Shown here: positions 1 through 46,381 of the stretch, one piece after another
Layout: every line of letters begins with the position of its first letter
How positions within the stretch are numbered: position 1 is the first letter of the stretch
Source of the DNA: Candidatus Desulfobulbus rimicarensis
GTDB lineage: Bacteria > Desulfobacterota > Desulfobulbia > Desulfobulbales > Desulfobulbaceae
NCBI GenBank assembly: GCA_008633435.1
Contig: RKSL01000079.1
Location: 1-46,381 of the forward strand
Direction of reading: 5' to 3'
Length of the DNA: 46,381 bases
Position numbers and translations under genes: made by a program
Notes under the pieces: generated by a model
What the model saw: the letters and a program-made list of their open reading frames with translations, nothing else
Database searches by the model: none
What the model was told of the DNA's origin: nothing

Positions 1-351
1 TCTTGACGGCCAAATTTTATACTTTCAGACGGTTAAGTTAGGCCGTCCGGGAATTGCTGCCGTGAACAAATGCCTGGCTTGCCCAATCTCTGCATTATGT
101 TCAAAAAGTTATCCTCGCGATATCAATCAATCCTATGGCTGCTGTGAAATTTTTGGCATGCTCGGAGGTTTTGCTCACCTGATCTTGGAGGAAAATCCTC
201 ATTGTTCAAGGCTACCATAATTTCTACACCTTCTTACCAGCACTGTCCTGTAAATATGCTATCATTCCCTGTCTTAGAGGTATCATAAAGTAAGTTTTTG
301 GCAAAAGTGTAATGGGGTACTCTAAATTTCAGACTCAGTTCCAGGGAAATA
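1..351. other. Left-edge non-coding stretch with a decayed repeat
   Basis: No credible gene is visible here. The minus-strand exporter gene ends at 352, so this is its downstream side. There is a 7-bp inverted pair (GACGGCC near 5 and GGCCGTC near 42) without a T-run. About 130 bases at 79-211 resemble the two MITE copies found elsewhere in the window and are described separately. No terminator for the exporter gene was found. Confidence 0.5.
79..211 (+). repeat. Diverged relative of the window's MITE family
   Basis: Four blocks occur in the same order as in the intact copies: ATCTCTGC at 86, CTCGGAG at 161, GCTCACCTGA at 173 (GCTTACCTGA in the others) and AAAATCCTCATT at 192. The spacing between the last two blocks is 19 bases, as in the copy at 21003. 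The middle is rearranged, and no terminal inverted repeat or target duplication could be recognised. It is therefore an old, decayed copy or a related element. Similarity was judged by eye only. Confidence 0.5.
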
Positions 352-1227
352 CTATTTTCTGACGATAATTACAACGGCCCCGATAATAAGTGCTGCCCCC
401 AGGTAGCCAGTCAGGTTGAACATCTCATCCCACCAGTACCAGGCAACCAAACTTGCCACCACAGGTTCAAGAGTGGCAATGAGGGAAGCCCGTCCCGCTT
501 CAATATATTGTAATCCTGTATAATAAAAATGGTAGGCTCCATAGGTGGAGATAACAGCGAGCAGCACCAGGGAAAGCCAGGCCATTGCCGATTTTTCAGT
601 AAAGGAAAACCAGGGCAGCAACAGCAGGGCTCCGGGGAGGAGCGTGTAGAAAAAAAGGACAGAAGCGGAGTACTTATCTGAGAAAAATTTTCCAAGGATA
701 TAATAGAGGGAATAGCAAAACCCTGACAGAAGCCCGGCAATTATTCCCGCCCCGCTGATAGCGGTATGGCTCACGGATGCTCCTTCGCCCTGACCGACAG
801 CAATGAAGCTGATGCCGCAGAGGGTCAGGCAGAGGGCAATGAGTTTTTCTTTGGTTATTTGTTCATGGAGAATGATTCTGGAAAGAACAATGACCCATGC
901 CGGTGCTGTATACAGTAAAACCGAGGCAAGAGCAGCGCCGCCTTTATCAACAGCAACCTGATATGCGCCGTAGAGCAAGGCAACGCAGAGTACGCTGAAC
1001 AGGGTAAGTGGAACAAACTCTTTTCGGGATACCCGGATGGATTTTTTTTGGATAAGCAGTTCACCACCAAAACAACACCAGGCAAATACAGCCCGCCAGA
1101 ATGCTACTTCCAGCGCGCCTATTCCCTGGCTATAGGCTATTTTCCCAAAGGGGCCGATAAAGCCCCAGAGAGTGGCTGCTGCAAGGATACAAAGATAGCC
1201 TTTTTGTCTGTTTGTGATGTCTGGCAT
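352..1227 (-). CDS. EamA-family (DMT superfamily) transporter
   Basis: This 291-residue, very hydrophobic protein has about ten predicted membrane helices in two homologous halves, the layout of EamA/RhaT-type drug/metabolite exporters. Typical family signatures are visible: AAATLWGFIGPFGK in the first helix, a glutamate-bearing segment EVAFWRAVFAW near residue 40, and EPVVASLVAWYWW in the penultimate helix. Its site is the inner membrane and its substrate cannot be read from sequence; family members move amino acids, nucleotides or other metabolites. The ATG at 1227 has no clear Shine-Dalgarno sequence. It appears monocistronic, with an IS200-type element starting some 55 bases upstream of its start, which could have separated it from its original promoter. 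Confidence 0.85.
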   Translation of the reverse strand: MPDITNRQKGYLCILAAATLWGFIGPFGKIAYSQGIGALEVAFWRAVFAWCCFGGELLIQKKSIRVSRKEFVPLTLFSVLCVALLYGAYQVAVDKGGAALASVLLYTAPAWVIVLSRIILHEQITKEKLIALCLTLCGISFIAVGQGEGASVSHTAISGAGIIAGLLSGFCYSLYYILGKFFSDKYSASVLFFYTLLPGALLLLPWFSFTEKSAMAWLSLVLLAVISTYGAYHFYYTGLQYIEAGRASLIATLEPVVASLVAWYWWDEMFNLTGYLGAALIIGAVVIIVRK

Positions 1228-1284
1228 GAACCGTTCTGGCAGGAATATGGATTTTTAAAAATCGGGTTATTATGTAGATAAAAC

Positions 1285-1316
1285 CACCAGCTCTGCTGGT
1301 GTGAGCCTAATAGGCT
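1285..1316 (+). repeat. Left-end subterminal hairpins of the IS200-type element
   Basis: CACCAGC-TCT-GCTGGTG forms a 7-bp stem with a 3-base loop at 1285-1301. AGCCT-AAT-AGGCT forms a second stem at 1304-1316. Y1 transposases recognise such subterminal hairpins in single-stranded DNA. The short loop and terminal position fit, but which hairpin is bound cannot be decided from sequence. Confidence 0.6.
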
Positions 1317-1334
1317 TTGCCGGTCAGGCGTGAA

Positions 1335-1420
1335 ATACCTCCTCCTTGAGGCTCCCTGGTAGATGAATTATAACCTCCTTCTTGAGAGTTTTTGGAAGGG
1401 AAGTCTCAAGGAGGAGGTAT
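1335..1420 (+). promoter_or_regulatory. Anti-Shine-Dalgarno leader of tnpA with two competing arms
   Basis: The tnpA ribosome-binding site GGAGGAGG (about 1410-1418) lies in a 16-base segment (1405-1420) that is exactly complementary to 1335-1350. A second upstream segment (1373-1387) is complementary to the same site with one mismatch and would form a shorter local hairpin. Either arm would hide the ribosome-binding site in the transcript. Sequestration of the tnpA start by a leader hairpin is known for IS200. The presence of two alternative arms for one site is what the sequence adds here. Confidence 0.7.
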
Positions 1421-1422
1421 CT

Positions 1423-1848
1423 ATGCAAGATTACCAAAGTCAATCACATGTTAAATGGGAATGCAAGTACCATATAGTTTGGTGTCCGAAATATCGTCGT
1501 AAAAAGTTGTACGGAAAAGTCCGCAGACGATTTGGCGAGATCATCCATGATTTGTGTCGTCAGAAAGGGATTACCTTAGTAGAGGGTCATGCACAGCCGG
1601 ACCACGTACATTTGTGCCTGAGTATTCCCCCGAAGTATAGTGTTGCCGTTATCGTCGGTTTCCTCAAAGGTAAGAGTGCAATACGTTTGAATAAAGAGTT
1701 CAGTAATACCCGAAGCACTGGCAAGCACTTTTGGATACGTGGATACTTTGTAAGTACAATAGGGCTTGATCTCGAAGTAATTCGAGAATATATTCGGCAC
1801 CAGTCGATTTCAGACAAACGTCAATTATCATTGCCGGATTTTGATTAA
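1423..1848 (+). CDS. tnpA: IS200/IS605-family Y1 transposase TnpA
   Basis: This 141-residue transposase belongs to the HUH single-strand family. The HUH pair is H61-V-H63 in QPDHVHLCLSIP, and the nucleophile is most likely Y123 in EVIREYIRHQ. The N-terminal HVKWECKYHIVWCPKYRR block is typical of the family, and the length matches usual TnpA proteins. The ATG at 1423 is preferred over an upstream in-frame start at 1363 because it follows a strong GGAGGAGG and because 1363 lies inside the regulatory leader. The frame is open and the catalytic residues are present, so the protein may be active. No tnpB or guide-RNA-like segment accompanies it. Confidence 0.9.
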   Translation: MQDYQSQSHVKWECKYHIVWCPKYRRKKLYGKVRRRFGEIIHDLCRQKGITLVEGHAQPDHVHLCLSIPPKYSVAVIVGFLKGKSAIRLNKEFSNTRSTGKHFWIRGYFVSTIGLDLEVIREYIRHQSISDKRQLSLPDFD

Positions 1849-1904
1849 CAGGTTGCCCCTTTAGGGGCGGATTAAAAACAAAAGCCCCTTCCAGGGGCTC
1901 TCAC

Positions 1905-1933
1905 GAAGCCACCGGCTTTGCCGGTGGAGCTTC
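1905..1933 (+). repeat. Right-end subterminal hairpin of the IS200-type element
   Basis: GAAGC pairs with GCTTC around an inner perfect stem CACCGGC-TTT-GCCGGTG, with an unpaired GA on the 3' side. The position a few bases inside the presumed right end is typical of IS200/IS605 right ends. It shares GGCTTTGCCGGT with the left end. Confidence 0.65.
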
Positions 1934-1972
1934 ACTGAGAAACACTATGGTTCAACCCGACTGGTTAGAATA

Positions 1973-2133
1973 GTACCTGTCCCAAAATGGTCTTTTTGTC
2001 CGATCTCTGCGTCATGCTCAAAAAATAATGCTGGGAATATCCGGCCTGCGCTTATTTTTCTCGCAATCCTCGGAGTCTCCCGTAGAGCGGCTTACCTGAC
2101 TTCGAACAAAAAACCTCATTTTTGGACAGACAC
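1973..2133. mobile_element. 161-bp MITE, copy 1
   Basis: This non-coding element is bounded by imperfect inverted repeats of about 17 bp (GTACCTGTCCCAAAATG at the left; the right end reads inward as GTGTCTGTCCAAAAATG). It is flanked by a direct duplication TAGAATA at 1966-1972 and 2134-2140. It is nearly identical to 21003-21162. No transposase is encoded, so it must move in trans if still mobile. It sits about 40 bases right of the IS200-type element, at the 3' end of the regulator gene. The parent transposon family was not identified. Confidence 0.85.
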
Positions 2134-2205
2134 TAGAATATCAGTGGGCATTGCAATATCATGGAAGCGTAACGATACTTAGCCGTGACGAAAAAAATAC
2201 ACTCT

Positions 2206-5200
2206 TTAAATGGTCTTGGACGCTACCTGAAAAAGGAGCTCGTCTCTTTGGGTTTGATCATATCCTAAATCACGGAGAGCCTGGCGGTAGGAGATCAGTA
2301 CCTCTTTGGCCTTAAGTGGGTTACCTGTCTTCAGGTAAAGACTATAAAGCAGGCTGATCATTTTGTCATCCATGGTGTCATAGTGCAGAGCCTTGATGAG
2401 AATATCAATTGCCTCTTCCTGCATGTCTGCTTCTGCCAGAATGACTGCCCAGGTATTGGTCATTTTGGTGAGCAGGCTGATCATCTGATCATAATAGGTC
2501 ATAATCTGGCTGTTTAAAAAGCTGTCAGATTCCAGAGGACCTGACCAGAGCGAAAGAGCTCTGTAAAACGCGTTGCCTGCCTGCCAGAATCGTTCCGCCC
2601 TCGCATGTTTAAGCCCCTGCTCAGCAAGTGTTTCAAATTGGGTGGCATCAATGATACAGTTTTTCAGGCTCAGGATCCCTTTGTTCATGACCAGGTATTT
2701 GTTGACCGGGCTGCCCAGTGCCGTTTTGAAAACCTTGCGAAGACGTGTGATCAGCGTGTCAAATTTTGCCCGAGCCTTGTCTGGTGGACTGTCCGGCCAT
2801 AACTCGACCTGAATGGTTTCCTGATCAAGCCGTTGATTTGGCGTGGTGAGGAGCAGGCCGAGCAGTACCCTTTGGGCCGGGGTAAAGTTCTGGGCATTGA
2901 GAATTACTTGTCCTTTGAGCCTGATTGAAAAAGAACCGAGTATAGCAATGTTCAGCAACGGCAGGGAAGAACCGTTATTTTGGATGACGAGATCAAGCCG
3001 CTTGCCCGCCAGGGTGTTGGCCAGCTCCGGCTCAATGGACTTTGTACAGGCAAACCTGAGCAGCTCCTCCATAAATTCAGGTTCCCATGTCCAGAAAAAT
3101 GCATACTGCTGTTGCCGGAAAATGGCCATGGCCTGGGTCAGATCAGGGATGGCTCCTTCATGATCACCATTGGTAAGATTGATCCAGCTGCGGTGGAACA
3201 GAGCTGCTGCGGTAAGATATTGTGAGGGGATATGACGCGCTTTGGCAATGGCAAGGCTGAGTTGGGTCATGGCCTCTTCATGCATGCCTATTCTGCCGTA
3301 AGTTGCACCGGCTATAATTTCAAAAAATGTTTCGTAAAAGGGCCCCCCTGATTGGTTACGCAGGGCACCAGCTTCGCAGATTGTTTTAAGTGCTTCGTCT
3401 TTGTTACCTTGCAGCGCAAGAGTATATCCGCGCCATTGCAGAAGCTGGCTCAGCATATGGGGAATTTTTGCTGTCGTGGATGACTCGATCCCCTGAAGCA
3501 GCATTTCATGGGCTCGGTCAAAATTTCCCAGGGCAATAAGGCAGGAGCTGCCCCACACGTAAATATACGGGGCAGTAATTGTCTGCTGGACAATCTGAGT
3601 GCTGGTGGCTTTGCGGAGAACTCCCTGCTGGTGATCAAAGTTGACAAAATCACCATATTTGCTGAGATAGTTCAGTTGGAGCACCCGTAATGAAAGCTTG
3701 TTCGGAGTGCTGGACAACGGTTCGTTAAGAAAGGGGTAGGAGAGCTCGATTTCCCGGAGGCATTCTCTGGGGTTACCGGTTAATGACTCTGCATATCCGC
3801 AAATGAATCGACTAGCTGAAATGCCGTTATGGTTATTATGCTGGATGGCAAGATCCCTGGCCATGTAGGCATAATGTCTGGCCTGATCCATATTGCAGTT
3901 AAAAAAGCAATATCCGGCTGCCAGGTTACGGGTCACCATGATGCGGGCATTTGCTGGCAGGTCATTCTGATGGCGGAGCAGCAGCTCTTCAACCCTGGGC
4001 AGCAGTAAGGCCCCTGTATGGTAAAGTCCTGAAACAACAAAATGAAAATAAATAATCTGGCCAAGTGCCAGTAACTCGCCGATACCTTCACCCAGGATAT
4101 TGAAGCGGTTTCGGGCCGCCTCAAGTAGTGGCAGGACATTCTCTGGATTGTATTCAGAATAGACCAGACCGCTGAACAGGGTGAGCCAGCCATGCTCGAG
4201 AAGACGATCCTCTGGTATGGTTTTGAGCAGACTGAGCAGGGTTATAGCTCTATTTTTTGCCAGTAATTCCAGCCCTTCCTGCTGGAGCAATTCTTCGAGT
4301 TTGCCGTAATTTTTATCTGCGGCATAGCAGGTAAGGGCTTTTTCCACATTCCCTTTGTTCAGATAGTAGGTGGCTGCTCTATGGGTGATCAGTTTGACTT
4401 CGTCGGCAGGGATACTGCTCTTTGCCCTGTGTTGGAGAAATTCCTGGAAAAGATGGTGGAAACGAAAAATCTGCAGCTCATCATCTAGGGGATAGACGAA
4501 AAAGTTATCCTGCATCATGGCAAAGAGTTTGTCGCCAATGGTCGTATTACCGGTAATTTCCCTGGCAAGATCTACAGGAATTTCCTTTAAAAAACTGAGT
4601 TGTAATAACGGATATTGGAGTTGCTCCGGAATGTGGCTGAATATTTCATCCCGAAAATAATCAAGGAGCTGTGGTGCTGTAAGTCGTTCGGGCAGAGGCG
4701 TGCGCAAGGGGTTTGCCCCAATTCTTGATCTGGAGGCCAGAACGATACCCATGATCCAGCCACCTGTGGAGATCCGGAGATTCTCGGCATCTTGGGCGCT
4801 GATGTTTTTTTTCAGGGTTAGGCTGATAAGGTCTTCAACTTCTTCAGCAGACAGGCTTAAATCATCGTTATCCAGAAAACAGGTGTTGTTGCTGTAGCGC
4901 AAGGTCTTGGATTTGAGTGTTAAGGGGCGACGGCTAAGGAGAAGAAAGTGCAGGTGTGGAGGTGCTGTGTCAATGAGATGATCCAGCATGGAAAGTGCCA
5001 TCGACTCCTGTTCAATCAAGTGGAGATCGTCAAAAACCAGGTAGAAATCACCGGCAAGATAGTTGTCCAGATCGGCAAGCAGAATATTGAGGCAACGATT
5101 GAGGTCAAGGGGGCCGATTTCACCCTGTCGGATGATCTGTTTGAGCTGGGCAGATTCAAATCCCTGGAGCCGGCGGTTGAAGGTCTCCATCAGGGCGGAG

Positions 5201-5460
5201 AGTAGAAGAACCGGATCCGCATCTTCAGGGCCTATCTGGTACCAGGCAAAGCGAAGATCAAAATGTTCGAGAAACTGGGCAGCGAGCACCGATTTGCCCT
5301 GTCCGGCCTGAGCTTCGATAATTATGGCTCTGGCCTGACAGCACGCGCCCAGATTCTCCTCAATCAGCTGGGGCCGGAACAGGTTGGTTCTGGTATCCAG
5401 CCGGGGAGGATAAAATTTATTGGAAGGAATATCCTGCTGGAATTCGTTGGGTAGCTGCAT
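2206..5460 (-). CDS. MalT-like STAND ATPase transcriptional regulator with C-terminal BTAD domain
   Basis: This is a 1084-residue cytoplasmic regulator. The N-terminal 30-330 region is a MalT/AfsR-type NTPase: Walker A AQAGQGKS (K56) and Walker B LVFDDLH (D144-D145). Residues about 350-830 are helical repeats of TPR type, as used for inducer sensing in this class. Residues about 835-935 form an OmpR-like winged helix (LLNIAILGSFSIRLKG onwards, with the ELWPD...KARAKFDTLITRLRKVF pattern). The last 140 residues match a bacterial transcriptional activator domain. It therefore combines a MalT-style sensor with SARP-style DNA binding at the C terminus instead of a LuxR helix-turn-helix. Such proteins usually activate a nearby operon upon ligand binding. 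The target is not obvious here; the next gene upstream, DUF2892, lies 197 bases away in the same direction. Confidence 0.85.
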   Translation of the reverse strand: MQLPNEFQQDIPSNKFYPPRLDTRTNLFRPQLIEENLGACCQARAIIIEAQAGQGKSVLAAQFLEHFDLRFAWYQIGPEDADPVLLLSALMETFNRRLQGFESAQLKQIIRQGEIGPLDLNRCLNILLADLDNYLAGDFYLVFDDLHLIEQESMALSMLDHLIDTAPPHLHFLLLSRRPLTLKSKTLRYSNNTCFLDNDDLSLSAEEVEDLISLTLKKNISAQDAENLRISTGGWIMGIVLASRSRIGANPLRTPLPERLTAPQLLDYFRDEIFSHIPEQLQYPLLQLSFLKEIPVDLAREITGNTTIGDKLFAMMQDNFFVYPLDDELQIFRFHHLFQEFLQHRAKSSIPADEVKLITHRAATYYLNKGNVEKALTCYAADKNYGKLEELLQQEGLELLAKNRAITLLSLLKTIPEDRLLEHGWLTLFSGLVYSEYNPENVLPLLEAARNRFNILGEGIGELLALGQIIYFHFVVSGLYHTGALLLPRVEELLLRHQNDLPANARIMVTRNLAAGYCFFNCNMDQARHYAYMARDLAIQHNNHNGISASRFICGYAESLTGNPRECLREIELSYPFLNEPLSSTPNKLSLRVLQLNYLSKYGDFVNFDHQQGVLRKATSTQIVQQTITAPYIYVWGSSCLIALGNFDRAHEMLLQGIESSTTAKIPHMLSQLLQWRGYTLALQGNKDEALKTICEAGALRNQSGGPFYETFFEIIAGATYGRIGMHEEAMTQLSLAIAKARHIPSQYLTAAALFHRSWINLTNGDHEGAIPDLTQAMAIFRQQQYAFFWTWEPEFMEELLRFACTKSIEPELANTLAGKRLDLVIQNNGSSLPLLNIAILGSFSIRLKGQVILNAQNFTPAQRVLLGLLLTTPNQRLDQETIQVELWPDSPPDKARAKFDTLITRLRKVFKTALGSPVNKYLVMNKGILSLKNCIIDATQFETLAEQGLKHARAERFWQAGNAFYRALSLWSGPLESDSFLNSQIMTYYDQMISLLTKMTNTWAVILAEADMQEEAIDILIKALHYDTMDDKMISLLYSLYLKTGNPLKAKEVLISYRQALRDLGYDQTQRDELLFQVASKTI

Positions 5461-5657
5461 TTACTGTTCCTGCCATTTGAACTTTCTTGTAAAGAAGTGG
5501 TAAACATAGCAGGAAGATCCAGAAAGTGTCAAAGTAAAACAGTGCTGATGCTCTATGTTTTGCTGAAAACTCTCACTGGAGTAGATAATCGTGGGGGGAT
5601 AATAGCATTTTCCCCCCGGTCAATATGCCATAAATGGCAGTGAATAGCATGATTTCT

Positions 5658-5873
5658 TCACCGTGTTTCCGGCACGCCAAGTTTTTTTAGAATTACTCCT
5701 AGAGGACAGAATTTTGTAAAGCCATACTGGAAAAGGTTGGCACCGACAAAGAGGGTAAAAAAGAGAAAGTATGTATGAACAAAGAATGGATTATGATCAG
5801 GGTCTACCCCCAGAGTAACGCTGACAATAATAAAAAAACCTGCAATGGTATGAATCCAGTCATTAACGACCAT
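5658..5873 (-). CDS. DUF2892 (YgaP-like) small membrane protein
   Basis: This 71-residue protein has two hydrophobic helices and the family signature near its end: FVGANLFQYGFTKFCPLGVILKKLG, with the FTxFCP cysteine. DUF2892 occurs alone or fused to rhodanese domains (YgaP) and is an inner-membrane domain of poorly defined role, often linked with sulfur metabolism. The ATG at 5873 follows AGGAGA at good spacing. A palindrome TGCCATAAATGGCA (5626-5639) and a G/C hairpin (5591-5617) lie downstream, but neither has a clear T-run. Confidence 0.8.
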   Translation of the reverse strand: MVVNDWIHTIAGFFIIVSVTLGVDPDHNPFFVHTYFLFFTLFVGANLFQYGFTKFCPLGVILKKLGVPETR

Positions 5874-5938
5874 GGCTATTTCTCCTATGTTAAATTAAGT
5901 ACGCAATGTTTGTAAAAAGCATCCCCGGGATTGTACAG

Positions 5939-7225
5939 TTAAAAACTGTAGCGAAGGCCGACAAATGCATTGGTGTTTTCATTGAATCTTCCCCAGAATG
6001 TATAGTCATGCTCACCCCAGAACAGATTACAGCCCCCGTCAAGCAGCCAGTTATCGGTCAGTTTGTAGCTGAATTTCGGACGGGCATAGCCATCGTTGTC
6101 TGTGGGGGAGAAGTACACAAACAAAGACAGGGTAAGATTTTGATCCATGAGTAATCTGGTCAGCCGCATGGTGAGCATCTGCTGGTATTCTTCACGGGGA
6201 TGACTGCCCGGCGGTCGACTTGCTGTAGAGTTTGAAAAATTATCTATCTTTTCCAGGTAATACTGAACTCCTCCGGTGAATTCATGGGCAAGCTCGCGTT
6301 CAAACCCGGCCAGAAATCGATACTCAGAAGGACGAATAAAGGGATTCCGGGCGCCATCGTCCTGGACAGAATCATAATAGCCCACTTCGACGTTACCTAT
6401 GCCACCCAGCATGGGGGAACGGGCAGAAGCACCCCAGACATTGAGTCGGGGCCAGGTGGCCTTAAAAGTCGCCGGATCAATACCTTCAGGTTCCTGCCAG
6501 AACCCTGAATAGGCGTACAAGGCAATCTCCACTCCGCCAAATTGCCGTGACAGGCGAGCTGATATTTCTGAGTCTGAAAAATAATGATTCCGATTGTTCT
6601 CGTCGACTATCTGATCACGTCCGGTAAGCCTGCCCGACAGTGGGTTGAAAAAGGAAAGCCGTTCCCCTTTTGTATACTCCGAGCCCTGAAAGAGAGGGGT
6701 ATAGACTATGTCCAGGGCATAGTCGCCGATAAAAATACTGGTTTTAATAATATTTGAAGCCTGTTTGAGATATTCATCATCCCGGCCGATAAAAAAGGAT
6801 TGCCAGTCTTTGGGGAACATGTCGTTGATAAAAAGGAGATCCCCGGTACCCCAGGTAGACACCATGCGTCCTATTTTGACATCAATATCTGCTACTGGTG
6901 AAAAGAGAATACTCAGATCACGAATATCGGTGGTCACGGTATGCAGTACTTGGTCGCCGAGAATGTCTCCTTTAAATGTTGCGGTAAACAGGTCAAAATC
7001 TCTGTTCAGCTCCAGTTGCAGCCTGGCCTCGCCAATGGAGGTGTCTTTTTCAAGCGGGCTTTCCTGGAGGCGCTGTCCTAAGCGGGTTTCCAGAAAACCG
7101 GCCAGTTCGATGCCATAGGTGTCAAAGAGCTTCTCGCTTACAGCCAGTTCGGTTGCGTGCACAGCGGTGGAAAACAGAATGTTTGCAAGGAGCAAGCCGA
7201 TGCCCAATAAAGTACTAATATTCAT
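5939..7225 (-). CDS. Putative outer-membrane beta-barrel protein
   Basis: This 428-residue protein has a clear signal peptide (cleavage near VHA-TE, residue 24) and a mature part rich in alternating polar/hydrophobic strands. It ends in FVGLRYSF, with the terminal phenylalanine expected for barrel insertion by BamA. The precise family was not recognised; it resembles the barrel partner often found beside MMPL exporters and LolA-like proteins. It is last in an arsR-MMPL-LolA-like-barrel gene set, 8 bases after the LolA-like gene. Inference: it supplies the outer-membrane step, or receives the cargo, of that exporter. Confidence 0.65.
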   Translation of the reverse strand: MNISTLLGIGLLLANILFSTAVHATELAVSEKLFDTYGIELAGFLETRLGQRLQESPLEKDTSIGEARLQLELNRDFDLFTATFKGDILGDQVLHTVTTDIRDLSILFSPVADIDVKIGRMVSTWGTGDLLFINDMFPKDWQSFFIGRDDEYLKQASNIIKTSIFIGDYALDIVYTPLFQGSEYTKGERLSFFNPLSGRLTGRDQIVDENNRNHYFSDSEISARLSRQFGGVEIALYAYSGFWQEPEGIDPATFKATWPRLNVWGASARSPMLGGIGNVEVGYYDSVQDDGARNPFIRPSEYRFLAGFERELAHEFTGGVQYYLEKIDNFSNSTASRPPGSHPREEYQQMLTMRLTRLLMDQNLTLSLFVYFSPTDNDGYARPKFSYKLTDNWLLDGGCNLFWGEHDYTFWGRFNENTNAFVGLRYSF

Positions 7226-7233
7226 GATAATGG

Positions 7234-8028
7234 TTATTTTCTCACCTCACGGGGCGGGCGTCGCAAATAGCGTTCGCTGAAAATATTTTCTTTTAAGCCG
7301 ATATCATAGCGGACAGCACTAAATTCGACCCTGGTCGAGCTGCCTGAGCTTAAGTCGGTGGCTTTGGAAATGGTCACCGTGGGAAGGGTGTTGAATTTTT
7401 GTACTTCAAGGGCTTCAACCAGGCGATATTCTTTATTGTTTTTATCAATATAGAGCGTTTTCATGGGCAGAAAAGTTGTCTTGTCTATCCAGACCGTGTA
7501 GGAGGAAAACTCAACTGTATTGGGATTTTTGGGTGTATTTCTTACCACGTAAAACTCATTTGTTGTTTCAATAAGTTCGTGGGTGTCCTCGTTAATCCCC
7601 CGTCCGGACACGTCTTCATACAGATAGTTTGAGCCGACAAATGAGGTTCGTTTGTCGGAAGCGGCAATCCGCTTCACCAGATCAAGAGCAGGCAGGTAAA
7701 GCCAGCGGTCGTCATCTGTATTGATATGTTTATGCACCATAAACACCATCTTTCGGACATCACTGGGTTTTTTAAAGTAGACAAAAAAGAACTGCTCTCC
7801 ACCATCTATCTTGTCTTTACGCAGCAGCACAAACTCTCGTTTGCGCTCCCGTCCCTGCGAGTCGGTGATGGTCATGTTCACTGTTGCCCGGCCATCATCA
7901 CCAGCATAATAGGCTGCAAGGTTGGCGCGGTTGACAATGCTTTCAACATCAATCTGTTTGGCCTGAACCGGGCAGTAGAGCACGGTCAAGGCAATGAGGC
8001 TGCTCAGTAGAATGAGTAATTTATGCAT
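7234..8028 (-). CDS. LolA-like periplasmic outer-membrane lipoprotein-sorting protein
   Basis: This 264-residue protein has an N-terminal signal peptide (MHKLLILLSSLIALTVLYC..., cleavage near VQA-K). The mature part has the fold pattern of the outer-membrane lipoprotein-sorting group related to LolA: FFVYFKKPSDVRKMVFMVHK, DDRWLYLPALDLVKRI and SNYLYEDVSGR. Such proteins carry hydrophobic cargo between membranes and are commonly encoded beside MMPL-family exporters. The ATG at 8028 follows AAGGA. An in-frame upstream start at 8073 is less likely because it lies deeper in the exporter gene and leaves the signal sequence internal. The gene overlaps the exporter gene by 8 bases. Confidence 0.8.
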   Translation of the reverse strand: MHKLLILLSSLIALTVLYCPVQAKQIDVESIVNRANLAAYYAGDDGRATVNMTITDSQGRERKREFVLLRKDKIDGGEQFFFVYFKKPSDVRKMVFMVHKHINTDDDRWLYLPALDLVKRIAASDKRTSFVGSNYLYEDVSGRGINEDTHELIETTNEFYVVRNTPKNPNTVEFSSYTVWIDKTTFLPMKTLYIDKNNKEYRLVEALEVQKFNTLPTVTISKATDLSSGSSTRVEFSAVRYDIGLKENIFSERYLRRPPREVRK

Positions 8029-10687
8029 GGTTTTTCCTTGAGTTACTGTTAAGCGCCTGTCGTTCTTGTGCATGCGCTTTGATTTCTTTTTTAAAGATCC
8101 ATTTTTGAATGACTGTCAGGATCGCCGGTAAAATCCAGAGTGTTGTCAGTCCGGAATACAACATGATCGCGGCAAGGAATATTCCTACCGTCTGATAGGG
8201 AATAAGAGGCGCAAAAAGCAGTGGTGTAAAACCAACCGATATAACGATAATATTTCTAAAAATTGCCCGGGCTGGTTCCTCGAACATATCAGTAACCGCA
8301 GCTGTCCAGTCGCCGGTTCTGGCCATGGTCATCCGGGTGCGTTGTAGAAAATGGATGGCAAAGTCCACGGCAAGCCCCAGGGTAAGCGAGGAGAGTACCG
8401 CGACCGGCATGTCATAATCTTTGCCGATCAGGCCGATAACGCCGTAAATGATACCGATGGTAAAGGTCAGCGGAATCATGGCCAAAGCGCCCCATATGGC
8501 AGAACGAAACAGCACTGTCATCATAATGAAGACCACAACAAAACTTGACAGAAACGATTTCAGCATGCCGGTGACCATTTTTTCCTGCCAGACCACATTG
8601 ATATAGGTAAGCCCTGCCCAGTTATGACCGAGCTGAACCGGAGCCGGATGGTCAGTCAGGTAGCGCTCTACATCTTTGACCACCCGTTCCATGTCTTTGT
8701 TGTCACCGCTTTTAAGTTGGAGCCAGATATTTGCCCGGGTGTAGTCGGGGGTGACAAGGTGCCAGAGATCGTCGGGCTTGTGGCTGTTCTGATAGGAGAT
8801 AAGGGTTTGGGCCACGCCATTTACTGTTTCCGGAATGGAAAAATGAGCAGGATCTCCGGCAAAGAGCTCCTGATGAACCTTTTTGGTCACATCACTTATG
8901 GAGTTTGATTTGCCAACATCTCCCTGTTTGTTCATAAACGCCTGCAGACCGGATATATAGTTGAGCATATCCGGGCGTTTGAAGATTTCTTTCTGGTTGC
9001 GCAGTCGATCAAGTGCGTCCAGCGCTGTGGACCAGCGATCGTACCCGATATCGTCATCAGCCGCTGTCTGGTCGAGTTCATTTTCCCAAGCCTTGGTCAG
9101 AGCGTTGGTCAGCTCCTGTTCACTGGTGGTGGTCACCGTTGCCTCAAGAATTTCATTAAGGACTTTTTCCCGTATTGCCGGGGATTCGGCCAGCCGCTGG
9201 TCAAGGTAGGAGGTGAGCCAGTCCGCAGCTTTTTGCGGGGTCATTGCAATGTTTTTTCCTTCAAGGATAAGATAAGCCTCATAGGTGCCGCCAAAATGGG
9301 CGTTGAGTACTTTGTCGGCAACCCTGATTTCATGTGTTTTTTTAAACCATTTGACCGGGTTGTCGTTAACCTGGATCATTAAAATCCCGATGACGCCAAC
9401 CACCATCACGGCAATATTAAAGCCGATCACCAGCCAGGGCATGCGGATGGCTGTGGTGCCGATCCAGCGCAGGTGCCGGTTGATGGGGGATTTCTCAGCT
9501 CTTACGCTGACATGTTTGCTGACCCCGAAATTATTGAGGCTGCTTTCTTTCATCAGCATGATATAGGCGGGAATAAATATAATGGTGAGCAGCCATGCCA
9601 GCATGATACCTATGGCCACAAAAATACCAAAAGCCTGTACCGGTGGAATCGGAGTAAAGGCAAGAGAGGCAAACCCGGCAGACGAGGTAAGCGAGGTAAA
9701 GAGCATGGGCTTAAAGAGATGTCCCATGACATGGACAATGGTTGCCCTGCGGTCAAGCCGGTTCTGGTATTCATCAAAGAATTCCGAGAGAATATGGATG
9801 GAATCCACAACGGCAATGGGCATGATGAAAATAGGTATCATCGAACTCATGATATGCAGGGTGTTCCCCGTACCGATCAGCAGCCCCATGGTCGAGATGA
9901 CCGTGCACATGGCAATGATGAGCGGGGAGACAATCAACTGCAGCTTGCGGAAGAAAATGAGCATGAGCAGAAAGATCATCACCATGGCCAGGGGGGCGCA
10001 AATAGCCATTTGAATAAACATTTCTTTGCCAAAGGTATCCTCTGCAACCGGCAGGCCGGTAATGTAAAACTGATCTTCACCGGTACCGATTTCCGCGATT
10101 TTCTGCTTGAGCCTGCTGCTCACAGTGTGGGCAAAGTCTTTGCTGGTAATCGGCAGGTAGATGGCCAGTGCCCGCCCATCTTCAGAGACCAGGGTTCCTC
10201 TGAGCAGGGGGTTGTTAAGGGCATCATCTCTGATGCGTAAAGCCTGCTTGCGGGTGGTCGGCGGCTCTTTCATCAGCCATTCAAAACGAACCTGGCCAAT
10301 ACCCGCCTGCTGGATATTGTCAACATTATCAGGGGCAATAATATCCCGATCAACAACCCGTCGATCCGGGTTGTCCGGGTCTGAGAGGGTGGCTGCATAT
10401 TTGCTGAGTGTATCAATTTTTTTCAGGGTGGCTGGATTAAACACGCCATCGGGATCGTGCTCGTTGACTATGCCCAGAACGACAACATCATGGAGGTTGA
10501 ACTCCATCTTGGTCTGGTCATGGAATACCCGGACAAATTCATCTTTTGAAAGCATATTCTCCGGGTCGGTATCCACGTGTACTTTCGCGATAAGTGCGCC
10601 CAGAAGAAGCGTAATAAGCACCATGAGGACGGTGACTGTCTTTGGTTTTCGTAATGAAAACTCAATAAGGGTGTTGGCTGGCTGCAT
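8021..10687 (-). CDS. MMPL/RND-superfamily exporter (COG1033 type)
   Basis: This 888-residue inner-membrane protein has the two-fold RND layout. Each half has one helix, a large periplasmic loop (about 40-215 and 440-690) and a block of five helices. Signatures include VDTDPENML just after TM1 and a GLAVDFAIHFLQR segment in the second membrane block, typical of proton-driven MMPL/SSD-type transporters. Related proteins export lipids, hopanoids or polyketides. The start at 10687 follows AAGG. It lies 27 bases after the arsR-type gene and overlaps the LolA-like gene, so the set is probably one operon. The cargo is unknown; lipid is inferred only from its companions. Confidence 0.85.
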   Translation of the reverse strand: MQPANTLIEFSLRKPKTVTVLMVLITLLLGALIAKVHVDTDPENMLSKDEFVRVFHDQTKMEFNLHDVVVLGIVNEHDPDGVFNPATLKKIDTLSKYAATLSDPDNPDRRVVDRDIIAPDNVDNIQQAGIGQVRFEWLMKEPPTTRKQALRIRDDALNNPLLRGTLVSEDGRALAIYLPITSKDFAHTVSSRLKQKIAEIGTGEDQFYITGLPVAEDTFGKEMFIQMAICAPLAMVMIFLLMLIFFRKLQLIVSPLIIAMCTVISTMGLLIGTGNTLHIMSSMIPIFIMPIAVVDSIHILSEFFDEYQNRLDRRATIVHVMGHLFKPMLFTSLTSSAGFASLAFTPIPPVQAFGIFVAIGIMLAWLLTIIFIPAYIMLMKESSLNNFGVSKHVSVRAEKSPINRHLRWIGTTAIRMPWLVIGFNIAVMVVGVIGILMIQVNDNPVKWFKKTHEIRVADKVLNAHFGGTYEAYLILEGKNIAMTPQKAADWLTSYLDQRLAESPAIREKVLNEILEATVTTTSEQELTNALTKAWENELDQTAADDDIGYDRWSTALDALDRLRNQKEIFKRPDMLNYISGLQAFMNKQGDVGKSNSISDVTKKVHQELFAGDPAHFSIPETVNGVAQTLISYQNSHKPDDLWHLVTPDYTRANIWLQLKSGDNKDMERVVKDVERYLTDHPAPVQLGHNWAGLTYINVVWQEKMVTGMLKSFLSSFVVVFIMMTVLFRSAIWGALAMIPLTFTIGIIYGVIGLIGKDYDMPVAVLSSLTLGLAVDFAIHFLQRTRMTMARTGDWTAAVTDMFEEPARAIFRNIIVISVGFTPLLFAPLIPYQTVGIFLAAIMLYSGLTTLWILPAILTVIQKWIFKKEIKAHAQERQALNSNSRKNHA

Positions 10688-10714
10688 TGTGTACCTTAAA
10701 GGTGTTGGGGGGGA

Positions 10715-11008
10715 TTACTCAGGATCATTGCTGCAGAAAATCTGTTGCATGGTCTGCATGAGCGAGATGATCCGTTCATCTGCTATCCGGTTATAAATAA
10801 AGTTTGCATCTTTACGAAAAACAATAACCCCCTGGTTGCGGAGAATGTTGAGATGCTGGGTTATGTTGGCTCCGCTGGTTTCCACTGATTCCCTTATCTC
10901 GCTGACCGACAGTTCCTGATCCTGGAGCAGGCAGAGGATCTTCAGGCGAATGGGATGGGAGATTGATTTGAGGAGCAGGGCAAGGTCTTCAACTTGTTGA
11001 TATATCAT
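10715..11008 (-). CDS. ArsR/SmtB-family HTH transcriptional regulator
   Basis: This 97-residue winged-helix repressor has a recognition region SVSEIRESVETSGANITQHLNILRNQGVI. The usual alpha-3 metal site ELCVCDL reads ELSVSEI here, with no cysteines, so metal sensing by that site is not expected. The ATG at 11008 is chosen because it follows CAGGAG at ideal spacing; an upstream in-frame start at 11041 would put coding sequence inside the presumed operator. It heads the exporter operon and probably represses it together with itself, which is inferred from order and the dyad upstream. Confidence 0.85.
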   Translation of the reverse strand: MIYQQVEDLALLLKSISHPIRLKILCLLQDQELSVSEIRESVETSGANITQHLNILRNQGVIVFRKDANFIYNRIADERIISLMQTMQQIFCSNDPE

Positions 11009-11034
11009 ACACGTCTCCTGGGGCCACGACTGGT

Positions 11035-11070
11035 TAAGCATTAAAGTATTTAATTAAAATCTAATGCTTA
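11035..11070. promoter_or_regulatory. Candidate ArsR-type operator upstream of the exporter operon
   Basis: A perfect 9-bp inverted repeat, TAAGCATTA (11035-11043) and TAATGCTTA (11062-11070), encloses an AT-rich core with the palindrome TTTAATTAAA (11049-11058). It lies 27-62 bases upstream of the arsR-type start, where a promoter would be. Size, symmetry and position fit an ArsR-family operator. Binding is inferred. Confidence 0.6.
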
Positions 11071-11134
11071 GTTTGTCAATAGCTATTTCCCTGCAAAATT
11101 ATTTTTTGTGCCAAACAAAAAAGTGAAAATGGGA

Positions 11135-11428
11135 TTATTGGTCAGGCAAAGTTGTCTCTATACTGTGGGGAGTATAATAGTGGATGTTCTGACTTTTGTC
11201 GGGTGAGGGCTTATCGTTAAAAAAATGGTCTATCCGCCGGGGCAGATTGGTGACAGGCTCGTTGGTTATGAGCTCATAACCAACGGAAATGGCAAGGAGC
11301 GTGGTCATGAAGCATATCATTTTGTTTCGTCGGGTTCCTCTGCTGTTGAGGATGATAAATAGTATCAGTAGCCCAATCAAGATATAGAGGTGATAGTCAC
11401 GAGCTGTGACGAGTACATGATTCAGCAT
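11135..11428 (-). CDS. Small membrane protein of unknown function
   Basis: This 97-residue protein has two hydrophobic helices (about residues 13-28, LYILIGLLILFIILN, and 36-51, MICFMTTLLAISVGYE) joined by a short basic loop, followed by a polar C-terminal tail of about 45 residues rich in Pro, His and Asp. No family was recognised. A GGAGA sequence stands at good distance before the ATG at 11428, which supports translation. The gene points the same way as the arsR operon and lies 64 bases upstream of the operator, so it could belong to a separate transcript ending before it. Confidence 0.55.
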   Translation of the reverse strand: MLNHVLVTARDYHLYILIGLLILFIILNSRGTRRNKMICFMTTLLAISVGYELITNEPVTNLPRRIDHFFNDKPSPDKSQNIHYYTPHSIETTLPDQ

Positions 11429-11586
11429 AACGAAATCTCCGTAATGGACGCTTACAGGGTGAAAGTGGTTGTCGTCAGAGTTTGCCCCATGCTGGTTTGT
11501 CTGGGGTTCAACTGAACAGGGGCTAAGGGGCTATAATTTCCTGCGAGTCACGTTCCTGGGGTACAGGGATGCTGGTCAATCCCTCC

Positions 11587-12078
11587 TTAATCGTCAATGA
11601 TGCCTTTTTTGGGAAACAGCCGTAGCAGCAGAAAAAATGTCAGGCCGATAATGACCAGATACAGGGCAAGGTTGGGCATGACTCTATTTTCAGGGCGAAC
11701 AAGGGCAAGTACGCCCAGAACTGCCATAAACTGGTACCCCTGCCGCTGAAAACGGATAATTTTATTGAGGATAAAAAAATGTATTGCCGGGACAATAAGA
11801 TCAAGCAGCAGCATAGGGGTAAACATGTTGGCAGCAACAGCCTTGAGCTGAAGAATGGCAATAAAATAGAGTTTATTGACTGTTACTGCCAGGAGCAGGA
11901 TAACCAGCAGCCAGTTGATCCAGCTGTTTTCCTGTCGGGCTTTTCCGGTGGGGAGATGGTTAAGATACCAGATTAGATCTTCACGGTTTTCAGGGGTGGC
12001 AAGTGTTTTGGCAATATGCGGTTTGGCAGCTCCGCTTTTCAGTGCCTTAAGGACTTCCTGTTCCAGTGGATCAGCCAT
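11587..12078 (-). CDS. Multi-pass membrane protein of unknown function
   Basis: From the ATG at 12078 this encodes 163 residues. A charged N-terminal segment of about 50 residues (EQEVLKALKSGAAKPHIAK...) is followed by four hydrophobic helices and a basic end. The N-terminal part resembles a short soluble helical domain; no named family could be assigned. An in-frame TTG at 12144 would add 22 hydrophobic residues, but ATG with MADPLEQ looks like the natural start. Neither start has a convincing ribosome-binding site. It diverges from acs, sharing a 274-base intergenic region. Confidence 0.55.
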   Translation of the reverse strand: MADPLEQEVLKALKSGAAKPHIAKTLATPENREDLIWYLNHLPTGKARQENSWINWLLVILLLAVTVNKLYFIAILQLKAVAANMFTPMLLLDLIVPAIHFFILNKIIRFQRQGYQFMAVLGVLALVRPENRVMPNLALYLVIIGLTFFLLLRLFPKKGIIDD

Positions 12079-12352
12079 AATAAAGAATAAGAGAAAATTA
12101 GTGGGGAAACATAAAAAACGAACAATTAAAACAGCTTTATTCAAACAGAATAGCGTAAAGTTTCAACGAAGGCAATTTTTTTGGTTGAATGGTGTTCTCT
12201 GGCGTGAAGAGTGCAGTTATTTCTTGACAAAAAAACAAGATAATATTACCGCCAATAGGGCTAAAGTGTTCCTGTTACGCAAAAGACAGTTTTTCCAGGA
12301 TAACCGGAACCGTTCACATATAATTATTTTTGGTCTTTAAGGAGAGAGAGTT

Positions 12353-14335
12353 ATGGCGGAAAATGAAGACAAAATAGAGAGTTTACTCAAAGAGGGGAAA
12401 ACCTTTGAACCACCTGTGGAAGGTCGTGATCAGGCCTGGATTAAATCCATGGATGAGTATAGAGCTACTTACAAGCGTTCCATGGAAGATCCTGAAGGTT
12501 TCTGGGCAGAACGTGCCGAGGAGCTTGTTAGCTGGGATAAGAAATGGGATACAGTACTCGAGTGGGATTTTGCCAAGCCAACCATTAAATGGTTTGATGG
12601 TGGCAAACTCAATATTTCCTATAATTGCCTTGATCGTCATCTCACCGATGGACGTCGCAATAAAGCCGCAATCATCTGGCAGGGTGAGCCTGAAGAAGAT
12701 GTTCGCGTCTACACCTATCAGATGCTGCACACTGAGGTTTGCCGGTTTGCCAATGTGTTGAAGAAAAAAGGGGTGAAAAAGGGCGATCGGGTTTCAATTT
12801 ATCTGCCCATGATTCCTGAACTTGCTATTTCTCTGCTTGCCTGTGCCCGCATCGGTGCTATCCATTCAGTTGTGTTTGCAGGCTTTTCCGCAGTTGCTCT
12901 GCAGAGTCGTGTCCAGGACTGTGAAGCCAAGGTGCTGATCACCTCTGACGCTGTTATTCGTGCAGGTAAAACCATTCCTCTTAAGCCCAATGCAGATACT
13001 GCTCTTGAAGGCAGTGATTCTGTCTCCAGCTGTATTGTTGTCCAGCGTGCCGGTAATGAGGTGAATATGCAGGAAGGCCGTGACAGCTGGTGGCACGATG
13101 AAATTGCAGCTGAGGATATCTCCAGTGAGTGTGTGCCAGAGTCAATGGAGGCAGAAGACACCCTGTTTATTCTTTACACATCAGGTTCCACCGGAAAACC
13201 CAAAGGGGTTGTCCATACCACTGGCGGGTACCTGACCTATGCCATGCATACCGCCCAGTGGGTTTTTGATTTAAAAGATGATGATGTCTACTGGTGTACT
13301 GCTGATATCGGCTGGATTACGGGGCATTCTTATATCCTGTACGGGCCGCTGGGGCTGGGTGCCACCTCGTTAATGTTTGAGGGCGTTCCCTCCTATCCCG
13401 GACCTGATCGTTTCTGGCAGATTGTTGAAAAATTTAAAGTGAATATTTTTTATACTGCCCCCACTGTTATCCGCGCACTTATGCGGGAAGGTGAAGAGCC
13501 TACCAAACGTTGGGATCTCTCAAGCCTGCGGGTGCTCGGTTCAGTTGGTGAGCCTATTAATCCGGAAGCATGGATGTGGTATCATGTCAACATCGGCAAA
13601 GAAAAACTGCCTATTGTTGATACCTGGTGGCAGACAGAAACGGGTGGTATCATGATTTCGCCCCTTCCTTATGCAACGTCACTTAAACCCGGCTCTGCAA
13701 CCTATCCTTTGCCAGGTATTGATGCGGCGATTTTTGATGAGGAGGGCAATGAGGCGGCTCCAAACGAGGGTGGGCATCTGGTTATCCGCAAACCCTGGCC
13801 GGGCATGCTCCGTGGTGTCTTTGGCGATCCTGAACGCTTTAAGAAAACATACTTTAATCGTTATGATGACACCTATGATCCTGAGGATGGTGCCCGTAAG
13901 GATGAAGATGGCTGTTTCTGGATCATGGGGCGTCTTGATGATGTTATCAATGTTTCAGGTCACCGTCTGGGAACCGCTGAAATAGAATCAGCACTTGTTT
14001 CCCATGCTGCAGTGGCTGAAGCTGCTGTCGTTGGTATGCCGCATCCCATCAAGGGGCAGACAATTTTTGCCTATGTTACCCTGATGGCTTCTGCAGAAGA
14101 GTCTCCTGAGCTGCTTGCAGAGCTTCGCATGCATGTACGCGCCGAGATTGGTCCCATTGCGACCCCAGAGGTGATCATGTGGGCTCCTGGCCTGCCCAAG
14201 ACTCGTTCCGGAAAAATCATGCGTCGTATTCTGCGAAAGATTGCCGCTGATGATTTTGATAATTTCGGTGACACTTCAACACTTGCTGACCCTTCAGTTG
14301 TTGATAATCTGGTGGCAGGGAAGAAAAGTCTGTAA
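12353..14335 (+). CDS. acs: Acetyl-CoA synthetase (AMP-forming)
   Basis: This 660-residue adenylate-forming enzyme converts acetate, ATP and CoA to acetyl-CoA, AMP and PPi in the cytoplasm. The P-loop-like [12 protein letters not shown] is at 275-286, the TWWQTETGG motif follows near 425, and [11 protein letters not shown] near the C terminus carries the conserved lysine K621 used in adenylation and known to be controlled by acetylation in this family. Length is normal. AAGGAGAGAG precedes the ATG. A strong terminator follows, so it is probably monocistronic. With the downstream DUF294/CBS protein and the DUF4212-symporter pair it forms an acetate uptake and activation neighbourhood. Confidence 0.95.
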
Positions 14336-14370
14336 GTGTAGTTGTTGCGAGTTCGATTGTATGCAGTGTC

Positions 14371-14404
14371 AAAGCCGGGATGCGAGAGCATCCCGGCTTT
14401 TTTT
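14371..14404 (+). terminator. Rho-independent terminator of acs
   Basis: AAAGCCGGGATGC pairs perfectly with GCATCCCGGCTTT around a GAGA loop, followed by a T-run. It starts 36 bases after the acs stop and separates acs from the minus-strand rhodanese-like gene. Confidence 0.95.
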
Positions 14405-14503
14405 ATGTGGGGTATTGCTGTATTGACCGGAATTTTGGCAAATGGCTGGTTTCTGAAACTCGTTGCGACGGTTACTGTCCAACCTGAACAGTTAATAGTT
14501 GCT

Positions 14504-14941
14504 TCACTGGCCGGCTGTATTCTGTAAAATTTCCGGAGCAGGCCATCTCTGTATCCCTTTTTCCAAAATAGAAAGCCGTTCAGGGGAAATCCCCTTTTGT
14601 ATGAGGAATGTTAGCGCCCTTTGCGAGGCTCTTGTTCCCCGTGGGCCAATGATAATGATTGGATCATTGGTGCTTTGAAGGCGTTTGAGCAGGGGCTCTA
14701 TTTTGGCGGTATCTGTTCTGGTTTTGACTGGATAGGCATCAGTGGCAAGTGCATTGAAAAAATGATGGAGCAGAAAGTCATGTTTTTTCTGAATGTCAAG
14801 GAGATGAACCGGCTGGTGCTGTTGAAAAATCTTTTGCAGTTCTTCACTGGCTACGGTTTTGCCGTTAAGGGCGCCATGGGCGCTGAGAGTTATGGGGAAC
14901 ATGGTGAACATAAACGATAGTGTGCAGAGAATGCGTGTCAT
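14504..14941 (-). CDS. Periplasmic rhodanese-like protein without catalytic cysteine
   Basis: This 145-residue protein has a signal peptide (about 22 residues, up to LSAHG) and one rhodanese-like domain: VHLLDIQKKHDF corresponds to the usual IDVR strand, and GISPERLSILEKGIQRWP is the typical C-terminal signature. Where active rhodaneses have C-x-R-S-G-x-R, this protein has G99-PRGTR, so sulfur transfer by the usual cysteine is not possible. It may bind a partner or be a structural homologue. AGGAG precedes the ATG at 14941. It stands alone, head to head with the DUF294 gene. Confidence 0.7.
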   Translation of the reverse strand: MTRILCTLSFMFTMFPITLSAHGALNGKTVASEELQKIFQQHQPVHLLDIQKKHDFLLHHFFNALATDAYPVKTRTDTAKIEPLLKRLQSTNDPIIIIGPRGTRASQRALTFLIQKGISPERLSILEKGIQRWPAPEILQNTAGQ

Positions 14942-15142
14942 GGCTCTCCTTTGGTTGAATTATTATCTTAGACCTCTCACTGTTTGGATCATATCATACC
15001 ACATGGTGGTGTGTAAATGGGTATTGTGCCACCCTGTTACCCCTGCTCCGGAAAGGATGAAGAGTGGTTGCCATGTCAAAAATGTGGGGGTATACTGAAA
15101 AATTGCAGGAAATACAATTTAAGGCCCCTTTACGAATAGAAC

Positions 15143-15165
15143 AGCAGGATAGTTGTCATCCTGCT
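15143..15165 (+). promoter_or_regulatory. Leader hairpin next to the DUF294 gene ribosome-binding site
   Basis: AGCAGGAT and ATCCTGCT form a perfect 8-bp stem with a 7-base loop, ending 13 bases before the ATG at 15179 and directly beside the GGAGAG ribosome-binding site. It could modulate translation or be the remnant of an operator. Only the symmetry and position are seen. Confidence 0.4.
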
Positions 15166-15178
15166 CTGGAGAGAGACG

Positions 15179-17110
15179 ATGGTTGTTGCAGGTGATGTGC
15201 ATTCCGAAACCCCGGAAGTCGTTGTCGAGTTTTTGGCGAATATCATGCCGTTTAATGAGTTGGACAGCGAAAAACTCCATGAGGTTGCCCGGCATGTCAA
15301 AGTGGATTTTTTCCCCAAGGGGGTCAAGCTGCTCACCGCAGGTGAGACGGAACTGAGCCATCTGTATCTGATTCAGCAGGGGGGAGTAAAATCTTCAATC
15401 AGTGATGATGAAGGAGAAGTCACTCTCAAGGATTATCGTGGTGAAGGCGCGTATATAGGTGCGTTGCCGATAATCCGGGGTACTGCAGCCAACCTGGATA
15501 TTGAAACTGTGGAAGATACCTTTTGTTTTCTGCTTCCCAGGGAGATTTTTTTAGATTTAATCAATACTCAACCGGGGTTTCCTCAATATTATCTGAAAAG
15601 TTTTTCAGAAAAAATTGTCACCACAGCCTATACAGAACTTCGCAGTCATAAAATGACCCGGCGGGGTGATGAGGATCTGTATCTGTTTTCCATGCAGGTC
15701 GGTGATATTGTCAAGCAGGATCCCTGTGTTGTATCGGTCGACACCTCTATTCAGCAGGCGGCTAAACTTATGGCCGACGCTCGCATTGGCTCATTACTGA
15801 TTCATTCCCCTGAAAATTCTGAGGACATCATTGGCATCATTACTGACCGCGACCTGCGCAATAAAGTATTGGCCCAAGGGCGGGATTATGCCGAACCTGT
15901 CGAAAATATCATGTCCTCTCCTGTGGGCACGGTGTTATCTCAATCTGTCTGTTTTGATGCCCTGCTCAGGATGATGTCAACGGGTATTCATCATCTTGGA
16001 GTGGAGCGTAAGGGGAAGATTATTGGGATTATTACCTCCCATGATATCATGTTGTTGCAAGGGAATTCCCCGTATTCTCTGTTTAAGGAAATAGGGAAGC
16101 AACAGGAGATTCGTGGACTCTACCCACTGTCCCAGAAAATACCGGAAATGATCCGTAATCTGATTAAAGAAGGCGCAAAAGCTGGAAACATTGCCCGGAT
16201 GATTTCTATTCTCAACGATCATATTCTTGAGCGATTACTGACCCTGCTTGAATATGAGATGGGCCAGCCGCCTCTTGATTACTGCTGGCTGCTTATGGGG
16301 TCTGAGGGGCGGCGTGAACAGACATTTAAAACTGATCAGGATAATGCGATTATTTATGCCGACCCCAAAAATGATCAGGAACGGGAAGCTGCTGAAGAGT
16401 ATTTCACCGAGTTTGCCAGAAAGGCTATTGATCACCTGGTGAATTGCGGCTATCCGCTTTGTCCCGGGGAAATTATGGCTGTTAATCCAAAATGGTGCCA
16501 ACCGGTAAGTGTCTGGAAAAACCATTTTGAACAGTGGGTTGCAGCGCCTGATCCGCAGGAACTTCTCCACGCCACTATTTTCTTTGATTTCCGAGCCGGC
16601 TTTGGTAAGGCCAGTCTTGCAACATCGCTGCGTCAGCACCTCAATGAGATTACCCAGCGGCAGGAGTTATACCTTCTTCATTTGGCCAGAGAGTGTATGG
16701 CCGGACGGGCTCCCCTTTCTTTTTTCAAGAATTTTATTGTTGAAAAAGATGGCGAGCATGTGAACAAACTTGATATCAAGCGACAGGGATTAACGCCGTT
16801 TGTCAATTTTGCCAGGGTTCTTGCCTTAAAACATGGCATCAGAGAGACCAACACCCTGTCACGGCTTCATGTGTTATTCAAAGAAAAGGTGCTGGGTGAC
16901 GAGCTGTGGGCCATGGCTGTAGAGGCGTATGAAATGCAGATGCAGCTCCGCCTGATCCATCAACTCAATCAGCTGGAATCAGGCATAATGCCGGATAACC
17001 ATATCGATCCGGCCAGCCTCTCTGATCTGGAGAAACGGATGCTCAGGGATTCCTTTGAGGTTATTGAGAGGCTGCACAGCTTTCTGAAAACCATGTTTCC
17101 GGTGGGGTAA
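15179..17110 (+). CDS. cNMP-binding/CBS/DUF294 nucleotidyltransferase-like signalling protein
   Basis: This 643-residue cytoplasmic protein has a cyclic-nucleotide-binding-like domain (about 20-145), a CBS pair (about 172-298), a DUF294 nucleotidyltransferase-like domain (about 335-480) and DUF294 C-terminal helices to 640. The GlnD-like active-site pattern is intact: G374-SEGR-REQ and T385-DQDNA. Proteins of this build are regularly encoded beside acetate symporters and exonuclease genes and are thought to sense nucleotides and regulate uptake or Acs. The reaction is not established. The next gene starts one base after its stop, so the two are co-translated. Confidence 0.85.
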   Translation: MVVAGDVHSETPEVVVEFLANIMPFNELDSEKLHEVARHVKVDFFPKGVKLLTAGETELSHLYLIQQGGVKSSISDDEGEVTLKDYRGEGAYIGALPIIRGTAANLDIETVEDTFCFLLPREIFLDLINTQPGFPQYYLKSFSEKIVTTAYTELRSHKMTRRGDEDLYLFSMQVGDIVKQDPCVVSVDTSIQQAAKLMADARIGSLLIHSPENSEDIIGIITDRDLRNKVLAQGRDYAEPVENIMSSPVGTVLSQSVCFDALLRMMSTGIHHLGVERKGKIIGIITSHDIMLLQGNSPYSLFKEIGKQQEIRGLYPLSQKIPEMIRNLIKEGAKAGNIARMISILNDHILERLLTLLEYEMGQPPLDYCWLLMGSEGRREQTFKTDQDNAIIYADPKNDQEREAAEEYFTEFARKAIDHLVNCGYPLCPGEIMAVNPKWCQPVSVWKNHFEQWVAAPDPQELLHATIFFDFRAGFGKASLATSLRQHLNEITQRQELYLLHLARECMAGRAPLSFFKNFIVEKDGEHVNKLDIKRQGLTPFVNFARVLALKHGIRETNTLSRLHVLFKEKVLGDELWAMAVEAYEMQMQLRLIHQLNQLESGIMPDNHIDPASLSDLEKRMLRDSFEVIERLHSFLKTMFPVG

Positions 17111-17111
17111 A

Positions 17112-17825
17112 ATGTTTGATTATAAAGAATGTATTCCCTGGTTACGAAAACCTCATCCTGCCCTTGTCAAAAATCGAGAACTCTTTGCCGATTTCAATCA
17201 GGGACGGCCCCTGCATGAGTACACCTTTGTTGTCTGCGACACTGAACTCACCGGGCTCAATAAGCGAAAGGATGAAATTATTTCCATTGGCGCCGTGCGA
17301 ATCGTTAATTTACAGGTAGAGCTTTGCCAGACATTTCATCGCTATATCCAGCCTAAAAATATCGACCCCAACCAGGCGACTCTGGTACACCGGATTACCC
17401 CGCAAGAGCTGAAAGCGGCCCCACCCATGGATGAAGTCCTGCCGGAGTTTGTTGAGTTTTGTGGTGATGCATTAATTGTCGGCCATTTTGTCGGTATTGA
17501 TATGCATTTTCTGGGTAAGGCAGCCCGCAAAAGTCTGGGCGGAATGATTTCCAATCCCAGTGTTGATACGATGCGCCTTGCCCGTGGTTATGAAGAAGCC
17601 AAATGTGTTGATTTTTATGGAAATTGCGATCAGTCACAATCTTATAATCTTGATGTGCTTTCTGAGCAGTTTAACTTGCCCCGGTTCAAACCACACGATG
17701 CCCTGGAAGATGCCCTGCAGACGGCCTATCTTTTCTTGTATTTGATAAAAAAATTTAAACATGGCGGTATCAAAACTCTCAAAGAACTTTATCTTGCAGG
17801 GCGAATAAGGGGGTTGATGTCGTAG
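17112..17825 (+). CDS. DnaQ-like 3'-5' exonuclease (DEDDh)
   Basis: This 237-residue protein has one exonuclease domain of the DNA polymerase III epsilon type. The acidic motifs are present: D43 and E45 in VVCDTELTGL, D130 in VGHFVGIDMHFL, and H195/D200 in HDALEDALQTAYLF. A 38-residue N-terminal extension rich in aromatic residues precedes the domain. It follows the DUF294 gene with one base between. This pairing is a recurrent one in proteobacteria, where the exonuclease may act on RNA or on small nucleotide signals instead of replication errors; the actual substrate cannot be read here. Confidence 0.85.
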   Translation: MFDYKECIPWLRKPHPALVKNRELFADFNQGRPLHEYTFVVCDTELTGLNKRKDEIISIGAVRIVNLQVELCQTFHRYIQPKNIDPNQATLVHRITPQELKAAPPMDEVLPEFVEFCGDALIVGHFVGIDMHFLGKAARKSLGGMISNPSVDTMRLARGYEEAKCVDFYGNCDQSQSYNLDVLSEQFNLPRFKPHDALEDALQTAYLFLYLIKKFKHGGIKTLKELYLAGRIRGLMS

Positions 17826-17970
17826 GGTACGATACCATCGTGAAAATAAAGTATTTATTTTTTTTCTCGTCTTACTGGCGCAAGAGTTTGCTGTTGCATT
17901 TACTGGTTGTTTTTTTGCGTCAGTCGTTTTGCTCTTTTGTCCGCTACAGGCGACACTTCGACCTATTTTC

Positions 17971-17999
17971 TTGACAGAGAACTGTTGAAAAAGTATAAA
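17971..17999 (+). promoter_or_regulatory. Strong sigma-70-type promoter for the DUF4212-symporter pair
   Basis: TTGACA at 17971, a 17-base spacer and TATAAA at 17994 form a near-consensus housekeeping promoter. The expected start point is about 18006, which is immediately before a terminator-like hairpin (18007-18032). It lies 107 bases upstream of the DUF4212 start. Confidence 0.8.
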
Positions 18000-18006
18000 A
18001 CTTGCC

Positions 18007-18032
18007 AGCTGAATTCCCATTCAGCTTTTTTT
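18007..18032 (+). terminator. Terminator or attenuator just after the promoter
   Basis: AGCTGAA and TTCAGCT form a 7-bp stem with a 6-base loop, directly followed by seven T. It could end the DUF294-exonuclease transcript arriving from upstream, or act as an attenuator on the transcript starting at about 18006. The overlap with the start point is unusual and is reported as a finding. Confidence 0.65.
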
Positions 18033-18105
18033 GTTTATTGAGAAACCCTAATTTTCAAGTGGAACAACCAGGGGTGTTCCCTAAATATTTAGAGGAGGAT
18101 TGTAT

Positions 18106-18366
18106 ATGAGTAGTGATTCCGGTGGCGAATACTGGAAGGCAAATATCCGGTTGGTTCTTGGATGTCTGGTCGTCTGGTTTGTCGTTTCTTATGGGTGTGG
18201 TATTTTGCTTGCCCCCGCGTTGAACAGTATCCATATTCTGGGCGGCTATCCGCTCGGGTTCTGGTTTGCTCAGCAGGGTTCAATTTATACCTTTGTTGTG
18301 CTCATCTTTTTCTACGCCTGGCGTATGAATCAGTTAGATAAAAAATTCGGTGTCCAGGAAGACTAA
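18106..18366 (+). CDS. DUF4212 small subunit of a solute:sodium symporter
   Basis: This 86-residue membrane protein has two helices (about 15-40 and 55-80) and the family features YWKANIRLVL near the N terminus, PLGFWFAQQGS in the middle and FFYAWRMNQLDKKF at the end. DUF4212 proteins are the constant small partners of VC_2705-type sodium:solute symporters. ATG at 18106 is preferred to the in-frame TTG at 18100 because AGAGGAGGA ends about seven bases before it. The symporter gene starts 12 bases downstream. Confidence 0.9.
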   Translation: MSSDSGGEYWKANIRLVLGCLVVWFVVSYGCGILLAPALNSIHILGGYPLGFWFAQQGSIYTFVVLIFFYAWRMNQLDKKFGVQED

Positions 18367-18378
18367 GGAGGGAAACTG

Positions 18379-20205
18379 ATGAGTTTACAGTTAATGACGT
18401 ATCTTGTTGTCGGGGCCACTTTTGGCCTCTATATTTTCATTGCCATCAAGGCCAGGGCAGCCACAACCGGTGAGTTCTATGTTGCCGGTAAAGGTGTGCA
18501 TCCTGTGCTTAACGGTATGGCGACCGGTGCTGACTGGATGTCTGCGGCATCGTTTATCTCCATGGCCGGTCTCATTGCCTTTAAAGGCTATGATGCCTCT
18601 GTTTTTCTGATGGGTTGGACTGGTGGGTATTGTCTGCTCGCTATGCTTTTGGCTCCGTATCTTCGGAAGTATGGTAAATTTACCGTACCTGAGTTCATTG
18701 GTGATCGTTACTATTCCAATGTTGCCCGTGTCGTAGCCGTTATTTGCCTGATTACCGCATCGCTGACCTATGTTATCGGTCAGATGAAAGGTATTGGTGT
18801 TGCCTTTTCCCGTTTCCTTGAGCTGCCCTTTGAAACAGGGCTGTTTGTGGGGATGGCCATCGTGTTCTTTTACGCGGTATTGGGTGGTATGAAAGGTGTA
18901 ACATATACGCAGATAGCGCAGTACTGCGTTCTGATCTTTGCCTACACCGTACCGGCGGTTTTCATTTCGCTGCACCTGACAGGTACCCCCGTTCCGCAGC
19001 TTGGTCTTGGGGCGCACATGGGTGGTGATCCAAACAATTTGTTCCTGCTGGACAAACTGGATAAAACCCTGGTTGATCTGGGGTTTCATGAGTACACCCT
19101 GCAAAAGGGGAATACCTTGAATATTTTCCTGTATACCCTGTCTCTTATGATTGGTACTGCAGGTCTGCCCCATGTTATTACCCGTTTCTTTACTGTTCCC
19201 AAAGTAAAAGATGCGCGTTCTTCAGTGGGCTGGTCACTGGTATTTATCGCGATTCTCTACACCACGGCACCTGCTGTTGGTGCCATGGCACGACTGAACC
19301 TGATGGAAACCATTCATCCCACAACCGGCGCTGAGGCTAATAAATTTATTAAATACCAAGACACCCCAAGTTGGTTTAAAAATTGGGAAGGTACTCATTT
19401 ACTGGTTTGGGTAGATAAAAATAATGATGGTCGGATTGATTATGCAGCGGGAGATCCTTTTAAAGGAAAACCAGATGTCCTTAAAGATGAAAGTGGTAAG
19501 GATAAGAGAGGTGCATTGGGGCAACTGTTAGTGAAAAATGAACTCAAAACTAATAAGAATGAGCTTTATGTTGACAAAGATATCATGGTTCTTGCCAACC
19601 CGGAAATCGCCAAGCTGCCGAACTGGGTCATTGCCCTTGTTGCTGCCGGTGGTATCGCTGCGGCACTTTCTACGGCTGCAGGTCTGTTACTGGCAATTTC
19701 CTCGTCAATTTCCCATGACCTGCTCAAGGGGATTGTTGCCCCGAACATGTCTGATAAAGCCGAGCTCATGGCCGGACGTATCGCCATGGCCGGTGCTATT
19801 TGCGTGGCCGGGTATTTCGGTCTGCATCCTCCGGGATTTGCTGCCCAGGTTGTCGCCCTTGCCTTTGGTCTGGCTGCATCCTCTATTTTCCCTGCCCTGA
19901 TGATGGGTATTTTTGTAAAACGGGTGAATAATATTGGCGCTGTTCTTGGTATGTTGTCAGGGCTTGGTATTACCCTGGTGTATATCTTCTGGTTTAAAGG
20001 CTGGTTCTTTATTCCCGGGACAGCCATGGCTGCCAACACCCCTGCAAACTGGTTCCTGGGTATTGCTCCGGAAGCCTTTGGTGCCGTAGGTGCCTTGGTG
20101 AACTTTATTGTCGCCTATGTAATTTCCGGTATTACTCCTGCCCCACCTGAGCATATCCAGCATCTTGTTGAGGATATCCGTGTTCCTGGTGTAGTCAGGC
20201 GATAA
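18379..20205 (+). CDS. Sodium:solute symporter, VC_2705/ActP-like, probably acetate uptake
   Basis: This 608-residue inner-membrane protein has the SSS fold of about 13-14 helices, with GEFYVAGKGVHPVLNGMATGADWMSAASF cut by helix 2 (residues 31-59). A hydrophilic loop of roughly 100 residues (310-415) contains D346-KNNDG-RID, an EF-hand-like calcium-binding pattern, and lies between two membrane blocks. Context (acs, DUF294 protein, DUF4212) points to acetate or another small carboxylate; the substrate is inferred. AAGGAGGG precedes the ATG and a strong terminator follows the gene. The DNA of the loop is clearly richer in A and T than the rest of the gene. Confidence 0.9.
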   Translation: MSLQLMTYLVVGATFGLYIFIAIKARAATTGEFYVAGKGVHPVLNGMATGADWMSAASFISMAGLIAFKGYDASVFLMGWTGGYCLLAMLLAPYLRKYGKFTVPEFIGDRYYSNVARVVAVICLITASLTYVIGQMKGIGVAFSRFLELPFETGLFVGMAIVFFYAVLGGMKGVTYTQIAQYCVLIFAYTVPAVFISLHLTGTPVPQLGLGAHMGGDPNNLFLLDKLDKTLVDLGFHEYTLQKGNTLNIFLYTLSLMIGTAGLPHVITRFFTVPKVKDARSSVGWSLVFIAILYTTAPAVGAMARLNLMETIHPTTGAEANKFIKYQDTPSWFKNWEGTHLLVWVDKNNDGRIDYAAGDPFKGKPDVLKDESGKDKRGALGQLLVKNELKTNKNELYVDKDIMVLANPEIAKLPNWVIALVAAGGIAAALSTAAGLLLAISSSISHDLLKGIVAPNMSDKAELMAGRIAMAGAICVAGYFGLHPPGFAAQVVALAFGLAASSIFPALMMGIFVKRVNNIGAVLGMLSGLGITLVYIFWFKGWFFIPGTAMAANTPANWFLGIAPEAFGAVGALVNFIVAYVISGITPAPPEHIQHLVEDIRVPGVVRR

Positions 20206-20253
20206 ACATTTTTTTCTGGCTCGAATTTACCAGAGAGATAATGTTGGAGTTTT

Positions 20254-20291
20254 CGGCGTCTCTGCCTTCAGGCAGAGACGCCGTTTTTTTT
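20254..20291 (+). terminator. Rho-independent terminator of the symporter operon
   Basis: CGGCGTCTCTGCC pairs perfectly with GGCAGAGACGCCG around a TTCA loop and is followed by eight T. It begins 49 bases after the symporter stop. Confidence 0.95.
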
Positions 20292-20405
20292 GCTGATCGT
20301 GACAGAAACGGTGTCTATTGGTGTCCATCCGTGGTTTTCTGTTGCAAAAACGTGCTATGACCACTAAATAGCCGGTATCCTGTTTTTGTAGAAAAGAGAG
20401 AGCCA

Positions 20406-20969
20406 ATGATCAAAGAACCCTATTTTTTACGTCCAGAGCAGTGTTGTCTTTATGTGGTCGATCCCCAGGAACGGCTCATGGCGCATATCCATGGCGCGAA
20501 AGCGGTGATAAAAAATATCACCCTGATGATTCATCTGTCCAGGACGCTTGATATACCCATTATTGCCAACACCCAGTATGCCAAAGGGATAGGGCCGATT
20601 GTGCCTGAGCTTGCTGCTCTGCTTGAGGATGTTCCCTGTCTGGATAAAACAGAATTTAACGGACTGGCAAATCCGGCTGTTCGTGAGGAGTTTACCCGTC
20701 TCTCATCGGTTGTGGATACGGTCTTGCTTTGTGGTGTAGAGAGTCACATCTGTATTTATCAGACAGCAGTGGGGGCATTGCAGGCCGGTTATAATGTTCG
20801 GGTGGTTGCAGATGGTGTTTCGTCGCGTACTTCTGAAAATGACAGTCTTGGTAAGCATCGGCTCCGTGAACTGGGGGTCGTGGTTGCGCCGGCAGAAATG
20901 ATTATTTATGAACTGCTGCAAAAAGCAGGAACAGACGATTTTTCGTCCATGTTACCCTATTTGAAATAA
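20406..20969 (+). CDS. Isochorismatase-like cysteine hydrolase
   Basis: This 187-residue cytoplasmic hydrolase of the isochorismatase superfamily has the complete catalytic triad: D19 in YVVDPQERL, K81 in LDKTEFNG and C116 in CGVESHICIYQTA. The SRT...E region at about residues 140-145 (SSRTSENDSLG) is the usual final signature. The superfamily includes nicotinamidases, N-carbamoyl hydrolases and proteins of unknown substrate such as YcaC; this one lacks enough detail to choose. GAGAGAG precedes the ATG. It is flanked by the symporter terminator and the second MITE, so it is probably monocistronic. Confidence 0.85.
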   Translation: MIKEPYFLRPEQCCLYVVDPQERLMAHIHGAKAVIKNITLMIHLSRTLDIPIIANTQYAKGIGPIVPELAALLEDVPCLDKTEFNGLANPAVREEFTRLSSVVDTVLLCGVESHICIYQTAVGALQAGYNVRVVADGVSSRTSENDSLGKHRLRELGVVVAPAEMIIYELLQKAGTDDFSSMLPYLK

Positions 20970-21002
20970 CGATTGCCGGCAGGAGCCTGCAAACACTAGG
21001 TA

Positions 21003-21162
21003 GTGCCTGTCCCAAAATGGTCTTTTTGTCCGATCTCTGCGTCATGCTCAAAAAATAATGCTGGGAATATCCGGCCTGCGCTTATTTTTTCCGCAATCCT
21101 CGGAGTCTCCCGTCAGTCGCTTACCTGACCTCGAACAAAAATCCTCATTTTTGGACAGACAC
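21003..21162. mobile_element. 160-bp MITE, copy 2
   Basis: It is nearly identical to 1973-2133, with inverted ends GTGCCTGTCCCAAAATG and, reading inward from the right, GTGTCTGTCCAAAAATG (two mismatches). It is flanked by TAGGTA at 20997-21002 and 21163-21168. Differences between the copies are a few substitutions plus a small change near the CCCGTAGAGCGG/CCCGTCAGTCGC segment. It encodes nothing. It lies between the isochorismatase-like gene and alaS, 46 bases before the alaS start. Confidence 0.88.
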
Positions 21163-21180
21163 TAGGTAATTTTCTATCTT
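21151..21180 (+). promoter_or_regulatory. Possible hybrid promoter at the MITE-alaS junction
   Basis: TTGGAC at 21151, inside the right end of the MITE, and TATCTT at 21175, in the flanking DNA, are 18 bases apart and could form a weak sigma-70 promoter for alaS. Both hexamers are only moderate matches. No better promoter was seen between the MITE and the alaS start. Confidence 0.25.
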
Positions 21181-21208
21181 CTTTTCCAATTAATACTTTT
21201 AATAATTT

Positions 21209-23863
21209 ATGAACGGTAACGAAATTCGCGCACGTTTTTTACAGTACTTTGCCGACAAAGGACACACTGTTGTCGATTCTTCTTCACTTGTCCCCCATGA
21301 TGACCCAACCCTGCTTTTTGCCAATGCCGGTATGAATCAATTTAAGCGGGTATTCATGGGTGAGGAACAGCGCGAATACAATCGTGCTGTTACCTCCCAG
21401 CGATGTGTCAGGGCCGGTGGCAAGCATAATGATCTCGAAAATGTGGGATATACAGCGCGTCATCATACCTTTTTTGAAATGCTGGGTAATTTCTCTTTTG
21501 GTGATTATTTCAAAAAAGAGGCCATCGCCTTTGCCTGGGATTTTTTAACCAGAGAACTCGGCATTGACCCGCAACAACTCTGGGTTTCTGTTTATGAAGA
21601 TGATGATGAGGCCTTTGCCCTCTGGGAAGATGTGAAGGAGCTGCCACCGGGCAGGATTGTCCGGCTGGGTGCTTCGGAAAATTTCTGGTCCATGGGTGAT
21701 ACCGGCCCTTGCGGGCCCTGTTCAGAAATTCATATAGACCTGGGGCCGGAAGTGGGATGTGACCGACCTGACTGCGCTGTGGGCTGCGACTGCGACCGTT
21801 ATCTTGAGTTGTGGAATTTGGTGTTCATGCAGTTTTACAAAGATGAATCGGGCACAACTCCACTCCCCAAGCCTTCTATTGATACCGGCATGGGGCTTGA
21901 ACGTGTTGCCGCCGTTCTTCAGGGCAAATTCAACAATTTTGATTCCGATCTCTTTCAACCGATTATTGGCCGACTGGAAGAACAGTCTGGTAAAAAATAT
22001 GGCACCAGCACCACTGTTGATGTTGCCATGAGGGTTATTGCCGACCATGCCCGGGCAACAACGTTTCTGGTGGCCGATGGTGTGCTGCCCTCCAATGAGG
22101 GGCGTGGTTATGTGCTCAGGCGTATCATGCGTCGTGCCATTCGATACGGACGAACACTGGGGTTGAATAATGCGTTTTTCGCCTCAACCTGCAGGGCTGT
22201 TACCGGGTGCATGGGAGAGGCATACCCACATTTGATTGATGCATCCAGCCTGCTTGATAAAATTGTCAATAATGAGGAAAGCCGTTTTGGTGAAACACTT
22301 GATCATGGTCTGGCTATGCTTGAGGCCGAGATAGCCCGGTTACAGGATGAAAAAAGCTCCGACAAGGGGATTTCCGGCGATTTTATTTTTAAACTCTATG
22401 ATACCTATGGATTCCCGGTGGACATTGTCCGGGATATAGCCCTAGAAAAAGGGATCGGCTTTGATCAGCAGGGGTTTAACGCGGCCATGGAAAAAGCCCG
22501 TGAACTCTCCCGCAGCCAGAGTAAGACAGCAGGGTTTGCCGAACTTCCTCCGGGCGTTGTTGCCCTTCTTGAGCAGGGGATGCAGTCAACATTTATCGGC
22601 TATGAAGGGCTTAGCAATGAATCGGTTATCAAGGGGATCATCAACGAGCAGGGAGAGCTGGTCGATGAAGCCGGAGCAGGTGACAGGGTGCAGTTGTTCT
22701 GCCCGAACACACCTTTTTACGCAGAAGCAGGCGGGCAGGTTGGTGATACTGGCGTGATCAGTTCTCCAGCTGGAGCGTTTGCCGTTGAGTCAACTCGGGT
22801 TGCTGCCGAGGGACTGGTGTTGCATAGCGGTGTGGTGACATCAGGAGGGGTCAGCCTTGACCAGGAAGTAGTGCTTGAGGTTGATGATAACAGAGCAGCT
22901 ACAACCATTAACCATACAGCGACCCATCTCCTTCAGGCAGCGATGAAAGAAATCCTTGGAGATCATGTTAAACAGGCAGGGTCTCAGGTTCGTCCAACGC
23001 GGCTCCGGTTTGACTTCACCCATTTCTCCCCGTTGACGGCGCAGGAAATTATCGCTATAGAACAAAGGGTTAATGAGGAAATTCGCAAAAATACGCAGGT
23101 GAAGACCGTACTGCTCTCCCGGGATGAAGCCATAGCCGGTGGTGCCACGGCTCTGTTTGGTGAAAAGTACGGTGATGAAGTACGGGTGGTGAGTATAGAT
23201 GGTTTTTCCAAAGAGTTATGCGGTGGTACCCATGCTGCTGCAACCGGGGATATCGGTCTTTTTAAGATGATTTCAGAAACAGGCATCGCCGCCGGAGTTC
23301 GGCGTATTGAAGCTGTGACCGGAAAGGCTGCCCTGGACTGGGTACAAAATCTTGGGGCAAAGGCAGATCAGTTGGCTCAGTTACTTTCCGGATCATTTGA
23401 TGATGCCCCTGAGAAGGTAAGCGCGTTGCTTACACAGCAGAAAGAGTTGGAAAAAGAGATTGCTGCCTTAAATGCCTCCCAGGCGCTTTCCGGACTTGAC
23501 GAACTGCTTGCAGGCTCTGTCGATATTAGTGGTATTCGGGTTGTTTCCGGTCAAATATCTCTGGATTCCCCTAAAACTCTGCGTGAGGTAGGAGATAAAG
23601 TTCGTGATAAATTACCCAGTGGTATTGCCGTGTTAGGCGGTGAATTTGGCGGTAAAGCTGCCCTGCTTGCCCTGGTCAGCAAGGACCTGACCGCAAAGAT
23701 CAAGGCGGGACAGCTGGTTAAAGAAGTTGCGGCAATAGTCGGAGGGAAGGGCGGTGGCAGGCCGGATATGGCCCAGGCCGGAGGGCCGATGGCAGATAAA
23801 CTTCCCGAGGCAATGGACGCAGTGCCTGGTATTGTTGCAACGCTTACAGGAGTAGATGCATGA
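21209..23863 (+). CDS. alaS: Alanyl-tRNA synthetase
   Basis: This 884-residue cytoplasmic enzyme charges tRNA-Ala. The N-terminal class II catalytic domain includes FANAGMNQFK and SQRCVRAGGKHNDLENVG. The editing domain holds the zinc-site residues H569 and H573 (HTATH) and C671 and H675 (CGGTH). The C-terminal domain ends with the conserved GGKGGGRPDMAQAGG. Length is normal. The ATG at 21209 has no visible Shine-Dalgarno sequence and the MITE ends just 46 bases upstream. The stop overlaps the start of the ketosynthase gene by four bases (ATGA), so this housekeeping gene and the lipid cluster are probably translationally coupled. Confidence 0.97.
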   Translation: MNGNEIRARFLQYFADKGHTVVDSSSLVPHDDPTLLFANAGMNQFKRVFMGEEQREYNRAVTSQRCVRAGGKHNDLENVGYTARHHTFFEMLGNFSFGDYFKKEAIAFAWDFLTRELGIDPQQLWVSVYEDDDEAFALWEDVKELPPGRIVRLGASENFWSMGDTGPCGPCSEIHIDLGPEVGCDRPDCAVGCDCDRYLELWNLVFMQFYKDESGTTPLPKPSIDTGMGLERVAAVLQGKFNNFDSDLFQPIIGRLEEQSGKKYGTSTTVDVAMRVIADHARATTFLVADGVLPSNEGRGYVLRRIMRRAIRYGRTLGLNNAFFASTCRAVTGCMGEAYPHLIDASSLLDKIVNNEESRFGETLDHGLAMLEAEIARLQDEKSSDKGISGDFIFKLYDTYGFPVDIVRDIALEKGIGFDQQGFNAAMEKARELSRSQSKTAGFAELPPGVVALLEQGMQSTFIGYEGLSNESVIKGIINEQGELVDEAGAGDRVQLFCPNTPFYAEAGGQVGDTGVISSPAGAFAVESTRVAAEGLVLHSGVVTSGGVSLDQEVVLEVDDNRAATTINHTATHLLQAAMKEILGDHVKQAGSQVRPTRLRFDFTHFSPLTAQEIIAIEQRVNEEIRKNTQVKTVLLSRDEAIAGGATALFGEKYGDEVRVVSIDGFSKELCGGTHAAATGDIGLFKMISETGIAAGVRRIEAVTGKAALDWVQNLGAKADQLAQLLSGSFDDAPEKVSALLTQQKELEKEIAALNASQALSGLDELLAGSVDISGIRVVSGQISLDSPKTLREVGDKVRDKLPSGIAVLGGEFGGKAALLALVSKDLTAKIKAGQLVKEVAAIVGGKGGGRPDMAQAGGPMADKLPEAMDAVPGIVATLTGVDA

Positions 23864-25113
23864 GTGCTTTACCTGATTCAAGTCGTATCGTCATAACCGG
23901 AGTTGGTCTTACAGCCCCGGGTGGGGCAAATTCCCTGGCAGAGTTCAGAAAACGGGTGATTGCCGGTCAGAGTGGAATTTCTACTCTTGATCTGCGCTAT
24001 ATGGAGACTTCCCCAGCCGGTGTGTGTGATTTTCCTGAAACCAAATATCGCAAAAAAAAGGAAAATAAACGAGGCACCAGGGCAGGGTGCATCAGTGTGT
24101 ACTGTGCCTGTGAAGCCCTGGCTGATGCAGGGGTGGATTTCTCTGAATATGACCGGGCGCGCACCGGAGTGTATATCGGGCTGACTGAACACGGTACCGT
24201 TGAAACGGAGAACGAAGTCTATAATATCAAGCAGTTTGACTATAATGTGGACTATTGGACACATCACCATAATCCCCGGACTGTGCTTAATAATCCTGCC
24301 GGTGAAATCACCATGAAGCTGGGCATTACCGGGCCGCATTATTCTGTGGGTGCGGCTTGTGCAGCCGGAAATGCCGCTCTTATCCAGGGCAGCCAGATGC
24401 TCAGGCTTGATGAGGTCGATTTTGCCCTGTGCGGTGGCATTTCAGAGTGTACCGGTTCTTTTGGTATTTTTGCCAGTTTTCGAGCCCAGGGTGCGCTGGC
24501 AGAACATGCTGATCCAACCCGAGCCAGTCGTCCTTTTGATCGTGATCGTAATGGTATTGTTATTTCTGAGGGCGGCTGTGTCTTTACCCTTGAGCGTCTG
24601 GATAAAGCCCTTGCCCGGGGTGCAAAAATTTATGGAGAAATCGTCGGTCATGCCATGAATTCCGATGCCAGGGATTTTGTTCTTCCCTACGGCCCGCGGC
24701 AGACAGAGTGCATGCAGATGGCGCTTGATCGTGCCGGCATGAGTGCTGCTGATATCAGCATCATTAACACCCATGCCACCGGAACCAAACAGGGCGATAT
24801 TGAAGAATGTCGGGCAATCCGTGAGCTATTTGCCAACTGTCCGGAGACCCGGATCAATAATACCAAATCAATTATTGGCCATGCTATGGGTGCTGCCGGT
24901 GTACTTGAACTGGCTGCCAACCTGCCTTCATTTACCGATCATATGGTTCATCCGACAATCAATCTGGATACTCTTGATCCAGATTGTGAACTGCCCGGAC
25001 TGGTTGCCGGAAAAGCTGAGCAACTTGCGCAGGTGGATACCATTCTCAACAACTCGTTTGGCATGGTTGGCATTAATTCGGTGGTAATTGTCAAGAGATT
25101 TGTGGCAAAATAA
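23860..25113 (+). CDS. FabF-like beta-ketoacyl-ACP synthase
   Basis: This 417-residue condensing enzyme of the KAS I/II class extends acyl-ACP with malonyl-ACP. The catalytic set is complete: C167 in SVGAACAAGNAAL, H305 in INTHATGTKQGD, K336 and H341 in KSIIGHAMGAAG. The length fits FabF. The acyl-pocket region (residues 110-140, HGTVETENEVYNIKQFDYNV and following) is unusual and aromatic/histidine-rich, so its chain specificity may differ from a housekeeping FabF. It overlaps alaS by ATGA and is followed 77 bases on by a dedicated ACP, which suggests a specialised fatty-acid or polyene pathway and not general FAS II. Confidence 0.85.
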   Translation: MSALPDSSRIVITGVGLTAPGGANSLAEFRKRVIAGQSGISTLDLRYMETSPAGVCDFPETKYRKKKENKRGTRAGCISVYCACEALADAGVDFSEYDRARTGVYIGLTEHGTVETENEVYNIKQFDYNVDYWTHHHNPRTVLNNPAGEITMKLGITGPHYSVGAACAAGNAALIQGSQMLRLDEVDFALCGGISECTGSFGIFASFRAQGALAEHADPTRASRPFDRDRNGIVISEGGCVFTLERLDKALARGAKIYGEIVGHAMNSDARDFVLPYGPRQTECMQMALDRAGMSAADISIINTHATGTKQGDIEECRAIRELFANCPETRINNTKSIIGHAMGAAGVLELAANLPSFTDHMVHPTINLDTLDPDCELPGLVAGKAEQLAQVDTILNNSFGMVGINSVVIVKRFVAK

Positions 25114-25190
25114 AAGATTCTATGATAGTGTGGTCTGTTTCTGCAAAAATATAACCAGTTATTTGTTGTTTTTTATATAGAGGAACAGGC

Positions 25191-25442
25191 ATGACCCGTG
25201 ATGAAATCAAGGATGTTATCCTTGAAATTATTGAAGATATAGACGAAGACGCAGAGTTTGATGGTCTGGATGCGGATAAACCGCTCCGTGACCAGCTTGA
25301 TCTGGATTCCATGGATTTTCTTGATATTGTAATGGAGCTGCGCAAGCGGTATCAGCTGCAGATACCAGAAGAAGAATATCCGGAGCTTGCCACGTTAAAC
25401 AGTTGCGTGAACTATCTTGAGCCAAAATTGAAAGAGGCATAA
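25191..25442 (+). CDS. Acyl carrier protein (dedicated)
   Basis: This 83-residue acidic four-helix carrier has the phosphopantetheine attachment serine S40 in DQLDLDSMDFLDIV. It would hold the growing chain as a thioester. The sequence differs from a housekeeping AcpP, which normally has DSLDTVELVMALEEEF after the serine; here DSMDFLDIVMELRKRY is of the type found in specialised clusters. AGAGGAACAGGC precedes the ATG. Its place between ketosynthase and reductase/dehydratase genes marks a private carrier for this pathway. Confidence 0.9.
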   Translation: MTRDEIKDVILEIIEDIDEDAEFDGLDADKPLRDQLDLDSMDFLDIVMELRKRYQLQIPEEEYPELATLNSCVNYLEPKLKEA

Positions 25443-25489
25443 CGCGCATTGATGCAGCAGCCGTTCCGTCGTTGTCCCCATGATGGATC

Positions 25490-25627
25490 TTGCAGGAAAA
25501 ATACTCTTTTGTGGTGGCTATTGTCTCTTTTATCATTATTATCTGCGGCGTTCAGCCGCGTCAATCCGGCTTGGGAGGTTCAGGCTCCATTGCTCCTGAA
25601 ACCGGCATAAACATCTGGCCCCAATAG
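25490..25627 (+). CDS. Possible small one-helix membrane peptide
   Basis: A 45-residue frame begins at TTG (25490) and ends in TAG directly abutting the ATG of the next gene. It reads as a short polar start, a hydrophobic helix FVVAIVSFIIIICG and a Gly/Ser/Pro tail ending GINIWPQ. A cysteine follows the helix but the preceding residues are not a good lipobox. The start codon is weak and lacks a clear ribosome-binding site. Support comes mainly from the absence of a ribosome-binding site for the next gene, which would be explained by coupling. It could equally be chance. Confidence 0.3.
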   Translation: MQEKYSFVVAIVSFIIIICGVQPRQSGLGGSGSIAPETGINIWPQ

Positions 25628-27010
25628 ATGGCAGAGTTTCAACTCGTTATTATCGGCGCAGGTCTTTCCGGCCTTGCCGCAGGCATTCGTTCTGCCCGTT
25701 TCGGGCAAAAAACACTTATTGTTGAACAACACACTCTTCCCGGCGGATTGAATTCCTATTATCGCCGACAGGGTTTTCTGCTGGAAACCGGTCTGCACGC
25801 CATGACCAACTTTGCTCCGCGTAGCGAAAAGCATGCCCCATTGAATCGATTGTTTCGCCAGCTTAAACTTTCCCGCAAATCATTTATTACCCGAGAGCAG
25901 TTTGGCTCAGAAATAATTTTTCCGGATCGTTCTCTTAAATTTTCCAATGACCTGGAATTACTTTGTACCGAGATCGCTTCGTCTTTTCCCGCCTGCATTG
26001 ATTCCTTTCAAGCACTTGTCCAGGAAGTTGAGCGTTATGACCCCTTTGTGGAGGCATCCTGGAAATCCACCCGGCAATTTCTTCAAGAACGACTGAGCGA
26101 TCCTCTGCTCATAGACATGCTGCTGCTGCCGCTCATGGTCTACGGCAATGCAGAAGAACATGATATGGATCTCGGCCAGTTTGCTATTATGTTCAGAGCA
26201 TTGTTTCTGGAAGGATTCTTTCGTCCTGAACACACCATCCGAGAGCTGCTGTCCATGCTGACGTCGCAGTATGAGAAATTTGAGGGTGCGTTACGCTTTA
26301 AAGCCCCGGTGACAAAAATTCTTCGAGCAGGAGGCAGGGTGGCTGGTATCCGGCTTGCGAACGGAGAGGAGATAACTGCCGATGCCGTGCTCTCCACCAT
26401 CGGTATTCCCGGCACGGCCAGGATCAGTGGCTGGCCACTTGATCAGAAAAAATATATTGGCAGAATGAGCTTTATGGAAACCATTACCATGGTTCCACAC
26501 GCAAGCCTTGATTCCCCCAGATGTTCTCAGACAATCCTCTTTTATAATCATAACAACGTCTTATCGTACAGGCGTCCGCAAGCTCCCATTGATGCCTCCT
26601 GGGGGGTGATTTGTTTTCCTGATAATTTTGAGGGATTACCCATTGATACAGATGTTCCTCTCCAGGTAAGGATAACCAATGCTGCTAATTATGAGCTCTG
26701 GAAGCAGGCCGGCTCCAGCCAATACCGCCAACTTAAAGAAGAGGCGGGACGAAAATCTGCCGAGGCTGCTGGGAAAATCATTGGGAATTACCGGCAAGAC
26801 GTTGTATATCATGATAGTTTCACCCCCATGACCATTGAACGGTATACTTCAAAGCTTGAAGGGGCTGTTTATGGAAGCCCGATAAAGATAAAGAGTGGCG
26901 CAACTCCCTGGGAGAACCTCTTTATCGCTGGAACCGATCAGGGCTATCTTGGCATTGTCGGAGCCATGCTCAGCGGGGTGACCATTGTCAATCAGCATTT
27001 GCTTGGGTAA
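25628..27010 (+). CDS. CrtI-like FAD-dependent oxidoreductase 1
   Basis: This 460-residue flavoprotein is of the phytoene desaturase / carotenoid isomerase / retinol saturase type. The Rossmann FAD motif is G10-AGLSG with E33 at the end of strand 2, and the C-terminal FAD motif is LFIAGTDQGYLGIVGAMLSG near 430-455. The family adds, removes or isomerises C=C bonds in long apolar chains. No carotenoid genes are nearby; the neighbours are an ACP and fatty-acid enzymes, so an ACP-bound or free acyl chain is the inferred substrate. No Shine-Dalgarno sequence precedes the ATG, which follows an upstream TAG without a gap. Confidence 0.85.
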   Translation: MAEFQLVIIGAGLSGLAAGIRSARFGQKTLIVEQHTLPGGLNSYYRRQGFLLETGLHAMTNFAPRSEKHAPLNRLFRQLKLSRKSFITREQFGSEIIFPDRSLKFSNDLELLCTEIASSFPACIDSFQALVQEVERYDPFVEASWKSTRQFLQERLSDPLLIDMLLLPLMVYGNAEEHDMDLGQFAIMFRALFLEGFFRPEHTIRELLSMLTSQYEKFEGALRFKAPVTKILRAGGRVAGIRLANGEEITADAVLSTIGIPGTARISGWPLDQKKYIGRMSFMETITMVPHASLDSPRCSQTILFYNHNNVLSYRRPQAPIDASWGVICFPDNFEGLPIDTDVPLQVRITNAANYELWKQAGSSQYRQLKEEAGRKSAEAAGKIIGNYRQDVVYHDSFTPMTIERYTSKLEGAVYGSPIKIKSGATPWENLFIAGTDQGYLGIVGAMLSGVTIVNQHLLG

Positions 27011-27150
27011 TCCGTGTTACTGGTTGTTATAAACTGCGTTGCTGAACCATTATCGCCGGTCACAGCAGCGAGCTTCAAACCATGAAAGTCGATCACTTCG
27101 GCATGGCAACCAAGGTGAATCGTAAAAAATTCAGTACAAAGTGAAAAGTT

Positions 27151-28557
27151 ATGGTGTTTACTCCCCTGGACAAAGTCAGGCAGAAATATGATGTCGTTGT
27201 TATCGGTTCCGGTCTGGGAGGGCTGACTTGCGCAAACCGGCTGGCCAGAGCCGGACACGCGGTTTTGCTGCTGGAACATCATACTCAGCTGGGCGGTCTG
27301 GCCACCTGGTTTAAACGGGGAGGGCATACCTTTGATGTCTCGCTCCACGGTTTTCCATACGGTATGGTCAAGACCTGTAAGAAATACTGGTCAAAGGAGA
27401 TCAGAGATTCCATTGTTCAGCTGAACAATATTGTCTTTGACAATCCACAGTTTTCCCTGACCACGACCTTTTCAAAAGACGATTTCACCCGCATCCTCCA
27501 TGAGCAGTTTACACTTGACCGGGTCACCGTGGATGATTTTTTCAACACTGTCCGGGCAATGAATTTTTATGACGACCTGGGCATGACGACCAGGGAGTTG
27601 TTTGAAAAGTTTTTTCCGGGGCGCAGCGATGTGCACCGCCTGCTCATGGAACCTATAACCTATGCAAACGGTTCAACACTTGATGAACCTGCCATAACCT
27701 ATGGCATTGTTTTTTCAAATTTTATGAACCGGGGAGTGTTTACCTTTGAAGGCGGCACAGATCGGTTAATCGGCATGATGGCTACGGATCTGCAGCATAA
27801 CGGCGTGACTCTCTGCACCGGGGCAAAGGTTGAGCGGATTATCGTTGAAAACGGCAAAACAAAGGGCGTTGTGGTTGGAGATCGGGAAATTTCTGCTTCT
27901 GCTGTGGTTTCCAACTCCGGCATTACCAACACCATTGATAACCTTGCCGGTCGAGACGCATTCAGCGATGATTTTCTTTCCCGGTTTGATAAGGTGGTGG
28001 TGAATAATTCGTCCAGTCAGGTCTATTTTGGTATTCGTAAAGGGGAAGCTTTTGATGATGTAGGTGATCTGCTTTTTACCTCCACAGCCAAGGAATTCTC
28101 CTCGGAAGAAATGCGCAGGATGGATACAAAAAGCCGCACGTTTTCAGTCTACTATCCCAAAACACGTCCGGATGCACCCGACTATACTGTGGTCGCCTCC
28201 ATGAATGCCAACTATGCTGACTGGGCTGATCTGGATGAGCAGGCGTATGGTCGCGCCAAAGAGGAGATGGTTGAGCGTTGTTTTGATGATCTTGAGCGGT
28301 ATATTCCTGGAATAAGAGATAAGGTCGATACCATAGAATCGGCTACTCCTCAGACATTTAACCGATATACCCTGCACACTGAAGGCACCTCATTTGGCAC
28401 CAAGTTTGAAGGGCTGGATATCTCGCGCACTATTTTTAAGGAAGTGGGCGGGTTGTTCCATGTTGGCTCTGTGGGGATTATCATGAGTGGCTGGCTGGGG
28501 GCAATAAATTACGGGGTTATTGTGGCCAATGATGTGGATGCCTATGTGAGAAGTTGA
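27151..28557 (+). CDS. CrtI-like FAD-dependent oxidoreductase 2
   Basis: This 468-residue protein is of the same broad class as its upstream neighbour. It has the FAD motif G19-SGLGG with E42, a GGLATWFKRGGHTFD segment typical of phytoene-dehydrogenase-like proteins, and a C-terminal FAD-contact region VGSVGIIMSGWLGAINYG. The two are clearly different proteins, not a recent duplication. Two consecutive CrtI-like enzymes suggest successive desaturation, or desaturation and isomerisation, of one substrate. The 140-base gap before it holds no supported gene. The ATG at 27151 has only a weak GTGAAAAG upstream. Confidence 0.85.
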   Translation: MVFTPLDKVRQKYDVVVIGSGLGGLTCANRLARAGHAVLLLEHHTQLGGLATWFKRGGHTFDVSLHGFPYGMVKTCKKYWSKEIRDSIVQLNNIVFDNPQFSLTTTFSKDDFTRILHEQFTLDRVTVDDFFNTVRAMNFYDDLGMTTRELFEKFFPGRSDVHRLLMEPITYANGSTLDEPAITYGIVFSNFMNRGVFTFEGGTDRLIGMMATDLQHNGVTLCTGAKVERIIVENGKTKGVVVGDREISASAVVSNSGITNTIDNLAGRDAFSDDFLSRFDKVVVNNSSSQVYFGIRKGEAFDDVGDLLFTSTAKEFSSEEMRRMDTKSRTFSVYYPKTRPDAPDYTVVASMNANYADWADLDEQAYGRAKEEMVERCFDDLERYIPGIRDKVDTIESATPQTFNRYTLHTEGTSFGTKFEGLDISRTIFKEVGGLFHVGSVGIIMSGWLGAINYGVIVANDVDAYVRS

Positions 28558-28594
28558 AATCAACCGACAAACGGTTGCTGTGAGCGGAAATTTT

Positions 28595-29338
28595 ATGGAC
28601 AACGATTTTTCAGGGCAAAAGGCTGTGGTTACCGGGGCAACCCGAGGGCTTGGCAGGGCTATTTCTGAGGCATTACTGGCCAGGGGGGGCAGCGTTATCG
28701 GGGTCTACGGTGGCAATGATGAAGCTGCAGCAGAATTCAAGGCCTCCTGCGGTTCCGGGACTGCCCAGTTGACACTGCATAAGCTTGATGTCTGTGATTA
28801 TGCAGCAGTTGAAGCCTTCTATCAACAGGTGGAGACGAGTTTTGATACCATAGATATTCTGGTCAACAATGCAGGAATTCGCCGTGATGGTGTTTTGGCC
28901 ATGATGAAACCCGAAGACTGGCAACGGGTGATTGATGTCAATTTGACAGGTGGCTACGTTATGGCCAAGTTTGCGGTGCAGTTGATGATGAAGCAAAAAT
29001 ATGGTCGTATCGTTTTTATGACCTCACCCATGGGGCACCTCGGCTTTGCCGGACAGGCAAATTATGCGGCTTCCAAGGCCGGCCAGATAGGGCTTATGAA
29101 GTCACTCTCCAAAGAGGTTGCCAAACGAAAAATTACGGTGAACTGTGTATCTCCAGGATTTATACAAACGGATTTCCTTCAGGATTTGACTGAAAGCCAG
29201 TATAAAGAGTATAAGAAGATGGTGCCGGTAAAACGTTTCGGCACTCCTGAGGAGGTAGCTGACGCTGTTCTCTTTCTGGCAGGAAAATCCGCTGCATATA
29301 TCAATGGGTCAGTTCTGGAAGTGACAGGTGGCCTGTAG
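28595..29338 (+). CDS. FabG-like 3-oxoacyl-ACP reductase
   Basis: This short-chain dehydrogenase of 247 residues would reduce 3-oxoacyl-ACP to 3-hydroxyacyl-ACP. The cofactor motif is TGATRGLG (13-20), followed by NNAG (91-94) and the catalytic S144, Y157 and K161 (NYAASKAG). The end SAAYINGSVLEVTGG is typical of FabG. ATG at 28595 is chosen over an in-frame GTG at 28580 because the canonical N terminus begins just after it; both have weak ribosome-binding sites. It follows the second CrtI-like gene by 37 bases and precedes the dehydratase by 8. Confidence 0.88.
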   Translation: MDNDFSGQKAVVTGATRGLGRAISEALLARGGSVIGVYGGNDEAAAEFKASCGSGTAQLTLHKLDVCDYAAVEAFYQQVETSFDTIDILVNNAGIRRDGVLAMMKPEDWQRVIDVNLTGGYVMAKFAVQLMMKQKYGRIVFMTSPMGHLGFAGQANYAASKAGQIGLMKSLSKEVAKRKITVNCVSPGFIQTDFLQDLTESQYKEYKKMVPVKRFGTPEEVADAVLFLAGKSAAYINGSVLEVTGGL

Positions 29339-29346
29339 GAGCACAA

Positions 29347-29781
29347 ATGAAAAAAAAGTATGAATTTATTACGAGCAGGATCCCGCACAGAGATCCTTTT
29401 CTCTGGCTTGACCGGGTGATGGAACTCACCTGTAAAGAGATTTGTGCAGAAAAAACACTCTCTCCGGATCTGCCGCTGTTTGATGGTCATTATCCTGAAT
29501 ACCCGCTGATGCCGGGGGTTCTGCTCTGCGAAGCTGTTTTTCAGGCTGGAGCGCTGCTGATTGGTGAGCTGATCAAAGAAGGTGAGAAGACTGTCGGCGT
29601 GCCGGTATTGACCCGAATTATCGGGGCAAGGTTCAAGCGTGAAGTCCGTCCCGGTGATACTATTACCATTAAGGCCGCGCTCAAAGAAAAACTTGGATCT
29701 GCCTGGTTTCTCAAGGGGAGTGTTCGGGTTCGGGGTAAGGTGGCTGTTCAGGTGGAATTTGCCTGTGCTTTAAAGGCGTGA
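29347..29781 (+). CDS. FabZ-like 3-hydroxyacyl-ACP dehydratase
   Basis: This 144-residue hot-dog protein removes water from 3-hydroxyacyl-ACP. Catalytic H48 and E62 lie in FDGHYPEYPLMPGVLLCEAV, the FabZ arrangement, and the N-terminal RIPHRDPFLWLDRV matches the RIPHRYPFLLVDRV signature of the family. TAGGAG precedes the ATG, only 8 bases after the reductase stop. It supplies the dehydration step of the private cycle. Confidence 0.9.
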   Translation: MKKKYEFITSRIPHRDPFLWLDRVMELTCKEICAEKTLSPDLPLFDGHYPEYPLMPGVLLCEAVFQAGALLIGELIKEGEKTVGVPVLTRIIGARFKREVRPGDTITIKAALKEKLGSAWFLKGSVRVRGKVAVQVEFACALKA

Positions 29782-29798
29782 GTCTTTGCTGATTCGTT

Positions 29799-30599
29799 AT
29801 GGATTTTCTCAATTTTGACAGTAAAAGAATAATAATCTTTGGCCTTGCCAATAAAAAATCGGTGGCCTGTGCTATTGGCCGTGTACTGATCAAAGCCGGT
29901 GCCGAGGTCATCCATGTCGTGCGCAGTGAAGAGCGGGCCAAAACTGCCCGGAAACTGTTTCCGGAAAGCCGGGTATTTTGTTGTGATGTGGAAGAAGAAG
30001 AGCATATTATTCGAGTACGCGATGAGATTGCCGATACAATTGGTGGGCCTATTGCAGGTATCGTTCACTCCATAGCCTTTGCCAACTATTCAGAAGGGCT
30101 GAAACCCTTTCACGAGACGGTCAAAAAAGACTTTCTCCAGGCAGTGAATATTTCCTGTTTTTCACTCATTGCCATTGCCAACCATTTTAAGGATTTGCTG
30201 GCCAGTGATGGTTCGGTGGTTACCATCTCTATTTCCACAACCAGAATGGCTGCAGAAAACTATGGCTACATGGCACCTGTCAAAGCAGCGCTTGAGTCAT
30301 CGCTTTGCTTTCTGGCTAAATCTTTTTCCAGTTTTTCAACGGTTCGATTTAACGCTGTTTGCCCTAGCTTGCTCAAAACTTCTGCTTCTGCGGGTATTCC
30401 CGGCTATATAGATTCGTACCTGTTTGCAGAAAAGGCAATTCCCCGTAAAAAAGCGCTTAAAACGAGTGAGGCCGCAAACGTGGCTGCTTTTCTTCTCTCA
30501 GACAGATCGTCCGGCATTAACGGCCAGTCATTGGTGGTGGATGCCGGTATGGGGCTGAACTATTTTGATGCCGAAATTGTCCATAAGGCGGTGAGCTGA
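29799..30599 (+). CDS. FabI-like enoyl-ACP reductase (SDR)
   Basis: This 266-residue SDR is of the enoyl-ACP reductase kind. It has [16 protein letters not shown] near residues 15-30, where FabI proteins have GxANxxSIAWGIA. The active-site spacing is Y155-x6-K162, as in FabI, and it has [12 protein letters not shown] (FabI: LVHSIAFA). It would reduce trans-2-enoyl-ACP and complete the elongation cycle. The C-terminal part is more diverged than in housekeeping FabI, so it might act on an unusual chain or serve as a dedicated reductase. There is no clear ribosome-binding site. Its stop overlaps the next start (TGATG). Confidence 0.8.
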
Positions 30600-30841
30600 T
30601 GGCTGGTGAAGAGTTACATCTCGTGTCCCGTTTGATTCAGGTAATCAGGCATGCCATTGCGGTGTTCATGGCAAAAGAGACCCCGCTGTATGTAAAAGCA
30701 GTTCTTGCCGGCGGATTAGTCTATATTCTTTCACCATGGGATATTATCCCTGAATGGCTGCCGGTTATCGGTGTTCTTGATGACTTTGCCCTGGCAGCCC
30801 TGCTTCTTTCCTGGGCCGGAAGATTTCACGTCCAAAAGTGA
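30599..30841 (+). CDS. YkvA-family (DUF1232) small membrane protein
   Basis: This 80-residue protein carries the DUF1232 signature VYILSPWDIIPEWLPVIGVLDDFALAALLL in its second half, which includes the conserved SPxDxIP and DD residues. It has two weak membrane helices. Its function is unknown in general. It overlaps the FabI-like gene by one base, so it is translated with the cluster, and it may place or assemble the lipid enzymes at the membrane. That role is inferred from position only. Confidence 0.8.
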   Translation: MAGEELHLVSRLIQVIRHAIAVFMAKETPLYVKAVLAGGLVYILSPWDIIPEWLPVIGVLDDFALAALLLSWAGRFHVQK

Positions 30842-30884
30842 ATGTTCGGTCTGCTTATGAATTCTTTCTCCCTGCTGTGATATC

Positions 30885-31919
30885 TTGAAGTATTCCCGCG
30901 TTTGTCTCCATGCTTTTGGTTATGAGCTGCCACCCAATGTGGTGACCTCTGATGATTTGGAAGTACGCCTTGCCTCCGTGTATAAACGGCTTAAACTTCC
31001 GGAAGGACGACTTGAGCTGATGAGTGGAATCCGCAGCCGTCGGTTCTGGCCGCACGGAACCAAACCAAGTCAGGGGGCTATTGCTGCCGGACGCAAGGCT
31101 TTGCTTGCCTCTGGTGTTGATCCGCTGGAGATCGATTTTCTGGTCTTCACCTCTGTGAGCCGGGATATGATGGAGCCGGCCACTGCAGCTTTTGTCCATC
31201 GTAGCCTGGGGCTAGGCACTCAATGCCAGATATTTGATCTTTCCAATGCCTGCCTGGGTTTTCTGAACGGCATGATCATGCTGGCCAACATGATTGAACT
31301 TGGCCAGGTTCGCTATGGGCTTGTCGTGGCCAGTGAGACTGCAGAAGAGCTGGTGAGTTCGACCATTGATCAGTTGCTCACTGACCCAACGCTGACCAGA
31401 AAAACCCTCAAGCCTGCCTTTGCTTCACTGACCATCGGTTCCGGAGCCGTTGGCCTGGTGATGGGGCAGAAAAAATGTAAAGATACCGGGCATCGCCTCA
31501 GAGTTGGAGTCTGCAGAGCCAATACCCGCCATAATGATTTATGTCAGGGCGGACAAAATGCCGAACAGGGTACCCTTATGTCCACGGATTCGGAACTCCT
31601 GCTCACCGAGGGAATTGCCACCGCCCGGATGTGCTGGCAGGCGTTTCTTGAAGAATCGGGCTGGAAAAAAGAGCGTATCAGCAGTTTCTTCTGTCATCAG
31701 GTGGGGCGTGCCCATGCGCAGCTCCTCTTTTCAACCCTGGAGCTTGATCCGGAAAGAAATTTTGAAACTCTGCCAGTCCTTGGCAACGTTGGTTCTGTTT
31801 CAGCCCCGATAACCCTTGCCATGGGTATTGAAAAAGGAAGACTCAGATCTGGCCAACATGGTGCCATACTGGGGATTGGATCTGGTATTAACGCCTTGAT
31901 GCTGGGCATAGAGTGGTGA
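30885..31919 (+). CDS. oleA: OleA, acyl thioester head-to-head condensing enzyme
   Basis: This 344-residue thiolase-fold enzyme joins two long acyl thioesters by Claisen condensation to a beta-keto acid. C123 in DLSNACLGFLNGM, H271 in CHQVGRAHAQ and N301 in GNVGS form the triad, and E97 in SRDMMEPAT lies 26 residues before the cysteine, matching the OleA glutamate that acts as base. The MKYSRV start agrees with known OleA proteins and implies a TTG initiation codon at 30885: upstream in frame there is no ATG before a stop. No ribosome-binding site is visible. The next gene overlaps its stop by one base. Confidence 0.93.
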   Translation: MKYSRVCLHAFGYELPPNVVTSDDLEVRLASVYKRLKLPEGRLELMSGIRSRRFWPHGTKPSQGAIAAGRKALLASGVDPLEIDFLVFTSVSRDMMEPATAAFVHRSLGLGTQCQIFDLSNACLGFLNGMIMLANMIELGQVRYGLVVASETAEELVSSTIDQLLTDPTLTRKTLKPAFASLTIGSGAVGLVMGQKKCKDTGHRLRVGVCRANTRHNDLCQGGQNAEQGTLMSTDSELLLTEGIATARMCWQAFLEESGWKKERISSFFCHQVGRAHAQLLFSTLELDPERNFETLPVLGNVGSVSAPITLAMGIEKGRLRSGQHGAILGIGSGINALMLGIEW

Positions 31920-32785
31920 TGGCAGAACTCGCCCAATATCCGTTTACCCCGAAATCTATCCGGGTTGAAGGTGGTCATACCATGGCCTATCTGGATGAGG
32001 GGACAGGGCCGGTTGTGGTCATGGTTCATGGAAATCCGTCCTGGTCATATCTGTACCGGAATGTGGTGACTGCGCTCAGTAAGGGGTACCGTTGTATTGT
32101 CCCGGATCATCTGGGCTGTGGCTTTTCTGATATACCGCAGCAGTATCCTTACCGGCTTGCAAATCACATAAATAATCTGGAACTGCTGCTGGATCATCTT
32201 CACGTTACTGGATGTGTATTGATGGTTCATGATTGGGGCGGAGCCATTGGCATGGGGTGGGCTGGCCGGTATCCCGAGCGGGTTCAGGGTGTGGTGGTTT
32301 TGAATACCGCAGCTTTTCACTCATCCCGGATTCCCTTTCGTATCAGAATCTGTCGTTGGCCTCTGCTTGGTGCGCTGCTTGTGCGTGGTGTAAATGGTTT
32401 TGCCTGGCCGGCCACCTTTATGGCTGTGGAAAAGAAAATGGCACCAGAAGTGGCTCAAGGATTTCTGGCTCCATACAACAACTGGAACAGCAGAGTGGCT
32501 GTGCATAAATTTGTCCAGGATATTCCCCTCCATGTGACCCATCCCTCCTGGGATACCCTGACCGAAGTAGAATCCTCCCTCCGCCGATTACAAGACAAGC
32601 CAATGCTCATCTGCTGGGGCGGACGCGATTTTTGTTTTGATTTCTCCTTTTATCAGCAATGGCAAACCCGGTTTCCCGAGGCGTTAAGCAGGTGTTACTG
32701 GCAGGCCGGACATTATGTGCTTGAAGATGCTTTCACCGAGGTTATGGCAGACATGATTCCTTTTCTGGAAAGGTGTAATGGCTGA
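31919..32785 (+). CDS. oleB: OleB, beta-lactone decarboxylase (alpha/beta hydrolase)
   Basis: This 288-residue enzyme is of the haloalkane-dehalogenase-like alpha/beta hydrolase group. It has the HGNPSWSYLYR oxyanion motif near 38-48, nucleophile D105 in VHDWGG, a further acid near D237 in GGRDFCFD, and H265 in AGHYVLED. OleB converts the cis-beta-lactone into a cis-olefin and CO2. The ATG at 31919 overlaps the oleA stop (TGATG). GTG codons just upstream are possible but less likely starts. The gene overlaps oleC by 8 bases, indicating tight coupling of the late steps. Confidence 0.92.
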   Translation: MAELAQYPFTPKSIRVEGGHTMAYLDEGTGPVVVMVHGNPSWSYLYRNVVTALSKGYRCIVPDHLGCGFSDIPQQYPYRLANHINNLELLLDHLHVTGCVLMVHDWGGAIGMGWAGRYPERVQGVVVLNTAAFHSSRIPFRIRICRWPLLGALLVRGVNGFAWPATFMAVEKKMAPEVAQGFLAPYNNWNSRVAVHKFVQDIPLHVTHPSWDTLTEVESSLRRLQDKPMLICWGGRDFCFDFSFYQQWQTRFPEALSRCYWQAGHYVLEDAFTEVMADMIPFLERCNG

Positions 32786-34418
32786 GTGGAATATCGCTGC
32801 CGCACTGAACCGGGTTGCTGCAAAGCAGCCTGAACAGACCGCTGTTGTCACCGGGAAAAACGGGAAGTATCGCCAATGGACATTTGACCAGCTTCTTGAG
32901 CGCAGTAATGGCTATGCCGCTTTTTTACAGCAAAAAGGGGTGAAAAGGGGGGATCGGGTCATGCTCATGGTTCGCCCCTCAATGGAATTTATCAGTCTGA
33001 GCTTTGCCCTGTTTCAGCTTGGCGCTGTCGTTATCCTTATTGACCCCGGCATGGGATATACAAATCTTCTGCGTTGTATCGGTGCGGTTCGTCCCGAAGT
33101 CCTGGTGGCCATACCCCAGGTGCAGATTTTTTCCCGTGTGTTCAGAAAACCCTTTGCAACGGTGTGCATCCGGATTTGTGCAGGTCATTCATTTGGGCTG
33201 CTTGGCAGCTCCCTTCAGACAGTCAGTGTTGCAAAGGATACAGAATCAGTTCCGGCAAAGGTTGATCGGGATGAACTGGCTGCAATCATTTTCACCACAG
33301 GTTCCACAGGCCCGCCCAAGGGGGTTCAGTATAATCATGGGACCTTTCACAGCCAGCTTGGACTGATTAAAGAGTATTATCAAATCGGTCCGGGCGATGT
33401 GGATCAACCCGGTTTCCCTTTGTTTGCCCTTTTTGCCACCGCCCTTGGTGCAACCGCTGTTATTCCGGACATGGATCCCACCCGTCCGGCCCAGGTTGAT
33501 CCTGAAAAATTTGTACGCTCGATCCTCGACTGGCAGGTGAGCTATTCTTTTGGTTCTCCGGCCATCTGGAATGTTGTGAGCCTCTATTGCCTTGAGCAGG
33601 GTGTACAACTGCCGGTACAGAAGATTCTCATGGCAGGTGCCCCGGTATCCGGTGAGTTGATTCAAAGAGTGCAGCAGATACTTCCTCAATCTGGAGAAAT
33701 TCATACCCCCTACGGTGCAACAGAATCACTCCCTCTGGCTTCAATAACCGGTAAGGAAATTCTTGCCGAGACCTGGCCACAAACGAGATTGGGCCGGGGA
33801 GTCTGTGTGGGGAGGCCTCTTCCCGGTATGGTTGTTGAAATTATTCGTCCCTGTGCAGGAGTTCTTGAAAACTGGAGCGATGCTGAAATATTACCAGTAG
33901 GCGAGATTGGCGAGATTATTGCTCAAGGTGCAGTTGTTACCAGGGCGTATGATCATAATGAACAAGAAACCCGGATGGCAAAGATTTATGATGGGAAGGT
34001 TATCCGTCACCGCATGGGTGATATGGGCTATCTTGATACACAGGGACGGCTTTGGTTTTGCGGTAGAAAAGCGCATCGGGTGTTATCGGCACACGGAGTT
34101 ATGTATACAATCTGTTGTGAGGCACCTTTTAATGAACACCCTGCCGTGTTCAGAAGCGCGCTGGTTGGTGTTGGCCCGGTGCATGCGCAATTGCCGGTAT
34201 TAGTCGTTGAACTGTCTACACCGACAGATGAAGCGACACTGTTTGCAGAGTTACGAGCCATTGCCGAAACCAATCCGTTGACCGAAGATATTGCCACCTT
34301 TTTTGTTCATCCGGGGTTTCCTGTGGATATCCGGCACAATGCCAAAATTTTCCGTGAGAAACTGTCGTTATGGGCAGAAAAAAAGGTTCAAGCCCGGAGT
34401 TGTGATGAGCAGACATGA
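32778..34418 (+). CDS. oleC: OleC, beta-lactone synthetase (adenylate-forming)
   Basis: This 546-residue enzyme of the AMP-ligase superfamily has FTTGSTGPPKGV at 172-183 and YGATESLPLASI near 315. It has MGDMGYLDTQGRLWFCGRK, the ATP-ribose-binding motif, near 415. In the Ole pathway it activates the 2-alkyl-3-hydroxy acid made by OleA and OleD and closes it to a beta-lactone, without CoA. Its neighbours identify it as OleC and not a fatty acyl-CoA ligase. It overlaps oleB by 8 bases. Confidence 0.92.
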   Translation: MAEWNIAAALNRVAAKQPEQTAVVTGKNGKYRQWTFDQLLERSNGYAAFLQQKGVKRGDRVMLMVRPSMEFISLSFALFQLGAVVILIDPGMGYTNLLRCIGAVRPEVLVAIPQVQIFSRVFRKPFATVCIRICAGHSFGLLGSSLQTVSVAKDTESVPAKVDRDELAAIIFTTGSTGPPKGVQYNHGTFHSQLGLIKEYYQIGPGDVDQPGFPLFALFATALGATAVIPDMDPTRPAQVDPEKFVRSILDWQVSYSFGSPAIWNVVSLYCLEQGVQLPVQKILMAGAPVSGELIQRVQQILPQSGEIHTPYGATESLPLASITGKEILAETWPQTRLGRGVCVGRPLPGMVVEIIRPCAGVLENWSDAEILPVGEIGEIIAQGAVVTRAYDHNEQETRMAKIYDGKVIRHRMGDMGYLDTQGRLWFCGRKAHRVLSAHGVMYTICCEAPFNEHPAVFRSALVGVGPVHAQLPVLVVELSTPTDEATLFAELRAIAETNPLTEDIATFFVHPGFPVDIRHNAKIFREKLSLWAEKKVQARSCDEQT

Positions 34419-34443
34419 CGATGAGAATGGTTGTGGAGGTTCC

Positions 34444-35436
34444 ATGAAACAAGTGCTTGTTACTGGAGGTGGCGGGTTTATCGGGCTGGCTCTTACCCGT
34501 GCGCTAAGGGAACGTGGTGTTTGCGTCAAGGTCTTTGGCAGGCAGTATTATCCAGCGGTGGATGCGCTCGGGGCAACGTGCATTCAGGGCAATATCTGTG
34601 ATCTGGAGGCTGTTACTAGAGCTGCATCCGGTTGTGATACAGTTTTTCATGTTGCAGCAAAGGCGGGCATATGGGGAGCGTTTGCCAGCTATTATGCTGT
34701 CAATGTACTGGGCACGTTGAATGTGATCGCGGCCAGTAAATATCAAAATGTGCGAGCGCTTGTTTATACATCTTCTCCGTCAGTGGTCTTTGATGGAAGA
34801 GACCTACTTGGGGTTGATGAAGAAACTCCGTACGCGAGGAAGTCACTCTGCCATTACGGGACAACGAAAATTATTGCAGAAAAACAGGTGTTGCAGGCAA
34901 ACTGTGAGAAGCTGAAAACAGCTGCAATCAGACCTCATCTCGTCTGGGGGCCTGGGGATACAAATCTGATACCACGGCTTGTTGCTCGCGGTGAAGCAGG
35001 GAAACTACGAATTATCGGAAACGGTGATAATCTTGTCGACATCGCCTATATAGATAATGTGGTTTATGCACATATCCTTGCGGCAGAAAATCTGGCGACA
35101 ACAAGAACAGCTGAGGGAGAGGCATTCTTCATAGGTCAACAGGAACCGGTTATCCTTTGGGACTGGATAAATGATCTCTTTGTCCGGCTGGGGATGGCAA
35201 CGGTCGAGAAGAGGATGAGTTTAGCGGTGGCACGCATGGCAGGACGCATTCTTGAGATCGGTCAGGGGGTGATTCAGTCGGAGCATGAACCCCGAATGAC
35301 CCGTTTTTTAGCAGAACAACTCGCGCTTTCGCATTATTTTACTAAAAATAAGGCCTGTCGACTTTTAAATTATCAGGAACAGGTTTCAACTGAAGAAGGT
35401 ATGGTCAAATTGGTGCGTTGGTTAAAAGATGGTTAA
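34444..35436 (+). CDS. oleD: OleD, NADPH-dependent 2-alkyl-3-keto acid reductase
   Basis: This 330-residue extended SDR is of the 3-beta-hydroxysteroid dehydrogenase/epimerase type. TGGGGFIG is at 7-14, and Y138-GTT-K142 is the catalytic pair, with the upstream YTSSPSVVFDG strand. It reduces the OleA product to the 3-hydroxy acid. The ATG at 34444 is chosen over upstream in-frame starts because GGAGG precedes it and the Rossmann motif follows at once. It starts 25 bases after oleC and is the last gene of the cluster; no clear terminator follows. Confidence 0.92.
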   Translation: MKQVLVTGGGGFIGLALTRALRERGVCVKVFGRQYYPAVDALGATCIQGNICDLEAVTRAASGCDTVFHVAAKAGIWGAFASYYAVNVLGTLNVIAASKYQNVRALVYTSSPSVVFDGRDLLGVDEETPYARKSLCHYGTTKIIAEKQVLQANCEKLKTAAIRPHLVWGPGDTNLIPRLVARGEAGKLRIIGNGDNLVDIAYIDNVVYAHILAAENLATTRTAEGEAFFIGQQEPVILWDWINDLFVRLGMATVEKRMSLAVARMAGRILEIGQGVIQSEHEPRMTRFLAEQLALSHYFTKNKACRLLNYQEQVSTEEGMVKLVRWLKDG

Positions 35437-35822
35437 AAATTAATAAGGTTTTAGAACGCCGTGTACAGGCCACGACAACGTGCGTTAAGGAATTGTTTTC
35501 AAAGTGCAAGGGAAATAGTGTTTTGAATCCAGTGGAGGGGTAAGAGGAAGGAGAGGTCACAGATTTACAGGTGGAGTCTCAAAGGCTGTATTAAAGCCTG
35601 CTGTAGAGTATTATAAGTATTTTTGATTTCCGAGAGTGTTGAGTTGTCAAACGCGTGAAGCTGGGGAATAAGTGGGTTTGGCAAGATTTAGGGAAATTCA
35701 GTGAAGAGAAAAAAGATTTGACAGGAGTTCGTTTTTTCAGTAGGTATCATCACGTGAGCTGAACCACCATTCACTTTGCAAGGTAATAATTTAATATTTT
35801 TTAAGTCATTGGGAGCGGTTGC
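35437..35822. other. Intergenic region before the ATP synthase operon
   Basis: This 386-base stretch holds no credible gene. It must contain the promoter of the atp genes unless they are read from upstream. A good -35 hexamer TTGACA stands at 35718, but the downstream matches (TAGGTA at 17 bases, TATCAT at 21 bases) are poor, so the promoter is only suggested. An AGGCT/AGCCT stem near 35582 lacks a T-run and is not called a terminator. Confidence 0.5.
35718..35750 (+). promoter_or_regulatory. Possible atp operon promoter
   Basis: TTGACA at 35718 is a perfect -35 hexamer. TAGGTA (17-base spacing) or TATCAT (21-base spacing) would be the -10, and both are weak. The position, about 75-100 bases before the first atp start, is reasonable. 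Confidence 0.3.
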
Positions 35823-36254
35823 ATGATTACAGTTGACATCACAATGGTCCTTCACATCATCAACATGGTTGTGTTGATGGCAGTCCTGAACATTCTTCTC
35901 TATAAACCTATTTTAGGAATGCTTGAAAAGCGGCAGGGAAAAATGGATGCATTGCGCACTGATGTTGAGCAATTTGAGCAGAATGCTCGGCATCGTCAGG
36001 AAGAAGTAGACAAGAAAATGCGTGAGGCAAGTGCCAAAGCCAAGAAGGCACTTGACGGAGCCAGGAACGAAGCTTCAGCTGCGGGAGCAGAAAAAATAGC
36101 TGCGATTCGCCAGGAATCGGATGAAGCTAAAGAGGAGCAACTAGCTGATGTGAAAGCACAGTTTGAAGCTGCCCGTAAGGAGCTTTTGGATAATGCTGCT
36201 GGGTTTGCCCAGGAAATGGCTGGAAAGATACTTGGAAGGAGTCTGAAAGCATGA
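35823..36254 (+). CDS. atpF': ATP synthase Fo subunit b'
   Basis: This 143-residue protein has a single N-terminal membrane helix (about 5-27), the motif LYKPILGMLEKRQGKM, and then a long coiled coil rich in Ala, Glu, Lys and Gln ending GFAQEMAGKILGRSLKA. That is the normal structure of a b-type peripheral stalk subunit. Two unequal b-type genes in tandem are usual in photosynthetic and deltaproteobacterial-type operons. The gene overlaps the next one by ATGA. GGGAG precedes the ATG. Confidence 0.88.
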   Translation: MITVDITMVLHIINMVVLMAVLNILLYKPILGMLEKRQGKMDALRTDVEQFEQNARHRQEEVDKKMREASAKAKKALDGARNEASAAGAEKIAAIRQESDEAKEEQLADVKAQFEAARKELLDNAAGFAQEMAGKILGRSLKA

Positions 36255-37018
36255 GATCTAAAATTCTTAAAATTGCAATGGCTGCGGTGCTGGCAATTGT
36301 TCTAGGGGTTGCGCCAAGTGTCCTTGCCTCCGGGCATGAAGCTGCAGAAGCGAGCCATGCTGCAATTAAAACAGTGATCCACAAGGCGGAAGCTGTTTCA
36401 GCTAATCCGCATGCGGCAACTACTGCTGTTATGCATAAAACGGTGGAAGACGCAGGGGAACACGCCACGGCAGGTCACGATGCAGCCGTGGAGGGAGAGG
36501 GGCATGGTGGAGGTCATCACGCTCCCATGATAACAGCTGTAAAATTGAAGGATTTATTCTGGCGTACCATGAACTTCATGGCGCTGGTTATTATTCTTGT
36601 CAAGTTTCTTGCCAAGCCGATTGCCGGTGGGCTCGCCGGACGTCGTAAGGGTATACAGGAAGAAATTGATGCGTTAACTGCCAAGCGTGAAGAGGCAGAG
36701 CGTTCATATAAAGAGTTTGAGGCTCGCCTGGCTGGGATGGAAAAGGAGATGGAAACGGTCGTGGAGAAGGCCATTGCCATGGCTGAAGACGAGAAGACCA
36801 GAATCCTTAAAGAAGCTGAAGAGTCAGCTGAAGATATTAAACGCCAGGCGGAAGCTGCAGTGAATGCTTCTGTTGTCGAAGCTAAGCGTTCCTTGCAGGT
36901 TGAGGTTGCCGAGCAGGCTGCAGTTATGGCAGAGGAGTTGATCGTAAAGAATCTGACAGCAAAGGATCAGGTTGCGATTACTGAACAGTATCTTGAAAAA
37001 GTAGGTGCGGTACAGTGA
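36251..37018 (+). CDS. atpF: ATP synthase Fo subunit b, with long histidine-rich N-terminal extension
   Basis: This 255-residue protein is longer than the usual 150-170. A signal-peptide-like hydrophobic start (1-27) is followed by an Ala-rich stretch with ten histidines between residues 29 and 90. After that comes the true subunit b: a membrane helix near 104-122, the AKPIAGGLAGRRKGI motif, and a coiled coil to the end. If the first helix is cleaved, the histidine-rich part would lie in the periplasm. ATGA overlap with the preceding gene and GTGA overlap with atpH indicate coupling. The stalk role is established for the family; the extension's role is not known. Confidence 0.88.
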   Translation: MRSKILKIAMAAVLAIVLGVAPSVLASGHEAAEASHAAIKTVIHKAEAVSANPHAATTAVMHKTVEDAGEHATAGHDAAVEGEGHGGGHHAPMITAVKLKDLFWRTMNFMALVIILVKFLAKPIAGGLAGRRKGIQEEIDALTAKREEAERSYKEFEARLAGMEKEMETVVEKAIAMAEDEKTRILKEAEESAEDIKRQAEAAVNASVVEAKRSLQVEVAEQAAVMAEELIVKNLTAKDQVAITEQYLEKVGAVQ

Positions 37019-37563
37019 AACAGATAATTTTAGCAAAACGGTACGCCAAGGCGATATTCTCGCTGGGTAAGGAGCAGGGTAAAGTTGATGCCTATGCCAA
37101 GACTCTCAATGCGATAGCAGGTCTCTTTGAAGATCAGAAGCTTGGGCTTGAGGATGCTTTGGTCAATCCGATGTATCCACTAGAAGCGCGCCATAAAGTG
37201 ATGGCTAATGTCGCTAAATCAGCTAAGGCTGACAAGATAATGACCACTTTTCTTGATCTTTTGGTCGAAAAGAAAAGGGTTGATGTCCTGCCTGAGATAG
37301 CTTTTGCAGTGCAGGAGATGGTTGACCTTGAAGACAATGTCAGTCATGGTTCAGTTGTCTCTGCAGTGAAGCTGGATAAAAAATTGCTCGGTAAAATTCA
37401 AGCAACGCTTGAGAAAATAACAGGAAATAAGGTAATTCTTGAAACACAGGTTGATCCTTCCATAATCGGCGGAATTGTTGCCAAGGTCGGAGATCTGGTG
37501 TTGGACGGAAGTATACGAACGCAACTTAATGGATTAAAAGAATCTATCAAGGGGAGAGAATAG
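37015..37563 (+). CDS. atpH: ATP synthase F1 subunit delta
   Basis: This 182-residue OSCP/delta subunit joins the peripheral stalk to F1. The N-terminal [22 protein letters not shown] signature and the C-terminal [26 protein letters not shown] signature are both present. It starts with GTG overlapping the atpF stop, as implied by the [15 protein letters not shown] reading frame, and ends 4 bases before atpA. Confidence 0.9.
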
Positions 37564-37567
37564 TCAA

Positions 37568-39091
37568 ATGCAGATCAAAGCCTCAGAAATCAGTCAGATC
37601 ATTAAGGATCAAATCGCCGGTTACGAAAGTGACGTCGATCTGAAAGAAACCGGAACCATCCTGTCCGTTGGTGACGGTATCGCCCGTGTTCATGGTGTTG
37701 AAAATTGTCAGGCCATGGAGCTTCTCGAATTCCCTGGCGGAATTATGGGACTCGCGCTTAACCTTGAAGAAGATAACGTTGGTGTTGCTGTTATGGGCAA
37801 CGTTCGTTATCTGAAAGAAGGTGATATTGTTAAGCGTACCGGAAAAATTGCCGAGGTACCTGTTGGACCTCCTCTTGAAGGTCGTGTTGTAGACGGTATT
37901 GGCCAGCCTATTGATGGTAAAGGACCACTTGAAGGTGCAGAGTCTCGTAAGATGGAGGTTCTTGCCCCCGGTGTTATTGCTCGTAAAGGTGTTCATGAGC
38001 CTTGCTATACAGGGTATAAAGCTGTTGATGGTATGACTCCCGTTGGTCGAGGCCAGCGTGAGTTGATCATTGGTGACCGTCAGATCGGTAAAACTGCACT
38101 TTGTGTTGATGCCATCATTGCGCAGAAAGATACTGACATTCACTGTATCTACGTTGCCACCGGTCAGAAAAAATCAACAGTTGCTCTTGTTGTTGAAGCG
38201 CTTCGTAAGCATGGTGCCATGGAGTACACCACAGTTGTTGCTGCTTGTGCTTCTGATCCAGCACCGATGCAGTATGTTTCAGCTATGGTTGGTTGTGCCA
38301 TGGGCGAGTATTTTCGTGATAATGGCCAGCATGCCCTGATTATTTATGATGATCTTTCCAAACAGGCTGTTTCCTATCGTGAACTGTCACTGCTGCTGAG
38401 ACGTCCTCCTGGACGTGAGGCATATCCCGGTGATATTTTCTTCAACCATTCACGACTTCTTGAGCGTGCTTCCAAAGTGAGTGATGATCTTGGTGCCGGT
38501 TCTCTTACAGCGTTGCCAATCATTGAAACTCAGGCTGGTGACGTTTCCGCCTTTATTCCTACCAACGTTATTTCAATTACAGATGGTCAGGTATTTCTTG
38601 AGCCGAGTCTGTTCTTTGCCGGTGTACGACCAGCGATCAACGTTGGTATTTCAGTATCGCGTGTTGGTGGTGCTGCTCAGGTAAAAGCCATGAAGCAGGT
38701 TGCTGGTACACTTCGTCTTGATCTTGCTCAGTATCGTGAGCTTGCAGCATTTGCAGGTTTTGGTTCTGATCTTGATGCTGCAACACAGGCTCAGTTGACC
38801 CGTGGTGAGCGTCTGGTTGAGATTCTCAAGCAACCGCAGTATCAGCCTTTATCAATGGAAAAACAGGTAACAATCATTTATGCAGGAACAAATGGTTTTC
38901 TTGATGAGTTCCCTCTTGATACTCTTGCAGATTATGAGCAGGAACTGTACGCCTATATTGAAGCAAATGAGCCATCAGTATTTTCTGAATTGAAAGAGAA
39001 GGAAGAAATTTCCGATTCTCTTAAGGAAAAGATGAGTAAAACAATTACTTCTTTTGGCGAGACCTTTAAAGCTACAAAGGGCTTGAATTAA
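37568..39091 (+). CDS. atpA: ATP synthase F1 subunit alpha
   Basis: This 507-residue non-catalytic nucleotide-binding subunit has the Walker A motif GDRQIGKTA at 169-177 (K175) and the [10 protein letters not shown] segment carrying the conserved arginine finger. [25 protein letters not shown] stands where the family has HEPLQTGIKAID. GGGGAGAG precedes the ATG. Length is standard. Codons end in T very often (GTT, GGT, GCT, CGT), as expected for a highly expressed gene. Confidence 0.97.
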
Positions 39092-39109
39092 GCATAAGGA
39101 AAGAGTGCC

Positions 39110-39991
39110 ATGCCTGGATTAAAGGATGTCAAAGATAAGATAGAGGGTGTTGCGAAAACATCGCAGATTACGCAGGCCATGAACATGGTCGCATCTGCAA
39201 AGTTACGCGGTGCTCAGGACAGAATGGAGGCATTTCGTCCCTATTCTGATAAGTTTGCCGAGGCAATGAAAGATTTGTCCGGTGGAATGAGTGGTAGTCT
39301 TCCCTTGATGGAAGTTCGTGAAGTCAAGTGTGTAGAAATTGTTGTCATTACTTCTGACCGTGGACTTTGCGGAAGTTTTAATGCCAACATACTTAAGATT
39401 GCCAAAAAGAAGATGAAAGCTTATGAGGCAGAGGGCAAAAAAGTAACATTTGTCACTGTTGGTAATAAAGCAGCTCAGGGCTTAAAACGAACTGGAAACA
39501 TTCGTAAATCTTTCAAGGATATCATGGGCAAGTTTCAGATGTTTAATGCTCGTGAGATTTCACAGGATATCACCCATAATTTTCTTAGTGGTGAGTCTGA
39601 TCAGGTAGATTTGGTCTATGCACGATTTGTATCAATAGCCAAACAAATTCCTGTAGCTGAAGACTTACTTCCCATTAAACCGGTTGAAGTCGATGAAAAT
39701 GAGCCGGTACCAGAAAAAGAAGGTGTAAGTGGTGCGTATATTTACGAACCAGAACCCGCTGAGATTATGGAAGTTCTTCTTCCCCTGTATCTCAATGTAC
39801 AGGTCTTTCACGGGATGATCGAAATTGGTGCTGGTGAACACGCAGCCCGTATGACTGCGATGGATAATGCGACCAAAGCGTGTGGAGATATTATCAATGA
39901 TCTTACACAGTTGTATAATAAAGCTCGCCAGTCAGCCATTACCGGTGAGTTGATGGATATTGTCGGTGGTGCTGAGGCACTTAAGGGCTAA
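39110..39991 (+). CDS. atpG: ATP synthase F1 subunit gamma
   Basis: This 293-residue subunit is the central shaft. It begins with the conserved helix KDVKDKIEGVAKTSQITQAMNMVASAKL, has TSDRGLCGSFN near residue 87, and ends in the C-terminal helix EIGAGEHAARMTAMDNATKACGDIINDLTQLYNKARQSAIT typical of the family. AAGGAAAG precedes the ATG, and the gene lies 18 bases after atpA. Confidence 0.96.
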   Translation: MPGLKDVKDKIEGVAKTSQITQAMNMVASAKLRGAQDRMEAFRPYSDKFAEAMKDLSGGMSGSLPLMEVREVKCVEIVVITSDRGLCGSFNANILKIAKKKMKAYEAEGKKVTFVTVGNKAAQGLKRTGNIRKSFKDIMGKFQMFNAREISQDITHNFLSGESDQVDLVYARFVSIAKQIPVAEDLLPIKPVEVDENEPVPEKEGVSGAYIYEPEPAEIMEVLLPLYLNVQVFHGMIEIGAGEHAARMTAMDNATKACGDIINDLTQLYNKARQSAITGELMDIVGGAEALKG

Positions 39992-40021
39992 TACGATACA
40001 TTTTAGTATTTAATCTGATAG

Positions 40022-41458
<1,437 letters not shown>

Positions 41459-41490
41459 ATCTGCATAAAGCTTAATCAGAGGAAATTACC

Positions 41491-41907
41491 ATGGCACAGA
41501 TTCATCTTGAAGTAGTAACCCCATCCGGTCCGGTTGTTAGTGACGATGTAGATATTGTAACAGCGCCCGGTGTTGGTGGTGACTTTGGTGTCCTTGCTAA
41601 TCATGCACCTTTCTTAAGTACCATTAAGACAGGAACACTGAGTTATACCAAAGACAAACAGACAAAATACCTGATGGTCAGTGGTGGTTTTTCAGAAGTG
41701 TCCAATAATAAAATCACCTTTCTTGTAGAGAGTGCTGAGTATGGGAGTGAAATAGATGTTGATCGTGCTTTGCGTGCTAAAGAGCGTGCAGAAAAACGAC
41801 TTTCCCAATCACAGTCACAATCTGAAAATTTTAATCAGACTCGCGCAGAAGCTGCTCTGCAACGTGCTCTCGCCAGAGTGCATGCGGCTGAGTTAGCACG
41901 TCAGTAA
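41491..41907 (+). CDS. atpC: ATP synthase F1 subunit epsilon
   Basis: This 138-residue subunit has the N-terminal beta-sandwich ([38 protein letters not shown]) and a C-terminal helical hairpin ([13 protein letters not shown]...[17 protein letters not shown]), which in the family inhibits ATP hydrolysis. AGAGGAA precedes the ATG. It closes the operon and is followed by a strong terminator. Confidence 0.95.
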
Positions 41908-41932
41908 GCGAATACGTCACGTGTAGAGTTAT

Positions 41933-41965
41933 AAAGGGTCGCCCTCTCAGGGCGACCCTTTTTTT
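41933..41965 (+). terminator. Rho-independent terminator of the atp operon
   Basis: AAAGGGTCGCCCT pairs with AGGGCGACCCTT around a CTC loop, followed by seven T in all. It begins 26 bases after atpC. Confidence 0.95.
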
Positions 41966-42075
41966 GTAGTACCATTCTTTGTTCCCCCATTTTTTTTGTT
42001 TCTGTACGGATGGGTCTGAACTTCCGATATTTCTATATTTCTATATTTATATATATTTTTTTCGAAGGAGGACTA

Positions 42076-43494
42076 ATGAAACCTAAAGAGAGAATGGCAA
42101 TTCCCCGTCAGCAACCTCAAGAGTTGAACCCGGCAGAAAGAATAAATAATTTTAAAGAGGTTACTTCAGGTCTTCCAGAAGAACAGGCTCTTCTGGAAGC
42201 AAACAGGTGTTTGCAATGTAAAAAACCCCATTGCATTGATGGTTGCCCCATTCGTAATGATATCCCCTCATTTATCCGATTGCTCCGTGAGAAAAAATTC
42301 GAAGAAGCCTATTGGAAAGTCCGGGAAACAAGTACCATGCCATCTGTCTGTTCTCGCGTTTGTCCACACGAGTTTCAATGCGAAGGCCGTTGTATTCGTG
42401 GCAAAAAAGGCGACCCGGTTGCAATAGGCATGCTGGAACGATATTTAACAGATTGGATGGTTGCCAATGGACGCACAATGACCAGGGATTGTTCTCTATC
42501 TAATGATCGCAAAGTTGCTATTGTCGGCGCAGGCCCCGCTGGAATGACCGTTGCTCATGTGCTTGCATACCAAGGATACCAATGTACGATATTTGAAGCA
42601 TTACCTGTCTTTGGGGGCATGCTTGCTGTTGGGATTCCTCATTACCGATTGCCCCGTGATATTATTGGAGCTGAACTTGCTGCTTTAAAGCATTGCGGTG
42701 TAAATATTCAACTTGGTGTAACAATAGGCCGTGATAAATCGATACAGCAACTTAAAGATGAGGGATTTTTAAGTGTTTTTATCGGGGTTGGTGCCCATGA
42801 GAGTAGAAAACTTGGTATAGAAGGCGAGGATGGCACAGAGGGGGTACTCCACGGCGTCGATTATTTACGTCGCGTCCTCACTGGAGAAGATATTTCGATA
42901 GGCAGTAAAGTTGTTGTTGTTGGTGGTGGAAATGTTGCTATTGATGTCGCCCGAACAGCCCTGCGTACCGGATCTGATGAAGTGTTCATTTTGTACCGAC
43001 GGACTAAAAACGAAATGCCAGCCTCATCTGTAGAAATACATCATCTTGAAGAAGAAGGGGTTAAAATTGAGTTTCTTGCTGCTCCTGTAAAAATTCATGC
43101 TGAGAACGGAAAACTTTCTGGAGTTGAATGCATCCGTATGGAACTTGGAGAACCTGATGATTCAGGTAGGCGAAGGCCGGTTCCCAAACAGGGGTCAAAT
43201 TTCATCATTGATGCTGATTCAATAATTCCTGCAATCAGCCAGAAGGTTAATCATGACGCTGATGCAGGAATCGACTTTCAAACAGAATCATGGGGGACGT
43301 ATACTGTGAATTCTCGTACACTACAAACCAGTGTAGAGTGGATTTTTGCCGGAGGTGATGATGTTCTTGGCCCACAGACTGTAGCCAAGGCTGTGTATCA
43401 GGGGAAGGTTGCAGCTGAGTCAATGATACGGTATATGGAGGGTAAGGATCTTGAAGAGGGAAGGGATTTAACCTGTTATATGGTTGACTGGTAG
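42076..43494 (+). CDS. gltA: NADPH-dependent glutamate synthase, small-chain/homotetrameric type (GltA)
   Basis: This 472-residue flavo-iron-sulfur protein has an N-terminal [4Fe-4S] domain with C45, C48, C53, C57 and C92, C96, C102, C106. The FAD motif GAGPAG is at 151-156, and a second nucleotide-binding motif VVVGGGNVAIDVARTAL lies near 285-301. It belongs to the group that includes GltA, SudA and NfnB; the identity (glutamate synthase or ferredoxin/NADP oxidoreductase subunit) cannot be settled from sequence alone. No gltB-like or NfnA-like partner is adjacent. ATG at 42076 follows AAGGAGGAC; the in-frame upstream start at 42010 would add an AT-rich, unlikely tail. Confidence 0.85.
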   Translation: MKPKERMAIPRQQPQELNPAERINNFKEVTSGLPEEQALLEANRCLQCKKPHCIDGCPIRNDIPSFIRLLREKKFEEAYWKVRETSTMPSVCSRVCPHEFQCEGRCIRGKKGDPVAIGMLERYLTDWMVANGRTMTRDCSLSNDRKVAIVGAGPAGMTVAHVLAYQGYQCTIFEALPVFGGMLAVGIPHYRLPRDIIGAELAALKHCGVNIQLGVTIGRDKSIQQLKDEGFLSVFIGVGAHESRKLGIEGEDGTEGVLHGVDYLRRVLTGEDISIGSKVVVVGGGNVAIDVARTALRTGSDEVFILYRRTKNEMPASSVEIHHLEEEGVKIEFLAAPVKIHAENGKLSGVECIRMELGEPDDSGRRRPVPKQGSNFIIDADSIIPAISQKVNHDADAGIDFQTESWGTYTVNSRTLQTSVEWIFAGGDDVLGPQTVAKAVYQGKVAAESMIRYMEGKDLEEGRDLTCYMVDW

Positions 43495-43500
43495 AAACAA

Positions 43501-43534
43501 ACCGTGACTGCAGTCTACCGGCTGCAGTCACGGT
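43501..43534. terminator. Inverted repeat between convergent gltA and ilvD
   Basis: ACCGTGACTGCAG (43501-43513) and CTGCAGTCACGGT (43522-43534) are perfectly complementary, with an 8-base loop. It lies 7 bases after the gltA stop and 18 bases from the ilvD stop on the other strand. Flanking T-runs are short on both sides, so it is either a weak bidirectional terminator or a hairpin that stabilises both 3' ends. Confidence 0.6.
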
Positions 43535-43551
43535 GCCTGGACAGAACTTTT

Positions 43552-45387
43552 CTACGGTAAAATTCGGACTGCTCCCTTGTCTGCGGAACTGGCAAATTGG
43601 GCGTAAACTCGAAGTGCCGTGGAAATCTCCCTGCTCCGAGTTGGTGTAAAAGCCAATGCTCCACGCGTCTCCTCATTTTTTCTTCTTGTATTCAACTCAT
43701 TATCTGAAAGAATAAGAGTAATTGAGCGTTCTGGAATGTTGATATCTATCTGATCGCCATTTTGGACAAGGGCTATGGCTCCACCTCCTTTTGCCTCCGG
43801 TGAAACGTGTCCTATTGATAGTCCAGAAGTACCGCCAGAAAAACGACCGTCTGTGACAAGTGCGCATTCAGCTCCAAGATGGATTGATTTAAGATATGAT
43901 GTAGGGTAAAGCATTTCCTGCATCCCAGGGCCGCCTTTGGGCCCTTCATAGAGGATAAAGACCACATCGCCTGCAACTATTTTGCCATCTAGAATTGCTT
44001 CGCATGAGGCTTCCTGTGAGTGAAAAACTTTGGCAGTTCCCTTGAAGTGAAGAATTGATGGGTCGACACCAGCAGTTTTCACTATGCATCCATCTTCGGC
44101 AATGTTGCCGTATAATACTGCCAGCCCTCCGTCTTCTGAATAACAATGGTTACGATCTCTGATACATCCATGTTCTCTGTTGTTGTCAAGGCTGTCGTAA
44201 AGCGTACGCTGTGAACCCATGACCAGGTTTCGTCCCTTGCAGGCGGGGGCGCTTAGATACAGTTGTTTGGCAGCATCTGAAATCGTGTCACTGCAGATAT
44301 CATATTGTTCAAGGGCCTGGGCAAGCGTCAGCCCATCGGCACGGCTGACAGAGGTGTCTAAGAGTCCGGCACGATCCAGCTCACCAAGAATACCAAGTAT
44401 ACCACCAGCCCGGTTGACATCTTCAACATGATACGCTGATGATGGGGCGACTTTACAGAGGTTGGGGACTCTCCTGGAGAGTTCATCAATATCCTTCATG
44501 GTGAAGTCAACCCCGGCCTCATGGGCAATGGCAAGAATATGCAGTACAGTATTCGTTGAGCCTCCCATGGCAATATCTAATGCCATGGCATTCATAAAGG
44601 TGCTCTTGGTGGCTATAGAACGGGGCAGCACAGAAGAATCTTCATTGCCATACCATGCTGAGCACATGGCCACGATACGTTTTGCGGCCTGTTCAAAGAG
44701 GTTAAGCCGGTTTATATGGGTGGCAACTACGGTACCGTTTCCTGGAAGAGCAAGCCCCAGGGCTTCATTGAGACAGTTCATGGAATTTGCTGTAAACATT
44801 CCAGAGCAGGAGCCACAGGTAGGGCAGGCTGAGCGTTCAATTTCAGCAATTTCTTCATCAGTTACGTTGTTGTCTCCGGCCATAACCATCGCATCAACAA
44901 GATCATAACCACGATCTTTGCCCTCTATTCTCCCCGCTTCCATGGGGCCACCAGAGACAAAAATTGCCGGAATATTTAACCGCATGGCAGCCATGAGCAT
45001 GCCTGGCGTAATTTTATCGCAGTTGGAAATGCAGATCATGGCATCGACTTTGTGAGCATTACACATATATTCCACAGAGTCGGCAATGAGTTCTCTTGAG
45101 GGAAGGGAGTAGAGCATCCCATCATGCCCCATGGCAATACCGTCGTCAATGGCAATTGTATTGAATTCTGGGGCAAAACAACCCAGCTCTTCGATATGTT
45201 TTTTGACCATTTGACCAATTTCATGCAAGTGCACGTGACCAGGTACCATCTGGGTAAACGAGTTGACAACAGCAATGATTGGCTTGCCAATCTGTTGATC
45301 GATCATACCATTTGCGCGCCACAGTGAACGGGCTCCTGCCATTCTCCTTCCCTGGGTTGTTTCGTCACTGCGAAGTGGGATTGTCAT
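43552..45387 (-). CDS. ilvD: Dihydroxy-acid dehydratase
   Basis: This 611-residue enzyme of valine, leucine and isoleucine synthesis dehydrates 2,3-dihydroxy-3-methyl acids in the cytoplasm. Cluster cysteines are C123 in [11 protein letters not shown] and C194 in [11 protein letters not shown], with K125 in the NCDK motif. The C-terminal [20 protein letters not shown] signature is complete. Length matches the standard enzyme. AGGAGA precedes the ATG at 45387. It is oriented opposite to the PilT-type gene, sharing a 107-base region. Confidence 0.96.
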
Positions 45388-45494
45388 TTTTTTCTCCTGA
45401 AAGCAAGTATTAAGAATTTTTTCCTTGTAATCATACCCTTGTCGGGGATACTACTTAAATAATGACCTTTGTCAATTCTATAGGGAGAGACAGT

Positions 45495-46381
45495 ATGAAA
45501 CAAGCGGAAATAAATTATTGGATATCTGCTATGCTGGCAAAGCATGAGCGGGTATCTGACTTAAATATTACTGTGGGAAAAACCCTCCAGGTTGAAAGTG
45601 ACGGCCAGCTTGTTGGCGTTGATGTGGTGCCGCCGGTTACAGAGCTGACACCGTTTCAGACGGAAGTCTTTGCGCTCAATCTGATAGGCGGGAATCGTCG
45701 TTTACTCCATGACTTGATAACAACCGGTTCCTGCGATCTCTCGTATTCCCTGGAAGATAGAGTCAGATTCAGGGTTAATGTTTTTACTCAAAAAGGCTAT
45801 TTTACCACTGTTCTGCGAAAGCTGGAAACGAAAATACCGTCCATCAGTGGTTTTCAGTTTCCTGACGCTTTTGGAAAGATGGCTCGGGATGTAAACGGAC
45901 TCATTCTTTTTACAGGAGCTACAGGATCGGGAAAGACAACATCCATGGCCGCAATATTAAACCGTATTAATCAGGAGCGCGCTGTTCATATTGTAACCCT
46001 GGAAGATCCTATTGAGTATATTCATCCGCATAAAAAAGCGACGTTTAATCAGCGTGAGATGGGTGATGATTTTGATACCTTTGCCACAGGGCTTCGGGCT
46101 GCATTGCGGCAGGCTCCCAAGGTGATTTTAGTAGGTGAGATTCGTGACCGGGAGACCTTGGAAATTGCTCTCACAGCCTCGGAAACAGGGCATGTTGTCT
46201 TCTCTACCCTGCATACAATTGATGCGGGACAGACGGTTAACCGTATTCTGGGTATGTTTGACCAGGAGGAACAACCACAGATTCGTAACCGCCTTGCCGA
46301 TACCCTGCGTTGGGTAGTCAGTCAGCGCCTTTTGCCTCGCATCGGGAGGGGGAGGGTTGCGGCCATGGAAATCCTGTGTAC
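45495..46381 (+). CDS. pilT: PilT/PilU-family type IV pilus retraction ATPase, truncated by the window
   Basis: The first 295 residues are visible and the frame is open to the right edge. Walker A GATGSGKTTS and the Asp box TLEDPIEYIH are followed by the Walker B region VILVGEIRDRETLEIALTASETGH with the conserved GEIRD, and the His box STLHT. The N-terminal part (SDLNITVGKTLQ) is more diverged than in typical PilT, so PilU or another PilT-like ATPase is possible. It would power pilus retraction at the inner membrane. GGGAGAG precedes the ATG. Confidence 0.85.
   Translation, partial: MKQAEINYWISAMLAKHERVSDLNITVGKTLQVESDGQLVGVDVVPPVTELTPFQTEVFALNLIGGNRRLLHDLITTGSCDLSYSLEDRVRFRVNVFTQKGYFTTVLRKLETKIPSISGFQFPDAFGKMARDVNGLILFTGATGSGKTTSMAAILNRINQERAVHIVTLEDPIEYIHPHKKATFNQREMGDDFDTFATGLRAALRQAPKVILVGEIRDRETLEIALTASETGHVVFSTLHTIDAGQTVNRILGMFDQEEQPQIRNRLADTLRWVVSQRLLPRIGRGRVAAMEILC

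Follow-up and report, generated by a model that had tools for sequence, protein, structure and literature searches.

The window analysed here, a 46,381-nucleotide stretch of the Candidatus Desulfobulbus rimicarensis genome, carries two closely similar miniature inverted-repeat elements (MITEs) and a third element that shares their body, raising the question of which transposase moves such elements and how their variants in length and in end sequence arise. The two copies end in GTRCCTGTCCCAAAATGG and CCTCATTTTTGGACAGACAC and are 94% identical to each other. A sequence-only reading of the window had described them as near-identical, with imperfect inverted ends of about 17 bp and with different flanking direct repeats indicative of separate insertions. 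The coordinates of both copies hold and both pairs of flanking repeats are present (Table 1); the inverted ends are likewise present, but the inverted similarity extends well past 17 bp. The unequal duplication lengths noted there are real, since copy 1 and a few other copies have 7-bp duplications.

Table 1 Features of the window and insertion sequences (ISs) of relatives considered as candidate mobilisers
Feature	Position or length	Strand	Remark
Decayed third element, shared body, class-2-like tips	55..216	+	Limits approximate; duplication no longer clear
Probable decayed 17-bp micro-insert CGGAGGTTTTGCTCACC in third element	163..179	-	By resemblance to CGGAGTCTTCGCTTACC
Left target duplication of copy 1	1966..1972		TAGAATA; read from sequence
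MITE copy 1, class 1, 161 bp	1973..2133	+	Between IS200-type gene and convergent gene
Nested micro-insert CGGAGTCTCCCGTAGAGCGGCTTACC inside copy 1	2071..2096	-	
Right target duplication of copy 1	2134..2140		TAGAATA; read from sequence
Left target duplication of copy 2	20997..21002		TAGGTA; read from sequence
MITE copy 2, class 1, 160 bp	21003..21162	+	Gap just upstream of alaS-like gene starting 21209
Nested micro-insert CGGAGTCTCCCGTCAGTCGCTTACC inside copy 2	21101..21125	-	
Right target duplication of copy 2	21163..21168		TAGGTA; read from sequence
IS L152	1693 bp		TAACTA on both sides
IS L148	1700 bp		TAGCTA
IS L159	1691 bp		TACCTA; transposase gene broken
IS L150, same genus	1699 bp		Flanks TAACTT and TAACTG

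The absence from the window of a transposase with matching ends, as first reported from the sequence, is borne out. The sole transposase found there is an IS200/IS605-type Y1 gene at 1363–1848 (NF033573, 152 bits), which was judged unrelated to the MITE. Its position, 125 bp from copy 1, is what speaks for movement of the MITE by a different transposase, such as this IS200-type gene. The IS200/IS605 family is not known to have terminal inverted repeats or to duplicate its targets, and the MITE copies show both; we therefore consider this mover very unlikely.

The host genome is a 2.92-Mb draft of 295 contigs in which repeats lie at contig breaks, and genome-wide figures derive from searches and fetched stretches. 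A genome-wide search with copy 1 as the query, as the sequence-only reading had proposed, returned 43 matches. When two mismatches or fewer are allowed, the tip GTGYCTGTCCNNAAATG occurs at 148 genomic sites, compared with 11 for the reversed control pattern. The elements to which both window copies belong, designated class 1, form a short, non-coding, multi-copy MITE, mostly 141–195 bp in length, with terminal inverted repeats GTGYCTGTCC... at both ends; the repeat family was found in 30 of 57 sampled relatives. For flank statistics, 56 complete class-1 copies were extracted from the fetched loci. The flanking hexamers match at five or six of six positions in 42 of these copies (identical in 27, one base apart in 15); permutation gave a mean of 6.1 such copies, with a maximum of 13. 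The duplications are 6 bp, sometimes 7 bp, and the hexamers are mostly TANNTA; about one-quarter of class-1 copies have no clear duplication, as old or recombined copies would show. Elements of only 36 and 46 bp that run from tip to tip and are flanked by perfect duplications (L067, L126) suggest that the tips alone may be enough for movement.

The whole MITE folds as one long hairpin, with z-scores of −5.3 and −6.2 when folded as single-stranded DNA, and 17 of the 40 consensus pairs show changes on both sides. These features would also fit a conserved non-mobile structure, such as a regulatory RNA, a terminator or a REP-like hairpin, repeated by happenstance. Such a fold, however, arises from inverted repeats alone, and covariation of the terminal pairs follows from the inverted repeats at the tips, which makes it no evidence for RNA function. 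In addition, target duplications at unrelated sites accompany both tip classes, an IS with the same ends exists, and no Rfam match was found in the window. A non-mobile structure is accordingly an extremely improbable explanation, and the duplication statistics contradict the possibility, raised in the sequence-only reading, of copies that occupy the same place in relatives and lack duplications.

A search for the mobilising family, likewise proposed in that reading, identified an IS with the tips of the MITE and 6-bp TANNTA duplications. It was found by an NF033593 family search over the order, followed by end inspection. This candidate mobiliser is 1.69–1.70 kb long and has GTGTCTGTCC ends and a DDE transposase of NCBIfam NF033593 (ISNCY_1); the transposases of L152 and L150 score 414 and 430 bits against the profile, above its cut-off of 325, and the type of duplication is the same in NF033593 members that end in GTGTCCATCC. 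Of the two IS ends, the one downstream of the transposase gene is the one that the MITE tips resemble. The tip of a 141-bp MITE (L039) is identical to those of L152 and L148 over 17 of 17 bp, and comparison of its interior with these two ISs gave nothing significant beyond the tip. Because the similarity between MITE and IS is confined to the tips of approximately 17 bp, the element is a type II MITE as the term is used in the review PMC10969869, which defines the type by similarity to an IS confined to the ends. From the shared tips and duplications, we infer that the NF033593 transposase cuts the MITE.

In the host genome, the left IS end and the start of the transposase gene lie at the end of one contig (C244), and the right IS end at the end of another (C39); the two ends adjoin different targets and thus represent at least two junctions. 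The draft assembly contains no complete copy of the IS. In one relative (G030), the 13 occurrences of a single tip sequence all lie close to contig ends and beside TANNTA-like targets, as a collapsed IS would give; the IS body is absent from that assembly, and collapsed ends alone were found. Its contig ends (L090–L096, L098, L110–L122) hold at least 13 near-identical IS ends with TANNTA-like targets, and their near-identity apparently reflects recent, burst-like spread of the mobilising IS in this relative. Another relative (G046) contains a distant match with a broken NF033593 transposase. The IS1202-like ISNCY_2 family (NF033594) was rejected as a partner: no genome exceeded the cut-off, and the fetched loci had no matching GTGTCTGTCC ends. 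The tips together with TANNTA duplications were seen only in the NF033593 IS, which also argues against a different transposase. By elimination, we take the NF033593 partner to be probably the ISDol1 group of ISfinder. In the digIS paper, IS1202 and ISDol1 are the two subfamilies of ISNCY for which the number of sequences was sufficient.

A second tip class was reached from the right-hand ends of mixed-tip elements (L026, L060) and from the third element of the window. Class 2 has the tips GGSTGCCTTGAAAAATT...AATTTTTCAAGGTGGCC and about 30 copies in the host genome. Identical 4-bp flanks were found in 19 of 29 class-2 copies, compared with 2.4 in permuted data, and the other lengths tried do worse. 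The host copies include L204–L223, L166, L238, L241, L252 and L273, with duplications such as TTAA, TAAA and TCAT. The third element had been read, at 79–211, as a decayed relative of copies 1 and 2. Its interior blocks are indeed common to those copies, but its outer ends (TGCTGCCGTGAACAAATG...CATTGTTCAAGGCTACC) resemble those of the second class rather than worn GTGTCTGTCC ends, and the element appears to belong to this class, with its other tips and 4-bp duplication. Sampled host-genome copies have a median pairwise identity of 94% in class 1 (best pair 98.8%) and of 97% in class 2 (best pair 99.4%), values that lend moderate support to the recent movement proposed in the sequence-only reading.

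Sampled class-1 and class-2 bodies align at 83–89% identity, and a base length of 141 bp is common to both. The homologous 141-bp body is also found with the second tips, accompanied by a 4-bp duplication, and so has two transposition systems under which it can travel. Two elements of the same genus (L104, L106) have a class-2-like body under class-1 tips. Most simply, recombination within the shared body would swap the tips; the tip difference between the classes may also have come about through point mutations that arose independently in the outermost 10 bp. The fetched loci contain no long class-2-tipped element, the sole case being two neighbouring MITEs with no IS; a mobiliser of class 2 was looked for and not found.

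Length variation of the MITE has a separate source. MITE sizes of 141, 166, 183 and 190 bp differ by segments of 17, 24 or 25 bp, and these segments are copies of a micro-insert, GGTAAGCG-N-AGACTCCG, which is 17–27 bp long and placed exactly between two A's. There are three fixed MITE sites (GGTCA^AGGA, CTCGGA^ATATCA and GGGCGA^AAAGG). The exact pattern GTAAGCGN{0,16}AGACTYCG has 98 matches in the host genome and none for the control, and the micro-insert pattern occurs in 131 of 196 relatives, at up to 314 per genome, with controls near zero. Two other repeat families also contain micro-inserts, as does sequence that appears to be single-copy, and tandem copies occur with periods of 17 and 25 bp. 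One further family, unrelated to the MITE (..TGATCAGATGTGCCCGAGATTCAGGTA..AGCAGGCCAACGAGC..; L014, L052, L055, L060, L226, L242, L248, L251 and others), mostly carries the micro-insert, L055 being without it; of the other (GACGAGTCA..ATAGCCCGC; L243, L256, L258, L025), the four copies seen each carry a micro-insert of 17 bp.

The micro-inserts might alternatively be an ancestral part of the body that was deleted from some copies, and within the MITE alone, presence or absence gives no polarity. Comparisons beyond presence and absence make this reading very unlikely. The same MITE site holds versions of 17, 24 and 25 bp, and the segment is present in several unrelated sequences. In L257, a micro-insert interrupts and frameshifts a transposase gene that is uninterrupted at that position in 11 compared homologues, while a more diverged homologue (L313) has the identical 17-bp insert at the identical site. 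The pair L257 and L313 is the best evidence that the micro-insert is inserted and that it prefers certain targets. Filled and empty versions with exact boundaries are available for the three MITE sites, for one further repeat (with a single empty copy) and for a transposase gene.

Pairing within the micro-insert was also analysed. The covarying central positions pair at the outer position in 36 of 43 variants of the 24-mers (23.5 expected) and in 15 of 15 variants of the 26-mers (10.5 expected), although the variants are related and the shuffles therefore overstate the certainty of this covariation. When single micro-inserts were folded alone as DNA, no consistent hairpin was obtained by energy, though the central positions covary. 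Movement by an enzyme acting on single strands via the central inverted repeat is our guess. Two further matches lie in genes. A 27-bp micro-insert-like segment is in frame in the linker of a primase-like gene with DNAG_N and Toprim domains (L249, G000:C77:86-111); no relatives of this gene for an empty-site comparison were found in viral contigs. In a dehydrogenase E2-like gene (L259), a match to the pattern was put down to chance on the basis of its flanks.

On this evidence, we favour, as a fairly likely reading, that the micro-insert GGTAAGCG-N(1-11)-AGACTCCG is an extremely small mobile element of this order, with a short, covarying central inverted repeat and a putative enzyme as its mover, which would insert into MITEs and genes at A^A, also in tandem, and reach hundreds of copies per genome. 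In that case, the MITE body of 141 bp would serve as a chassis on which inserts of this kind accumulate and whose end signals are swapped between two systems of transposition.

For the MITE itself, we regard it as very probable, judging from sequence comparisons, that it is a type II element moved in trans by the transposase of the NF033593 IS, with a homologous body under two tip systems and length variants derived from micro-inserts. Under this model, the DDE transposase would recognise the tip of the non-coding, hairpin-forming element and duplicate 6 bp, sometimes 7 bp, at TANNTA-like targets. The same body would also move under the second tip set with a 4-bp duplication, recombination in the body would exchange the tips, and micro-inserts of 17–25 bp at fixed A^A positions of the body would give the length variants.

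REPINs depend on a Y1 (RAYT) transposase. Like the MITE, REP sequences and REPINs with their RAYTs are short palindromic repeats moved in trans (PMC3116915), whereas the MITE described here has inverted ends, target duplications and a DDE IS. Prokaryotic type II MITEs, including the Coxiella QMITEs and Chunjie of Geobacter uraniireducens (PMC10969869), are similarly short and non-coding, with inverted ends, target duplications and size variants. Neither two tip and duplication systems on one body nor size variants from a recurrent nested insert of 17–25 bp are described in the consulted part of that review, and Chunjie was compared by description. ISNCY_1 (NF033593), the proposed transposase source, shares the tips and the 6-bp TANNTA duplication with the MITE; it differs in its length of 1.67–1.70 kb, in carrying a transposase gene and in an interior that has no relation to the body of the MITE. 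Among known kinds, the micro-inserts come closest to the small dispersed repeats of cyanobacteria, which are cited in PMC3116915 and PMC2884548 (from Elhai et al. 2008) as dispersed units of about 20 bp that may be mobile and may be tandem. Both are dispersed, about 20 bp long and present in many copies; the cyanobacterial repeats belong to another phylum, and the likeness is based on the cited description.

Movement of a MITE by an IS is commonplace. Two features are out of the ordinary: the association of one body with two tip systems, and an insert of 17–27 bp that is precise and reaches hundreds of copies. A repeat family of about half of the sampled relatives is now linked to a likely transposase, and the 36-bp elements with perfect duplications suggest how little a passenger needs. 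The exchangeable tips, in turn, point to a way in which a non-autonomous element might persist longer than any single transposase. If mobile, the micro-inserts would rank with the smallest mobile DNAs known; because they frameshift genes and number up to 314 per genome, they would be a source of variation as well as of wrong gene predictions.
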